Shown: one piece after another, positions 1 through 48,966 of the stretch | How positions within the stretch are numbered: the first letter of the stretch is position 1 | How the letters are laid out: each line of letters starts with the position of its first letter | Notes under the pieces: model-generated | What the model was told of the DNA's origin: nothing | Databases searched by the model: none | The model's input: only the letters and a program-made list of their open reading frames with translations | DNA from: Planctomycetaceae bacterium | Lineage (GTDB): Bacteria > Planctomycetota > Planctomycetia > Pirellulales > UBA1268 | Direction of reading: 5' to 3' | DNA: 48,966 nt | Assembly: GCA_011523305.1 (NCBI GenBank) | Contig: WTHB01000066.1 | Coordinates: 1 to 48,966 of the forward strand | Translations under genes and position numbers: made by a program

Positions 1-1191
1 CTCATCCCCAGCGGGATTCTCCGGGACGGCGTCACCTGCGTAGTTACCGGTGGTGTCGTGCTCGACCCCTCGAGTGTCATTGGTGAAATCGACATGCTTG
101 AGGGCCGCAATGTCACTGTGGCCGGCAAACTGCGGCTGAGTGACCGAGCCCACGTCGTCTTCCCCTGGCACATGGCAGAAGACGGCATCCTCAACGGCAG
201 TCTTTCCAGCGGTGAGGCGATCGGCACGACAGGCCGAGGCATCGGCCCGTGTTACCGGGACAAGGTGGGGCGTTCCCTCGCGATTCGGTTGGGCGACCTC
301 TATCGGCCCAACTTCCGAGAAACCTTCGACCATGTAATCTCGGTCAAGCAACGATTTCTGGAGGCCTCACAGCCTGCCGGCGCGGCCCCGCTGAATCTCG
401 ACCGTGAGGCAATCTTTCACCAATACAGTGGCTACGCCGAGCGGCTCCGTGACTATGTCGGTGAGACGACCACCTTCCTGCTCGATGCCGTTGAAGCAGG
501 GCGGCCCGTGCTTTTCGAAGGGGCCCAGGGAGCGCTGCTCGATATCGATCATGGAACCTTCCCGTTCGTCACCAGCAGCAACTCATCAGGCGTTGGTGTC
601 GCGAGTGGGTCGGGCGTGCCAGGCCGGTGGATCAACCGGGTCATCGGTGTGATCAAGGCCTATTCCACACGAGTTGGTGGCGGACCACTGCCAACCGAGC
701 AGGACAATGCCATCGGCGAGCACCTGCGACAACGGGGCCGTGAGTTCGGCACCGTCACTCAGCGACCCCGCCGGTGTGGCTGGTTTGATGCTGTTGCCAC
801 CCGCTACACCGCCCGGCTCTCCGGTGTTGACGAACTGGCCGTGATGCTCCTCGATGTGCTCGGCGGGCTCGATGAACTGCGGATCTGCACCGGCTATCGG
901 ATCGGCGGCGAGGTGATCGACCGCTTCCCCAGCCAGATCGATGACCTCAAAGCAGCCGAACCGGTCTACGAAACCTTGCCGGGCTGGCCAGAAGAACTCA
1001 CTGACGTTCGCAGTGAAGCAGACCTGCCGACCAATGCCCGGCGGTACATCGACCGTATCGGAGAACTGCTCGGCCGCCCAGTTTCGATCGTGTCGGTTGG
1101 CCCCGATCGTGCCCAGACCATTTTCCGTGAGCGTCCTTCTGCTACTGCCCCATGCCCTCCACATCCGCAGCAGGAACAGGCGACGGTGTGA
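1..1191 (+). CDS. purA: Adenylosuccinate synthetase, 5' truncated by window edge
   Basis: Catalyses GTP-dependent condensation of IMP with aspartate to adenylosuccinate, the first committed step from IMP to AMP, in the cytoplasm. The reading frame is open from base 1 and already matches the family there (LIPSGIL, then GGVVLDP), so the GTG at 58 is internal and the N-terminal GTP-binding loop lies outside the window. Visible family motifs are GTTGRGIGPCYRDKVGR, FEGAQGALLDIDHGTFPF and the IMP/GTP-binding stretch GTVTQRPRRCGWFDAV. The C-terminus carries the expected GPDRAQTI near the end, followed by a short Pro-rich tail. The stop overlaps a GTG start of uppS, which suggests translational coupling. 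Identity is secure; only the missing N-terminus is unseen. Confidence 0.97.
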   Translation, partial: LIPSGILRDGVTCVVTGGVVLDPSSVIGEIDMLEGRNVTVAGKLRLSDRAHVVFPWHMAEDGILNGSLSSGEAIGTTGRGIGPCYRDKVGRSLAIRLGDLYRPNFRETFDHVISVKQRFLEASQPAGAAPLNLDREAIFHQYSGYAERLRDYVGETTTFLLDAVEAGRPVLFEGAQGALLDIDHGTFPFVTSSNSSGVGVASGSGVPGRWINRVIGVIKAYSTRVGGGPLPTEQDNAIGEHLRQRGREFGTVTQRPRRCGWFDAVATRYTARLSGVDELAVMLLDVLGGLDELRICTGYRIGGEVIDRFPSQIDDLKAAEPVYETLPGWPEELTDVRSEADLPTNARRYIDRIGELLGRPVSIVSVGPDRAQTIFRERPSATAPCPPHPQQEQATV

Positions 1192-1967
1192 GCGACCCTG
1201 CGTCGGTCACCCAGTCAACGCACCCGGTCGCCGCGACCGCTGGCAGCAATCCAGACACAGCCGGCCTGCCCCGGCATATTGCCATCATCATGGATGGCAA
1301 CGGTCGCTGGGCCCAGCAACGGGAACTCGTTCGGGTCGAAGGGCATCGTCAGGGCGTCAACAGCGTCCGTCAGGTCACCGAGCAGGCAGCCCGACTCGGC
1401 ATCGAGCAGCTCACCCTCTTCTGCCTGTCGAGTGAAAACTGGCGCCGACCGAAGGAAGAACTCGATTTCCTGATGCTGCTCCTGAAGCAGTACATGATCG
1501 AGGAGCGGCCGCTGTTGCTGCGGGAGCAGATCCGCCTGGTGATGATCGGGGATCGCACCGGCCTGCCAGCCGATACCCTGGCCGCTATCGATGAGACCGT
1601 TGCCTTGTGCTCAGGGAATACCGGCATGCGGCTCTGCCTGGCAGTGAATTACGGCGGCCGCGCTGAAATCACCGCCGCAGCCAGAGCGTTGGCCAAGCAG
1701 GCTGCCGCCGGGGAACTTGACCCTGACACGATCACTGAGGCAAGTCTCGCAGCCCACCTAGAAACGGCCGGCATGCCCGACCCCGACCTGCTCATTCGTA
1801 CGGCCGGAGAAATGCGGGTGAGCAACTTCCTGCTCTGGCAGATGAGTTACGCTGAGCTCTGGGTGACACCAGCCGCCTGGCCGGAATTCACCGCTGACCA
1901 CCTCGATCAGGCCATTGCGGCCTATCGGTCCCGTGAACGCCGCTTCGGAGGGCTGACTGCCTCATGA
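1188..1967 (+). CDS. uppS: Undecaprenyl (isoprenyl) diphosphate synthase
   Basis: Cis-prenyltransferase that extends farnesyl diphosphate with isopentenyl diphosphate to make the C55 lipid carrier for cell-envelope glycans. The catalytic signature HIAIIMDGNGRWAQQR sits about 29 residues from the chosen start, followed by the G-H-x-x-G element (EGHRQG), CLSSENW, and the C-terminal LIRTAGEMRVSNFLLWQ and SYAELWVT. The last are slight variants of the usual LIRTSGE..LSNFLLWQ. Start choice: GTG at 1188 overlaps the purA stop and has an AGGA-type ribosome site nine bases upstream. An in-frame ATG at 1152 would add 12 residues but has no visible ribosome site. About 259 aa, normal for the family. The next gene, cdsA, starts inside the stop codon. 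Confidence 0.95.
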   Translation: MSDPASVTQSTHPVAATAGSNPDTAGLPRHIAIIMDGNGRWAQQRELVRVEGHRQGVNSVRQVTEQAARLGIEQLTLFCLSSENWRRPKEELDFLMLLLKQYMIEERPLLLREQIRLVMIGDRTGLPADTLAAIDETVALCSGNTGMRLCLAVNYGGRAEITAAARALAKQAAAGELDPDTITEASLAAHLETAGMPDPDLLIRTAGEMRVSNFLLWQMSYAELWVTPAAWPEFTADHLDQAIAAYRSRERRFGGLTAS

Positions 1968-2917
1968 CAACCGGCCGCAATCCCTTCGCCACCTTCGCCT
2001 CACGGGCCAGCACCTCAACCGGGCTCGTGCTTGGCTTCACTTCCCTGGCGTGGGCAGACGCCACTGGCTTCCTCGGCGGCCTGCCTGCCTGGTGGCTCTT
2101 GCCGATCCTCATCCTGCTGGCCATCGGTGGTGTCGATGAACTGGTTGCCCTGTTCCGATCCCGCGGGCTCACCCTGTACGGTGGCACGCTTCGCGCGGGC
2201 GTGGTGGCAACTTTTGTTGCCGTTGCCGTCGGCACCCAGGCGATGGTCGCAGCCACCGAGACTACCGCACCCGTGGCGGCCTTGAGCTGGGCGGCCCTGG
2301 CTGCAACGGCAGCCGTTGCGGTGTTGTTTGGCCGCGAGATCGCCAGTGGCCGGGAAGGCAGCCCATCGCTTGAGCGGCTGGCGGCCAGCGTGCTGGTGCT
2401 GACCTACCTCGGTCTACCGATGGCCTTCATGGTCGGCCTGCGGCTGGTGGGCATCACCAGCCTCGGACCGGAGGCGACCGGGGCAGATCAGCTTGGCATC
2501 ATGCCGCTGCTAAGCCTGATTGCTGTCGTCAAACTTGGCGATGTGGCCGCCTACCTCGTCGGGGCTTCGATCGGACGCATTCCCCTGGCCCCACGGCTGA
2601 GTCCCGGAAAGACCTGGGAGGGCGCTGCCGGTTCCCTGGCAGGCTCGCTGGCTGCGGCCTGGCTCGTGCTCGAGGGCACCCGCGGCACCAGTTTCGCTGT
2701 TGCGGCTCAGCCACTCGGTGGCTGGATCGGCTTTGGCCTGCTCGTCGGCCTGGCCGGCATGGCTGGTGATCTGGCGGAATCGCTCATCAAGCGGGAACTC
2801 GGCGCAAAAGACTCTGGGCGGCTGCTGGGTGGCCTGGGGGGCGTGCTCGATTTGATCGACTCGCTCCTGTTTGCCGCCCCTGTCGCCTGGCTGCTCTGGG
2901 TCAATGCCAGCCGCTGA
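1964..2917 (+). CDS. cdsA: Phosphatidate cytidylyltransferase (CDP-diglyceride synthase)
   Basis: Integral membrane enzyme that makes CDP-diacylglycerol from phosphatidate and CTP, the branch point of bacterial phospholipid synthesis. The protein (317 aa) is mostly hydrophobic helices. Two family hallmarks are present: SPGKTWEGAAGS near residue 210, and the signature ESLIKRELGAKDSG followed by GGLGGVLDLIDSL near the C-terminus. In the classical signature the last part reads HGG.LDR.D, so the usual His and Arg are both replaced by Leu here. The KD pair and the final Asp are kept. The start ATG overlaps the uppS stop (ATGA), and uppS then cdsA is a widespread gene order, which supports both calls. 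Function is very likely despite the signature change. Confidence 0.93.
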   Translation: MTTGRNPFATFASRASTSTGLVLGFTSLAWADATGFLGGLPAWWLLPILILLAIGGVDELVALFRSRGLTLYGGTLRAGVVATFVAVAVGTQAMVAATETTAPVAALSWAALAATAAVAVLFGREIASGREGSPSLERLAASVLVLTYLGLPMAFMVGLRLVGITSLGPEATGADQLGIMPLLSLIAVVKLGDVAAYLVGASIGRIPLAPRLSPGKTWEGAAGSLAGSLAAAWLVLEGTRGTSFAVAAQPLGGWIGFGLLVGLAGMAGDLAESLIKRELGAKDSGRLLGGLGGVLDLIDSLLFAAPVAWLLWVNASR

Positions 2918-3058
2918 GACCAGCCGGGTGAGCGATTCCCCAAGGGTTCCTGCGAGCCGCAAAGAGCGGGCAATACCCCGTCAAACCGCAATCGGTTGGG
3001 CTCGCCCACCATCCCGAGGTACTATTTTAGTTGGCTTCAGGTCCAGCACCTGAGGACC

Positions 3059-3082
3059 GGCAGCCGCCGCGTGGTGGCTGCC
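3059..3082 (+). other. 10-bp hairpin in the cdsA-phoH gap
   Basis: GGCAGCCGCC and GGTGGCTGCC can pair as a 10-bp stem (one G-U) with a GCGT loop. It lies about 140 bases after cdsA and 45 bases before the phoH start. No T-run follows, so a classical intrinsic terminator is unlikely. It could be a leader structure for phoH or a weak attenuator. Only the base pairing is seen; the function is inferred. Confidence 0.4.
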
Positions 3083-3126
3083 CCGCTTCCCCGAGACCGT
3101 CATCTGCACTCGCCTGACGGGCTTTG

Positions 3127-4056
3127 ATGTCTCGCACGACGATCGCTGTGGTCGATTCGAAACGCCTGCTGGCGGTCTTTGGGCCGCGCGATCAGCACCT
3201 CCGCCGAATCCGTGCCGCCCTCGGTGTTGGCGTCTCGGCCCGAGACGATGCCATTCACATCGAAGGCGACGAAGCGTCCGTCCAACGGGCCGCCGAGGTG
3301 TTCGAAGGGCTCGATCAGATCGCCCGCCGTCAAGGTGTGGTGACCGATGCCGATGTCGATCGGTTCCTGAAGACCGACTCGGTGTCCCCCGCATCGTCAG
3401 CCCACGAGGCGATCGAAGTGCAACGCCCGGGGGGCCAGGTTGTGCCGCGATCGGCCGGGCAGGCTGCCTATGTCCGGGCCATCCGCGACCATGATGTGGT
3501 CCTCTGTGAAGGTCCGGCGGGCTGCGGCAAGACGTTCCTGGCTGTCGCGATGGCGGTCTCCGCCCTTCGCAGTGAGCAGGTGACGAAAATTGTTCTCGTC
3601 CGGCCTGCCGTCGAAGCGGGTGAAAGCCTGGGGTTCCTCCCCGGTGACCTCCAGGCCAAGATCAATCCATACCTACGCCCTCTGCTGGACGCCCTGCGGG
3701 AGATGATCGACTTCGATCTGCTCAAACGGCTGACCGAGCAGGATGTCATTGAGATGATACCGTTGGCCTACATGCGTGGCCGGACGCTCAACAACGCCTT
3801 CATCATTCTCGATGAAGCCCAGAACACGACCGCCGCTCAGATGAAAATGTTTCTCACCCGACTTGGCATCGGCTCGAAGATGGTCATTTCCGGGGACACC
3901 ACCCAGATCGATCTGCCACCCAATCGCCGAAGTGGCTTGATTGATGCGATGGAACGGCTCGCCGGCGTCTCTGGCTGCCGAAAAATCAGCCTGGGTGGGG
4001 CGGATATTGTCCGCCATCCACTCGTCCAGCGCATTGTTGACGCTTACGAGGAATAA
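3127..4056 (+). CDS. phoH: PhoH family ATPase (YbeZ-like)
   Basis: PhoH/YbeZ proteins are cytoplasmic P-loop ATPases with a helicase-like fold. They work with the endoribonuclease YbeY in rRNA and ribosome quality control. The N-terminal ~110 residues form a KH-like region (FGPRDQHLRRIRAALGVG). The ATPase follows, with Walker A GPAGCGKT at about residues 129-136, VRPAVEAGESLGFLPGD, and Walker B FIILDEAQNTT. The start is the ATG at 3127; a TTG immediately before it is less likely. At 309 aa it matches the usual length. ybeY lies two genes downstream, with a 7TM-HD gene between. That order (phoH, 7TM-HD, ybeY) is also known from Firmicutes. Confidence 0.96.
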   Translation: MSRTTIAVVDSKRLLAVFGPRDQHLRRIRAALGVGVSARDDAIHIEGDEASVQRAAEVFEGLDQIARRQGVVTDADVDRFLKTDSVSPASSAHEAIEVQRPGGQVVPRSAGQAAYVRAIRDHDVVLCEGPAGCGKTFLAVAMAVSALRSEQVTKIVLVRPAVEAGESLGFLPGDLQAKINPYLRPLLDALREMIDFDLLKRLTEQDVIEMIPLAYMRGRTLNNAFIILDEAQNTTAAQMKMFLTRLGIGSKMVISGDTTQIDLPPNRRSGLIDAMERLAGVSGCRKISLGGADIVRHPLVQRIVDAYEE

Positions 4057-4105
4057 TTGAGGACCGCTCCGCCACGAATTAGGCCACCTGCCCCAGCATG
4101 ACGCG

Positions 4106-6700
4106 ATGAGCATCGCTCCCTCCTCCTTCCGCCGCCGCATTCGCAGAGCCTCCTCCATGGAGGGCCCGCAAGGGTTCTGGGGGAATCTGCTGGAAACGAT
4201 CTCGCGTTCAGAGGTTTTGGTGCGACTGGGCCTCTGCCTGCTGGCCGGCTTGGTCCTGCTGATCCTGCTGCATGGCTGGTCACAACCCTTCGCCTTCCGG
4301 GTCGGCGGGGTCGCTCCACGGGGAGTGGTCTCCCGGGTGCCGTTTGAAAAACCCGACTTGGACCGCACCCGCGCCGCTCAGGAACGCGCCACGGCCCAGG
4401 TCCGGGTGGTCTACATCCAGGACCGGGCTCCCATCCTGCGAATTCGTGATGGCCTGAAGAACCGGGTTGCTGAAATTGCCGCTGCCGAAACCCTCGCCAG
4501 CGTTTCGAGGGCTGCCTGGCTTGAGTTTGCGCCGGAGACTGCCCCCGTGCTGGAGCGACTGCCGGTCCCCGCCCCCGGCACCGTCGTTGCCCCACCGGAA
4601 CCACCGATCGCACCTGACCCACCAGATCTGCCACTGTCGCGGAGCCCCACAACAGATCTGAACGAAGCGGCGTCTGATGACGATGTCCTGCGGGCAGTGG
4701 ACGAGGCTGTTGATCCGGCCGAGACCAACCCGCCCCCAACCACGCCGTCGACCACTCCCGCGGGAGATCTCGACCTTGCTGCCGCGGTCACCCCGGCTGG
4801 TGATTCCTCCGATCCCACCGGCGAACAGCCCACACAACCTGCTGACCCTCCGCAGCCGCAGTCATCGGTCACTGAATTTTCCCGACAAAAGCTTCAGGCC
4901 GAGCAGGCCTTCACAGGATTCCGAAGTCGGGTCGGCACCAAGGAAAAGCTGCTCGATTTCAACAAAGCGATTGACCGGGCCTTCGCCCCACTCGAAACGC
5001 AGGGTGTGCTCGAAAAAATTCAGCACGGTCTCGATGAAGGCAGCCAGACCGAGATCGATGTCCACCCCTTGGGCAACGCAACCGAAATGCTGCGGGCCCA
5101 GGTCGCCGATGTCTTGCTGGGCGAAGCCAAGATTCGGCTGAAAGCCCGGCTCAATGAAGAACTCGGCGCCGGCCCCCTCACCGATCGGGTGTTCACCTGG
5201 ATCGACCCCCGACTGACCGGCTCACTCGAACTAGACACCGAGGCAACCGCCAAGGCCAAGGTCGAAGCGATTGAGAAAACGCCCAAGCAGTTTGTTCGCT
5301 ATGCAGCCGGTGACCTGCTCGTGCCGGCAGGCAAGGAAATTACCAGTGCGGAATTGACCCTGCTCAAACTGGAGCACGACGAGGCACTGCGTCAGCAGCC
5401 CTTGGGGGAACGAATCGGGCGAGCGGCCTCGTTGCTGGGCCTGTTCGTCGCCATGTTCACCCTGGCCGGGTTCTATCTCCACCTCCACCACCGCGATGTT
5501 CTGGTCGATCTGGGGCATGTCGCCACGCTCTTGGTTTTGGTGGTCGCCACCATGGCGGCCTGCTCGTTTGCCGCAGGTGATGCCTGGCGGGCTGAAATCC
5601 TCCCACTGCTGGTGTTCGCCATGACCGTGGCGATTGCCTATGACGAAGATCTTGCCCTCCTGCTGGTGGCTGAAGTTGCCTTGGTCCTGGTGGTCGGTCT
5701 CGGCCAGGGACTGGCTGACTACATCACGCTGACGGCGGCCTCGGCGGCCACCATCTTCTGGATGGGCCAGATTCGCAGCCGCAGCAAGCTGATCTATGTC
5801 GGGCTTTGGGCCGGCGGTGTTGCCATGACAACTCAGATTGGCGCGAACCTGCTGGAAGAACACCCCCTCGATCTCTACCTCTTGTTCGAGGCTGCCCGAA
5901 CCGGTGTCTGGACCGTGCTGGCGGGCTTCCTGATGACCGGCCTCCTGCCGTTTGTGGAAAAAACCTTTGGGGTGCTGACGGACCTCAGCCTGCTCGAAAT
6001 TGGAGACATCGCCCACCCGCTGCTCCAAGAACTCGTCCGCCGGGCCCCCGGCACCTACAACCACTCAATTAATGTGGCCAGCATTGGCGAGGCTGCCGCC
6101 GAAGCGATCGGGGCCCGAGGTCTCCTCGTTCGGGTCGGCGCCTATTTCCATGACGTCGGCAAGATGCTCAAGCCGGCTTATTACGTTGAGAACCAGGGTC
6201 GACAAGAGAATCGTCACGAAGCCCTCGTGCCGGCTATGAGCAGCCTGATCATCATCGCGCATGTCAAAGAGGGCGCGGAACTGGCTCGGCAATACAACCT
6301 GCCACGGCCCATCGTCGACCTACTCTTGGAGCATCACGGCACCACCCTGGTCGAATACTTCTATCGGCGGGCAGCAGAGAAGTCGCAGGCCGACCCCAAC
6401 GGCAGCGGCGTCGACGAACAGACCTTCCGCTACCCCGGCCCCCGACCGAGCACTCGGGAATCAGCCGTGCTGATGCTCTCCGATGCCGTCGAGAGTGCCA
6501 GTCGCTCCCTCAGCGAGCCGACCCCAGCCCGCATCTCCAGCCTAGTTCATGATCTGGCGATGAAGCGACTGCTTGATGGCCAATTCGAAGACTGCGGGCT
6601 GACGCTGGAGGAACTGCAGTTGATCGAGCAAAGTCTGGTGAAGAGCCTGACGGCGGTCTATCACGGCCGGGTCAAATACCCGGACCAGAGGACAGCCTAG
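4106..6700 (+). CDS. 7TM-HD family phosphohydrolase (PgpH/YqfF-like)
   Basis: Membrane protein of the 7TMR-HD family; the studied member PgpH hydrolyses cyclic di-AMP. An N-terminal transmembrane segment lies near residues 36-56. A long extracytoplasmic 7TM-HDED region follows to about residue 440, then a block of membrane segments at about 445-611. The cytoplasmic HD domain contains NHS (His near 653), the metal-binding pair in YFHDVGKM (about 681-682), LLEHHGTT and LSDAVE. Unusually, the extracytoplasmic part carries a Pro/Thr/Asp-rich low-complexity insert at about residues 150-255, which makes the protein (864 aa) longer than typical PgpH. It sits between phoH and ybeY as in Firmicutes. 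Substrate is inferred from family only. Confidence 0.9.
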   Translation: MSIAPSSFRRRIRRASSMEGPQGFWGNLLETISRSEVLVRLGLCLLAGLVLLILLHGWSQPFAFRVGGVAPRGVVSRVPFEKPDLDRTRAAQERATAQVRVVYIQDRAPILRIRDGLKNRVAEIAAAETLASVSRAAWLEFAPETAPVLERLPVPAPGTVVAPPEPPIAPDPPDLPLSRSPTTDLNEAASDDDVLRAVDEAVDPAETNPPPTTPSTTPAGDLDLAAAVTPAGDSSDPTGEQPTQPADPPQPQSSVTEFSRQKLQAEQAFTGFRSRVGTKEKLLDFNKAIDRAFAPLETQGVLEKIQHGLDEGSQTEIDVHPLGNATEMLRAQVADVLLGEAKIRLKARLNEELGAGPLTDRVFTWIDPRLTGSLELDTEATAKAKVEAIEKTPKQFVRYAAGDLLVPAGKEITSAELTLLKLEHDEALRQQPLGERIGRAASLLGLFVAMFTLAGFYLHLHHRDVLVDLGHVATLLVLVVATMAACSFAAGDAWRAEILPLLVFAMTVAIAYDEDLALLLVAEVALVLVVGLGQGLADYITLTAASAATIFWMGQIRSRSKLIYVGLWAGGVAMTTQIGANLLEEHPLDLYLLFEAARTGVWTVLAGFLMTGLLPFVEKTFGVLTDLSLLEIGDIAHPLLQELVRRAPGTYNHSINVASIGEAAAEAIGARGLLVRVGAYFHDVGKMLKPAYYVENQGRQENRHEALVPAMSSLIIIAHVKEGAELARQYNLPRPIVDLLLEHHGTTLVEYFYRRAAEKSQADPNGSGVDEQTFRYPGPRPSTRESAVLMLSDAVESASRSLSEPTPARISSLVHDLAMKRLLDGQFEDCGLTLEELQLIEQSLVKSLTAVYHGRVKYPDQRTA

Positions 6701-7290
6701 TGGCGGAGGGAACGCGTCGTGTGGCAGGCCGCCGAACGGCCCGGCCACCAGGGGGCCGCATCCAACTGGCCTGCTCGAACCGCCAGCGAGTCCTCCCGGT
6801 CCGCGTCACTGAACTCAAGCGACTGATCACCGCCGCGATCCGCGCGCTGAGTGTCCCGGCTGCCGAGCTCAGCCTGACCATCGTTGAAGATGCCGAAATT
6901 GCCGACCTGCACGACCGCTGGCTCGGCATTCCGGGCCCGACGGACGTGATCACCTTCGACCTGGGGCCGTCCGCCTCACTTGCCCCGCTTACCGAAACCG
7001 CCGGCATTCCTGCCACCCTGAACGGGGAGATCATCGCCAGCGCTGAAACCGCGCGACGCGAGGCCGACCGATATCACTGGCAGCCAGAGCATGAATTGGC
7101 TTATTACTTTGTGCACGGCCTGCTTCATCTCTGCGGCTTTGATGACCACCTTCCGTCTCAACGACGGACGATGCGTCGGCGAGAGCGTCAGGTGATGGAG
7201 GCCATCGGTCTGCCGGCACCACCGCGGCGACTGCCTGCTGTCCCCCGTCGCCGTCGGGCGACTTCCTCACCATCATCCCGAACCCCCTGA
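6700..7290 (+). CDS. ybeY: Endoribonuclease YbeY, rRNA maturation factor
   Basis: YbeY is a zinc-dependent endoribonuclease needed for 16S rRNA 3'-end maturation and 70S quality control. The metal-binding signature appears as HGLLHLCGFDDH (first His about residue 139), close to the family pattern HGxLHLxGYDH, preceded by DVITFDL and a GEI segment (LNGEIIAS). The GTG start shares one base with the stop of the upstream 7TM-HD gene, and the next gene starts within its own stop, so it is embedded in a coupled operon. Length (196 aa) exceeds many homologues because of a basic N-terminal extension (about 20 residues) and an Arg/Pro-rich C-terminal tail after residue 170. Confidence 0.94.
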   Translation: MAEGTRRVAGRRTARPPGGRIQLACSNRQRVLPVRVTELKRLITAAIRALSVPAAELSLTIVEDAEIADLHDRWLGIPGPTDVITFDLGPSASLAPLTETAGIPATLNGEIIASAETARREADRYHWQPEHELAYYFVHGLLHLCGFDDHLPSQRRTMRRRERQVMEAIGLPAPPRRLPAVPRRRRATSSPSSRTP

Positions 7291-8531
7291 TGCAGACCGC
7301 CCTTCTTCTGCTCATCTTCGCCAGTCTGGCCGCCCTGCAGGCCCGGGCGATTCGTGGTGCCAAACGGCACCACCTGCAGGATGTCTGCGAGCAACAGGGC
7401 CGTCCGGAAATCTACGAGGAAATCGTCGCCGCAGGCGAGGGGGTCGCCTTCGTGGCTGCAACCGTCGTCGCCATGGCAGCGGTACAAGCCACCCTGCTGG
7501 CAGGCAACCGTTTACCGGCGAACACCTCCTCGGTCGTTGGCTGGATGCTGCTCTGCTGGATGATGCTGGTTATCGTTCCGATGGTGCTGACCCGGGTTGC
7601 TGGTGTCTGGATCGTTGTGGTGACCTGGTGGATCTGGCGGCCAGTGCTGAAGCTTGTTCGACCCTTGGCGGGCTTCGGAACGATACTGCTACGACTGTTC
7701 AGCCGGTTCCTTCCCCGATTCACAGCAGCCTCTCCCGATGACTCGCAGGACGAAATCAGACTGGCGATGGACGAGGCGCACCGCGAAGGGCACCTTGATG
7801 AAGAGGCCCGCGAGATGATCGAAGGCGTCATGGAGCTCGAAGACGTGCATGTCTCAGAGATCATGACACCCCGAACCGAAATCTTCGGCCTGCCGCTGGC
7901 CTCCACCTGGGATGAAGTGGTTGCGATCGCAGTCGAGAGTGGCCACTCCCGACTGCCGGTCTGGCGATCTTCCCCCGATGACATCGTCGGGGTACTTCAT
8001 GCCCGCGAGATTCTTGCCGAACTGGCCCGGCACCGGGAGGCCGCGGCAACGCCCCCTGACCTCAAGGAACTGATTCGCGGTCCCTACTTCATCCCCGAAA
8101 CAATGAGCGTCCAGTCGCTGCTCCGGGAACTACAGCGGGGCAAGTCGCACATGGCAATTGTCACCGATGAGTACGGTGGCGTCTGCGGGATCGTCACCAT
8201 CGAAGACGCTCTGGAAGAGATCGTCGGCGAAATCGCCGACGAACATGATGAGGCCTTCAGTGACGGCATCTTGGTGGTCTCGGACGACATCTGCGAAACC
8301 CTTGCAAACGTTCCCATTGACGACCTCAATGAGCGAATGCAGTTCACGCTGCCAGAAGAAGCCGACTTCGACACCATCGGGGGCTTTGCTTTCCACATCT
8401 TTGGACGCATCCCCCAGGCCGGCGAACGGATCGAAGCTGACGGAGTGGCCATCGACGTGCTCGCCGCCTCGGGACGCCGGATCGAACGCCTCCGGGTCTC
8501 TCGAATCCCCACGGTGGCTCCCGCACCATGA
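7290..8531 (+). CDS. CNNM/CorC-like CBS-domain membrane transporter (hemolysin family)
   Basis: Proteins of this family (CorC/YbeX, HlyC, CNNM) are linked to Mg2+/Co2+ efflux. The first ~140 residues hold three or four hydrophobic segments in the place of the DUF21/CNNM domain, although they are divergent. A paired CBS domain follows, opening with VSEIMTPRTEIF (Met about 192) and including IVTDEYGGVCGIVTIEDALEEIVGEI. The C-terminus is a CorC_HlyC domain (DFDTIGGFAFHIFGRIP) at about residues 340-410. In many bacteria ybeX sits beside ybeY and ybeZ/phoH, and here too it follows ybeY directly (stop and start overlap by one base). Transport substrate cannot be read from sequence. Confidence 0.9.
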   Translation: MQTALLLLIFASLAALQARAIRGAKRHHLQDVCEQQGRPEIYEEIVAAGEGVAFVAATVVAMAAVQATLLAGNRLPANTSSVVGWMLLCWMMLVIVPMVLTRVAGVWIVVVTWWIWRPVLKLVRPLAGFGTILLRLFSRFLPRFTAASPDDSQDEIRLAMDEAHREGHLDEEAREMIEGVMELEDVHVSEIMTPRTEIFGLPLASTWDEVVAIAVESGHSRLPVWRSSPDDIVGVLHAREILAELARHREAAATPPDLKELIRGPYFIPETMSVQSLLRELQRGKSHMAIVTDEYGGVCGIVTIEDALEEIVGEIADEHDEAFSDGILVVSDDICETLANVPIDDLNERMQFTLPEEADFDTIGGFAFHIFGRIPQAGERIEADGVAIDVLAASGRRIERLRVSRIPTVAPAP

Positions 8532-9334
8532 CGGCCGACAAGGCACAGGCGTTGGTCCTCCGGGCGACACCGTTTGGCGAAACCAGTGCCATCGTCACCC
8601 TGCTGACCCGCGAGGCTGGCAAGGTGCGGGGGCTGGCGAAGGGGGCGTGGCGGCCCAAGAGCAAGTTTGACGCCGCCCTTGACCTGCTTTCGGTCTGTCA
8701 GGTACTCGTCCTGCGCCGTTCATCCGGCAGCCTCGACCTGCTGACCGAGGCTTTTCTTGAACATCGCTTCCGCGTCGGTCACAGCCAGCCGGCGGTTGCC
8801 GCCGGACTCTACCTCGCCGAACTCCTCGATGCCGTCACCGTTGATGCCGACCCGCAACCAGCCATGTTCGAACTCGCTGCCCGCACCGTGCGGATGCTCT
8901 CTGGCCCCAGGCCAGGGCATGCTGCCGCCGGGACGGACCGCACCCTCACCCCGCCAGAGGTCGCCGTCATCCTACTGCATACCGAACTTGGCATCCTGCA
9001 GCAGATCGGGCAATTCCCGGCCCTCGATCACTGCGCGGAATGTGGTAGTCAACTCGATACGTCCCGAATCGCCTTCGGCATGCTCGCCGGTGGCGGGCTT
9101 TGCCCCCGCTGCCGCCGCGGCAAACGCGGCGTCGTCTCGGTCTCGGCAGCGGCAGTCGCCTGCCTGCGGCAGCTCAGCAGCAGTGCCTTTCTCGATGCTG
9201 CCCGTCAGCCTGCCACCCTGGGGGAGGTACGCGCTGTCATGAACACCTTCTTCACCAATCTCCTCGGCTATCGACTCAAGACCAGTCGCTGGCTTTCGTC
9301 TACATTCACCCCCCGACGTGAGACCCCACGATGA
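8528..9334 (+). CDS. recO: DNA repair protein RecO
   Basis: RecO works with RecR and RecF to load RecA on SSB-coated single-stranded DNA in recombinational gap repair. The N-terminal OB-fold is recognisable (KAQALVLRATPFGETSAIVTL, then the GKVRGLAKGAWRPKSKF segment). The C-terminal helical domain carries a four-cysteine zinc site: C169-x2-C172 and C192-x2-C195 (CAEC and CPRC). At 268 aa it has normal length. The start ATG overlaps the preceding stop by four bases. recO also terminates the phoH-ybeY cluster in Firmicutes, so the neighbourhood supports the call. The following lipoprotein gene begins inside its stop. Confidence 0.94.
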   Translation: MTADKAQALVLRATPFGETSAIVTLLTREAGKVRGLAKGAWRPKSKFDAALDLLSVCQVLVLRRSSGSLDLLTEAFLEHRFRVGHSQPAVAAGLYLAELLDAVTVDADPQPAMFELAARTVRMLSGPRPGHAAAGTDRTLTPPEVAVILLHTELGILQQIGQFPALDHCAECGSQLDTSRIAFGMLAGGGLCPRCRRGKRGVVSVSAAAVACLRQLSSSAFLDAARQPATLGEVRAVMNTFFTNLLGYRLKTSRWLSSTFTPRRETPR

Positions 9335-10605
9335 TGCGTTTGACCTGCTCTCGGCAGCTGCTGCTCACTGCCCCGGTCTGCGCGGCCGTGCTGATTGTCT
9401 CGTGCGCCGGAGGCTGCGCCACCCTCACCAAGCCCGACTGGCCCTGGCTCGCCAGTTCAACGGAGGAGGTCGACACACTCGCCGACGATGAAACGTCGTC
9501 AGTCATCTCGTCGTACGACCAGGACTTCGGCTGGAATCAGCTAAAGGGAGAAACAATCAAACGTCGGTTCAAAAAGCTGGTTGGCCGGGGGCCGGACGAA
9601 TCGGTTGCCCGTGATGCGCTTGCCGAAGGCGACGAACTGTTCGTGAACGAGAAGTATCGGGTGGCCCTCGCCCACTACAAGCGCGTGATCGACCGCTGGC
9701 CTGACTCGGCCATTGAGGAAGATGCCATGTGGCAGGTTGGTGAGTGTCTCTTCTTCACTGACCAGTACCCCAAGGCCGAGGATCAGTACGACGCCCTCGT
9801 CAAGAAATACCCCAACACCCGCTACCTCGACCGCATCGCCCAGCGACAGTTCAAGATTGCCCAATACTGGCTGGCACTGGATGAGAAGCAGCATCTCCCA
9901 CTCCTCGTGCCAAACGTCCTTGATCGCAGTCGTCCACTCTTCGACACCCGAGGACGCGCCCTCAAGGCCTATGAGCATGTGCGGCTGAACGACCCCCGTG
10001 GTCCGCTCGCCGATGACAGCCTCATGGCCGAGGCCAATGCCCACTTCCTTGATCGGCAGTGGCTCGATGCTGACTACTTCTACTCACTCCTCCGGACCGA
10101 GCACCCCGACAGCGAGTTCCTGCTCCCGGCCCATCTGTTCGCCCTGCAGGCAAAACTGCGGGCCTACCAGGGACCGGGCTATGAGGGAGGCATGCTCGAT
10201 GAAGCCGAAATCCTCGCAGATCAGATTCTGGTGCAGTTCCCCGATCAGCTCAACGACGAAGAAGAGCAACGGGTACTGCGAACCCGTGCCGAAATTGCCG
10301 CCCAGCAGGCCACCCGGCACTGGAAGCGGGCGGAGTTCTACGCCAAAGGCAAGCACTACTCGTCGGCCCGCATCTACTACGCCCTGATCGCCCGGGATTA
10401 CCCCAAGACAATGCTCGCCCAGCGAGCCCGCGACCAGTTGCAGCAGTTGGCTGGCCTCGACGATGTCAGCGACAACCCCCTACCGGCATTGACTGCCTTC
10501 CTGAACCCCGACTCACTCAAGGAAGCAGAACTCGACGCCATGGCCGAAGCCGATGCGATGATCGCCAGCCAGGACACCTCCGGCGAAAGCCAGCCCCTGC
10601 GATGA
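9331..10605 (+). CDS. BamD/YfiO-like outer-membrane assembly lipoprotein (TPR)
   Basis: Predicted outer-membrane lipoprotein of the BAM beta-barrel assembly machinery or a related TPR scaffold. The signal peptide ends in a lipobox-like CAGGC at about residues 25-29. TPR-type repeats follow: LAEGDELFVNEKYRVALAHY, EDAMWQVGECLFFTDQYPKA and further units to about residue 380. At 424 aa it is longer than E. coli BamD (about 245), with extra helical repeats and an acidic tail. Start is ATG 9331, overlapping the recO stop; the ATG at 9334 is equally possible. The direct neighbour lptE, another outer-membrane assembly lipoprotein, supports the role. Exact orthology to BamD is inferred. Confidence 0.8.
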   Translation: MMRLTCSRQLLLTAPVCAAVLIVSCAGGCATLTKPDWPWLASSTEEVDTLADDETSSVISSYDQDFGWNQLKGETIKRRFKKLVGRGPDESVARDALAEGDELFVNEKYRVALAHYKRVIDRWPDSAIEEDAMWQVGECLFFTDQYPKAEDQYDALVKKYPNTRYLDRIAQRQFKIAQYWLALDEKQHLPLLVPNVLDRSRPLFDTRGRALKAYEHVRLNDPRGPLADDSLMAEANAHFLDRQWLDADYFYSLLRTEHPDSEFLLPAHLFALQAKLRAYQGPGYEGGMLDEAEILADQILVQFPDQLNDEEEQRVLRTRAEIAAQQATRHWKRAEFYAKGKHYSSARIYYALIARDYPKTMLAQRARDQLQQLAGLDDVSDNPLPALTAFLNPDSLKEAELDAMAEADAMIASQDTSGESQPLR

Positions 10606-11162
10606 GGCCTGCCATGCTTCCCGTCCTCGACCGCCGTGGCCTGCTGGGGGGAATGGCCTGTCTGCTCCCCAGCCTGCTCGGCTGCGCGACCTATCGGTTC
10701 GGCAACAGCACGCTCTATGCCGCCAACGTCCGCACCATCTACGTTCCGCTGTTTCAGTGTGACAGTTTTCGGGTCACACCAGCGGTCGACCTCGGAGTTC
10801 GACTGACTGAGGCGGTCTGCAAAGAAATTGAAAAACGGACGCCCTTCAAGGTAGTCGACAGCGCCGGGGCTGACAGCATCCTCACCGGCCGGATCGTCGC
10901 TGACACCAAACGGATGATGGTGGAAAGCCCGACCGACCAATCACGAATGGTTGAACTCAATCTGCAGGTGCTCGTGACCTGGGCCGACCGGGGCGGAGCG
11001 GTGCTGGCCTCCGGGGCAGTTCCGGTGCCAGCGGCAAGCGTCGATGTTGGCCAGGCGGCAGCCCTCGTCCCGGAATACGGCCGGTCTGTCGTCAGCACCC
11101 AGCAGGAGGGCATCGTCAAGATGGCCCAGCAGATCGTTGGCCTGATGGAAGAGCCGTGGTGA
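10602..11162 (+). CDS. lptE: LptE-like LPS assembly lipoprotein
   Basis: LptE plugs the LptD barrel that places lipopolysaccharide in the outer leaflet of the outer membrane. The protein (186 aa) has a signal peptide ending LLGCATYRF, with lipobox Cys followed by the family's typical Y-x-F. Then come NVRTIYVPLFQCDSFR, a VDLGVRLTEAVCKEIEKRT helix and the DSILTGRI beta strand characteristic of the LptE fold. ATG overlaps the upstream BamD-like stop by four bases and folP starts inside its stop. An RR pair precedes the hydrophobic stretch (DRRGLLGG), so a Tat-like route cannot be excluded. The presence of lptE indicates a diderm envelope with LPS export. Confidence 0.82.
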   Translation: MRPAMLPVLDRRGLLGGMACLLPSLLGCATYRFGNSTLYAANVRTIYVPLFQCDSFRVTPAVDLGVRLTEAVCKEIEKRTPFKVVDSAGADSILTGRIVADTKRMMVESPTDQSRMVELNLQVLVTWADRGGAVLASGAVPVPAASVDVGQAAALVPEYGRSVVSTQQEGIVKMAQQIVGLMEEPW

Positions 11163-12043
11163 TACCGTCTGCTTCAGGTCGTCCCAGCGTCTGGCAGTTG
11201 CGATCCCAGACACTCTCCCTGCCCGCAGCAACAGCACCTCCGCTGCTGATGGGCATCGTCAATGTCACCCCTGACAGTTTCTCTGACGGGGGTCGACATG
11301 CCGACATCGACGCCGCCGTTCGGCATGGTCTGACGCTGGCAGCCGCCGGGGCTGACATTCTCGACGTGGGTGGCGAAAGCACCCGACCGTTTGCCGATCC
11401 TGTGACGGCGGAAGAAGAGTGGCGGCGAGTCGGTGAGGTCGTGCGGCGGTTGGCGGCCGAATCTGGGCTGCCGGTTTCGATCGACACCTCCAAGGCGACC
11501 GTGGCCCAGCAGGCACTCGATGTGGGCGGAGAGATCATCAACGATATCACCGGCCTTGAGGGTGATCCGGCGATGGCCACCGTCGCCCGAGCGAGCCGGG
11601 CCGGCATTTGTGCGATGCACATGCAGGGTACGCCCCAGACCATGCAACTCGCGCCGCAGTACACCGATGTCGTTGCAGAAGTCCACACCTATCTCCAACA
11701 GCGGCGCGACAGCCTGCTGGACGCAGGCATTCGCCTTGAGTCCATCTGCCTCGATCCCGGCATCGGTTTTGGCAAGACTCACCAGCACAATCTGGAACTC
11801 ATGCAGCAGGCCGGCGGCTTCCTCGACCTCGGCTGCCCAATTCTGGTCGGTCACTCGCGGAAGGGATTTCTCGGCAAACTCGTCGAGCAGACCTGCCAGC
11901 GGGAGCCGACGCTCGCTGACCGCGACCTCGTGACGGCAGTCACTGCCTGCAGCCTGGCGGCCCAAGGCATCCACATCATCCGCGTCCACGACGTCGCCAC
12001 GACGCGGCTGGCCCTCAATACCTTTACCAAGACCCACACGTAA
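11159..12043 (+). CDS. folP: Dihydropteroate synthase
   Basis: Condenses 7,8-dihydropterin pyrophosphate with p-aminobenzoate in folate synthesis; the sulfonamide target. The signatures are LMGIVNVTPDSFSDGG (pterin and phosphate binding loop), DVGGESTRP, SIDTSKATVA, NDITGLEGD, LDPGIGFGKTHQHN and the C-terminal IRVHDVA. All barrel motifs are intact. The GTG at 11159 overlaps the lptE stop by four bases (GTGA); a second GTG one codon earlier is possible. About 294 aa, slightly longer than the common 270-280 because of the N-terminal tail. It ends the coupled + strand chain. The gene ahead of it on the other strand converges with only 23 bases between. Confidence 0.96.
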   Translation: MIPSASGRPSVWQLRSQTLSLPAATAPPLLMGIVNVTPDSFSDGGRHADIDAAVRHGLTLAAAGADILDVGGESTRPFADPVTAEEEWRRVGEVVRRLAAESGLPVSIDTSKATVAQQALDVGGEIINDITGLEGDPAMATVARASRAGICAMHMQGTPQTMQLAPQYTDVVAEVHTYLQQRRDSLLDAGIRLESICLDPGIGFGKTHQHNLELMQQAGGFLDLGCPILVGHSRKGFLGKLVEQTCQREPTLADRDLVTAVTACSLAAQGIHIIRVHDVATTRLALNTFTKTHT

Positions 12044-12066
12044 ATGACACTCGCCAGTAAGCAGAC

Positions 12067-12891
12067 CTAACGAGCCATAGCGGACTGGGCAGCTAAGACG
12101 CACTGGCGGATGTCATCAAATGGACTCTGGGGATTTTCTTCATATTCGAGTGACAAAGCCCCATCCTCCGGAAAGCCAATCTGCTCAAGGGCTGCAAAAA
12201 CCATTGGCAGATCGAGGTGTCCCTTCCCAAGAATCACGCCTTTTGTCTCTTTTTTCATCTCTGCAAAGTCTTTGAGGTGCACCCCAAACAATCTTCCCTT
12301 GAGAAGCCGAATGACCTCAGCAGGCTTCTCGGATGATCGTATATAGTGACCGAGATCTGCACAGGCACCAATGCGTTCATCTCGTTTCTCAATCGCACGC
12401 AGTACGTCGATCACTTTGTCGTAGCGATGCCCCGGGCCGTGATTGTGGATGGCTATTCTGATATCAAATTCCCGAACCAACTCCTCGAGACTGTCGAACG
12501 CTTCTGGCAATGGATCTGCTGTGATTGTCCGGATGCCGGCTGCCTTCGCAAAAGAAAAAATCCGACGGTTCGCCTTCTGATCGCCTGTAAAACGATTCAC
12601 ACCGTGCGCTGAAATAACAAGTCCATGTTCAGTCACTCGATTAACCACGGCTGAAATAGCACTCTTGTCATCGGTCACTGGAAACATTCCTGGATAAAAC
12701 TCGATTGCTTTGAAACCAAGTTCTTTGGCGTGTTTCATTGCGGTTTCCAGTGGAAACTTTCGAAGTGAATACGCCTGTATACCCAGGAGCCAGTTTTTAC
12801 GAGCAGCAGCCATCGCTTTGCCCAAAAAACCAAGATGACACGCAGCAGGAATGGCGGTCAAAAATAGACGGCGACAAATATTTACGTTCAT
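12067..12891 (-). CDS. Exported sugar phosphate isomerase/epimerase-like TIM-barrel protein
   Basis: Xylose-isomerase-like TIM barrel (AP endonuclease family 2 fold), 274 aa. The barrel starts LGIQAYSLRKFPLETAMKHA and includes IEFYPGMFP, ISAHGVNR, IAIHNHGPG, CADLGHYIRS, GVHLKDF and a final LEYEENP. The His, Asp and Glu residues in these strands are the expected metal ligands. The N-terminus has an RR pair before a hydrophobic stretch (CRRLFLTAIPAACHLGFLG) ending AMA, consistent with Tat or Sec export, as is common for planctomycete members. ATG 12891 has AAGGAGAG six bases upstream. The gene is markedly poorer in GC than folP and proA, which suggests separate acquisition. Substrate unknown. 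Confidence 0.8.
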   Translation of the reverse strand: MNVNICRRLFLTAIPAACHLGFLGKAMAAARKNWLLGIQAYSLRKFPLETAMKHAKELGFKAIEFYPGMFPVTDDKSAISAVVNRVTEHGLVISAHGVNRFTGDQKANRRIFSFAKAAGIRTITADPLPEAFDSLEELVREFDIRIAIHNHGPGHRYDKVIDVLRAIEKRDERIGACADLGHYIRSSEKPAEVIRLLKGRLFGVHLKDFAEMKKETKGVILGKGHLDLPMVFAALEQIGFPEDGALSLEYEENPQSPFDDIRQCVLAAQSAMAR

Positions 12892-12934
12892 CACTCTCTC
12901 CTTCCAAAAGTCCTTGCCTGAGAAGGCTACTGCT

Positions 12935-12964
12935 TTGATAAGTCGGGAACTGGTACGCTATTAC
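12935..12964 (+). promoter_or_regulatory. Candidate sigma-70 promoter for proA
   Basis: TTGATA (12935-12940) and TATTAC (12959-12964) with an 18-base spacer resemble -35 and -10 boxes (5/6 and 4/6 matches). They would give a leader of about 50 bases to the proA ATG. The region lies between the divergent epimerase-like gene and proA, where a promoter is expected. Weak evidence from motif match only. Confidence 0.35.
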
Positions 12965-13022
12965 GGCAGTTTCTATTGATTTGAACCTGTCTTCTACCCC
13001 CACTCTCTGCGGAGACGGCTGC

Positions 13023-14306
13023 ATGGCCACAATCAACGAGCCCCCGACACCTGGCCTCCTCGACCACTGCCGGGCCATGGCCCAGCGAAGCCGCCAGGCG
13101 GCTCTGGAACTGGCAACCGTCCCGGCCGCTCGCAAGGCCGCCTGCCTGCGGGCAGCAGCCGATCGCATCCGCGCTGATGCCGAGGCCATTCTGGCCGCCA
13201 ACGCCCGCGACCTCGAGGCAGCCCCCAGTTTCGGTCTGACGGAAGCGGCCACCGATCGGCTGAAACTCGATGGCGACCGCATCGAGGGAATCGCCGCAGG
13301 CGTTGAGGCTGTCGCCGGGTTGCCCGATCCAGTCGGCGAAGTGATCGAAACGGTCACCCGCCCCAATGGGCTGGAGGTACGGAAGGTCCGCGTACCGCTG
13401 GGCGTTATCTTCTTCATTTACGAGTCGCGGCCCAATGTCACAGCGGATGCTGCCGCCGTGGCGATTGCCTCCGGCAATGCCATCATTCTGCGGGGCGGCA
13501 AGGAGGCGGCCCACTCGAGCCGACAGCTTGTCGCCAGCATGCGGGAGGCGATTGCGGCCGAAGGCCTGCCTGTCGACAGCGTGCAGCTGGTCGATGTCGC
13601 CGACCGGGAGGCAGTCGGAGCGTTCCTGCAATGTGACGACCTCATCGACCTGGCCATACCCCGAGGCGGAGAGGCCCTGATCCGCCGCGTCTGCTCAGAC
13701 GCCCAGATGCCCGTCCTCAAGCACTTTAGCGGCAACTGCCATGTCTACGTTGACAAGGCAGCCGACCTCGCCATGGCCGAGCGGGTTGTGGTTGATGCCA
13801 AATGTCAGCGCATGGGTGTCTGCAACGCCGCCGAGTCGCTGCTGGTGCATGCAGACGTTGCCGCTGCGGTGCTGCCATCGATCGCCAAACGCCTTGAGGC
13901 AGCAGGCGTCGAAATGGTGGGCGATGCGGCCACCCGCGAACTGGTTCCTGCAGCTGGCATGGCGAACGACACCGACTTCGCCACAGAATTCCTGGGCCCC
14001 AAAATTTCAATCGCCGTGGTCGGTGCACTCGACGAGGCGATTGACCACATCAACCGGTTTGGCTCACGCCACACCGATGCGATTGTTACCGCCGACCAGG
14101 CTGCCAGCGACCGCTTTGCCGCCCGCGTCGACACCGCGGTAGTCTTAGTGAACGCCAGCACCCGCTTCAACGACGGGGGAGAACTCGGCCTTGGTGCCGA
14201 GATTGGCATCTCCACTGACAAACTTCATGCCCGAGGCCCCTGCGGCCCGCGGGAACTGACCACCTACAAGTACGTTGTGATCGGTAGCGGCCAGACCAAA
14301 AGCTAA
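13023..14306 (+). CDS. proA: Gamma-glutamyl phosphate reductase
   Basis: NADPH-dependent reduction of glutamate 5-phosphate to the semialdehyde, second step of proline synthesis. Aldehyde-dehydrogenase superfamily signatures include VPLGVIFFIYESRPNVTADAAA, AIILRGGKEA, HFSGNCHVYVDKAAD and the catalytic-cysteine motif AKCQRMGVCNAAESL. The C-terminal segment is ALDEAIDHINRFGSRHTDAIVT, then NASTRFNDGGELGLGAEIGIST. Start is the ATG at 13023, with GGAG about ten bases upstream; a TTG at 12981 would add 14 residues without support. At 427 aa it is normal. No proB is adjacent. The gene is strongly GC-rich while both flanking genes are GC-poor. Confidence 0.97.
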   Translation: MATINEPPTPGLLDHCRAMAQRSRQAALELATVPAARKAACLRAAADRIRADAEAILAANARDLEAAPSFGLTEAATDRLKLDGDRIEGIAAGVEAVAGLPDPVGEVIETVTRPNGLEVRKVRVPLGVIFFIYESRPNVTADAAAVAIASGNAIILRGGKEAAHSSRQLVASMREAIAAEGLPVDSVQLVDVADREAVGAFLQCDDLIDLAIPRGGEALIRRVCSDAQMPVLKHFSGNCHVYVDKAADLAMAERVVVDAKCQRMGVCNAAESLLVHADVAAAVLPSIAKRLEAAGVEMVGDAATRELVPAAGMANDTDFATEFLGPKISIAVVGALDEAIDHINRFGSRHTDAIVTADQAASDRFAARVDTAVVLVNASTRFNDGGELGLGAEIGISTDKLHARGPCGPRELTTYKYVVIGSGQTKS

Positions 14307-14333
14307 ATCTCTCGTTTAGGAGGAAATTTGTTC

Positions 14334-15296
14334 ATGCGATCTACCATGCAAATTTTACTTGCAGCGTTCCTTATCACCGCAACCTGCGTTACCGCCATCA
14401 GCGTGCTAGCACAAGGTAGACCACCACTGCGAGCTCACAAGGTCAACAAGACGCAACCAATTAAACTTGTGCCGGCTAATCAACAGCCACCGGCCGAGAG
14501 CCGCGTGACCATTCGAGAAGAAGATGGATTCCGAGTGATCACATGCAATGATATTCCTCGTCACAATGTTGGGCAGTTCCCGAATCCGGGCAACCCACAC
14601 ACAATTGCTGAACAACAATGGAAAATTCGTTTGCCCCTGCACCCAACTCAACAGAAAAAAGCCACTTCGCTTCACCAAAGCAGCGGCAGAGGGCCACCAA
14701 ACATGCCATTCGGACTTGGGATTAACGGTGTTCTCTTTGAGCCGGGAACTGCTGAATTCTGGATGGGGAATCGGAAGGCCGACTGGAACTATGAGGCTCT
14801 TGGCGGCGCAATTCGCCTGGGGCTTGATGCGAACCACGCTCATGTTCAGCCAGGCGGCATCTACCACTATCACGGAGCCCCAATCGGACTCCTTAACGAA
14901 CTTCATATTCACGCAGACGAGCACTCGCCAATCATTGGTTGGGCTGCAGATGGATTTCCAATCTACTACTTGCACGGATATGAAAATCCTGAACAAAAAG
15001 ACTCCGCAATCAAGGAATTGACAAGCAGTTACCGGCTTCGACAAGGTGAACGACCTGATGGGACATCAGGCCCCGGAGGAGACTACGATGGCACGTTTGT
15101 CCAAGATTACGAATTCATCAAGGGCGAAGGCGATCTCGATGAATGCAATGGTCGGTTCTGTATCACTCCGGAATTCCCTGACGGCACGTATGCGTACTTT
15201 TTCACGAAAGAATGGCCTGTTATCCCCAGAGCTTTTCGGGGCAAGCCGGTAAACCTTCGGGAAGCCCGTCCTTCGGATAGACAACGACGTCGATGA
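14334..15296 (+). CDS. Secreted YHYH-domain protein
   Basis: Member of the uncharacterised YHYH family, recognised by GGIYHYHGAPIGL near the middle of the protein, GWAADGFPIYYLHGYEN, the GDLDECNGRFC segment and the C-terminal GTYAYFFTKEWPVIPRAFRG. A Sec signal peptide is present (QILLAAFLITATCVTA, then ISVLAQG). Start is the ATG at 14334: a strong AGGAGG lies ten bases upstream, whereas the TTG at 14328 would be too close. It starts 27 bases after proA and may be cotranscribed with it, but it is far poorer in GC than proA, as is the epimerase-like gene on the other side. The family is often found in planctomycetes and marine bacteria. Biochemical role unknown. Confidence 0.82.
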   Translation: MRSTMQILLAAFLITATCVTAISVLAQGRPPLRAHKVNKTQPIKLVPANQQPPAESRVTIREEDGFRVITCNDIPRHNVGQFPNPGNPHTIAEQQWKIRLPLHPTQQKKATSLHQSSGRGPPNMPFGLGINGVLFEPGTAEFWMGNRKADWNYEALGGAIRLGLDANHAHVQPGGIYHYHGAPIGLLNELHIHADEHSPIIGWAADGFPIYYLHGYENPEQKDSAIKELTSSYRLRQGERPDGTSGPGGDYDGTFVQDYEFIKGEGDLDECNGRFCITPEFPDGTYAYFFTKEWPVIPRAFRGKPVNLREARPSDRQRRR

Positions 15297-15332
15297 ATTT
15301 AGTGAAGCAAAGAAATAGTCAGTTCACGCAAC

Positions 15333-16022
15333 TCATATCTTGAATGAAGACAGTAGCTTTCTCGGAACGCCTATATCGAGCACCTCAACGCGACCGGTCA
15401 GGCGGGATGCCCCCGGTGCTGAAAAGCCGATCTTCGCCGCCACAAATGAGAGGGTGACGTCGGCGGCAACACATGGCCCAAGAGGCTTCCCCGTGTCACA
15501 GTCCAGCCCCGAAGGAAGATCAATCGCAATGACCCGCGGCACCGGAGGCTCTGCCCGGCAGGCGACGATGGCCGTGATCGCCTGAGCCACATCCCCACGA
15601 GCCGGGCCCGTGGCCCCGGTTCCGAGCAGCGCATCGATGAGGCAGGTGGCCTTGGCAACAGCCGCCTGCCAGGCTGTCGCAGTCGCACCGGCCAGACAGG
15701 TCAGCGGAATGCCAGCCCGCTCCACTACCCGCAAATTGACGGCAGCATCGCCCCGAAACCGCTCTGGTGCCACCGCCAGCACCACCTGCACCGCGGCTCC
15801 CGCATTATCGAGGTGCCGTGCCATCACTAGGCCATCACCGCCGTTGTTTCCCGGGCCAACGGCAATCACAAAACGCTCGCCAGTCAGATCCTCCACCTGC
15901 CGAAGGACGACCGCAGTCGCATTCCGACCGGCATTTTCCATCAGGACAATGCCCGGCAGACCGTACACGTCTAGCGCCAGTTGATCGACAGACCGAACAT
16001 CGGCACGGGTCAGCGCGGTCAT
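15333..16022 (-). CDS. nnrE: NAD(P)H-hydrate epimerase (YjeF N-terminal domain)
   Basis: Epimerises damaged R-NAD(P)HX to the S form so that the dehydratase can repair it. Motifs: MENAGRNATAVVL, the nucleotide-binding VGPGNNGGDGLVMARHL, DALLGTGATGPARGD, AIDLPSGLDCDTG and the final VTLSFVAAKIGF. These match the YjeF_N (AIBP) fold. At 229 aa it is only the N-terminal epimerase domain; the C-terminal ADP-dependent dehydratase domain (NnrD), fused in E. coli, is absent and not visible nearby. The start at 16022 is divergent from carA, and the two share a 219-base intergenic region. The gene converges with the YHYH gene at its 3' end. Confidence 0.93.
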   Translation of the reverse strand: MTALTRADVRSVDQLALDVYGLPGIVLMENAGRNATAVVLRQVEDLTGERFVIAVGPGNNGGDGLVMARHLDNAGAAVQVVLAVAPERFRGDAAVNLRVVERAGIPLTCLAGATATAWQAAVAKATCLIDALLGTGATGPARGDVAQAITAIVACRAEPPVPRVIAIDLPSGLDCDTGKPLGPCVAADVTLSFVAAKIGFSAPGASRLTGRVEVLDIGVPRKLLSSFKI

Positions 16023-16241
16023 GACGCGGTGCTCCTAGGGGCTCGGTGGACAGGGGTGGAATATCAAGTACCCGGCGGTCAGCCGGCCTCAGCCACGCCC
16101 CCAGGGTGTGGCCGGAGGGTGGGTGTCTGCTGGAAATCTGGCTCTCTTTTCCGCAACCCGAGTGCGCTGGTTTTCGGAACGGTCACCGGTGGTATGCTCT
16201 CGAAGAGTTGCACAGCATACCGCTCGCAGGAGAACGCTTGA

Positions 16242-17384
16242 ATGGCACAGGCAGCCTTGGCTCTCGAGGACGGCACCGTTTATTTCGGCGAGTCTGTTGG
16301 GCATCGAGGCACGGTCTCCGGTGAGGTCTGCTTCAATACCTCGATGACCGGCTACCAGGAGATCCTCACCGATCCGAGTTATCGGGGCCAGATCCTCACG
16401 ATGACTGCCCCGCAGATCGGCAACTACGGCATCAACCCCGATGACGTGGAAAGCGGTCTGCTCCAGATGGCAGGCTTTGTGGTAAGGGAACTCAGCCGCA
16501 CGGCAAGCAACCATGTTGCCACCGGCACTCTCGGGGCCTACCTCGCCGACGCCGGTGTTGTCGGCATCAGCGGCATCGACACCCGGGCACTGGTCCGCCG
16601 GATTCGCCTCCATGGGGCGATGACCGGGGTCCTCTCGAGTGAAATCCTCGACGCCGACACCCTCGTCACGATGGCCCGTGAAGCGCCCCGGCTGGTCGGC
16701 CGCGACCTGGTCAGCGAAGTGATGCCTGCCGCCCAAGCCGACTGGTCCGAGCCCCTGGCAGCCGACGCCACACCAATGCCACAGCCCAGCGAAGGGGGTG
16801 AGATGCCGGCCCCGCCCGCGGTCACCGACCAGAAGCATGTGGTGGCCCTCGACTTCGGCATGAAGTGGAACATCGCCCGCCATCTCGCCAGCCAAGGCTG
16901 CCGGGTGACCGTCCTCCCTGGCCGGGCGATAGCGGCCGACGTCATGGCCCTCAACCCAGATGGTGTCTTTCTTAGCAATGGGCCCGGTGACCCAGAAATG
17001 GTCGCCTATGGCGTGGCCACGGTGCGGGATCTCGTCGGCAAGGTGCCGATTTTCGGGATCTGCCTGGGACATCAGCTGCTTGCCCAGGCCTGTGGCGCCA
17101 AAACCTTCAAGCTGAAGTTTGGTCACCGTGGGGCCAACCAGCCGGTCCTCGACCTGGCCACCGGCAAGGTCGAAATCACCTCACAGAATCATGGCTTTGC
17201 CGTCGATGAGGAAAGCCTGCCGGAAAGCCTGGAGGTGACCCACCGCAATCTCAACGACGGGACCATCGAAGGCCTCCGTCACCGCACGGCTCCCGCCGCG
17301 AGCGTGCAGTACCACCCAGAGGCAGCGGCCGGGCCCCATGATTCGGCCTATCTGTTCAGCCGGTTCCGCAGCATGATGGCCTGA
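16242..17384 (+). CDS. carA: Carbamoyl-phosphate synthase small subunit
   Basis: Glutaminase subunit that supplies ammonia to CarB for carbamoyl phosphate in arginine and pyrimidine synthesis. The N-terminal domain begins [18 protein letters not shown] and includes [20 protein letters not shown] and [15 protein letters not shown]. The class I amidotransferase domain has [10 protein letters not shown], the nucleophile motif [34 protein letters not shown] and the catalytic His-Glu in [13 protein letters not shown]. 380 aa is standard. A GCAGGAGAAC ribosome site precedes ATG 16242. No carB is adjacent, so the subunits are encoded apart. A long open frame on the opposite strand is a high-GC artefact. 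Confidence 0.97.
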
Positions 17385-17415
17385 GTGCCGACCGGGCGAG
17401 CCGGTCAACCGGCAC
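17385..17415 (+). other. Nested inverted repeat between convergent carA and trxB
   Basis: Immediately after the carA stop, GTGCCG pairs with CGGCAC and, inside it, ACCGG pairs with CCGGT around a GCGAG loop, with a CAAC bulge on the right arm. It sits between two convergent genes, a natural place for a bidirectional terminator, but no T-run follows on either side. The pairing is seen; termination is a guess. Confidence 0.4.
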
Positions 17416-17477
17416 CACGCCTGCCAAACGAAGTGTTCGCCACCCCAAGGGTTTTGAGGCTGGCCGATTGCGGGCCG

Positions 17478-18539
17478 CTATCCCTCCTGCTCAGCCAGCC
17501 ACCGCTCGGCATCAAGGGCCGCCATACAGCCTGAGCCCGCCGCCGAAATGGCCTGACGATAGTAATCGTCCGCCACATCGCCCGCAGCAAAGACGCCCTC
17601 CACGTTCGTCGCGGTGCGGAAGTGCTTCTGCCAGACGATGTACTGCTTCGGGGTCAGTTCAAGTTGGCCCTCCAGAAAGGCTGTGTTCGGCGTATGGCCA
17701 ATCGCCAGGAAGACACCAGCCGCCGCAAGTGTCGTCTCCTTGTCCGGCTCCGTGGTGCTCTCCAGCCGCACCCCGGTAACACCCTGCTGATCATCCCCCA
17801 GGACTTCAGCCAGCGTCGTATTGAAATGAACCTTGACCTTGTCGTTTTCCAAAGCCCGCTTGGCCATGATTTTGCTGGCCCGCAATTCGTCCCGCCGGTG
17901 AATCAGATGCACCCGGCTGGCGAACTTGGTGAGGTAGGTCGCCTCCTCGACCGCCGAGTCACCGCCACCGACAACCACAAGTTCCTGGTTCCGAAACCGC
18001 GGTAGGGCACCGTCGCAGACGGCACAGGCGCTGACCCCGCGGTTTTTGAAGCGGGTTTCACTCTCCAGCCCCAGCCAGTTGGCGCTGGCCCCCGTGGCCA
18101 CGATGACGCTGCGGGCACGCACCTCGCCCCCCCCTGCCGGAAACAGGGTAAAGGGGCAGTTGGAAAAATCGACTCGGGTGATGTCGTCCGTGATGACCCG
18201 CGTCCCAAAATTGACTGCCTGCTGGCGCATCAGCTCCATCAGTTCCGGTCCCGTTACGCCATGCCCGTCGTGCGGTGCCATCATCATGCGGCGGTCCTGC
18301 GGAAGTGCCGAATCGAGAAAACTGCTGAGGTCTCCTGCCGGAAAGCCGGCGTAGTTCTCCACCTCGCTGGTCAATGCGAGTTGGCCCAGCGGCAGCGTCC
18401 CGGCCATCCGGTTCTCCTCGGTGATCGCCCCCTCGTAGACCAGCGGCTGCAGCTGCGCCCGCGCCGCATAGGTGGCAGCACACCAGCCTGCAGGCCCACT
18501 TCCGATGATGACCACACTCTCAACCGCAGTTTCTGACAT
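17478..18539 (-). CDS. trxB: Thioredoxin reductase (NADPH)
   Basis: FAD flavoprotein that transfers electrons from NADPH to thioredoxin. FAD-binding [20 protein letters not shown] is at the N-terminus. The redox-active site reads CAVC at Cys172 and Cys175, followed by DGA. The NADPH-binding [16 protein letters not shown] and the C-terminal [27 protein letters not shown] (in two parts) complete the fold. Start is ATG 18539 (MSETAVESV); the frame stays open upstream but without homology. At 353 aa it is longer than the usual ~320. The extra ~27 residues lie between GFPAG and GPELM, where most reductases have a direct junction, and this moves the active site downstream. Divergent from the AraC-family gene. 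Confidence 0.95.
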
Positions 18540-18776
18540 GCTCCACTCCCGTGCGTGCAAAACGTCTCCGGCATCTGGCAACTGCCAGCCCGTGTTTGAT
18601 TGAGCCGCATGATAACGGGTCCGCATCAATCGTGGGGCCACCGATGTGAGTGGACTCGGGCACCAGCGCCCACCGGTCGCCGCTGACGCTGACGGCTGGA
18701 ACCCACCCCAGCATTTTTTGTAGATTTCTCGCAGCGGGCCGTGCCGGCCCCGTGCCCCCCTCCGACTGTTCAGGCG

Positions 18777-19529
18777 ATGTCCGAAATCGATGACTGGCAG
18801 GCTGCCTTCGACCGTTCGCAGGTCCTGATGCTGTTGGATTCCCTTCCAGACGCATCCTTTTTCAGCAAGGATAGGCAGAGCCGGTTCCGCCGGGTCAACC
18901 GCTGGTTTCTCCGCCTGCATGGCTGCACCGATGCCACCGAGATGATCGGCAAGAGCGACTTCGATTTTCATCCCCCGGCACTGGCCGCTGAGTACGTAGC
19001 CGAAGACCGTCGGGTGATGGAGTCGGCCCAGCCCATTCATGATCAGGCCTGGTTCATTCCCCACCACACCGGTATGCCCCGGTGGTACCTGGGCACCAAG
19101 ATTCCGTTGGTGGCGACACGTGGCAGCGTGGTTGGAATTGCTGGCATCCTGCGGCCAATCGATCAGCCGGGCCACGCCCCCCATGACTACCAGCGGCTGA
19201 CACCGGCGCTTGAATATGCCGTCGAGCACTGTCGCAGAAGCGTCAGCATTCCCACCATGGCCAAGCAGGCAGGGCTTTCCACAAGCCAACTGCAACGCGA
19301 GTTCCGGCGGCTCTTCCAGATAAGCCCGGGGGAATATCTGATGCGGCTTCGGCTCCAACTGGCCCGTCGGCAACTCACCGAATCAAACACCGCCGTCGGC
19401 TCCATCGCGAGTGCCTGTGGCTTCTATGATCAAAGCCACTTCACGAGGTCGTTCAAGAAATACACCGGCCTGACACCACTGGCCTACCGCCGGCAGGTCT
19501 GGCAAACGGAAGCCCCCCCGGTCAGATGA
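18777..19529 (+). CDS. PAS-domain AraC-family transcriptional regulator
   Basis: DNA-binding regulator of 250 aa. The N-terminal half is a PAS-like sensor ([42 protein letters not shown]). The C-terminal half is an AraC/XylS double helix-turn-helix with [20 protein letters not shown] and the family signature [20 protein letters not shown], ending [10 protein letters not shown]. The ATG at 18777 is preferred; a GTG at 18741 would add a Pro-rich stretch. It is divergent from trxB. It converges with the U32 gene with an 8-base overlap of the 3' ends. Ligand and targets are unknown; PAS-AraC proteins in planctomycetes often sit near sugar-use genes, but none is adjacent here. Confidence 0.88.
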
Positions 19530-22026
19530 TGGCCAGCGGGTTGCGGCGTTCCTCCAGGGTGCCCCGGGTCACCCCCACGCGATTGGCTGCCTTAAGATCA
19601 GCCCAGACCTGTCGGCCCGTGATTCTCCCGGCCAGAAGATCCTGATAGGCCTTGATGATGCCGCCAATCTCACCAGCAGATTCAGCAAGGAGCTCAATCC
19701 GGAGATGACCAACACCCCGATTGACCAAGGCGGTGACCGCCTCTGCACCACTCTGCGGCACCGCATTGAAGAGCGTGTTGCGACAGCCGACATCGGCTGT
19801 CAGCGGATGGGCAACCCCGATCCGATCCCGCAGGGCAACCGTGTGGGTGTCACAGGGACGCCCGCAGTTTGTTTTATTGGTCCCGGGTGAGAGCACCGCA
19901 CAGAAGACACAATGCTCCATGTGAAACATCGGCATATGCTGATGGATCACCACCTCCAACCGGCTGGCATCGCAGCCAGCGACCAGTTCGAGCAGCTGCT
20001 CGCGATTGCAGTCATAGGAGACCGTCAGTCGCTCGAGCCCTACCGCTTGAAAAAAGTCAGCCGTGAGCGGATTCGCCGCATTGAGCGAGAAATCCCCAGC
20101 GATCGGAATGCCCCGGTCGCGAAAATAGGTTAGGCCGCTGAAGTTGCGCACCAGCACCCCATCCGGCTCATGCCGGGCCAGGGCGGCAAAAACACCAAGC
20201 TCGCCGGGCTTTTGAATCCGCGGGGTCGCCAGGAAGAGCGTAGCCTCACGGCCGCGGGCAAGCCGGACCGCCTCGCGGTACTCGCGGATGTCAGCAAAAT
20301 CAGCCAGCAGGTGTCGCTCGCCAAGCTCAAGGACCGTCTGCAACTGCGATAGGGAACGCACCAGCACATGCACCGTTGGAGCAGCCGTCTGTTGTGGTGC
20401 CGATGAGCGGGTTCCTGCCAGCATGGCTTGGACGCAGCTAGTGGGGTCGTCGGCCACCTGCCGAGGCAGTGGTGCTTCTGCGACGCGGGTCAGCTCCGCA
20501 ACCATCTGCTTGCGAAGCTGCCCGAGAACGCTGAAGGGTACCAGCGGCTGTCCCGTGATGCTGGCCGTAAGGTTTCGCAAGGCAAAGGGTGTTCCGCCCA
20601 AGCGGCCGAACTGCTCGCGCAGGGTCGCCTCGGTGAGCGGGTGTCGGGTCGCCTCAACCGCAGGGCTGTCCGCCAGGATCCGGCAGCCCTGGCCAGTCGG
20701 CAGACTCGCTGTCACTTCCAGTCGCTGCCCGACTGCGGCCGTCACGGCAAGATCGATCGGCTGATGGCGGTGCAACTGTTTCTTGTCGAATGTTTTTCGC
20801 AGTTGCTGCGTCAGCCGCGGGTCATCGGTCTTCCAGACCTGCATCCCGACCTCAATCTGGGCAAGGTCGACTGCCCCGGTACCGAAGGCCAGTTCGACCC
20901 TACCCTCCGCCTGCATCTGGGTGACTGCACGGCCGTTGTCAAAGAGTTCGTAGACCCTGCCTCCCTGCGGCTGGCGACCTGGTTCCGCGGCAAAGACCAC
21001 GCCGTCACCACGCTTGAGTCCAGTCTGCAGGGCAACCGTCACCCGCTGCCGAGCCACGGCAATAACGCTTCCCAGCAGCACACCCCGTTTGGCGCTGCTG
21101 GTCGCTGGCACCAGCATCTTGTGGTCACAGCCCTGAAGCCAGCCGGGGGAAAACCCTCGGGAGAAGGTCAACTCCATCTCTTCTATCTGCCGCGGCGTGA
21201 AGACCACCGGTGCACCGGCTACCGCCGTATCGATTGCCTCACGATACCGCCGCGTGATGGCGGCAACGTATTCTGGTGCCTTGAGTCGCCCTTCAATCTT
21301 GAGTGACGCCACGCCGGCGGCAATCAGGTCAGGCACCAGGGGAAAGGCTGCCAGGTCCTGCGGGGAGAGCAGGTATTTCTGCTCTGCCAGATCGACCTCT
21401 TCACCGTCACAGAGCAGATCGTACGGCAGCCGGCAGGCTTGAGCACACTGTCCTCGGTTGGCGGAGCGACCGCCGAGTGACTCGCTGGTCAGGCACTGCC
21501 CAGAGTAGGCCACGCAGAGCGCACCGTGAACAAACACCTCCACCGGCAGTGGTGTTGCTCTCGTAATCGCTCGGATCTCCTCAAGCGACAACTCTCGAGC
21601 CAGGACAACCCGCTCGATATCGAGTGCCTCCGCAAGCGCAATCGTCTCAACGCTGGTGAGCGTCATCTGGGTTGAAGCGTGCAGCGGCAGGTCCGGGCAG
21701 ATGGCCCGAATCAGCCGGGCAGCCCCAACATCCTGGACAAGCACGGCATCGACCCCCGCCCGGGCGATCGCGGCCACCGTCTCAGCGAAGGCGGAAAGTT
21801 CGTCAGTGAACACCAGCGTATTGAGCGTGGCATAGCCCCGCAGCCCATGCCGGTGCAGCAGTTGCATGACGGCAGGGAGATCAGCAACCGTGAAATTGGT
21901 GGCACGAGCCCGGGCATTGAAGCCAGTTTCGAGACCGAAATAGACCGCATCAGCCCCATTGGCAATCGCCGCCCGCAGGCAGTCATGATCACCCGCAGGG
22001 GCCAACAGTTCGGGAGTGGTCTCCAT
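19522..22026 (-). CDS. U32 family peptidase-like protein (DUF3656-containing, RlhA-type)
   Basis: Large U32-family protein, 834 aa. The N-terminal TIM-like domain starts ELLAPAGDHDCLRAAIANGADAVYFGL (in two parts) and contains LNTLVF, VQDVGAA and HASTQMTL. The cysteine-rich signature follows: AYSGQCLTSESLGG, then RGQCAQACRLPY. A mid-region is consistent with DUF3656, and a second U32-like module near the C-terminus carries HMEHCVFCAVLSPG and CGRPCDTHTVALRD. Although named peptidases, well-studied relatives (RlhA, TrhP, UbiU/V) hydroxylate RNA or ubiquinone and bind Fe-S clusters, so RNA modification is as likely as proteolysis. Start ATG 22026 (METTPELLAP) is chosen over an upstream in-frame Met without homology. 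Confidence 0.87.
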   Translation of the reverse strand: METTPELLAPAGDHDCLRAAIANGADAVYFGLETGFNARARATNFTVADLPAVMQLLHRHGLRGYATLNTLVFTDELSAFAETVAAIARAGVDAVLVQDVGAARLIRAICPDLPLHASTQMTLTSVETIALAEALDIERVVLARELSLEEIRAITRATPLPVEVFVHGALCVAYSGQCLTSESLGGRSANRGQCAQACRLPYDLLCDGEEVDLAEQKYLLSPQDLAAFPLVPDLIAAGVASLKIEGRLKAPEYVAAITRRYREAIDTAVAGAPVVFTPRQIEEMELTFSRGFSPGWLQGCDHKMLVPATSSAKRGVLLGSVIAVARQRVTVALQTGLKRGDGVVFAAEPGRQPQGGRVYELFDNGRAVTQMQAEGRVELAFGTGAVDLAQIEVGMQVWKTDDPRLTQQLRKTFDKKQLHRHQPIDLAVTAAVGQRLEVTASLPTGQGCRILADSPAVEATRHPLTEATLREQFGRLGGTPFALRNLTASITGQPLVPFSVLGQLRKQMVAELTRVAEAPLPRQVADDPTSCVQAMLAGTRSSAPQQTAAPTVHVLVRSLSQLQTVLELGERHLLADFADIREYREAVRLARGREATLFLATPRIQKPGELGVFAALARHEPDGVLVRNFSGLTYFRDRGIPIAGDFSLNAANPLTADFFQAVGLERLTVSYDCNREQLLELVAGCDASRLEVVIHQHMPMFHMEHCVFCAVLSPGTNKTNCGRPCDTHTVALRDRIGVAHPLTADVGCRNTLFNAVPQSGAEAVTALVNRGVGHLRIELLAESAGEIGGIIKAYQDLLAGRITGRQVWADLKAANRVGVTRGTLEERRNPLAII

Positions 22027-22236
22027 AAAACGAATATTCGTGATGCCTTCAGTGAGCCGCGAGAACAGCAAAAATTGTGGCCCGTACTGTGTTGGGCACG
22101 TCACCAAAAAAATAGAGAACAGACCAAGGTGAAGAGGCCACAGCATGTTGATGAGAATAAACGTATTTTCCCATGCTTATTTTACAACCGGTGAAACGTG
22201 CCGACACACGTGCGTTTTAAGTACCTTGGCGACAGA

Positions 22237-22264
22237 TTGACTTTTGCTCAGGATTTGACATAAT
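22237..22264 (+). promoter_or_regulatory. Candidate promoter of the DUF1559 gene
   Basis: TTGACT (22237-22242) and CATAAT (22259-22264) with a 16-base spacer match sigma-70 boxes at 5/6 each, in a clearly AT-rich 350-base gap between the divergent U32 and DUF1559 genes. The implied leader of about 105 bases contains a small GGAAG-CA-CTTCC hairpin (22321-22332) and ends with AGGAG seven bases before the ATG. Nothing else is recognised in this gap. Confidence 0.5.
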
Positions 22265-22376
22265 TTTTTTTTGGAGGCGGTCTGTCAGGTCATTTTAGAG
22301 ATGTTGTCCATCGATCTGTCGGAAGCACTTCCTAGTGTTTTCTTTGTCTTATCGTTAGAAATTTAGGAGAAATCTA

Positions 22377-23159
22377 ATGACTGTTTCAAAACGCCGAGGA
22401 TTTACCCTCATTGAATTGCTGGTCGTCATCGCGATCATTGGTGTTCTTGTTGGTCTTTTGCTTCCTGCTGTCCAGCAGGCTCGCGAAGCTGCTCGACGAA
22501 GTTCCTGCGGCAACAAACTGAAGCAGCAAGGTCTTGCTGCCCACAACTTTGCTGATGGCCATATGCGGGCTGGTGATAACTACTTCCCTGCTTGCTATGA
22601 CGATCATGATGGCCCCCCCGCAGCAAGCTGGGTGAGCGATATCCTGTCCTACATTGAAGAAGGGAATCTGGCGAACACCGCAGCCGGCACCATTGGCACC
22701 ACGCCTCTTGATTGGGGTGTATGCCCGTCATACGCGGGTGTCGTGAGTGGGGCCAATTTCTGCTACAAAGGAAATATTGGGAATGGAATGACCACTAACC
22801 TAGGGGGCATGGCGCCCAACCAGGACTCCAATGGTGTCGGCCTTCCCACGGCTGCGTTCCGGGCGACTGGTCTCTCAAAGATCATCATGATCGGTGAGAA
22901 CGCCGGCTGGACAGCTGATTCATCGGTCGCTGCTCGGGCTTCGTGTGTTGACTACGTGCCTGATGCCACTGTTGATGGTGCAAATCCGAATCAAAAGGTC
23001 AATTCGATAGGCCAAGGTACGAATGCGTACGGTTCTGACCACGTTGGCCAGTTGATCGGCGTCTGCTTTGCCGACGGCTCAACATCGTTCCTTGTGGCAG
23101 GTGACATCGTGGCTGCTGATCCGACCACGAGCACAACTCAGAACATCCGGCGGAAGTAA
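22377..23159 (+). CDS. DUF1559 domain protein with type IV pilin-like N-terminus
   Basis: Typical planctomycete DUF1559 protein (260 aa). It begins with a prepilin-type cleavage and methylation signal, [20 protein letters not shown], then [20 protein letters not shown], the conserved start of the DUF1559 domain. The C-terminal hallmark (His, about nine residues, then DG) is seen in [17 protein letters not shown]. These proteins are exported and probably processed by a prepilin peptidase; the family is very large in planctomycetes and its function is unresolved. The gene stands alone between a candidate promoter and a strong terminator, with AGGAG at ideal spacing. It is less GC-rich than the genes around it. 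Confidence 0.92.
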
Positions 23160-23192
23160 TCCCTCTTCTGCTGTAGTTCGAACGATATGACG

Positions 23193-23225
23193 AGCAGGGC
23201 CGGCGAAAGCCGGCCCTGCTTTTTT
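23193..23225 (+). terminator. Strong intrinsic terminator after the DUF1559 gene
   Basis: A perfect 12-bp stem (AGCAGGGCCGGC with GCCGGCCCTGCT) closed by a GAAA tetraloop and followed directly by a T-run. It starts 33 bases after the stop codon. This is a textbook Rho-independent terminator. Confidence 0.95.
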
Positions 23226-23342
23226 GCGCTTTGTTGGCATGCGTGACACCCCCGTGAACGACTGCCGCTTTCCCTTGGGCGCTATCACCGCTGCCCCTCC
23301 CTTCCGGCATGAACTCCCCGCCTCTCCTGAGTTCCACTTGTA

Positions 23343-23377
23343 CCTATTTTTGTTTTTGGCTACAAAGTAAAAATAGG
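23343..23377 (+). repeat. 9-bp AT-rich inverted repeat upstream of the GntR gene
   Basis: CCTATTTTT (23343-23351) and AAAAATAGG (23369-23377) are perfect inverted copies separated by 17 bases, about 60-90 bases before the regulator start. It may be an operator, a hairpin or a promoter element. The inverted repeat is certain; its role is inferred from position. Confidence 0.55.
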
Positions 23378-23400
23378 CTCGCGGCTTTTGCATGTCTTTC

Positions 23401-23412
23401 TTGTTGCACCAA
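23401..23412 (+). promoter_or_regulatory. Candidate GntR-family operator
   Basis: TTGTTGCACCAA is a near-palindrome (10 of 12 positions symmetric) that resembles the T-x-GT...AC-x-A operators bound by FCD-type GntR regulators. It ends 22 bases before the start of a gene encoding such a regulator, suggesting autoregulation of the operon. Motif-based inference only. Confidence 0.4.
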
Positions 23413-23434
23413 ATGTTCCGGCTTAAGTGGTCTT

Positions 23435-24310
23435 ATGAAACTCGCGCAGCACATCAAACAAGACATTGTTTCCCGTCTCGCTGACGACGACGCTTTGACT
23501 GACTCGTTGACCCTGGAAGGCCTCGCCCGGCATTACCGCGTCAGCCTGACACCAGTCCGCACCGCGGTCTCCGAACTCATTGCCGAGGGCGTCCTGAAAC
23601 GCTCGGCAGGCCGGCGGCTGGTCATCCGCCGCCGCCCGCGGCGGTCGCGAACCCCACACCAACCGCGTCCCTTACCGGCCAATTTTGACGACCACTATGC
23701 GACGGTGTCTCGCGATTTGGTTGAACAAAGCCTGCTGGGCACACTAGCAGTGCTGCGAGAGGAGGCGACGGCACAGCGATATGGAGTGAGTCGGGCCACG
23801 ATTCGCCAGATCTTTCACCGTCTTGTTGGCGAAGGACTGCTTGAGCACCTACCCCGCCGGGGCTGGAGGCTCCGGCCACTCCGGCGGGAAGATCTTGATG
23901 CCTACATTGAGTTTCGGGTCGCGGCGGAGCGAACGGCACTGAAACTGGCAAAACATCGACTTGAGGAAGCAGACCTGCGAGCGATGCTTGCCGCCAACCG
24001 GCTGCCCAGGAAGGCGACAGAACAGCCGCGGCCTGACGGCCGACTGCACACTTACCTCATTGAAAAATCGGGCAACCCCTATATCGCTGACTTCTTCGCC
24101 CGTCACGGAAAATATTACGAAACACTCTTCGCCTGGGAGGCTCTTGATCGAGCGGCTGCCCTCCAGGCCGTCCGGCACCATCGGGCGATCCTCGAGGCGC
24201 TGATCGCACGCGACTGGAATGCCGCCGGCGACCGGCTCGAAGAGCACATTCGCACGAACCACCCGGTGCTGCACCAACGGCTCGCCTCACAACAGGAAGA
24301 CTCTTCATGA
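23435..24310 (+). CDS. GntR-family regulator with two winged-helix domains
   Basis: About 291 aa. A first winged helix-turn-helix is at residues 1-70 (LTLEGLARHYRVSLTPVRTA, then VSELIAEGVLKR). A second is at about 90-155 (ATAQRYGVSRATIRQIFHRL, then VGEGLLEHLPRRGWRL). A C-terminal FCD-like helical domain follows, with EFRVAAERTALKLAKH, the SGNPYIADFF segment and HHRAILEALIARDW. Most GntR/FCD proteins have only one DNA-binding domain. The start is ATG 23435; the frame is open upstream to 23309 but that stretch is Cys-rich and unlike the family. Its stop overlaps the first oxidoreductase gene, so it very likely controls the pair and itself. Effector unknown. Confidence 0.85.
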   Translation: MKLAQHIKQDIVSRLADDDALTDSLTLEGLARHYRVSLTPVRTAVSELIAEGVLKRSAGRRLVIRRRPRRSRTPHQPRPLPANFDDHYATVSRDLVEQSLLGTLAVLREEATAQRYGVSRATIRQIFHRLVGEGLLEHLPRRGWRLRPLRREDLDAYIEFRVAAERTALKLAKHRLEEADLRAMLAANRLPRKATEQPRPDGRLHTYLIEKSGNPYIADFFARHGKYYETLFAWEALDRAAALQAVRHHRAILEALIARDWNAAGDRLEEHIRTNHPVLHQRLASQQEDSS

Positions 24311-25548
24311 CGAAACGCACCGGCTCGGATCTCACCCGACGAGGGTTTTTCGACCACATGGGACGGCTCACTGCCGCCGCCGGTATCAGTCACACCGCCA
24401 TCGCCACCGCAGCCGATCCGCAGGCTCGGCCTCTGGATGCCAGCGGGCAAGTGATTCCGGGCTTCGAGACCCCCCAGGCTGCCGCGAAGAGCAGCGGCGT
24501 CTGGCAGCCGGTTTCAGACCGCAGGGTACGCGTGGGAATCGCCGGCTTCGGGCTTTGCCAATTTGGTGCCCAGTTCGGCTTTCAAGATCATCCGAACGTC
24601 GACGTGGCAGCGGTCACTGACCTGATTCCAGACCGCTGCAACCAACTTGCCAAAGCCTGTCGCTGTGAACAGACCTATGCGTCCTGCGAGCAGATGCTCG
24701 CCGACGACAGCCTTGAAGCCGTCTTCATCGCCACCGATGCCCCCAGCCATGCTCGGCTCGCCATCATGGCTCTGGAACGTGGCAAGCATGTCGCCTCGGC
24801 CGTTCCAGCGGTCTTCGGATCACTCGCAGATGCCGACACGCTCCATGCAACCGTCAAGAAGACGGGACGGAAATACATGATGTTCGAAACATCATGCTTC
24901 CATGCCGACCTGTACACCTGGTACCAGCAGTACCAGCGAGGGCAGTTCGGAAACCTCGTCTATTCCGAGGGTGAGTACTATCACTATTTCGGCACGCCGC
25001 TTGGTGGCTACAACCCAACGACCCGGGCAATTGACTCAAGCGGCTGGCGAAAGGGCCTGCCGCCCCAGTGGTACCCCACGCATGCCACTGCGTTTTATGT
25101 TGGCGTGACGGGTGAGCGGTTTACGGAGGTCTCGGCGTTTGGCATGCCGAGTGTCGTCCCGCATCTGCAGCCGCAGAACAACGCCTACCACAATCCCTTT
25201 GGTACCGAGGTGGGTTTGCTGCAGACCAGCGAGGGGGGCATGTCTCGGATGGCCGTTTCCTGGGACATGCCTGCTGCCGGCGGTGAACGGGGCCGCGTGT
25301 ATGGTCAGAAAAAACCTCTAGATGCCACTCCAGTGAGCCGCCCACCACTGCCGCCCGGTATGCAGGCAGGCGCACATGGCGGCTCTCATGGGCATCTGAC
25401 CAACGAGTTTGTTGATGCCATTCTCCGCGATCGCACCCCCTGGATTGACATCACTGCGGCGCTCACCATGACGGCCGCTGGCATCGTGGCCCACCAGTCG
25501 GCACTCAAGGACGGTGAGCTGCTGAAAATCCCGGATTACAGCTCATGA
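24307..25548 (+). CDS. Tat-exported Gfo/Idh/MocA family oxidoreductase, copy 1
   Basis: NAD(P)-dependent sugar oxidoreductase fold, 413 aa. A twin-arginine signal is present (LTRRGFFDHMG, then a hydrophobic stretch to ATAAD). The Rossmann domain starts RVRVGIAGFGLCQFG and runs through VAAVTDLIPDRC and AVFIATDAPSHA. At the usual catalytic EKP motif the sequence is GKHVASAVPAVFG, so the conserved lysine is Val166. The C-terminal alpha/beta domain includes SEGEYYHYFGTPLGGYN and ends IVAHQSALKDGELLKIP. The start overlaps the regulator stop by four bases and the next paralogue starts in its stop. It probably binds a sugar derivative in the periplasm; catalysis by the usual mechanism is doubtful. 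Confidence 0.87.
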   Translation: MTKRTGSDLTRRGFFDHMGRLTAAAGISHTAIATAADPQARPLDASGQVIPGFETPQAAAKSSGVWQPVSDRRVRVGIAGFGLCQFGAQFGFQDHPNVDVAAVTDLIPDRCNQLAKACRCEQTYASCEQMLADDSLEAVFIATDAPSHARLAIMALERGKHVASAVPAVFGSLADADTLHATVKKTGRKYMMFETSCFHADLYTWYQQYQRGQFGNLVYSEGEYYHYFGTPLGGYNPTTRAIDSSGWRKGLPPQWYPTHATAFYVGVTGERFTEVSAFGMPSVVPHLQPQNNAYHNPFGTEVGLLQTSEGGMSRMAVSWDMPAAGGERGRVYGQKKPLDATPVSRPPLPPGMQAGAHGGSHGHLTNEFVDAILRDRTPWIDITAALTMTAAGIVAHQSALKDGELLKIPDYSS

Positions 25549-26741
25549 GTCTTTCCCTGCCCCCCTGCTCTCGCCGCCAGCTGGTTCTGGCAACGGGTAC
25601 GGCTGCCCTTTCGTCCTGGTCTCTGACTGGCAGCCAGGCGGCAGCCTCCGACCAGTCTGCCGCGAAGGTCTGGAAACCATGGTCGGATCGACGGATCCGC
25701 CTCGGTATCGCCGGGAACGGGCACTGTCGGTTCGGCACCAGCTTCCGGTTTGAAGAACACCCGAATATCGATGTCGTTGCCGTCACCGATCTGTTTCCCG
25801 AACGCTGTGCCGACCTCGCCCGCGCTGTCCGCTGTGACACCACCTATGAGTCACTCGAAGCACTGGTCAAGGACACCGCTGTCGAGGCGGTCTTTATCGC
25901 CACCGATGCGCCCAGCCACGCCCGGCATGCGATCCTCGCCATGGAGCACGGCAAACATGTCGGCACCGCCGTACCTGCCTTTTTTGGGAACCTCGATGAG
26001 GCCAAGCAGTTACTCGAAACAGTCAAGACAACAGGCCAGACCTACATGATGTTCGAGACCAGCTGGTTTCGGCCTGAATGCTGCGCCATGCGGAGCCTCT
26101 ATCGCGCCGGGGCCCTCGGAGCCTTACGCTACACCGAAGGGGAATACTTTCATTACCATGCCTCGAAAGAGCCAACGCCCTCCTACCGGGACTGGCGCCG
26201 AGGGTTTCCACCACTCTGGTATCCCACCCATGCAACCGCCTTTCACACGGGGGTTTCTGGTGGGCATTTTCGATCAGTTTCTGCAAGGGGCTTGCCGGGA
26301 CACCTGCCCTACCACCAGCCCGCCGCTAATCCCTACGGCAACCCGTTTGCCGGTGAGTTCGCCCTCTTCCAGACCACCGACGGCGCCCTCTGTCGCATCG
26401 CGCAAGACAGCAGCAGCCGGCGACCATTCAGTGAAACCGGCCGGGTCTCGGGCCGCCTCGGCAGCTATCGTGACGGGGTCTACAGCGGCACGATGCCAGC
26501 GGCTGACCTGCCTGATCTGTTACCACCAGCCCTGCCGCCCGGCATCGCCTGGCCCGCCGACCATGGTCATTCCCACGGCCCGCTCACGGACGCATTCGTC
26601 ACGGCGATTCTCACCGACAGCACACCAGCTATCCATGTTGGCCATGCCTTGGCAATGACCGCTGCCGGGGTGATTGCCCATGAATCAGCCCTCCGTGACG
26701 GCGAGGTGCTGCCCATCCCGCAGTTCGCATTCTCTGGCTAG
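25545..26741 (+). CDS. Tat-exported Gfo/Idh/MocA family oxidoreductase, copy 2
   Basis: Tandem paralogue of the preceding gene, 398 aa; through the Rossmann domain well over half the aligned residues are identical by eye (shared VEAVFIATDAPSHAR, YMMFETS). The Tat-like signal is CSRRQLVLATGTAALSSW. The NAD-binding start is RIRLGIAGNGHCRFG. The catalytic EKP lysine is again missing: GKHVGTAVPAFFG, Val143. The active-site region has EGEYFHYHASKEP and the C-terminus ends VIAHESALRDGEVLPIP, parallel to copy 1. Four-base ATGA overlap with copy 1. A duplicated, diverged pair kept in one operon suggests two related substrates or a heterodimer. Confidence 0.87.
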   Translation: MSLSLPPCSRRQLVLATGTAALSSWSLTGSQAAASDQSAAKVWKPWSDRRIRLGIAGNGHCRFGTSFRFEEHPNIDVVAVTDLFPERCADLARAVRCDTTYESLEALVKDTAVEAVFIATDAPSHARHAILAMEHGKHVGTAVPAFFGNLDEAKQLLETVKTTGQTYMMFETSWFRPECCAMRSLYRAGALGALRYTEGEYFHYHASKEPTPSYRDWRRGFPPLWYPTHATAFHTGVSGGHFRSVSARGLPGHLPYHQPAANPYGNPFAGEFALFQTTDGALCRIAQDSSSRRPFSETGRVSGRLGSYRDGVYSGTMPAADLPDLLPPALPPGIAWPADHGHSHGPLTDAFVTAILTDSTPAIHVGHALAMTAAGVIAHESALRDGEVLPIPQFAFSG

Positions 26742-26815
26742 CCGGTATGGGCTGTCTACCCCGCCAACTGCCCCACTGCCGTCGACACGGTCGCGAGGGC
26801 CCTGCTGGCTACTGC

Positions 26816-28111
26816 TCAGCTGACTGTTGGCTCCAGCCCCGGCATGGTGCCCGTTGAGGTCGCAAACTTCTCCGCCGGCAGCCCCGTCTGCCGGAGCACT
26901 GACAGATAGAGATTCGGCAACGGATGATTCCGCTTTTGATCGAATGCCAGATGCTGGCCGTGCCGAAAGCCACCACCGGCAAGGACTACTGGCATATTGC
27001 GGTTGTCGTGGCTCGATGCATTTCCCAGATTGCTGGTGAGCAGCACACTGGTGTGATCAAGCAGGCTTCCCGTTTCTTCATCCGCTGTCTGCAAAGATCG
27101 TAGAAAGTCGCCCCAGGCATTGATGATGGCCGTCTCGACCAGTTTCAACTGGTTCAGTTTCTCCTCATCACGACCGTGATGACTGAGGGTGTGGTAGCCC
27201 TCTTCGACACCTTCCAGTGGGACCACCCCGCCGCTGCCACCAAAGTGGCAGACGATGTACCGCGATGAATCGGTGGCGAGTGCCAGCCGAATCATGTCGC
27301 TCATCACCCGCTGCCGTGCGATAAAATCATTGGCGTTCCCAATGTCGACAGGCTTGGGTTGATCAACGCGGGGTTTTGGCCGCTGGGCCCAGGCTTCATC
27401 CTCCACCAGCCGTTTCTCCAGGTCACGGACACTGGTGAAGTAGGCATCCAGCCGATCACGGTCTCCCTGCCCAAGCCGCCGCGTGAGTGACCTGGTGTCA
27501 TCCGCCACGGCATCCATGATGCTGCGGCCTTCCCTGGCCCGTGCTGCCTGCACCCGCTGCTGCTTCGGTGAATCGGAAACAAACAGCCTCGTGAACAGCC
27601 GAGATGGAGACGACTCCGCTGGAATCATCGAACCGTTTTCGGTGTAGGCGGGGCTGTTGCTTCCAGCCAGGGCAAGCACAAGCGATGGAAACCGGGTCTC
27701 ATGCCCCAGATGTTTTGCCAGCAATTGGTCAATCGAAATCGTGTTCCGGGAAGGCGCTCCCGCAGCCATCGGCGCCGCTGTCAGCAGACTTGCCTCGGCC
27801 TGATGGCCACCGCTCACCGCTGGATGCGATGCCCCAGACACCACCGTGAACATGTCCCGCAGATCATTGATGCCAGCAAGATACGGAGAAGCCGCATAGC
27901 CACGACCTGCCTCCTGCGGGTTGAGGTTGTCCGCCACCAGGCCCAGCCCAAGCGTCATCGCCACGAACCGCCGCGGCGACTGTGTCGGGGCCCTTGCGAA
28001 GGCTGGCCGCATGGCAGACAGCCAGGGCATCGCCATGCTGATCCCCGCTCCTCGCAACAGTGTCCGACGAGGTATTGATCGCTGAGCGTCAATGGAAAAA
28101 TGCGGTTTCAT
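26816..28111 (-). CDS. DUF1552 domain protein, Tat-exported
   Basis: Planctomycete-type DUF1552 protein of 431 aa. The N-terminal twin-arginine signal is [20 protein letters not shown]. Family features include [33 protein letters not shown], the [13 protein letters not shown] segment and the C-terminal [20 protein letters not shown], then PVVLAGGGF. The gene follows, on the same strand, a DUF1587/1592/1588 protein with a 107-base gap. The two families are almost always neighbours in planctomycetes and are thought to act together in the periplasm, but no reaction is established. It converges on the oxidoreductase pair without a clear terminator between. Confidence 0.9.
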
Positions 28112-28218
28112 CTCACCCCTTGCTGGCTAACAGGTGCTCACCACTATGGCGTCTCTCATACAATGTCGAATGACAGCAAGGCATTATTCACCGATTTGCC
28201 GTCGACCCGTCTGATCCC

Positions 28219-30687
28219 TCACTTCGAGCGAAACAGCTCGCTTGCGACAACCTCCGTGAGGAGGGTTTTCAGCCCGTAGCCGGACGCTTTTGCCGCTGCG
28301 ACAATCTCCTCAACAGCCTGCCGGTCACGAAAGGACAATTCACCGCCTGTGCCATAAACCAGCAGATGCCCCACCACCCCGCGGGCAATGTCTGCAGGCT
28401 GCAGGGCGAGTTCATGCTTCAGTTCCTCGATGCCACTGAACACCCGGCCGTCGGGCAGCTGGCCTGATGCATCAATCGGCTGCGACCTCTGCTTGCTGCC
28501 TTTCACGAAGGATCGATAGCTGGTCCGCCACTGGCCCGCGGGGTCGAATGACTCAAGAGCAAACCCGTATGGGTCCATCTGTCGGTGGCAGCTTGCGCAT
28601 GAGGCGTCAGCCTGGTGCTTCACAAGTTGCTCACGAATGGTCGTCGCCCCGCGAATATCTGGTTCGATTGCCGGCACGCCTGCCGGGGGTGGCGGAATCG
28701 TGAGCCCCAACAGCCGTTCCGCGACCCAGGCACCACGCACCACGGGTGAGGTTGTCGTGCCATTGGCTGTCACCTTGAGCACCGCCCCGAGCGTCAGCAC
28801 GCCTCCCCGAGGACTGCTGCCGGGAAGTGAAACCTGTCGCAACTTCCCCCCCGCCACGCCCTCAACCCCATAGAAGCGGGCCAGCCGACTGTTCAGAAAT
28901 GAATGGTCTGCTGCAACGAGATTCACAACCGGTCCGTCATCATGAAGTAAGCCACCGATGAATGCATGGGCCTCGTCGAGCATGGCCATCTGGACAATCG
29001 GGTCAAAGAGCCAATACCTCCGGCGATCCGGCACCGTAAAATCAATTTGGTCGAGATCAAGCCATTCCGCAGTGAAGTCGGTGGTGAACTGCCGCTCTGC
29101 CGCGGTTGGCTCATCATCCGCGGCAGCGCCCTGAGCAAGCATCCGCCCGACCTGTTGCCGAAGCACCGCAGGCTTGTGCAGCGTGCCACTCCCGGCCGAC
29201 GCCAACAACGTTCGGTCGGGTGGCCCCCCGGTCAAGAAATAACTCAACCGGGAAGCGAGGGCATAGTCATCAAGCAGGCCCGGCTGTTCATTGAAGTACA
29301 AAAATCCGGGAGCACAGAGGATTGCCCGGTATCCCACCCGAAGTGCGGCAGCCAGTGACTTGGACTCCGCATGGGTCGTCTTTGCTAAGTCGACATATGC
29401 AGCGACTTCCTCCGCTGCCACCGGTCGCCGAAAGGCCCGCTCCGCAAAGACCGGAATTAATTCCTCAATCGCCTTGAGTGGCTTCCCCGAGACAGGCTTT
29501 GAAAGCCCCGCGACCTTCGTTTGCTCGATCAGCAGATCACCGAAGAGTTTTGCCCGGGTTTCACTGGCAGGCCTGCGAAAAACTCGCCGCATCTCCAGTC
29601 GATTGATGGCGACACCCGGCACCTCTTGCGGTTCACCCTCACCCATCCCGACTTGGCCACCTTCAAAACGTGCGCGTTTGACCGTCGCATCTTGCGGCCT
29701 GATCTCCAGCATATGGCCACGCGGCAACCAGGTTTCGAACGCGATGACCCCCGGGGCCGCTCCGGCCTCGAAACTGCAGATGGGTTCAAGCAACGGAGCC
29801 GTCGAGACGCAGGGGCCACAGTGAATGGCCGTCCAGACCCCACCTTCCTTTGGAAGCTTGATGCCATGCGCGGTCAACCGGAATTGGTACCAGCCATCAA
29901 CCGGTGCCGTGGTGGCAGGGATGCGGCCGTAGTACGGCATCGTGCATGACCAGACCACCGCTTCGCCCTCACGCATCTCAGGCTCTCGGCAACGGCGGCG
30001 CGGGTTCGTGCGGGCAACCTCGGCCGCACTTAAGTCCCGCTGAAGAACCTTTTCCGTCTCGAGCGCTCGCCTGAAGGCCTCATCGAGCGCCTCATCTACA
30101 ACCGCAAGATGCCGAGCAAGGTAGTGCCGGGACATCGCCTGAAACTCTGCCACCGTGGTAAACCCACGTGGCCGCCCCTCTTCGGGCAGGTGGTTAGCCA
30201 GCGGAATATCGATGCCCAGCAACTCGTGCAAAGACCGCTCCACCTGTAATCGAGTCAGCCGCCGCCCCCGCACCCGGCCCAAGCGGGCGTCTCGCTTCTG
30301 CTGGGTTGACGAAAGCCAGCCACTCGCAACCCGGACGGCCTCGTCCCGCTCTGTTGCGGTTGGCTGTTCAGCCTCTTCCGGGGGCATCTCGCCGGCAGCC
30401 ACCCGGTCGATGATCCGTGTCCAGACACGATCGTGATCGGTATTGTTTGAATTGAGGCCCTGGGACAGCGTTCTGGTGAGGTCGAGGCCTGCCTCAGCGT
30501 CTGCCCCGGCATGACAGTCGAGACACCGCGACTCGAAAAAACTATCGAGTGCTTTGGGTGGCTCAATGCCAGCCGCGAGACTACGCAGTTGCGGACTCGT
30601 GCATATCAGCACCAGTACAAGCCCGGCACAGCGATGGCCGGTGAGGCATGGGCCCACCAGACGCAGCGTCCTCTGAAGCAGATTCAT
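28219..30687 (-). CDS. DUF1587/DUF1592/DUF1588/DUF1585 cytochrome-like protein
   Basis: Large exported protein (822 aa) with the multi-domain planctomycete architecture. A signal peptide is followed by a cytochrome-like CxxCH (SRCLDCHAGADAEAGLDL), then DUF1587 (RGRRLTRLQVERSLHELLGI), DUF1595/DUF1592 (AERAFRRPVAAEEVAAYVDL, LASRLSYFLTGGPPD) and DUF1588 (PRGGVLTLGAVL, with NGTTTSPVVRGAWV). A second CxxCH is in CASCHRQMDPYGFALESFDP, and the C-terminus is DUF1585-like (YGLKTLLTEVVASELFR). The two CxxCH sites suggest two hemes. It is likely a periplasmic redox partner of the DUF1552 protein downstream. Start ATG 30687 is preferred over a TTG at 30723. Confidence 0.9.
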   Translation of the reverse strand: MNLLQRTLRLVGPCLTGHRCAGLVLVLICTSPQLRSLAAGIEPPKALDSFFESRCLDCHAGADAEAGLDLTRTLSQGLNSNNTDHDRVWTRIIDRVAAGEMPPEEAEQPTATERDEAVRVASGWLSSTQQKRDARLGRVRGRRLTRLQVERSLHELLGIDIPLANHLPEEGRPRGFTTVAEFQAMSRHYLARHLAVVDEALDEAFRRALETEKVLQRDLSAAEVARTNPRRRCREPEMREGEAVVWSCTMPYYGRIPATTAPVDGWYQFRLTAHGIKLPKEGGVWTAIHCGPCVSTAPLLEPICSFEAGAAPGVIAFETWLPRGHMLEIRPQDATVKRARFEGGQVGMGEGEPQEVPGVAINRLEMRRVFRRPASETRAKLFGDLLIEQTKVAGLSKPVSGKPLKAIEELIPVFAERAFRRPVAAEEVAAYVDLAKTTHAESKSLAAALRVGYRAILCAPGFLYFNEQPGLLDDYALASRLSYFLTGGPPDRTLLASAGSGTLHKPAVLRQQVGRMLAQGAAADDEPTAAERQFTTDFTAEWLDLDQIDFTVPDRRRYWLFDPIVQMAMLDEAHAFIGGLLHDDGPVVNLVAADHSFLNSRLARFYGVEGVAGGKLRQVSLPGSSPRGGVLTLGAVLKVTANGTTTSPVVRGAWVAERLLGLTIPPPPAGVPAIEPDIRGATTIREQLVKHQADASCASCHRQMDPYGFALESFDPAGQWRTSYRSFVKGSKQRSQPIDASGQLPDGRVFSGIEELKHELALQPADIARGVVGHLLVYGTGGELSFRDRQAVEEIVAAAKASGYGLKTLLTEVVASELFRSK

Positions 30688-30808
30688 GAAGCTTTCTTCG
30701 ACCAGTTGGCGAGAGGAAGACAACTCCTTCCTCTACCAGACTAGGTCGCCGCATCCGAATCGCTTAGGGTCCACGCTCTTGCCCTTGAAAAACAGGCAGA
30801 AAACTTGA

Positions 30809-32770
30809 CTAGTCGTCGTTGCCCCGGAGTTTGGCCAGGACGGTGTAATCCTCGAGCGTGGTCGTATCGCCCACGGTCTCGCGGCCGGCAGCAATATCCC
30901 GCAGCAGGCGCCGCATGATCTTGCCACTGCGGGTCTTGGGCAACGACGCCGTGAAATGGATGTCATCCGGCGAGGCAATCGCCCCAATCTGATGACGGAC
31001 ATGCTGCCGCAGTTCCTTCCGCAACGCATCGTCAGGCTCGCCACTTTTGAGCGTTACGAAGACCGCCACTGCTTCCCCCTTGACCTCGTGGGGGCGACCA
31101 ACCGCTGCCGCCTCGGCCACAGTGGGATGGCTAACAAGCGCGCTTTCAATCTCAATCGTTGAAAGCCGATGCCCGGCAACGTTCAGCACATCGTCGATAC
31201 GCCCCATGATCCAGTAGTAGCCATCGTCGTCCTGACGGGCGTTGTCCCCGGCCAGGTACTTGCCCGGCACCCGCGACCAGTAGGTTTCAACGAAGCGTTC
31301 TTCGTCACCCCAAATACCCCGCAGCATGCCGGGCCAGGGCTTGGTCATCACCAGCCAGCCACCTTCACCCTGTTCGACCGGCGTGCCCTCGGCATCGACA
31401 ATCTCAGGGCAGACGCCGGGTAGCGGCAGCGTGCAACTGCCAGGCTTGGTGGGTGTACAACCGGGCAGCGGGCTCATCATGATGCCACCCGTTTCAGTCT
31501 GCCACCAGGTATCAACGATAGGGCACCGCTCAGCCCCAATCGTCTCGTGGTACCACATCCAGGCTTCCGGATTGATCCCCTCACCGACCGTTCCGAGCAG
31601 CCGCAGGCTGGAGAGGTCGCGACCTTCGATGTGCTCCGGCCCCCACTTCATGAAGGCCCGAATTGCTGTCGGTGCCGTGTAGAAGATCGTCGGCTGCTCT
31701 TGCTCGATGATTTCCCAGAAACGACCCTGATGCGGGGCATCGGGCGCTCCTTCATAAACCAGAATGCCGACGCCCGCCGCCAGCGGACCGTAGGTGACGT
31801 AACTGTGGCCAGTAATCCAGCCACAGTCAGCCGTGCACCAAAACAGGTCTTCATCCCGGAGGTCAAAGACCCACTCAGCGGTGGTCTTCGCCCACAAGAG
31901 ATAGCCTGCCGTGGTGTGCTTGATGCCTTTGGGCTTCCCGGTCGATCCACTCGTGTACAGGATGAACAACGGTGCTTCCGAATCCATCGGCACCGGTGAA
32001 AAGTCGGCTGGCATATCCGCGACCAGGTCGTGCCACCAGACGTCACGTCCGTCGACCATGGTCACGTCCTGACCGGTCCGCCTGAGCACCACAACATGCT
32101 TGACGCTGGGTGACTTTTCCAAGGCCTCGTCAACATTGGCTTTCAGGGGCAACATGCTGCCCCGGCGCCAGCCGCCGTCTGCTGTAATCACAGCAACGGC
32201 CTGGGCGTCGTTGTTGCGATCCGCAATCGCCTCACTCGAAAAGCCGCCGAAGATCACGGAGTGGACCGCGCCAATCCGGGCACAGGCCAGCATGGCGATG
32301 ACCAGTTCGGGGGTCATCGGCATGTAGATTGAGACGACGTCGCCCTGCGTGATCCCGAGCCGGGCCAGTCCTGCTGCTGTCCGGCTGACCTCGGCCTGCA
32401 ATTCGCGAAAGGTGTATGTCCGCCGTTCACCGGTCGGCTCCCCCACCCAGACCAGCGCCGTCTTGTCGCCAAGCCCGGCCGCAACGTGCCGGTCGATACA
32501 GGCGGCTGAAGCATTGGTCTGACCACCCGCAAACCATTCCGCATGCGGTGGATTCCAGCGGAGCACCTCGTCGTAGGGCTTCAGCCACGGCAGAGCCGTC
32601 GCCCGCTCACCCCAGAATGCCGACGGGTCTGCTGCCGCTTGGTCGTAGAGTTTCTGGTACGCCTCAAGTGAGCCGATGCGGGCCTTGTTCGAAAACGCCT
32701 CCGGTGGCGGAAAGGAACGATGCTCCTGCATCACGCTGGCGACTCGTCCTGCTGATTTGTCTGCTGCCAT
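30809..32770 (-). CDS. acs: Acetyl-coenzyme A synthetase
   Basis: AMP-forming ligase that converts acetate, ATP and CoA to acetyl-CoA via acetyl-AMP. Motifs: the P-loop [69 protein letters not shown], and the C-terminal acyl-adenylate lysine [16 protein letters not shown], the known acetylation control site. The N-terminus has [20 protein letters not shown], typical of Acs. The ATG at 32770 has AAGGAGT at six bases; the frame stays open upstream but without homology. At 653 aa it is standard. It lies 73 bases downstream of pfkA on the same strand and may be cotranscribed with it. Confidence 0.97.
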
Positions 32771-32843
32771 TTTTGTACTCCTTGCGCATCGTTTCGACAG
32801 GTGTGCGAACAGGCCAGCCCGTACCCCGGCGGGCACTGGGAAA

Positions 32844-33941
32844 TCAGCTGGCATCCCCAAAACAAATCCCAAGCCCACGAGCAGCCCGCACCGACGTACC
32901 GTGCGGCTGAACTCGCGAAAGCGAGGCAATCGCGGTGGCGATCGGCACGCTCTCAATCTCAGGAGGGCGATAGCATACCATCTCACCGAAGCGGCCCTCG
33001 TGAATCATCTGCACTGCCAACACCCCGAATTCGGTGGCCAGCACCCGGTCAAAGGTTGTCGGGTTTCCACCCCGCTGGAGGTGCCCCAGCACAACCGTCC
33101 GAGTCTGCCGGTCAAGACGGCGGGCAATCTCGGCCGCCACAACCTGGCCGATCCCGCCAAGTTTCACCTGCTCCTGCGCCCCGGTTGCCGTCACGCAGAC
33201 CAGATCCCCCGTCGGCAGGCTGGCCCCTTCTGCAACGACCACTAGGGAATGCCGCCGACCAGCCGCCTCACGATCAGCGATCTTGCGGCAGACGCTGTCA
33301 AAGGTCCAGCCGATCTCAGGCAGCAGAATGACGTCAGCCCCCCCAGCGATGCCAGCATGGAGAGCAATCCAGCCGGCATGCCGGCCCATCACTTCGAGCA
33401 CCATGATCCGCTCGTGGCTAGCGGCAGTCGTTCGCAGGCGGTCGAGGGCATCGGTAGCTGTCGACACGGCTGAATCAAACCCAAACGTGAAGGCAGTCGC
33501 TCCAAGATCGTTGTCGATCGTTTTGGGCACACCGACGACAGGAATCCCGTGACGATGAAACTGCTCGGAAATCGCCAGCGACCCGTCCCCGCCAATGCAG
33601 ACCAGCCCACAGATACCGAGTTGTCGGACGGTGTCCGCCACCCCGCGGAGCAACGCTGGATCGATACTGATTCGCTGATCCTCCCCAACCGTGGCCGAGA
33701 ACCGGCCCCGGTTGGTCGAACCCAGAATGGTTCCGCCCAGCGTCAGGATACCGCTGGTGTTTCCCCGGGTCAGGGGCATGTAGTCAACGGGATCGACCAG
33801 CCCCTCATAGCCCCGCAGGAATCCCACGCACGAGTAGCCAAGTCGCTCACCCGCAATCACCGACGCTCGAATGACCGCATTGAGTCCGGGACAATCACCA
33901 CCGCTGGTGAGAATGCCGATACTCGGCTTGTGGCTGGTCAT
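32844..33941 (-). CDS. pfkA: 6-phosphofructokinase (group with Gly/Lys specificity residues)
   Basis: Phosphorylates fructose 6-phosphate in glycolysis. Signatures: [17 protein letters not shown], the phosphoryl-donor loop CIGGDGSLA (Gly120 of this protein at the position that is Gly in ATP enzymes), and PKTIDND (Lys140, then catalytic Asp143). [13 protein letters not shown] and [17 protein letters not shown] complete the fold. The Gly plus Lys pair is known from ATP-dependent actinobacterial-type enzymes and differs from the Asp plus Lys pair of pyrophosphate enzymes, so ATP is the likelier donor. At 365 aa it belongs to the longer class. The start ATG 33941 overlaps the glycosyltransferase stop by four bases. 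Confidence 0.94.
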
Positions 33942-34726
33942 CTGTGAGTCCCCTTTCCAGTCCAGGTCGCCCATCCGAGCCGGAGAAGATCACCACTTCC
34001 CTTCAGCATCTGTCGCCAGTCCACTTTACTCTGGCCGCGCCGCCGTTCGGTAAAGGTAATGGGCACTTCACGAATCGTGCCGCCGGATCGGTGGATCTGC
34101 CAGAGCATCTCCTCGAAGAATGCATAGCCCTCGCTCGGCGACTTCACCGCCTCAAGCCGGGCCAGCCGAATGACGCGAAAGCCGCTGGAGCCGTCGCGGA
34201 CCGGCACCCACAGCACCCAGCGGGTCCACCAGCAGACAAGCCGGCTGAACAGGTGCCGAGACAGGGGCCAGCCAACCACGTTGCCACCGGCAATCTTGCG
34301 CGACCCGATCACCACATCGACAGGGACACCCTGCGGCGGGGCCACAGCCGCCAGCAGCCGCGGAATATCCTCGGGTGCATGACTGAAATCGGCATCTAGA
34401 TTTACCGCCAACACGTAACCCCGACGCCGTCCCTCCCCAAGCCCGGCCAAAACCGCGGCCCCGAGGCCCCGATAGCCGTGCCGGGTCAGCAGGCTGACCC
34501 GTGGTTCGTTCACAGCAATTGCGTCAACGACAACCCCCGTGCCATCTGGCGAATCATCGTCAACCACCAGCACATCAAGCCGGGCATCAACTGCCAGGAT
34601 TTCGGAGAGCAGACGAGCAATATTCTCCCGCTCTTGGTAGGTGGCAACCACCACCAGCACCCGCTCAACCGCTGGCTGCGGGGCGGATCCTGTCGAGGCG
34701 GTGGTGGGAATGTGGCTGACAGTCAT
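33938..34726 (-). CDS. Family 2 glycosyltransferase, polyprenol-phosphate mannosyltransferase-like
   Basis: GT2 enzyme resembling DPM1/Ppm1, which transfer mannose (or another hexose) from a nucleotide sugar to a polyprenyl phosphate. Motifs: VVVATYQERENIARLL, VLVVDDDSPDGTG, the DxD-type NLDADFSH, GSRKIAGGNVVGWPL, DGSSGFRVIRL and ITFTERRRGQSKVDW. At 262 aa it lacks the C-terminal membrane helices found in some homologues, so it is probably peripheral. Start at ATG 34726 (MTVSHIPTT); the frame runs further upstream without homology. It sits 76 bases after the ExeA-like ATPase gene and overlaps pfkA. The product may feed protein or envelope glycosylation. Confidence 0.88.
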   Translation of the reverse strand: MTVSHIPTTASTGSAPQPAVERVLVVVATYQERENIARLLSEILAVDARLDVLVVDDDSPDGTGVVVDAIAVNEPRVSLLTRHGYRGLGAAVLAGLGEGRRRGYVLAVNLDADFSHAPEDIPRLLAAVAPPQGVPVDVVIGSRKIAGGNVVGWPLSRHLFSRLVCWWTRWVLWVPVRDGSSGFRVIRLARLEAVKSPSEGYAFFEEMLWQIHRSGGTIREVPITFTERRRGQSKVDWRQMLKGSGDLLRLGWATWTGKGTHR

Positions 34727-34802
34727 GGGGGATCTGTCAGAGTGTGGCACATCTCGAGCCGCCGACAACTTTTCGTTCAGGGGCGGACTCCCCGCCGATG
34801 CC

Positions 34803-36560
34803 TCACGCCCGCCGGGATCTTTCCAACTGACCGCCACGCCGCAGCCGGACAAACAGCCGTGAGTAGTCGCCGAGACGGACGGCCTGGATCGCCTGATCAG
34901 ATGCGTTCGGATCGGGGTGGTCGTCTTCCTCAATCAACACCATATCGGCATCAGTCAAGTCGACGTCGTCTTCTTTAGCCTGCTCCACGTCTTCATCGAC
35001 GGCAGGCGGTGCATCCGCTGCTGGCATCCCGTCAACACTGGCGGCTGCGGCGGCAGGCGGCATCGCCGCAGGGCCAGGCGGCAACTGGCGACTGATCGCC
35101 TGCCCTTCCCGGCTGGCGACGTGCAACCGATCGTGAAAATCATCCGGACCGGCCATGACGAAGCGCTCAACGACATCTTCTTCCTCGGCGAAGACCTCCG
35201 CGAACGGATCGGCCCGGTCGGTGTCGTCCTCGGCGGCAAACGGTGGGTCAAAAATCAGTTCGATTTCGTCATCCTGCCAGCCAGAGTCCTCGGCCTGACG
35301 AATGGTTCGCGTGGTCAGCATCACCTCGTCATCAGCAGCCCCTTCAAGCGTTCCGCCAGCCGCGGCAAGCAAGGCCCGGGCGGCATACTCAGTCGCTCCC
35401 TGCGACGCAGCAAAGTCAATAGATAGCGGTGCATCCGCTTCGGCGTCTGCTTCCGCGTGAACTGCCTGCCAGGCTGATTGCTCGATGCACGCTGCGGAGT
35501 CGCCAGCTTCAACCGGCATCTCCAATGCTCCTGCTGTCGCCCCCTGGTGCACGGCTGCCTCACCGGGCAGGTCCTCATCGTCATCATCAAATGTTCCAAA
35601 CTCAATAATGGTTGCCGCCGTGTTGTCATCACAGTCTTCCCCATCCGCGCGAGTCGTTACTGCGTCTGGCAGCGGCTCATCGCAGGCGGCCGGCCGCGAC
35701 TCGGGCTGTGCAGGCGGCGGGGCAGCCGCCTGCAACGCAGGCGGCGGGGGCAGCCGCTGAATCTCTTCCCAGGCAGCCGCCAGGTCGGCGGTGCCCACTG
35801 GCGACCTGCCCTGCTGTTCAGCAAGCCGCAACGCCTGATCACAGACCTGATTGATCAGCCGGGGTACACCATCGGTCAGGGTGAAGACAGCAGCATCACA
35901 GTCTGCCGCGAAGTGACTGCTCCACTCGAGACCGGCAGCCCGCATCTGAGTGCGGAGGTAGCCGCAGGTCTCTTCATAATCAAGCGGCTCAAGATAGCCC
36001 CGGACGGCAATCCGCTGGGCGACCCCCTCAAGTTCCGGCTCGCCCAGCATCTCCTCTAAGCGAACCGTTCCGGCCAAGACCAGATGCACCGCCGGTTGGG
36101 CGGTGACCACGCCAGCCAACAGTCGCAGCTCTTCTAGCAGCCGGCGGGGCAGGGTGTGGGCCTCGTCCACCAGCACGACCAGCCCTGCACCGATTGCGGC
36201 GAGCCCACGAATGCGATCGACCAGACCGATTCGCAGCTCTTCCTCATCAAGACCACGGTAGGCCTCACCAATGTCCGCCATGATCGACTGCCAGAGGCCA
36301 CGCCGCGTGCAGATTCGCGCCCCCGAAAGCAACGCAACAGCGAATCGGTCTTCAAGGTGTTCCCGCAGGCATGCGAGCAGCAACGACTTCCCCGTGCCTG
36401 TTCCTCCGATCATCAGACCAATGCCCTCTGCTCTGAGGACGGCCCGCTGGAGACCATCGAGCGCGGCTTGCGCATCCTTCGAGGCGTGAAACGAGGCAAC
36501 CCGCGGCACCGTCATGAAGGGCCGCTCAGCGGGTCGAAAGAAGGCGTTCGGTGTTGGCAT
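34803..36560 (-). CDS. ExeA/GspA-like AAA ATPase with long acidic C-terminal region
   Basis: 585 aa. The N-terminal ~270 residues are an AAA-type ATPase of the ExeA/GspA class: Walker A GGTGTGKS at 52-59, Walker B LVVLVDEAHTLPRRLLEELR, the sensor region VHLVLAGTVRLEEML, QRIAVRGYLEPLDYEET and VPRLINQVCDQALRLAEQQ. From about residue 275 to 560 it is low-complexity, rich in Asp, Glu, Ala and Pro, with no predicted membrane helix or peptidoglycan-binding domain. The C-terminus becomes basic (YSRLFVRLRRGGQLERSRR). ExeA partners (ExeB/GspB or secretion genes) are not adjacent. Start ATG 36560, divergent from trpF. Role unknown; it may organise an assembly through the disordered tail. Confidence 0.82.
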   Translation of the reverse strand: MPTPNAFFRPAERPFMTVPRVASFHASKDAQAALDGLQRAVLRAEGIGLMIGGTGTGKSLLLACLREHLEDRFAVALLSGARICTRRGLWQSIMADIGEAYRGLDEEELRIGLVDRIRGLAAIGAGLVVLVDEAHTLPRRLLEELRLLAGVVTAQPAVHLVLAGTVRLEEMLGEPELEGVAQRIAVRGYLEPLDYEETCGYLRTQMRAAGLEWSSHFAADCDAAVFTLTDGVPRLINQVCDQALRLAEQQGRSPVGTADLAAAWEEIQRLPPPPALQAAAPPPAQPESRPAACDEPLPDAVTTRADGEDCDDNTAATIIEFGTFDDDDEDLPGEAAVHQGATAGALEMPVEAGDSAACIEQSAWQAVHAEADAEADAPLSIDFAASQGATEYAARALLAAAGGTLEGAADDEVMLTTRTIRQAEDSGWQDDEIELIFDPPFAAEDDTDRADPFAEVFAEEEDVVERFVMAGPDDFHDRLHVASREGQAISRQLPPGPAAMPPAAAAASVDGMPAADAPPAVDEDVEQAKEDDVDLTDADMVLIEEDDHPDPNASDQAIQAVRLGDYSRLFVRLRRGGQLERSRRA

Positions 36561-36836
36561 AAAGAATGAAGATGATCAGCACAGGGTTGGACCACGCCCC
36601 ACACGGCGCACGACGACACGTCTGGCACCGCCTCCCAAGCCGTCGCCCGGGGGACGATTCATGGACGACCATTCCAGACCTTGGTATTGTCGACCAGAGA
36701 CAGCACCTTCCTGCACCACCGCCGTGCCGCATAGACTTTTCCGGTTGAGACGATCAACTCGATTGCGAGCGGCGGCGGCAACTGTGCCGGTCAGATCCCC
36801 TGAGCCCGCGGGCTGGCGAGCAGAGAAAGCGTGACC

Positions 36837-37565
36837 ATGTTCCGAGTCAAAATCTGTGGTGTCACCTCGATCGTGGACGCGCATGCCATCGCGGCAGCAG
36901 GAGCCGACGCCATCGGCCTCAACTTCATTCCCGGCTCGCCCCGCTGTCTCACCGTGGAGCAGGCAGCGGCGATTGCCGCGAGCCTGCCCGAGACCGTACT
37001 GACCGTGGGCGTCTTCGTCGGGCGGCCGCCGAGTGAGATGCTCGCCATCGCCAGCCAGGTTGGCCTGACAGCGATCCAGTTGCACGGTCTGTTCGACGGC
37101 CCCCCCGAAGCGAGTGATCCACCCTGGCGGTGCGATGAGTTGCTGCCGTACCCCGTCATCCGGGCAGTTCGGCTCGATGAGCCCTCTGCCGACCCTGATC
37201 GCCTGGCGACAGCCCGGCAATGGATTGATGCTGCCGCCGCCTGCGGAACCCGGCCGGCCATGGCCCTGGTTGACGCGGGGGTTTCACGTGGCACATCGGC
37301 TGGCCGCCTGGGAGGCACCGGCCACACCGTTGAGTGGGAGTCGGTTGCAGCCACCCCGCCACTGCCGATCCCGACCACACTGGCCGGCGGCCTCACCCCA
37401 GAGAACGTGGCGGCGGCAGTCCGCACCAGCCGCATGGTCGCCGTCGATACCGCGAGCGGTGTCGAAGCCGCGCCCGGCCGGAAAGACCCCGACCGCGTCG
37501 CGCGATTCGTGGCAGCAGCCCGCGCTGCCTTTGCGGCCAGTGCTAGCATGCCCGGCACACCCTGA
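36837..37565 (+). CDS. trpF: Phosphoribosylanthranilate isomerase
   Basis: Third step of tryptophan synthesis, an Amadori rearrangement in a TIM barrel. Family motifs in order: VKICGVTS (catalytic Cys), AIGLNFIPGSPRCL, TVGVFVGRPP, AIQLHG, PTTLAGGLTPENVAAAV (second phosphate-binding loop) and VDTASGVEAAPGRKD (catalytic Asp). About 242 aa, a little longer than the usual 200-220, with small insertions mid-protein. ATG 36837 is chosen; a GTG two codons earlier is also possible. No other trp gene is in the window, so tryptophan genes are scattered. The 276-base gap to the divergent ExeA-like gene contains no other recognisable feature. Confidence 0.94.
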   Translation: MFRVKICGVTSIVDAHAIAAAGADAIGLNFIPGSPRCLTVEQAAAIAASLPETVLTVGVFVGRPPSEMLAIASQVGLTAIQLHGLFDGPPEASDPPWRCDELLPYPVIRAVRLDEPSADPDRLATARQWIDAAAACGTRPAMALVDAGVSRGTSAGRLGGTGHTVEWESVAATPPLPIPTTLAGGLTPENVAAAVRTSRMVAVDTASGVEAAPGRKDPDRVARFVAAARAAFAASASMPGTP

Positions 37566-37658
37566 CGCCCGGCCTTCACCCCCGCAGGCTCAGGCCATGC
37601 CCGGTGGATAGGACCAGGCCTGTGCCCAAAAAGGCTAGCCGGCTGCCAAGTTCGCAAC

Positions 37659-37687
37659 CTGTGCGCCGTGGCCAAAACCGCTACAAT
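37659..37687 (+). promoter_or_regulatory. Candidate ahcY promoter and structured leader
   Basis: TACAAT (37682-37687) is a 5/6 match to the -10 box, with a weak CTGTGC -35 candidate at 37659-37664 (17-base spacer). The implied ~75-base leader contains a 7-bp hairpin (37715-37731, GGTGGCA paired with TGCCGCC) and ends in AGGAGG five bases before the GTG. No match to the known SAH riboswitch core was seen. Confidence 0.5.
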
Positions 37688-37767
37688 CGAAACTGATGAG
37701 CGTAAGAAGCGTTCGGTGGCAGGCTGCCGCCATTTAGAGACTCCAACTCTCGCACCAGGAGGATTCC

Positions 37768-39081
37768 GTGGCCCACGTTGATACCCGTCTCCCGTACAAA
37801 GTTGCTGACATGTCCCTGGCCGACTGGGGCCGGAAGGAAATCATGCTGGCTGAGAATGAAATGCCGGGCCTGATGGCCCTCCGGGAGAAGTACGGCAAAA
37901 CCAAGCCGCTCACCGGGGCTCGCATTGCCGGCTGCCTGCACATGACCATTCAGACGGCCGTCCTGATCGAGACGCTCGTCGAACTCGGTGCAGAAGTCAC
38001 CTGGAGTAGTTGCAACATCTTCTCGACGCAAGACCACGCTGCAGCGGCAATCGCCAAGGCTGGCATTCCCGTCTATGCCTGGAAAGGCATGACTGACGAA
38101 GAGTTCGACTGGTGCATTGAGCAAACCCTGTTCTTCCCCGATGGCGAGCCGCTCAACCTGATTCTGGATGACGGTGGTGATCTCACCGCCATGGTGCACG
38201 ACAAGTTCCCCGAACTGCTCGGGGGCATCAAGGGCCTCTCCGAAGAGACCACCACCGGCGTGCACCGGCTCTACCAGATGCAGGAAAACGGTGAACTGAA
38301 ATTGCCATCGATCAACGTCAATGATTCCTGCACCAAGAGCAAGTTCGACAATCTCTACGGCTGCCGGGAAAGCTTGGCAGACGGCATCAAGCGGGCCACC
38401 GACGTCATGGTGGCTGGCAAGGTCGTGGTTGTCTGTGGCTATGGCGACGTCGGCAAGGGCTGCGCTCATGCGATGAAGTCGCTTGGGGCCCGGGTAATTG
38501 TCACCGAAATTGACCCGATCAACGCCCTCCAGGCAGCAATGGAGGGCTTTGAGGTGACCACCATGGAGGAGGCTGCCAGTGAGGGTCAGATCTTTGTCAC
38601 CGCCACCGGCTGCCGGGACGTAGTCCTCGGTCACCACATGGAGCAGATGCCGGATGACGCCATCATCTGCAACATCGGGCACTTCGACCTCGAAATCGAC
38701 GTCGCCTGGCTGGAGAACACAGCCGGCATTAAGAAGGTTGAAGTGAAGCCCCAGGTTGACCGCTACACCCTGCCTTCTGGCCGTTCGGTACTCGTGCTGG
38801 CAGAAGGCCGGCTCGTGAACCTCGGCTGTGCCACTGGTCACCCGTCATTCGTGATGAGCACCAGCTTCACCAATCAGGTGCTGGCTCAACTCGAACTCTG
38901 GCAGCACCCCGAGAACTATGATGTCAACGTCTACCGGCTGCCCAAGCATCTTGATGAAGAGGTGGCTCGGCTGCACCTCGACAAGTTGGGCGTCAAGCTG
39001 ACAACCCTGACGCCTGAGCAGGCGGCCTACATCCACGTAAAGGTCGAAGGGCCGTTCAAGCCGGATTACTACCGGTACTAG
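37768..39081 (+). CDS. ahcY: Adenosylhomocysteinase (S-adenosylhomocysteine hydrolase)
   Basis: Hydrolyses S-adenosylhomocysteine to adenosine and homocysteine, relieving product inhibition of methyltransferases. 437 aa. Signatures: [68 protein letters not shown], the NAD-binding [19 protein letters not shown] and the C-terminal [11 protein letters not shown], whose KPDYYRY ending is diagnostic. GTG start with an ideal AGGAGG at five bases; no better ATG exists because the family N-terminus follows directly. It has its own promoter and terminator, so it is a single-gene unit between trpF and parAB. Codon use looks like that of a highly expressed gene. Confidence 0.98.
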
Positions 39082-39122
39082 ACGACCCATGAGAATCTCC
39101 GAACACACTGTTCGGACCCGTT

Positions 39123-39167
39123 GAAGGCTGCAGGAACCGCCCCCCGGTCCTGCAGCCTTCTTCCTTT
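39123..39167 (+). terminator. Intrinsic terminator after ahcY
   Basis: GAAGGCTGCAGGA pairs with TCCTGCAGCCTTC (13 bp), and the stem extends inward to ACCG/CGGT around a C-rich loop. TTCCTTT follows. It begins 41 bases after the ahcY stop. Confidence 0.88.
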
Positions 39168-39251
39168 GATTGTGGCCGCTTCAGGAGGTCTGTCTAAGGG
39201 CCGGCGTCCCGGGCCCGTGGTCGTCTGGTGGCAGCCCATCTTCCTGGGCTC

Positions 39252-39267
39252 TGTTTCATGTGAAACA
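39252..39267. promoter_or_regulatory. parS centromere site 1
   Basis: TGTTTCATGTGAAACA matches the bacterial parS consensus TGTTTCACGTGAAACA at 15 of 16 positions (one centre base differs). It lies about 290 bases upstream of parA and is the ParB loading site type. Confidence 0.9.
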
Positions 39268-39387
39268 TGTCCCCGCTCCGGCCGTCGGAAACCCAGGCCC
39301 CGCCCGCAGTAGTGGTAAGCGGGATTGGCATAGCCGGGACGCCGGGCAGGCTCCAAGCGAACCGCGGCAGCCACGAGGCGGGCGGGG

Positions 39388-39403
39388 GGTTTCACGTGAA
39401 ACA
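39388..39403. promoter_or_regulatory. parS centromere site 2
   Basis: GGTTTCACGTGAAACA matches the parS consensus at 15 of 16 positions, with a perfect GTTTCACGTGAAAC core. It lies 136 bases (start to start) after site 1, upstream of parA. Confidence 0.93.
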
Positions 39404-39434
39404 GGCAAACCAGCACGCCTGCGCAAACCTGGGC

Positions 39435-39450
39435 GGTTTCACGTGAAACG
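39435..39450. promoter_or_regulatory. parS centromere site 3
   Basis: GGTTTCACGTGAAACG has the perfect 14-base parS core with both outer bases changed. It lies 47 bases (start to start) after site 2 and about 90 bases before the parA start, so ParB binding here could also repress parAB. Confidence 0.92.
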
Positions 39451-39542
39451 CCGCTGCGGGAACGCCCGGTGTGACGGCCATACCAATTCATGCCGATACA
39501 CCGAGAGCATGCGTTGTGCGTGACGGAATCATTGGCAGGGAT

Positions 39543-40295
39543 ATGCGGATGGGTCGGATTGTGTGTGTCGTGAATCAGAAGGGCGGCGTCGGCAAGACGA
39601 CCACCGCCTCAAACGTGGCGGCGGGACTGGCGAAGGCTGGTCTACGCACTCTTCTGGTTGATCTCGACCCGCAGTGCAACGCCACCACGGGATTCGGCGG
39701 CACGCCCGCCGAGACCCATCCGCTGGTCTCCGAGGCCACCCTATCTGAGAACGTGGTCGCCACAGCCGTCACCAACCTGTCGCTGCTGCCCGGCAGCCGG
39801 AGCGTTCGCGATGTTGAGCGAATTGCCGAGACCGCCCGGGACGGCTCGATGGTGCTGGCCAATCATCTCGCCTGTGGCCTCAACGCCTGGGACTACTGCC
39901 TGATCGACTGCCCGCCATCCATTGGGGAACTGACCCGTACGGCCTTGGCTGGCTCGACCGAAGTCCTGATGCCCATTCAGTGTGAATACTTCGCGCTCGA
40001 AGGGCTGACCCAAATGATTGAAGTGATCCGTGACGTGATGGCAGCCAAGCCTGGGCGACTCTCCTTTAGTGGCATCGTGCTCACCATGCACGATGCCAGC
40101 CTGGAACTGACGGCAGAGGTCGAGCGGGAGGTTCGTGACTTTTTTGGAGAAATCGTCTTCGACACGGTGATCCCCCGGGATGTCACCGTGTCTGAAGCAC
40201 CGAGTCACGCCCAGAGTGTGCTCGATTACGCGCCCCGTTCAGCTGGTGCCCGGGCGTATACAGAACTGTGCATGGAGGTACGCAACTGTGAGTAG
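39543..40295 (+). CDS. parA: ParA/Soj chromosome partitioning ATPase
   Basis: Walker-type ATPase that drives segregation of ParB-parS complexes. The deviant Walker A VNQKGGVGKTTTASNVAAGL is at the N-terminus, followed by LLVDLDPQCNATTGFG, the Walker B-like CLIDCPPSIGELTRTAL and PIQCEYFALEGLTQM, and it ends VIPRDVTVSEAPSHAQSVLDY. These are typical of chromosomal Soj-type ParA (about 250 aa). ATG 39543 is chosen; the frame opens earlier at 39471 but that segment is unlike the family, and ATG 39549 is a near alternative. parB starts inside its 3' end (8-base overlap). Three parS sites lie just upstream, completing a ParABS module. Confidence 0.96.
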   Translation: MRMGRIVCVVNQKGGVGKTTTASNVAAGLAKAGLRTLLVDLDPQCNATTGFGGTPAETHPLVSEATLSENVVATAVTNLSLLPGSRSVRDVERIAETARDGSMVLANHLACGLNAWDYCLIDCPPSIGELTRTALAGSTEVLMPIQCEYFALEGLTQMIEVIRDVMAAKPGRLSFSGIVLTMHDASLELTAEVEREVRDFFGEIVFDTVIPRDVTVSEAPSHAQSVLDYAPRSAGARAYTELCMEVRNCE

Positions 40296-41334
40296 AGAGC
40301 GACGTTTGGGGCGAGGGCTTGAGGCCTTGTTGGGGCGGGCCGGTATGGAACAGACTGCTCCGGCAACGGACGGTACCGGAGCACTGGCCAGCCAGCCAGC
40401 GGCAGCCTCGACGCGTTCAGCAGCAGCCCAGCTGATCCTGCACAAGGCCGAAGACCTTGAGCAGGCCGCCGCCGACCTGCCGTCGAGCGAGATTGCTGCC
40501 GCCGTGATCGACCCCAATCCTTGGCAGCCCCGCTCGGTCATGTCTGCGGAGGATCTGACTGAACTGGCCAGCAGTCTCAATGAGCACGGGCTTGTCCAGC
40601 CGATCGTGGTGCGGTCGCAGGGCGACCGGTACCAGTTGATCGCGGGCCAGCGGCGGCTGGCAGCAGCCAAGCAGCTGGGCTGGGAGATGGTTCCAGTCCG
40701 AGTGCTCGATGTTGACGACCGGCAGATGTCTGAGATCGCCATCGTCGAAAACCTCCAACGCCGCGACCTCGATCCGCTCGAGAAGGCGACCAGTTTCAAG
40801 CAGTATCTGGCGACCTGGGGAGGCACGCAGGACGAACTGGCGAAGCGGCTTTCGGTCGACCGATCGACCGTGGCCAATCTGATCCGCCTGCTGGAATTGC
40901 CTGAGGCCGTCCAGGAGAAACTTCGTGGCGGGGCGATCTCGATGGGCCATGCCCGGGCCCTCCTGCCGCTGGGCGATGAGCACGACCAGGTGACATTGGT
41001 CAATCGAGTGGTGGCCGAAGGGCTGTCGGTACGGACTGTCGAGAGTGAGGTGAAGGAGATTCTGCGGGCCGACGAGGTGGCTGAGCTTGGTGGCACGGAA
41101 CCCGCGTTCGGCAACGAGCCGTTGGGCAGCGACGATGCCTCGCTCCCCAAACGAAAACCGGGCCGCCCAGCGAGCCGCAGGTCGAGCCAGATTGTGGCAC
41201 TGGAAAGCGAACTTCGCCGGGCCCTGGGCACGAAGGTGGTGATTCACGTCAACAGCAAGGGGGCGGGCCGAATCGTGATCCCGTTTGGCAATCCCGAAGA
41301 ATTCGAGCGGCTGCTGGAATTCATGACCGAGTAG
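40288..41334 (+). CDS. parB: ParB/Spo0J chromosome partitioning protein
   Basis: parS-binding CTPase that spreads on DNA and recruits SMC. It begins RERRLGRGLEALLG, the ParA-stimulating N-terminal motif. The CTP-binding ParB/Srx domain has NPWQPR, LVQPIVVRSQGDRYQLIAGQ, the C-motif-like GQRRLAAAKQLGW and VENLQRRDLDPLEKA. The helix-turn-helix region has ELAKRLSVDRSTVANLIRLL, with GGAISMGHARALLPL after it, and a C-terminal dimerisation domain follows a basic linker. About 348 aa. GTG 40288 has GGAGG nine bases upstream and overlaps parA. The residue before RR in the C-motif is Gln instead of the common Glu. Confidence 0.96.
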   Translation: MSRERRLGRGLEALLGRAGMEQTAPATDGTGALASQPAAASTRSAAAQLILHKAEDLEQAAADLPSSEIAAAVIDPNPWQPRSVMSAEDLTELASSLNEHGLVQPIVVRSQGDRYQLIAGQRRLAAAKQLGWEMVPVRVLDVDDRQMSEIAIVENLQRRDLDPLEKATSFKQYLATWGGTQDELAKRLSVDRSTVANLIRLLELPEAVQEKLRGGAISMGHARALLPLGDEHDQVTLVNRVVAEGLSVRTVESEVKEILRADEVAELGGTEPAFGNEPLGSDDASLPKRKPGRPASRRSSQIVALESELRRALGTKVVIHVNSKGAGRIVIPFGNPEEFERLLEFMTE

Positions 41335-41392
41335 AAAAGAGGGCTGATTTCCGCTGTTTTTGCCGCCTCCTCCTGTGGCGGCTGGACTCGGC

Positions 41393-41398
41393 TATACT
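41393..41398 (+). promoter_or_regulatory. Candidate -10 box of the tRNA-Pro gene
   Basis: TATACT is a 5/6 match to the -10 consensus, 51 bases before the mature tRNA 5' end. No convincing -35 box lies at normal spacing. The position in the parB-tRNA gap fits a tRNA promoter. Confidence 0.4.
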
Positions 41399-41449
41399 CT
41401 CTATCTTCATCGCTTCACCGGAGAAGCCAATCTCAACCTCAGTTGATTT

Positions 41450-41524
41450 CGGGGCGTAGCTCAGCCTGGCTAGAGCGCCTGGTTTGGGACCAGGAGGTCG
41501 CATGTTCGAATCATGTCGCCCCGA
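41450..41524 (+). tRNA. tRNA-Pro (anticodon UGG)
   Basis: A 75-base cloverleaf: acceptor stem CGGGGCG with CGCCCCG (7 bp, perfect), D arm GCTC...GAGC, and anticodon stem CCTGG/CCAGG around TTTGGGA, giving anticodon TGG. The T arm is GCATG-TTCGAAT-CATGT, and the discriminator is A. No CCA is encoded after it. The C1-G72 pair and UGG anticodon identify proline. It stands between parB and a terminator, as a single-gene unit. Confidence 0.97.
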
Positions 41525-41530
41525 CTGAAG

Positions 41531-41556
41531 AAAGCCCCTTGGAAACAAGGGGCTTT
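41531..41556 (+). terminator. Hairpin terminator after tRNA-Pro
   Basis: AAAGCCCCTT pairs perfectly with AAGGGGCTTT around GGAAAC, six bases after the tRNA. The trailing bases are only moderately T-rich (the stem itself ends in TTT, and GTTTCT comes later). Confidence 0.75.
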
Positions 41557-41699
41557 CGGCGTTTCTGGGGAGGGCTTGAGAACATGAACTGCGGGGTTTT
41601 CTCCAGAAAAAGCAGCTCCGCCCCTATCGTGCTGCCACGCCGAGCCGCCCGTTGAGGCCCGTAGCAGAACTTTCCTGAAAAAAAACCCCCCGGAATATT

Positions 41700-41727
41700 T
41701 TGACTTTCATTCGGGGTGTGCCATTGT
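41700..41727 (+). promoter_or_regulatory. Candidate promoter of the Cys-repeat gene
   Basis: TTGACT (41700-41705) is a good -35 match; 16 bases later CATTGT is a poor -10. The leader contains a 6-bp hairpin, CCGAAT/ATTCGG around AAAGG at 41764-41780, followed by a run of six T, which could act as a transcription attenuator. AAGGAGG lies eight bases before the ATG. Confidence 0.35.
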
Positions 41728-41817
41728 TGAGCGAAGCCGCGGTCGCCTCCGCCGCTTCACCTTCCGAATAAAGGATTCGGTGGTTTTTTCCTGTCGCGTG
41801 TCAAGGAGGCTCACCCC

Positions 41818-42279
41818 ATGAGTCGTGCATTCTACCTCAGCGGTCTTTCAGCCGCTCTTCTGTTGTGTTTCGGCACCTTCGCCGAAGCTGGTCTTTTTGG
41901 TAACCATCACCGGGCTCATGGAAATTGCTGCGAGCCTGCCTGTGGTTGCGAACCCACCTGTGGTTGCGAGCCGACCTGCGGTTGCGAGCCTGTCTGTGCT
42001 GCTGAGCCCACCTGCGGCTGCGAGCCTGCCTGTGGCTGCGAGCCTGCCTGCTGTGACAGCTGCTGCGGTCATCAGCACCGTCACTGCAGCCTGATGGAGC
42101 GGATCCGCTGCCATCACCAGGCCAAGAAGGCCCGCCGTGCCGCACGTCGCTGCTGCAACAACTGCTGCGAGCCAGCTTGCGGTTGCGAGCCAGCCTGTGG
42201 CTGTGAGCCTGCTTGCGGCTGCGAGCCGACCTGCGGTTGCGAGCCGACCTGCGGCTGCGAGCCGTCCTGCGGCGTCTGA
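41818..42279 (+). CDS. Secreted cysteine-repeat protein (CEPxCG units)
   Basis: 153 aa with a clear Sec signal peptide (LSGLSAALLLCFGTFAEA, cleavage after about residue 24). The mature part consists of seven six-residue units of the type CEP[A/T/V]CG, a basic His- and Arg-rich core (CCGHQHRHCSLMERIR, then CHHQAKKARRAARRCC) and six more units. It holds about 34 cysteines after the signal peptide and a Glu-Pro in every unit. I do not recognise a named family. Cys-rich exported repeat proteins are known in planctomycetes, whose envelopes are rich in disulfide-linked protein, so a structural or metal-binding envelope role is plausible. Strong AAGGAGG and a strong terminator suggest high expression. 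Confidence 0.85.
   Translation: MSRAFYLSGLSAALLLCFGTFAEAGLFGNHHRAHGNCCEPACGCEPTCGCEPTCGCEPVCAAEPTCGCEPACGCEPACCDSCCGHQHRHCSLMERIRCHHQAKKARRAARRCCNNCCEPACGCEPACGCEPACGCEPTCGCEPTCGCEPSCGV
41929..42054 (+). repeat. In-frame 18-bp tandem repeat, block 1 (7 units)
   Basis: Seven 18-base units of the form TGCGAGCCxxCCTGYGGY encode CEPxCG; the fourth and fifth units are degenerate (CEPVCA, AEPTCG) and the last ends in CC. Synonymous changes between units show that the amino-acid pattern is conserved. Confidence 0.9.
42166..42273 (+). repeat. In-frame 18-bp tandem repeat, block 2 (6 units)
   Basis: Six perfect-length units encode CEPxCG (three Ala, two Thr, one Ser at the variable place) and run to the penultimate codon. 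Same unit as block 1, so the gene probably grew by unit duplication on both sides of the basic core. Confidence 0.9.
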
Positions 42280-42334
42280 ATGAAAAAGCTTGAAGATTGA
42301 CACCCCCTTGAACGTCAACCTTCATGCCACATCG

Positions 42335-42368
42335 ACCCGGCCGGATCCCCATCCGGCCGGGTTTTTTT
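42335..42368 (+). terminator. Strong intrinsic terminator after the Cys-repeat gene
   Basis: Perfect 12-bp stem (ACCCGGCCGGAT with ATCCGGCCGGGT), CCCC loop, then a T-run. It lies between this gene and the convergent sulfatase gene. Confidence 0.95.
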
Positions 42369-42446
42369 GTGGACAGAGCCTGACGGCCACACCGAGCAGG
42401 TTCACGGACTCACTACAAGCGTCACAGGGCATTCTTCGCCCAGGGC

Positions 42447-44954
42447 TCACTCTCCCACGGTGGCGATAAGGGTGTCGAGAAACACCGTTGAGCCGACCTC
42501 GCCCAGCGAAATGACCTGAAGTTCCGTCGGTCGCTCAAACAGGTAGTTGCTGAAGGGCACCTGGGACCTCCACTCTTGGCCGTCTGCCGTTCGCACCGTC
42601 ACCGTGAGCATTCGGTCACCAGTGGCCGCCAGCGAACAGGCTAGCTCAACGTGCTGCCACTTCCCGGGCTGCAGGGGTGCCACCAGATGGTCGTTTGCCA
42701 TCATCCCACCGCCGCCAAGCGACAGGATGCCGGCGGTCTCTGCCTCACCATTGTTCCCAACACCATTTAGCGTCACCTGAATTGTGCCGGGAGCGTCAGC
42801 ATCAGGTTGCAGATCAAACGACACTCGAACGATTCCGCTGGCAGCCTGCTCCGGGGCCTTCACCGGCAGGCTAACCAGCGGCATCCAGGGACGCTCCAAG
42901 CCTGGTTCCTCATGGAGCCTCAGGCTCTGCCTGCCCGCTGATGCAGCGGCCTTGGTCACGGCAACGCCCTTCCCACTCTGGTTCAGGCCCTCCAAGCCCT
43001 GCTGCTCAAAGTCATGAGCTACCAGCACCATGCCAGCGGCCAGCCGCTGCTCTGCAAGTTGCTCAAAGGGCACTGCCGCTGTCTGTTGCGGCTCTGGATA
43101 GCCCGCGAAGATCGCCACATCCTGAAAGTCTTGTTTGCTCTTCGCGAGCGCTGGGCGATCGATTGGTGGATGAATCACCAGAAAGTTGTTCTCGTCAATC
43201 AGGTTCACGAAATAATGGCTCGTGCCCTCAGGAAGCGTCAAGATCGCCTGATCATCCCCAACCAGCCGACCTGATGCCCGCTGCCATTCCCGACCCCCGT
43301 TCTGGGAATAGATGAGGTCGGCATAGACCACCCGCGCACCACGGTCACGATAGGTCACCACCACTCTGCGGCCTTCCTGCCGATGGCCAACAATTTCCGG
43401 TACTCGGTCGGCATCGGCCAGTCCCCGATAGTCCGGGTTGCGATAGTGCAACCGCCCGCCCATTTCCCGAATTGCCGCCGTCAGACGAGCATCAAGTGCC
43501 GCCGCTTTTTCGGGCATCGTCGCTGCAAGATCCTGCTGCTCCTCGATGTCCCCCCGCACGGCCTGCCTATCACCAGCGTAAAGCCGATACAGCGATCGCT
43601 CAGGCTCAACAGACGCATGTTTCCGGAACAGTTTGTATTCGCCCACCCTGATAGATGAACTGTTTTCCATTTGGGGAAAATGCCAGACCATGCTGTCCCG
43701 GACATCACCCGCGGCATCCTGCACGAGCGTCGGGTCGGTCGGATCATTGGTCAGCAGCCGGGAAAGATCACAGCCATCAAACCGCTTGCCCGCAGGCCGC
43801 TTCGCGCCGATAAACGACAGTATCGTGGGGTAGATGTCGAGCCCATTGACCATCACATCACTCTGCACACCAGCAGGAATCCCCGGGCCGACCACCATGA
43901 AGGGCACTCGCGTCCCCCCTTCCTTCAATGAGATCTTGCCCCGATCCAACGGCGCGTTGTCGGTGTAGACATCGTGCCGACTGCCCTCCATGCCGCCGTT
44001 GTCGGACGTAAAAAACACGTAAGTGTTCTCGGCCAGCGTGTGCCCCGGCCAACGGGGGTCTTCGGTATCAGCAAGGAGCTGCATGACCTGCCCAACGTAG
44101 TAGTCAAACTGCTCGACCATCGCGCAGTAGAAGGGATTTGTCTGACCGGGATTCTTCCAGGTGTCCTTGTGCTCCTCGGTGATCGTCACCCCCAGTTTTC
44201 GTTCATACTTCCGCAGTAATGCCTCGCTGCGCATGACAATTGGTGCATGCACCAGCCAGGTCGCGTAGTACAGGAAGAACGGCTCGTTCTTGTTACTCTG
44301 GATGAACTCGAGGGCCGCATGCTGTGGTACATCAAACGAAAAGCCGTTTTTATCCAGCCGATACGGATCGTTGGGGTCACGGGTCGCAAAGCCCGTCAGC
44401 CGATCGGGCTTCATGGGCGACTGCACGCCCCGATCGTGCGTTGAGACATCAAACCCATGCCGATACGGCTTTGGATAGTCGTAGTGATTCTTGGAAATGT
44501 GCCACTTGCCACTGTGGCCAGTTCGATAGCCATCAGCCTTCAGCGCCTCGGCAATCGTGTAGCGATCCACCAGCATCCGGGCGGTGTAGAACGGCGAAAT
44601 CAGCTCCGCCCGTGCGTGTGGGGCATGGGGCGGAAAACCGCCAGCCACTGAGGTCATCTCTCCCCTTGCCGGATGCAGGCCGCTGAGAATGGCTGCTCGG
44701 CTCGGAGCGCAGACCGGTGCCGGGGAATAGGCCTGCCAGAACATCACCCCCTGGGTCGCTAAGCGATCAAGGTTCGGGGTCTCCATCGGTGACGGCTCAT
44801 CGATGTCATAGCACTTCACATCCTGCCAGCCGAGATCGTCGGCGAGAATGATGATGACGTTTGGCTTGGCCGGCCGGTGATCGGTGGCTGCCTCAAGCAG
44901 ACCAGTCTGACCAAGCAGGAAAACGCTGAGGGCCAATACAACAATCTGTCTCAT
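42447..44954 (-). CDS. Exported sulfatase (formylglycine type) with C-terminal beta domain
   Basis: Hydrolyses sulfate esters, probably on marine polysaccharides. 835 aa: Sec signal peptide (RQIVVLALSVFLLGQTGLLEA), then the metal-binding start PNVIIILADDLGWQD. The modification motif PVCAPSRAAILSGLHP has Cys82 as the predicted formylglycine. It continues with GYRTGHSGKWH, FFTSDNGGMEGSRHD and GGTRVPFMVVGPG. The sulfatase domain ends near residue 500. The remaining ~330 residues look like beta-sandwich modules (SFDLQPDADAPGTIQVTLNG), perhaps carbohydrate-binding. ATG 44954 with a GAAGGAAG ribosome site. The CxPSR core is the Cys-type sulfatase signature that needs a formylglycine-generating enzyme. 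Substrate unknown. Confidence 0.92.
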   Translation of the reverse strand: MRQIVVLALSVFLLGQTGLLEAATDHRPAKPNVIIILADDLGWQDVKCYDIDEPSPMETPNLDRLATQGVMFWQAYSPAPVCAPSRAAILSGLHPARGEMTSVAGGFPPHAPHARAELISPFYTARMLVDRYTIAEALKADGYRTGHSGKWHISKNHYDYPKPYRHGFDVSTHDRGVQSPMKPDRLTGFATRDPNDPYRLDKNGFSFDVPQHAALEFIQSNKNEPFFLYYATWLVHAPIVMRSEALLRKYERKLGVTITEEHKDTWKNPGQTNPFYCAMVEQFDYYVGQVMQLLADTEDPRWPGHTLAENTYVFFTSDNGGMEGSRHDVYTDNAPLDRGKISLKEGGTRVPFMVVGPGIPAGVQSDVMVNGLDIYPTILSFIGAKRPAGKRFDGCDLSRLLTNDPTDPTLVQDAAGDVRDSMVWHFPQMENSSSIRVGEYKLFRKHASVEPERSLYRLYAGDRQAVRGDIEEQQDLAATMPEKAAALDARLTAAIREMGGRLHYRNPDYRGLADADRVPEIVGHRQEGRRVVVTYRDRGARVVYADLIYSQNGGREWQRASGRLVGDDQAILTLPEGTSHYFVNLIDENNFLVIHPPIDRPALAKSKQDFQDVAIFAGYPEPQQTAAVPFEQLAEQRLAAGMVLVAHDFEQQGLEGLNQSGKGVAVTKAAASAGRQSLRLHEEPGLERPWMPLVSLPVKAPEQAASGIVRVSFDLQPDADAPGTIQVTLNGVGNNGEAETAGILSLGGGGMMANDHLVAPLQPGKWQHVELACSLAATGDRMLTVTVRTADGQEWRSQVPFSNYLFERPTELQVISLGEVGSTVFLDTLIATVGE

Positions 44955-45112
44955 GGAACTTCCTTCGAGGATTGAGCCTGGCAGCCCGGAGGCGACATGA
45001 CGCACCGGCAGGGCCTGCTTTCTCACGCAGTCTGAGGGCTTGCCACTCCCTCATCGTGGGTCAAATGGCATCTCGACGCAACCGCGGTGACGCTTGGCGG
45101 CAGGGCAGCGGG

Positions 45113-46483
45113 TCATTCCACCGCCGCTGCAAACCCCAACCGGGCCGCAGCAGGCAGACCATTGTTGCACCGCTCGCGATTGCCCCTGAGCCAGCCGAGT
45201 GGATGGCCCCGCCAGGTCGCGACCGTCCAGCCACATGGCCCTGCCGGCAGCGTGAGCCCCTGCAAAAACTGCTGGGCAGCAGTGGCATCGAGATCGAGTG
45301 TGGCCTGCGGCAACCAATCGGCATCCCGCCGCAGGGCAAGTCCATGCGCAGGCATCCAGTGCTTGCCCGGGCAATAGGCCAATTCACAGCCCTGTCCCGC
45401 GTCAGCAGGAACCCGCCGAGCCAGATCAGTCGGCCAGCCTTCCAACCGCTGGTCACGTCGCACCACCTGGCCACGCCGCGTCGCTCCGATCAATTCGTCA
45501 CCGACGCTGAGTGGCTCAAAGGACGCGTCTGTGTTGACAAGCCCTGCTGCCGCCGGCAGTTCACCCCGCCGCCGTAGCCGAATGGCATAGGCTCCGCTGC
45601 AGCGGTCACGGTGCGGATAGAGTCGATAGCCACCCGGTGCGCAGGGTGACTGCCAGGCGGCAAGTTCAGGCAGCGGCTCAACCTGCCAGTCGTCCTGCTG
45701 CTGCAGAAACGCTTCAATGACCGCCTCGTTTTCCTCGACCGCGAAGGTGCAGGTTGAGTAGACGAGCCGACCACCAGGCATCACCAACCGGGCGGCCGCA
45801 GCCAGAATCCGCCGCTGCCGGGCGGCCGCGTGGGCGATCTTTGTGTCGGCAAACGCTGCCGCTGACTGCCGCCCCCGCCCCAGCAACGTCTGTCCCGTAC
45901 AGGGCGCATCGACGAGCACGGCGTGAAACCGCTCATCCCAGCGAACAACCAGTTGCTCTGGATCGGCGACTGACACCATGAATCGGGGAAAGCCCACCCG
46001 GGCCAGGTTGTAGGTGAGGGCCGGCACCCGGCTGTGAATCGGCTCGTTGGCCAACAGAAATCCGCCCCCCGGCCCAACCTGCTCAAGGATGGCCGAGGCC
46101 TTGGCCCCCGGCGCTGCACAGACATCAGCCACCCACTCGGCAGGCTGGAGATCGAGCAGCCTCAGCGCCAGCATCGAGCCCGCATCCTGCACGAAGTACT
46201 CACCCGCAGCATGGGCGAGGTACCGTCCCGGCTGATGGGTCTCCAGACAGAAGCAACCAGCCGGATACCAGGGCACTGACTCCGTCGGGAATGGAAGCAT
46301 GCCAGGCTGAGCCGCGCCGCCGGCCGCCGGTGGCCGAAGTCGCACCGCCTTCGGCGGCCGTGTGGCCAGCGCCTCGGCAAGTGCCGCTTGTTCATCCACA
46401 GGCAAGAGCCCGGCCAAATTCCCAAGCACTGGCTCCATGGCCGACCCTTTTCTTTGCCGGCGTCCTGCCCGCCTGGTCGCCAT
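45113..46483 (-). CDS. RsmF-like rRNA cytosine-C5 methyltransferase (NOL1/NOP2/Sun family)
   Basis: S-adenosylmethionine-dependent m5C methyltransferase for rRNA, 456 aa. Motifs: FVQDAGSMLALRLLDLQP, the SAM site DVCAAPGAKASAILEQVG, VLVDAPCTGQTLLGRG and LVYSTCTFAVEENEAVIEAF, which contain the two family cysteines (DAPC and STC), and GGYRLYPHRDRCSGAYAIRL. The C-terminal ~110 residues resemble the PUA-like module of RsmF (GPCGWTVATWRGHPLGWLRG). ATG 46483 has GGAGG at seven bases; an inner Met at 46438 is possible. It lies 45 bases downstream of the hydrolase-like gene on the same strand. Target position in rRNA is inferred from RsmF, not proved. Confidence 0.9.
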   Translation of the reverse strand: MATRRAGRRQRKGSAMEPVLGNLAGLLPVDEQAALAEALATRPPKAVRLRPPAAGGAAQPGMLPFPTESVPWYPAGCFCLETHQPGRYLAHAAGEYFVQDAGSMLALRLLDLQPAEWVADVCAAPGAKASAILEQVGPGGGFLLANEPIHSRVPALTYNLARVGFPRFMVSVADPEQLVVRWDERFHAVLVDAPCTGQTLLGRGRQSAAAFADTKIAHAAARQRRILAAAARLVMPGGRLVYSTCTFAVEENEAVIEAFLQQQDDWQVEPLPELAAWQSPCAPGGYRLYPHRDRCSGAYAIRLRRRGELPAAAGLVNTDASFEPLSVGDELIGATRRGQVVRRDQRLEGWPTDLARRVPADAGQGCELAYCPGKHWMPAHGLALRRDADWLPQATLDLDATAAQQFLQGLTLPAGPCGWTVATWRGHPLGWLRGNRERCNNGLPAAARLGFAAAVE

Positions 46484-46528
46484 TCCTGTTCCTCCGTTGC
46501 TCCGTCCCATCGGTGCCGTCCTGCCAGA

Positions 46529-48289
46529 TCAACGAGCAGGCACCCGAACAAAGTCGACCATCGTGAACGGCTTGATGCCGGGGATCACCGCCTCAAGTGT
46601 CCCGTCAGCAACCACCCGCACGCTGGTTTCAAACACGCGCTGCTCGCGGTCGGCTCCTGTGCGACCATCAATGTTTTTCGTGACAACTCGCGCCTGGTAG
46701 CGTTCGCCATCGGCAAACCCTTCCCCTCGAAAATCGTGTCGATTTTTTCCGGTGTTGGAATGCAGACCCGTCTGGATCGTGCTGGGAATCTTCACCGTCG
46801 CCGTTTCGAGCCCACTGGCGCCCGAGGCATAGATCAAAACCCGAAACGATTCGTGACTTCGGTTGTAGCCCGCGATCCGAAAGCGTTCATTCCCCGTGAA
46901 GCCCCGGCCATTCACCACAACATCGTTCCCGATCTCTCCGGCAACCGCATGCCGGATCATCTCATCAGTGCCACCGGCAATCTGGGCGAACCATCGCCAG
47001 ACGTAATAGTGCAGGTGATTTGGATCGGCCGGATTGATGTAGTTGTCAATCGTGAAGATGTTGCCTTCCGGGCCACCCACCGTGAAGGTGTCGTCACCGC
47101 CTTGAATCTGCACCTTCTGAGTGAGAATGCCGGGGCCACCATCATTCGCCGGAATCACAATGGCTGGGGCAATCTTCGCCACCCGACCATTGTAGTCCCG
47201 TCGCTTGGTTAGGCCCATGGCCCAGCCGCTGGAGTTGTCGGACCAGGGCAACTGCATGGTATTGAGTCCGCGTTCCAGGCAGTGGCCCATGATGGTGAGC
47301 GTCCGAGCGTACGCATCCCGCTCATCCTTGATGCCATCTCCATTGACGTCATTGGCACTGCCGCCGTCATCCCAGGACACCCACGACTCAGCTGAGAGCA
47401 CCCCCTTGTGCCAATAGCCAGCGGCATCCAGCTTGCCACGGACGAGGTCATAGTTTCCCCAAACCGAGGGCACAAAACTGCCGTCCATATTGCCGTAGCC
47501 GTCATTCTGATCAGAGACATTCAAATTGAGTGCATCCACTGTCTGTAACAATGGCTTGCTGGCAACGTAGCGATCGTACATCTCATTCACGCCGCGACCG
47601 CCCTTGGCTGCCAACCCCTTCATCTGCCCACAGCCCTCGCAGGGACTCATGCCTGAGGTCGAGATCATGACCGGCAAGGCCGGCTCAGCCGCATAGACCT
47701 CACGGACAGCCCGGCCGCCCCGAATAAAGATCTCATTGATCAAAAAGTCGACATCTGCCCCGTTCATCAACCCTTGCAGATTGACCTCATGCGAAAGCTG
47801 GTAGGCCTCCACCCGACCCTTGAAATACCGGGCGATGCGGCCCGCGAACGCGGGGAACAGCCCCGGCTTGGGACGCTGCCCGCCCGCCGTCCCTGACTCC
47901 GCTGCCCAGGCTGGGCAGTGGAAAAAGACGAATTCCACTTTGAGCCCCTGCCGGCGGCAGGCGTCAACCGCCTGCTCCATCATCAGCAGAAACGATGAAG
48001 GGTGCTTGGCGTAATCTGTGTTCTTTTTGGTCGGCTCCAGGGCTGACCAGGCCATCCAGAACTGAACGTAACTGCTGTCCTTGGCAATCACCGGGCGGGT
48101 CGCGTCATAGGCGTTGTTCTGCGGCCGACCGTTGAAGGGCTGCCAGCGGACACCCACCTGCAGATGATCGATCGTCCAGGCATAGTCAGGATCTGCCGTC
48201 TGCTCAGCGGCGGCAGCCAAGCCCGATAGCATCCCGAAGGCAACCACGAAAACCCCAAAAGACGACACCAAGCAGCGAGCCACAAGCAT
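46529..48289 (-). CDS. Secreted glycoside-hydrolase-like protein with EF-hand/dockerin-type loop
   Basis: 586 aa with a Sec signal peptide (VVAFGMLSGLAAAAE). The N-terminal ~370 residues resemble a TIM-barrel glycoside hydrolase of clan A: VGVRWQPF, VQFWMAWSALEP, LKVEFVFFHCPAW, AYQLSHEVNLQG (Glu168 in place of an acid/base) and LSAESWVSW (Glu301 in place of a nucleophile). A calcium-type loop DVNGDGIKDERD (residues 314-325) follows Glu301. The C-terminal ~200 residues are beta-rich (VVVNGRGFTGNERFRIAGY) and may be a sandwich module. I cannot assign a GH family. The neighbouring sulfatase suggests a shared role in polysaccharide degradation. Start ATG 48289. Confidence 0.65.
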   Translation of the reverse strand: MLVARCLVSSFGVFVVAFGMLSGLAAAAEQTADPDYAWTIDHLQVGVRWQPFNGRPQNNAYDATRPVIAKDSSYVQFWMAWSALEPTKKNTDYAKHPSSFLLMMEQAVDACRRQGLKVEFVFFHCPAWAAESGTAGGQRPKPGLFPAFAGRIARYFKGRVEAYQLSHEVNLQGLMNGADVDFLINEIFIRGGRAVREVYAAEPALPVMISTSGMSPCEGCGQMKGLAAKGGRGVNEMYDRYVASKPLLQTVDALNLNVSDQNDGYGNMDGSFVPSVWGNYDLVRGKLDAAGYWHKGVLSAESWVSWDDGGSANDVNGDGIKDERDAYARTLTIMGHCLERGLNTMQLPWSDNSSGWAMGLTKRRDYNGRVAKIAPAIVIPANDGGPGILTQKVQIQGGDDTFTVGGPEGNIFTIDNYINPADPNHLHYYVWRWFAQIAGGTDEMIRHAVAGEIGNDVVVNGRGFTGNERFRIAGYNRSHESFRVLIYASGASGLETATVKIPSTIQTGLHSNTGKNRHDFRGEGFADGERYQARVVTKNIDGRTGADREQRVFETSVRVVADGTLEAVIPGIKPFTMVDFVRVPAR

Positions 48290-48449
48290 TCAAAAACCCT
48301 CTCGTGAAAATCGAGTGAAAGCGAACCTGAAATTACCAAAACGCAACATTCTTCAAGGAACCATTGGAGCGGAAGGCAGGTGGCATTGGCATCGGGTAAA
48401 CGCCCGATCGCGGTGTCGGCCGCAGGCTCGCCGTTCCAGCCCACTCTGG

Positions 48450-48836
48450 TTAGCCGCCCAGGCTGCGGCCCAGCAGCAGCCCTGCTCCAACAGCCGCCAG
48501 GGCCGTGACCGTCGTGCCCAACACATACGCTGCAGCGGCAAGCAGTCGCCCCTGCTCCAGCAGGTCGTACGACTGGAACGCAAAGCTGGAATAGGTTGTG
48601 AAACCACCGAGAAAGCCGACCAGCAACACCGTTTCCAGCCCCATCGGCAGGCCCAGCCGGCCCCGGCCAACCGCCATGAGCAGACCGAAGACAAAACTTC
48701 CCAGCACATTGACGGCGACGGTGCCCCAAGGCAACCCGCGGCCACACCACCGCACCGCCATGGCCGCTACGCCAGCGCGGGCCAGGGTGCCGAGACCGCC
48801 AGCGAGGGCCAGCCAGACTGCATGGGATATCGCCAT
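48450..48836 (-). CDS. crcB: Fluoride ion channel CrcB/Fluc
   Basis: Small dual-topology membrane channel that exports fluoride, 128 aa with four transmembrane helices. Motifs: AGGLGTLARAGVAA, WGTVAVNVLGSFVFG (the GTxxVNxxG element with the conserved Asn) and GFLGGFTTYSSFAFQS, including the FTTYSSF track that lines the fluoride pore. Start ATG 48836. Many crcB genes follow a fluoride riboswitch, but none is evident in the 130 bases available upstream. The gene is 160 bases upstream of the hydrolase-like gene on the same strand; that gap shows no clear feature. Confidence 0.94.
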   Translation of the reverse strand: MAISHAVWLALAGGLGTLARAGVAAMAVRWCGRGLPWGTVAVNVLGSFVFGLLMAVGRGRLGLPMGLETVLLVGFLGGFTTYSSFAFQSYDLLEQGRLLAAAAYVLGTTVTALAAVGAGLLLGRSLGG

Positions 48837-48964
48837 CGGTATTTCGTGTCCTCGACGATCTGAGGGAACTGGACCTCTGCCACACCAGCAGCGAACGATT
48901 CACGGTAGGGTAGCGTGTTCTCGGGCGTGCCTCCCACGAATCGCTCTGCCGCACGGTGTTCCAT
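48767..48964 (-). other. Uncertain open frame overlapping the crcB start
   Basis: A 65-codon frame starting at the window edge reads MEHRAAERFVGGTPENTLPYR and then continues into crcB in another frame. The first ~45 residues look protein-like, and the frame may be the 3' end of a gene that begins outside the window, or simply noncoding crcB leader. Nothing is recognised. Confidence 0.2.
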
Positions 48965-48966
48965 CA

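Follow-up and report, generated by a model that had tools for sequence, protein, structure and literature searches.

A secreted CEPxCG-repeat protein of Pirellulales as a candidate cross-linker or filler of the planctomycete protein cell wall

According to PMC2754498, where Liesack 1986 is cited, the cell wall of planctomycetes is a proteinaceous sacculus containing disulfide bonds. In Gemmata obscuriglobus, SDS-resistant walls consist mainly of YTV proteins (PMC5287468). These proteins are restricted to the class Planctomycetia, and one YTV gene was reported as essential in Planctopirus limnophila (PMC10632474). Tandem Cys-Pro pentamers and hexamers, thought to cross-link via disulfides, are found in the mammalian high-sulfur keratin-associated proteins (Keratin_B2_2, PF13885). 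In chlamydiae, members of the same superphylum as planctomycetes, the Cys-rich outer-membrane proteins OmcA and OmcB are disulfide-linked and strengthen an unusual wall; we know of no CEPxCG units in them.

Here we analyse a gene from a 48,966-nucleotide stretch of planctomycete DNA (further referred to as the window), which encodes a protein built from CEPxCG units. Like YTV proteins (PF07639), several of which carry CEPxC units at the N- or C-terminus, the window protein appears to be secreted, is Cys-rich and repetitive, and comes from the same organisms. Unlike them, it has 153 aa instead of hundreds to about 1000, and its body consists of CEPxCG units instead of YTVCKPVYET, with no YTV repeat. 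Searches of Pfam, NCBIfam and PDB with this protein gave nothing above the cut-off, as the sequence-only reading had stated. The Pfam scan returned solely a sub-threshold Trypan_PARP match, the YTV repeat did not exceed its gathering score, and neither the metallothionein family models nor Keratin_B2_2 matched. Two distant planctomycete relatives score 19.1 and 17.6 bits against Keratin_B2_2 (cut-off 27); given unrelated organisms and a window protein without a match, compositional convergence is the likely reason for this resemblance. The parallel with OmcA and OmcB is an analogy only, the window protein having no Pfam match. The strings CEPACG and CEPTCG were found in no open paper.

The features of the locus are listed in Table 1. 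The 13 units are divided by the core into seven N-terminal and six C-terminal ones; ten are exact and three are variants (CEPVCA, AEPTCG and CEPACC). Of 35 cysteines, 34 lie past the predicted cut between AEA and G. The core comprises 38 residues (CCDSCCGHQHRHCSLMERIRCHHQAKKARRAARRCCNN), including five His and eight Cys. No more than one exact unit appeared in any of 20,000 shuffled versions of the mature sequence. Pro codons differ between the units (CCT 5, CCG 4, CCC 2, CCA 2) while the peptide is kept, hence selection acts on the protein and the repeat is not a young DNA repeat. Two antisense open reading frames, 41837-42352 (-) and 41848-42318 (-), were rejected as mirror frames made by the repeat. 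AlphaFold2 produced no usable fold (mean pLDDT 41). Thus the 13-unit architecture and the approximately 34 mature cysteines of the sequence-only reading agree with our counts; its acidic-basic-acidic layout holds here and in the orthologues, where the helix AK..RRA.R is kept.

Table 1. Features of the CEPxCG locus (window coordinates)
Feature	Position	Strand	Basis
-35-like TTGACT, putative promoter	41700..41705	+	within conserved block (AAAAACCCCCCGGAA..TTTGAC) starting near 41680; conserved in seven same-genus orthologues, further upstream not
Leader hairpin 1 (GAAGC..GCTTC)	41733..41758	+	98.4% of cells paired, 2 pairs changed on both sides
Leader hairpin 2 (ACC..CCGAAT / ATTCGG..GGT)	41759..41784	+	96.4% of cells paired, 1 pair changed on both sides
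T-run after hairpin 2	41784..41789	+	not conserved; orthologues carry GTTTCCCG, GTTTTTCTC or GTCTATC
Shine-Dalgarno AAGGAGG	41803..41809	+	sequence; GTGTCAAGGAG invariant in orthologues
CEPxCG repeat protein, 153 aa	41818..42279	+	open frame; purifying selection, dN/dS 0.05-0.15
Signal peptide MSRAFYLSGLSAALLLCFGTFAEA, predicted cut before GLFG	41818..41889	+	n/h/c regions judged by eye; hardly varies among orthologues
N-terminal acidic Cys block, 7 units, charge -7	41926..42048	+	sequence count
Basic core CCDSCC..ERIRCHHQAKKARRAARRCCNN, charge +7	42049..42162	+	sequence; within a poor AlphaFold2 model the helix scores best
C-terminal acidic Cys block, 6 exact units, charge -6	42163..42276	+	sequence count
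Intrinsic terminator GACCCGGCCGGAT..ATCCGGCCGGGTTTTTTT, 13-bp	42334..42370	+	scan; TGCCACATCGACCCGGCCGG invariant in seven orthologues

Six further genomes of the genus contain orthologues with 74-89% identity, and dN/dS across the seven sequences is as low as given in Table 1; the gene is real and strongly conserved. The orthologues retain the signal peptide, the start GLFG, the core entry CCDS..C, the basic helix AK..RRA.R and the two Cys blocks. The number of units varies among the orthologues at a constant overall layout, further referred to as class A, and of the five His in the core a single one is conserved. The -35-like box, both leader hairpins, the Shine-Dalgarno sequence, the reading frame and the terminator are conserved as one block spanning from approximately 41680 to the end of the terminator, while the flanks differ between genomes and the neighbouring genes change. 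In the window this block is preceded by tRNA-Pro (41450-41525), and the upstream DNA is unrelated in locus L039 and in loci L040, L042 and L044. Hence the gene is a self-contained and probably monocistronic unit. The class A leader has one copy in the source genome; together with the gene it was found in seven of ten same-genus genomes, and the leader itself is missing from all 49 genomes outside the genus that were searched. Within the phylum, exact tandem CEPxCG DNA is uncommon, with 2 positive genomes among 294 sampled.

At the putative promoter the consensus -10 box is absent, and the sigma-70 scan makes no call there. In the alignment of seven class A leaders 97.5% of cells are paired over both hairpins, with three double-changed pairs, and none of 500 shuffles reached the observed pairing. 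The ribosome site contains GGAGGC, to which the loop of hairpin 1, GCCTCC (41745-41750), is complementary. Of the expression signals proposed in the sequence-only reading, the strong ribosome site and the terminator were both recovered and are conserved in the orthologues. Its leader hairpin with a T-run was located by the scan at 41764-41789; conservation extends to the hairpins and not to the T-run. As the latter is private to the source genome, the leader was rejected as an attenuator.

The link to the wall comes from the YTV proteins, whose repeats are present in all 59 sampled genomes. The source genome encodes one on contig C15 (locus L117, ~3785-6224, minus strand), and pieces from its two halves match PF07639 with E-values of 2e-69 and 3e-39; the gene is interrupted by a scaffold gap of Ns. 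This protein has CSRCEPTCAAP near the N-terminus, after the signal peptide, and its C-terminal end reads CEPTCGSEPTCGCED / REVPCEPTCGSEPTCGCED. In 29 sampled Cys-rich YTV frames, EPxC occurs 11 times per 510 residues in the tails, 7 per 1260 in the heads and 23 per 16514 inside. It is thus approximately 15-fold denser in the tails than inside (odds ratio 15.8, Fisher p 2e-9) and is also enriched in the heads (p 0.004), both values being uncorrected for phylogeny. The window protein therefore shares a sequence element enriched at the termini of wall proteins, which, given the shortness of EPxC, could be due to convergence. It is also of the secreted and Cys-rich type characteristic of YTV proteins, with a conserved signal-peptide-like N-terminus and 34 Cys per 129 mature residues. 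The signal peptide and the common motif lend support to the envelope location suggested earlier.

We infer the localisation, disulfide bonds and function of the window protein as follows. With a probability of about 60%, it is a secreted structural protein, serving as a disulfide cross-linker or filler of the planctomycete protein cell wall, with its basic helix used for docking. The protein would be exported via its signal peptide, and outside the cytoplasm disulfides would join the two acidic CEPxCG blocks both within and between molecules. The basic amphipathic core may dock on acidic partners, such as other copies, wall proteins, or lipid A/peptidoglycan. The large YTV proteins, with which the CEPxCG/EPxC motif is shared, would then be accompanied by a small cross-linker or filler interacting with them. 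The wall role is further supported by the conservation of the gene as a unit of its own under purifying selection and by the many secreted CEPxC-rich relatives in Pirellulales that carry signal peptides or lipoboxes.

Other functions have to be weighed against this one. An extracytoplasmic metallothionein-like protein, whose thiols and His would keep soft metals such as Zn or Cu bound at the surface, would account for the 34 Cys and several His of the mature protein and for the Cys-x-Cys spacing at every unit junction, and high cysteine content and small size are common to bacterial metallothioneins. We nevertheless consider it improbable: there is no metallothionein family match, no metal-resistance neighbours were seen around the gene, and a signal peptide is present, unlike in the characterised bacterial metallothioneins, which to our knowledge are cytosolic. 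Metal binding via a His-rich core, as proposed in the sequence-only reading, is unsupported, since the core His are not conserved. To about the same low degree we credit an extracellular adhesive, holdfast or matrix protein that would use disulfides and charge for attachment or biofilm formation outside the wall. Sessile Rhodopirellula cells do attach through a holdfast substance (PMC2754498), and a secreted, highly charged protein with a self-associating layout would suit this role; however, the motif common to YTV wall proteins points to the wall, and no polysaccharide or adhesin domain was found in Pfam. Least probable is a soluble, non-structural protein of the large planctomycete periplasm that would buffer redox state or store thiols in a regulated manner. 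The very high thiol content and a dedicated leader suggestive of regulated expression fit it, whereas an acidic-basic-acidic arrangement with expanded repeats is found more typically in structural proteins, and the Pfam search revealed no thiol-oxidoreductase domain.

The main objection to the disulfide role of the cross-linker comes from the oxidation machinery. A search limited to DsbB, VKOR and Thioredoxin_4 found none of the three in the source genome (95% complete). VKOR is missing from all 36 sampled genomes of the family, the source genome included, although 10 of the 23 genomes sampled elsewhere have it. This absence contrasts with the extremely Cys-rich set of secreted proteins. Oxidation by another route is possible, as is retention of the thiols for metal.

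A search for CEP-C-G repeats in planctomycetes, suggested in the sequence-only reading, yielded many homologues with the repeat, so that reading is not refuted on this point. The contig scan across genomes gave 76 loci, all titled planctomycete except one from Nocardia (L098); the latter contains a 56-aa open frame without the layout and was taken as a chance match. In the protein search antisense matches reach E ~3e-8, so E-values alone are weak evidence in low-complexity CEPxC sequence; those from 1e-8 to 1e-3 alone were not taken as homology, and conserved layouts serve as better evidence. Besides class A, at least four further layouts were distinguished in the reading frames of the scanned loci. 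Class B combines MKRMLFLGALVLGVTVCSQSFGFELLDRMLG and three Cys blocks with linkers of the type LFGGLKGLF or GLLSKLFG, and its tail is conserved; class C begins with MRRVIVPAL..ASAFGLFDKLC; a further class is built around MKYYKKVC..CVT.V.YRRVLCPC; and lipoprotein-like members have WSEWHNDPPRCCDPC or YVDPWINHPADC. Such cores together with CEPxCG repeats are seen in lipobox-bearing Cys-rich proteins at L054, L055, L092, L126, L104, L106, L108, L110 and L111, which are perhaps membrane-anchored counterparts. The C-termini of class B (e.g. L089, L091, L099) end with a strongly conserved tail, DPSAS..RRVIQASAxYVR or DASA..VIAVSRTVxxK, a possible sorting or anchoring signal. The source genome has a class B paralogue split across contig ends (C137:22508-22605 and C6). 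The class B marks, namely the signal peptide ..SQSFGF[DE]LLDRMLG, the linkers LFGGLKGLF/GLLSKLFG and the C-terminal DASA..VSRTV or DPSAS..RRVIQASA, are absent from the window protein. No shared ancestry was detected between the class A core and the class B linkers, as an HMM of the third class B linker scores class A no better than shuffles; hence the classes are grouped by architecture and not by proven descent. The window protein belongs to a widespread, unnamed group of secreted CEPxC-rich proteins in Pirellulales.

Class B genes have a leader of their own. It is approximately 180 nt long, quite unlike the class A leader, and conserved across genera of the family, being found in 28 of 36 family genomes, usually as a single copy, and in none of 23 genomes outside it. 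Among 13 fetched cases, 12 have the start of a class B gene 117-133 nt downstream of the leader element used for the search; the remaining one was missed by the start-site pattern, and its sequence has the same MKRM gene start. Such structured leaders were observed at L017, L019, L023, L028, L030, L031, L033-L038, L048 and L076, as well as in the source genome (L115:4253-4437). Cobalamin riboswitches lie near three class B genes on the opposite strand (L017:822-1043 (-), L031:2557-2776 (+) and L048:3284-3514 (-)). The consensus structure contains seven pairs with double changes (0 of 500 shuffles). Its outer helix pairs CGUCGGGC with GGCUCGAUG across the start codon and is invariant, hence it gains no covariation support. 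In Rhodopirellula-type leaders the Shine-Dalgarno sequence lies within a GGAG..CUCC hairpin, and their covariation is inflated by register shifts. Rfam gave no match to the leaders of either class, returning only tRNA-Pro, sub-threshold noise and the neighbouring cobalamin riboswitches. Therefore, translational regulation by the class A and class B leaders is a prediction.

A broader suggestion, which we advance tentatively and with clearly less confidence than the wall role itself, is that Pirellulales build part of the wall from an unnamed multi-class CEPxC-repeat family, whose genes would be translationally controlled by dedicated structured leaders. The leader of each class could cover the ribosome site or the start codon, with the loop GCCUCC against GGAGGC in class A and the outer helix in class B, perhaps sensing cysteine supply or wall state. 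The wall has long been regarded as a disulfide-stabilised protein sacculus, and besides the YTV giants few of its parts have been named. For the missing cross-linker, a small conserved CEPxCG family with units of the type found at YTV termini offers a direct candidate that can be tested. With DsbB and VKOR both apparently lacking in this genome, one has to ask how so many disulfides would form. Finally, the conserved leaders suggest that translation of wall proteins may be under the control of RNA structure.
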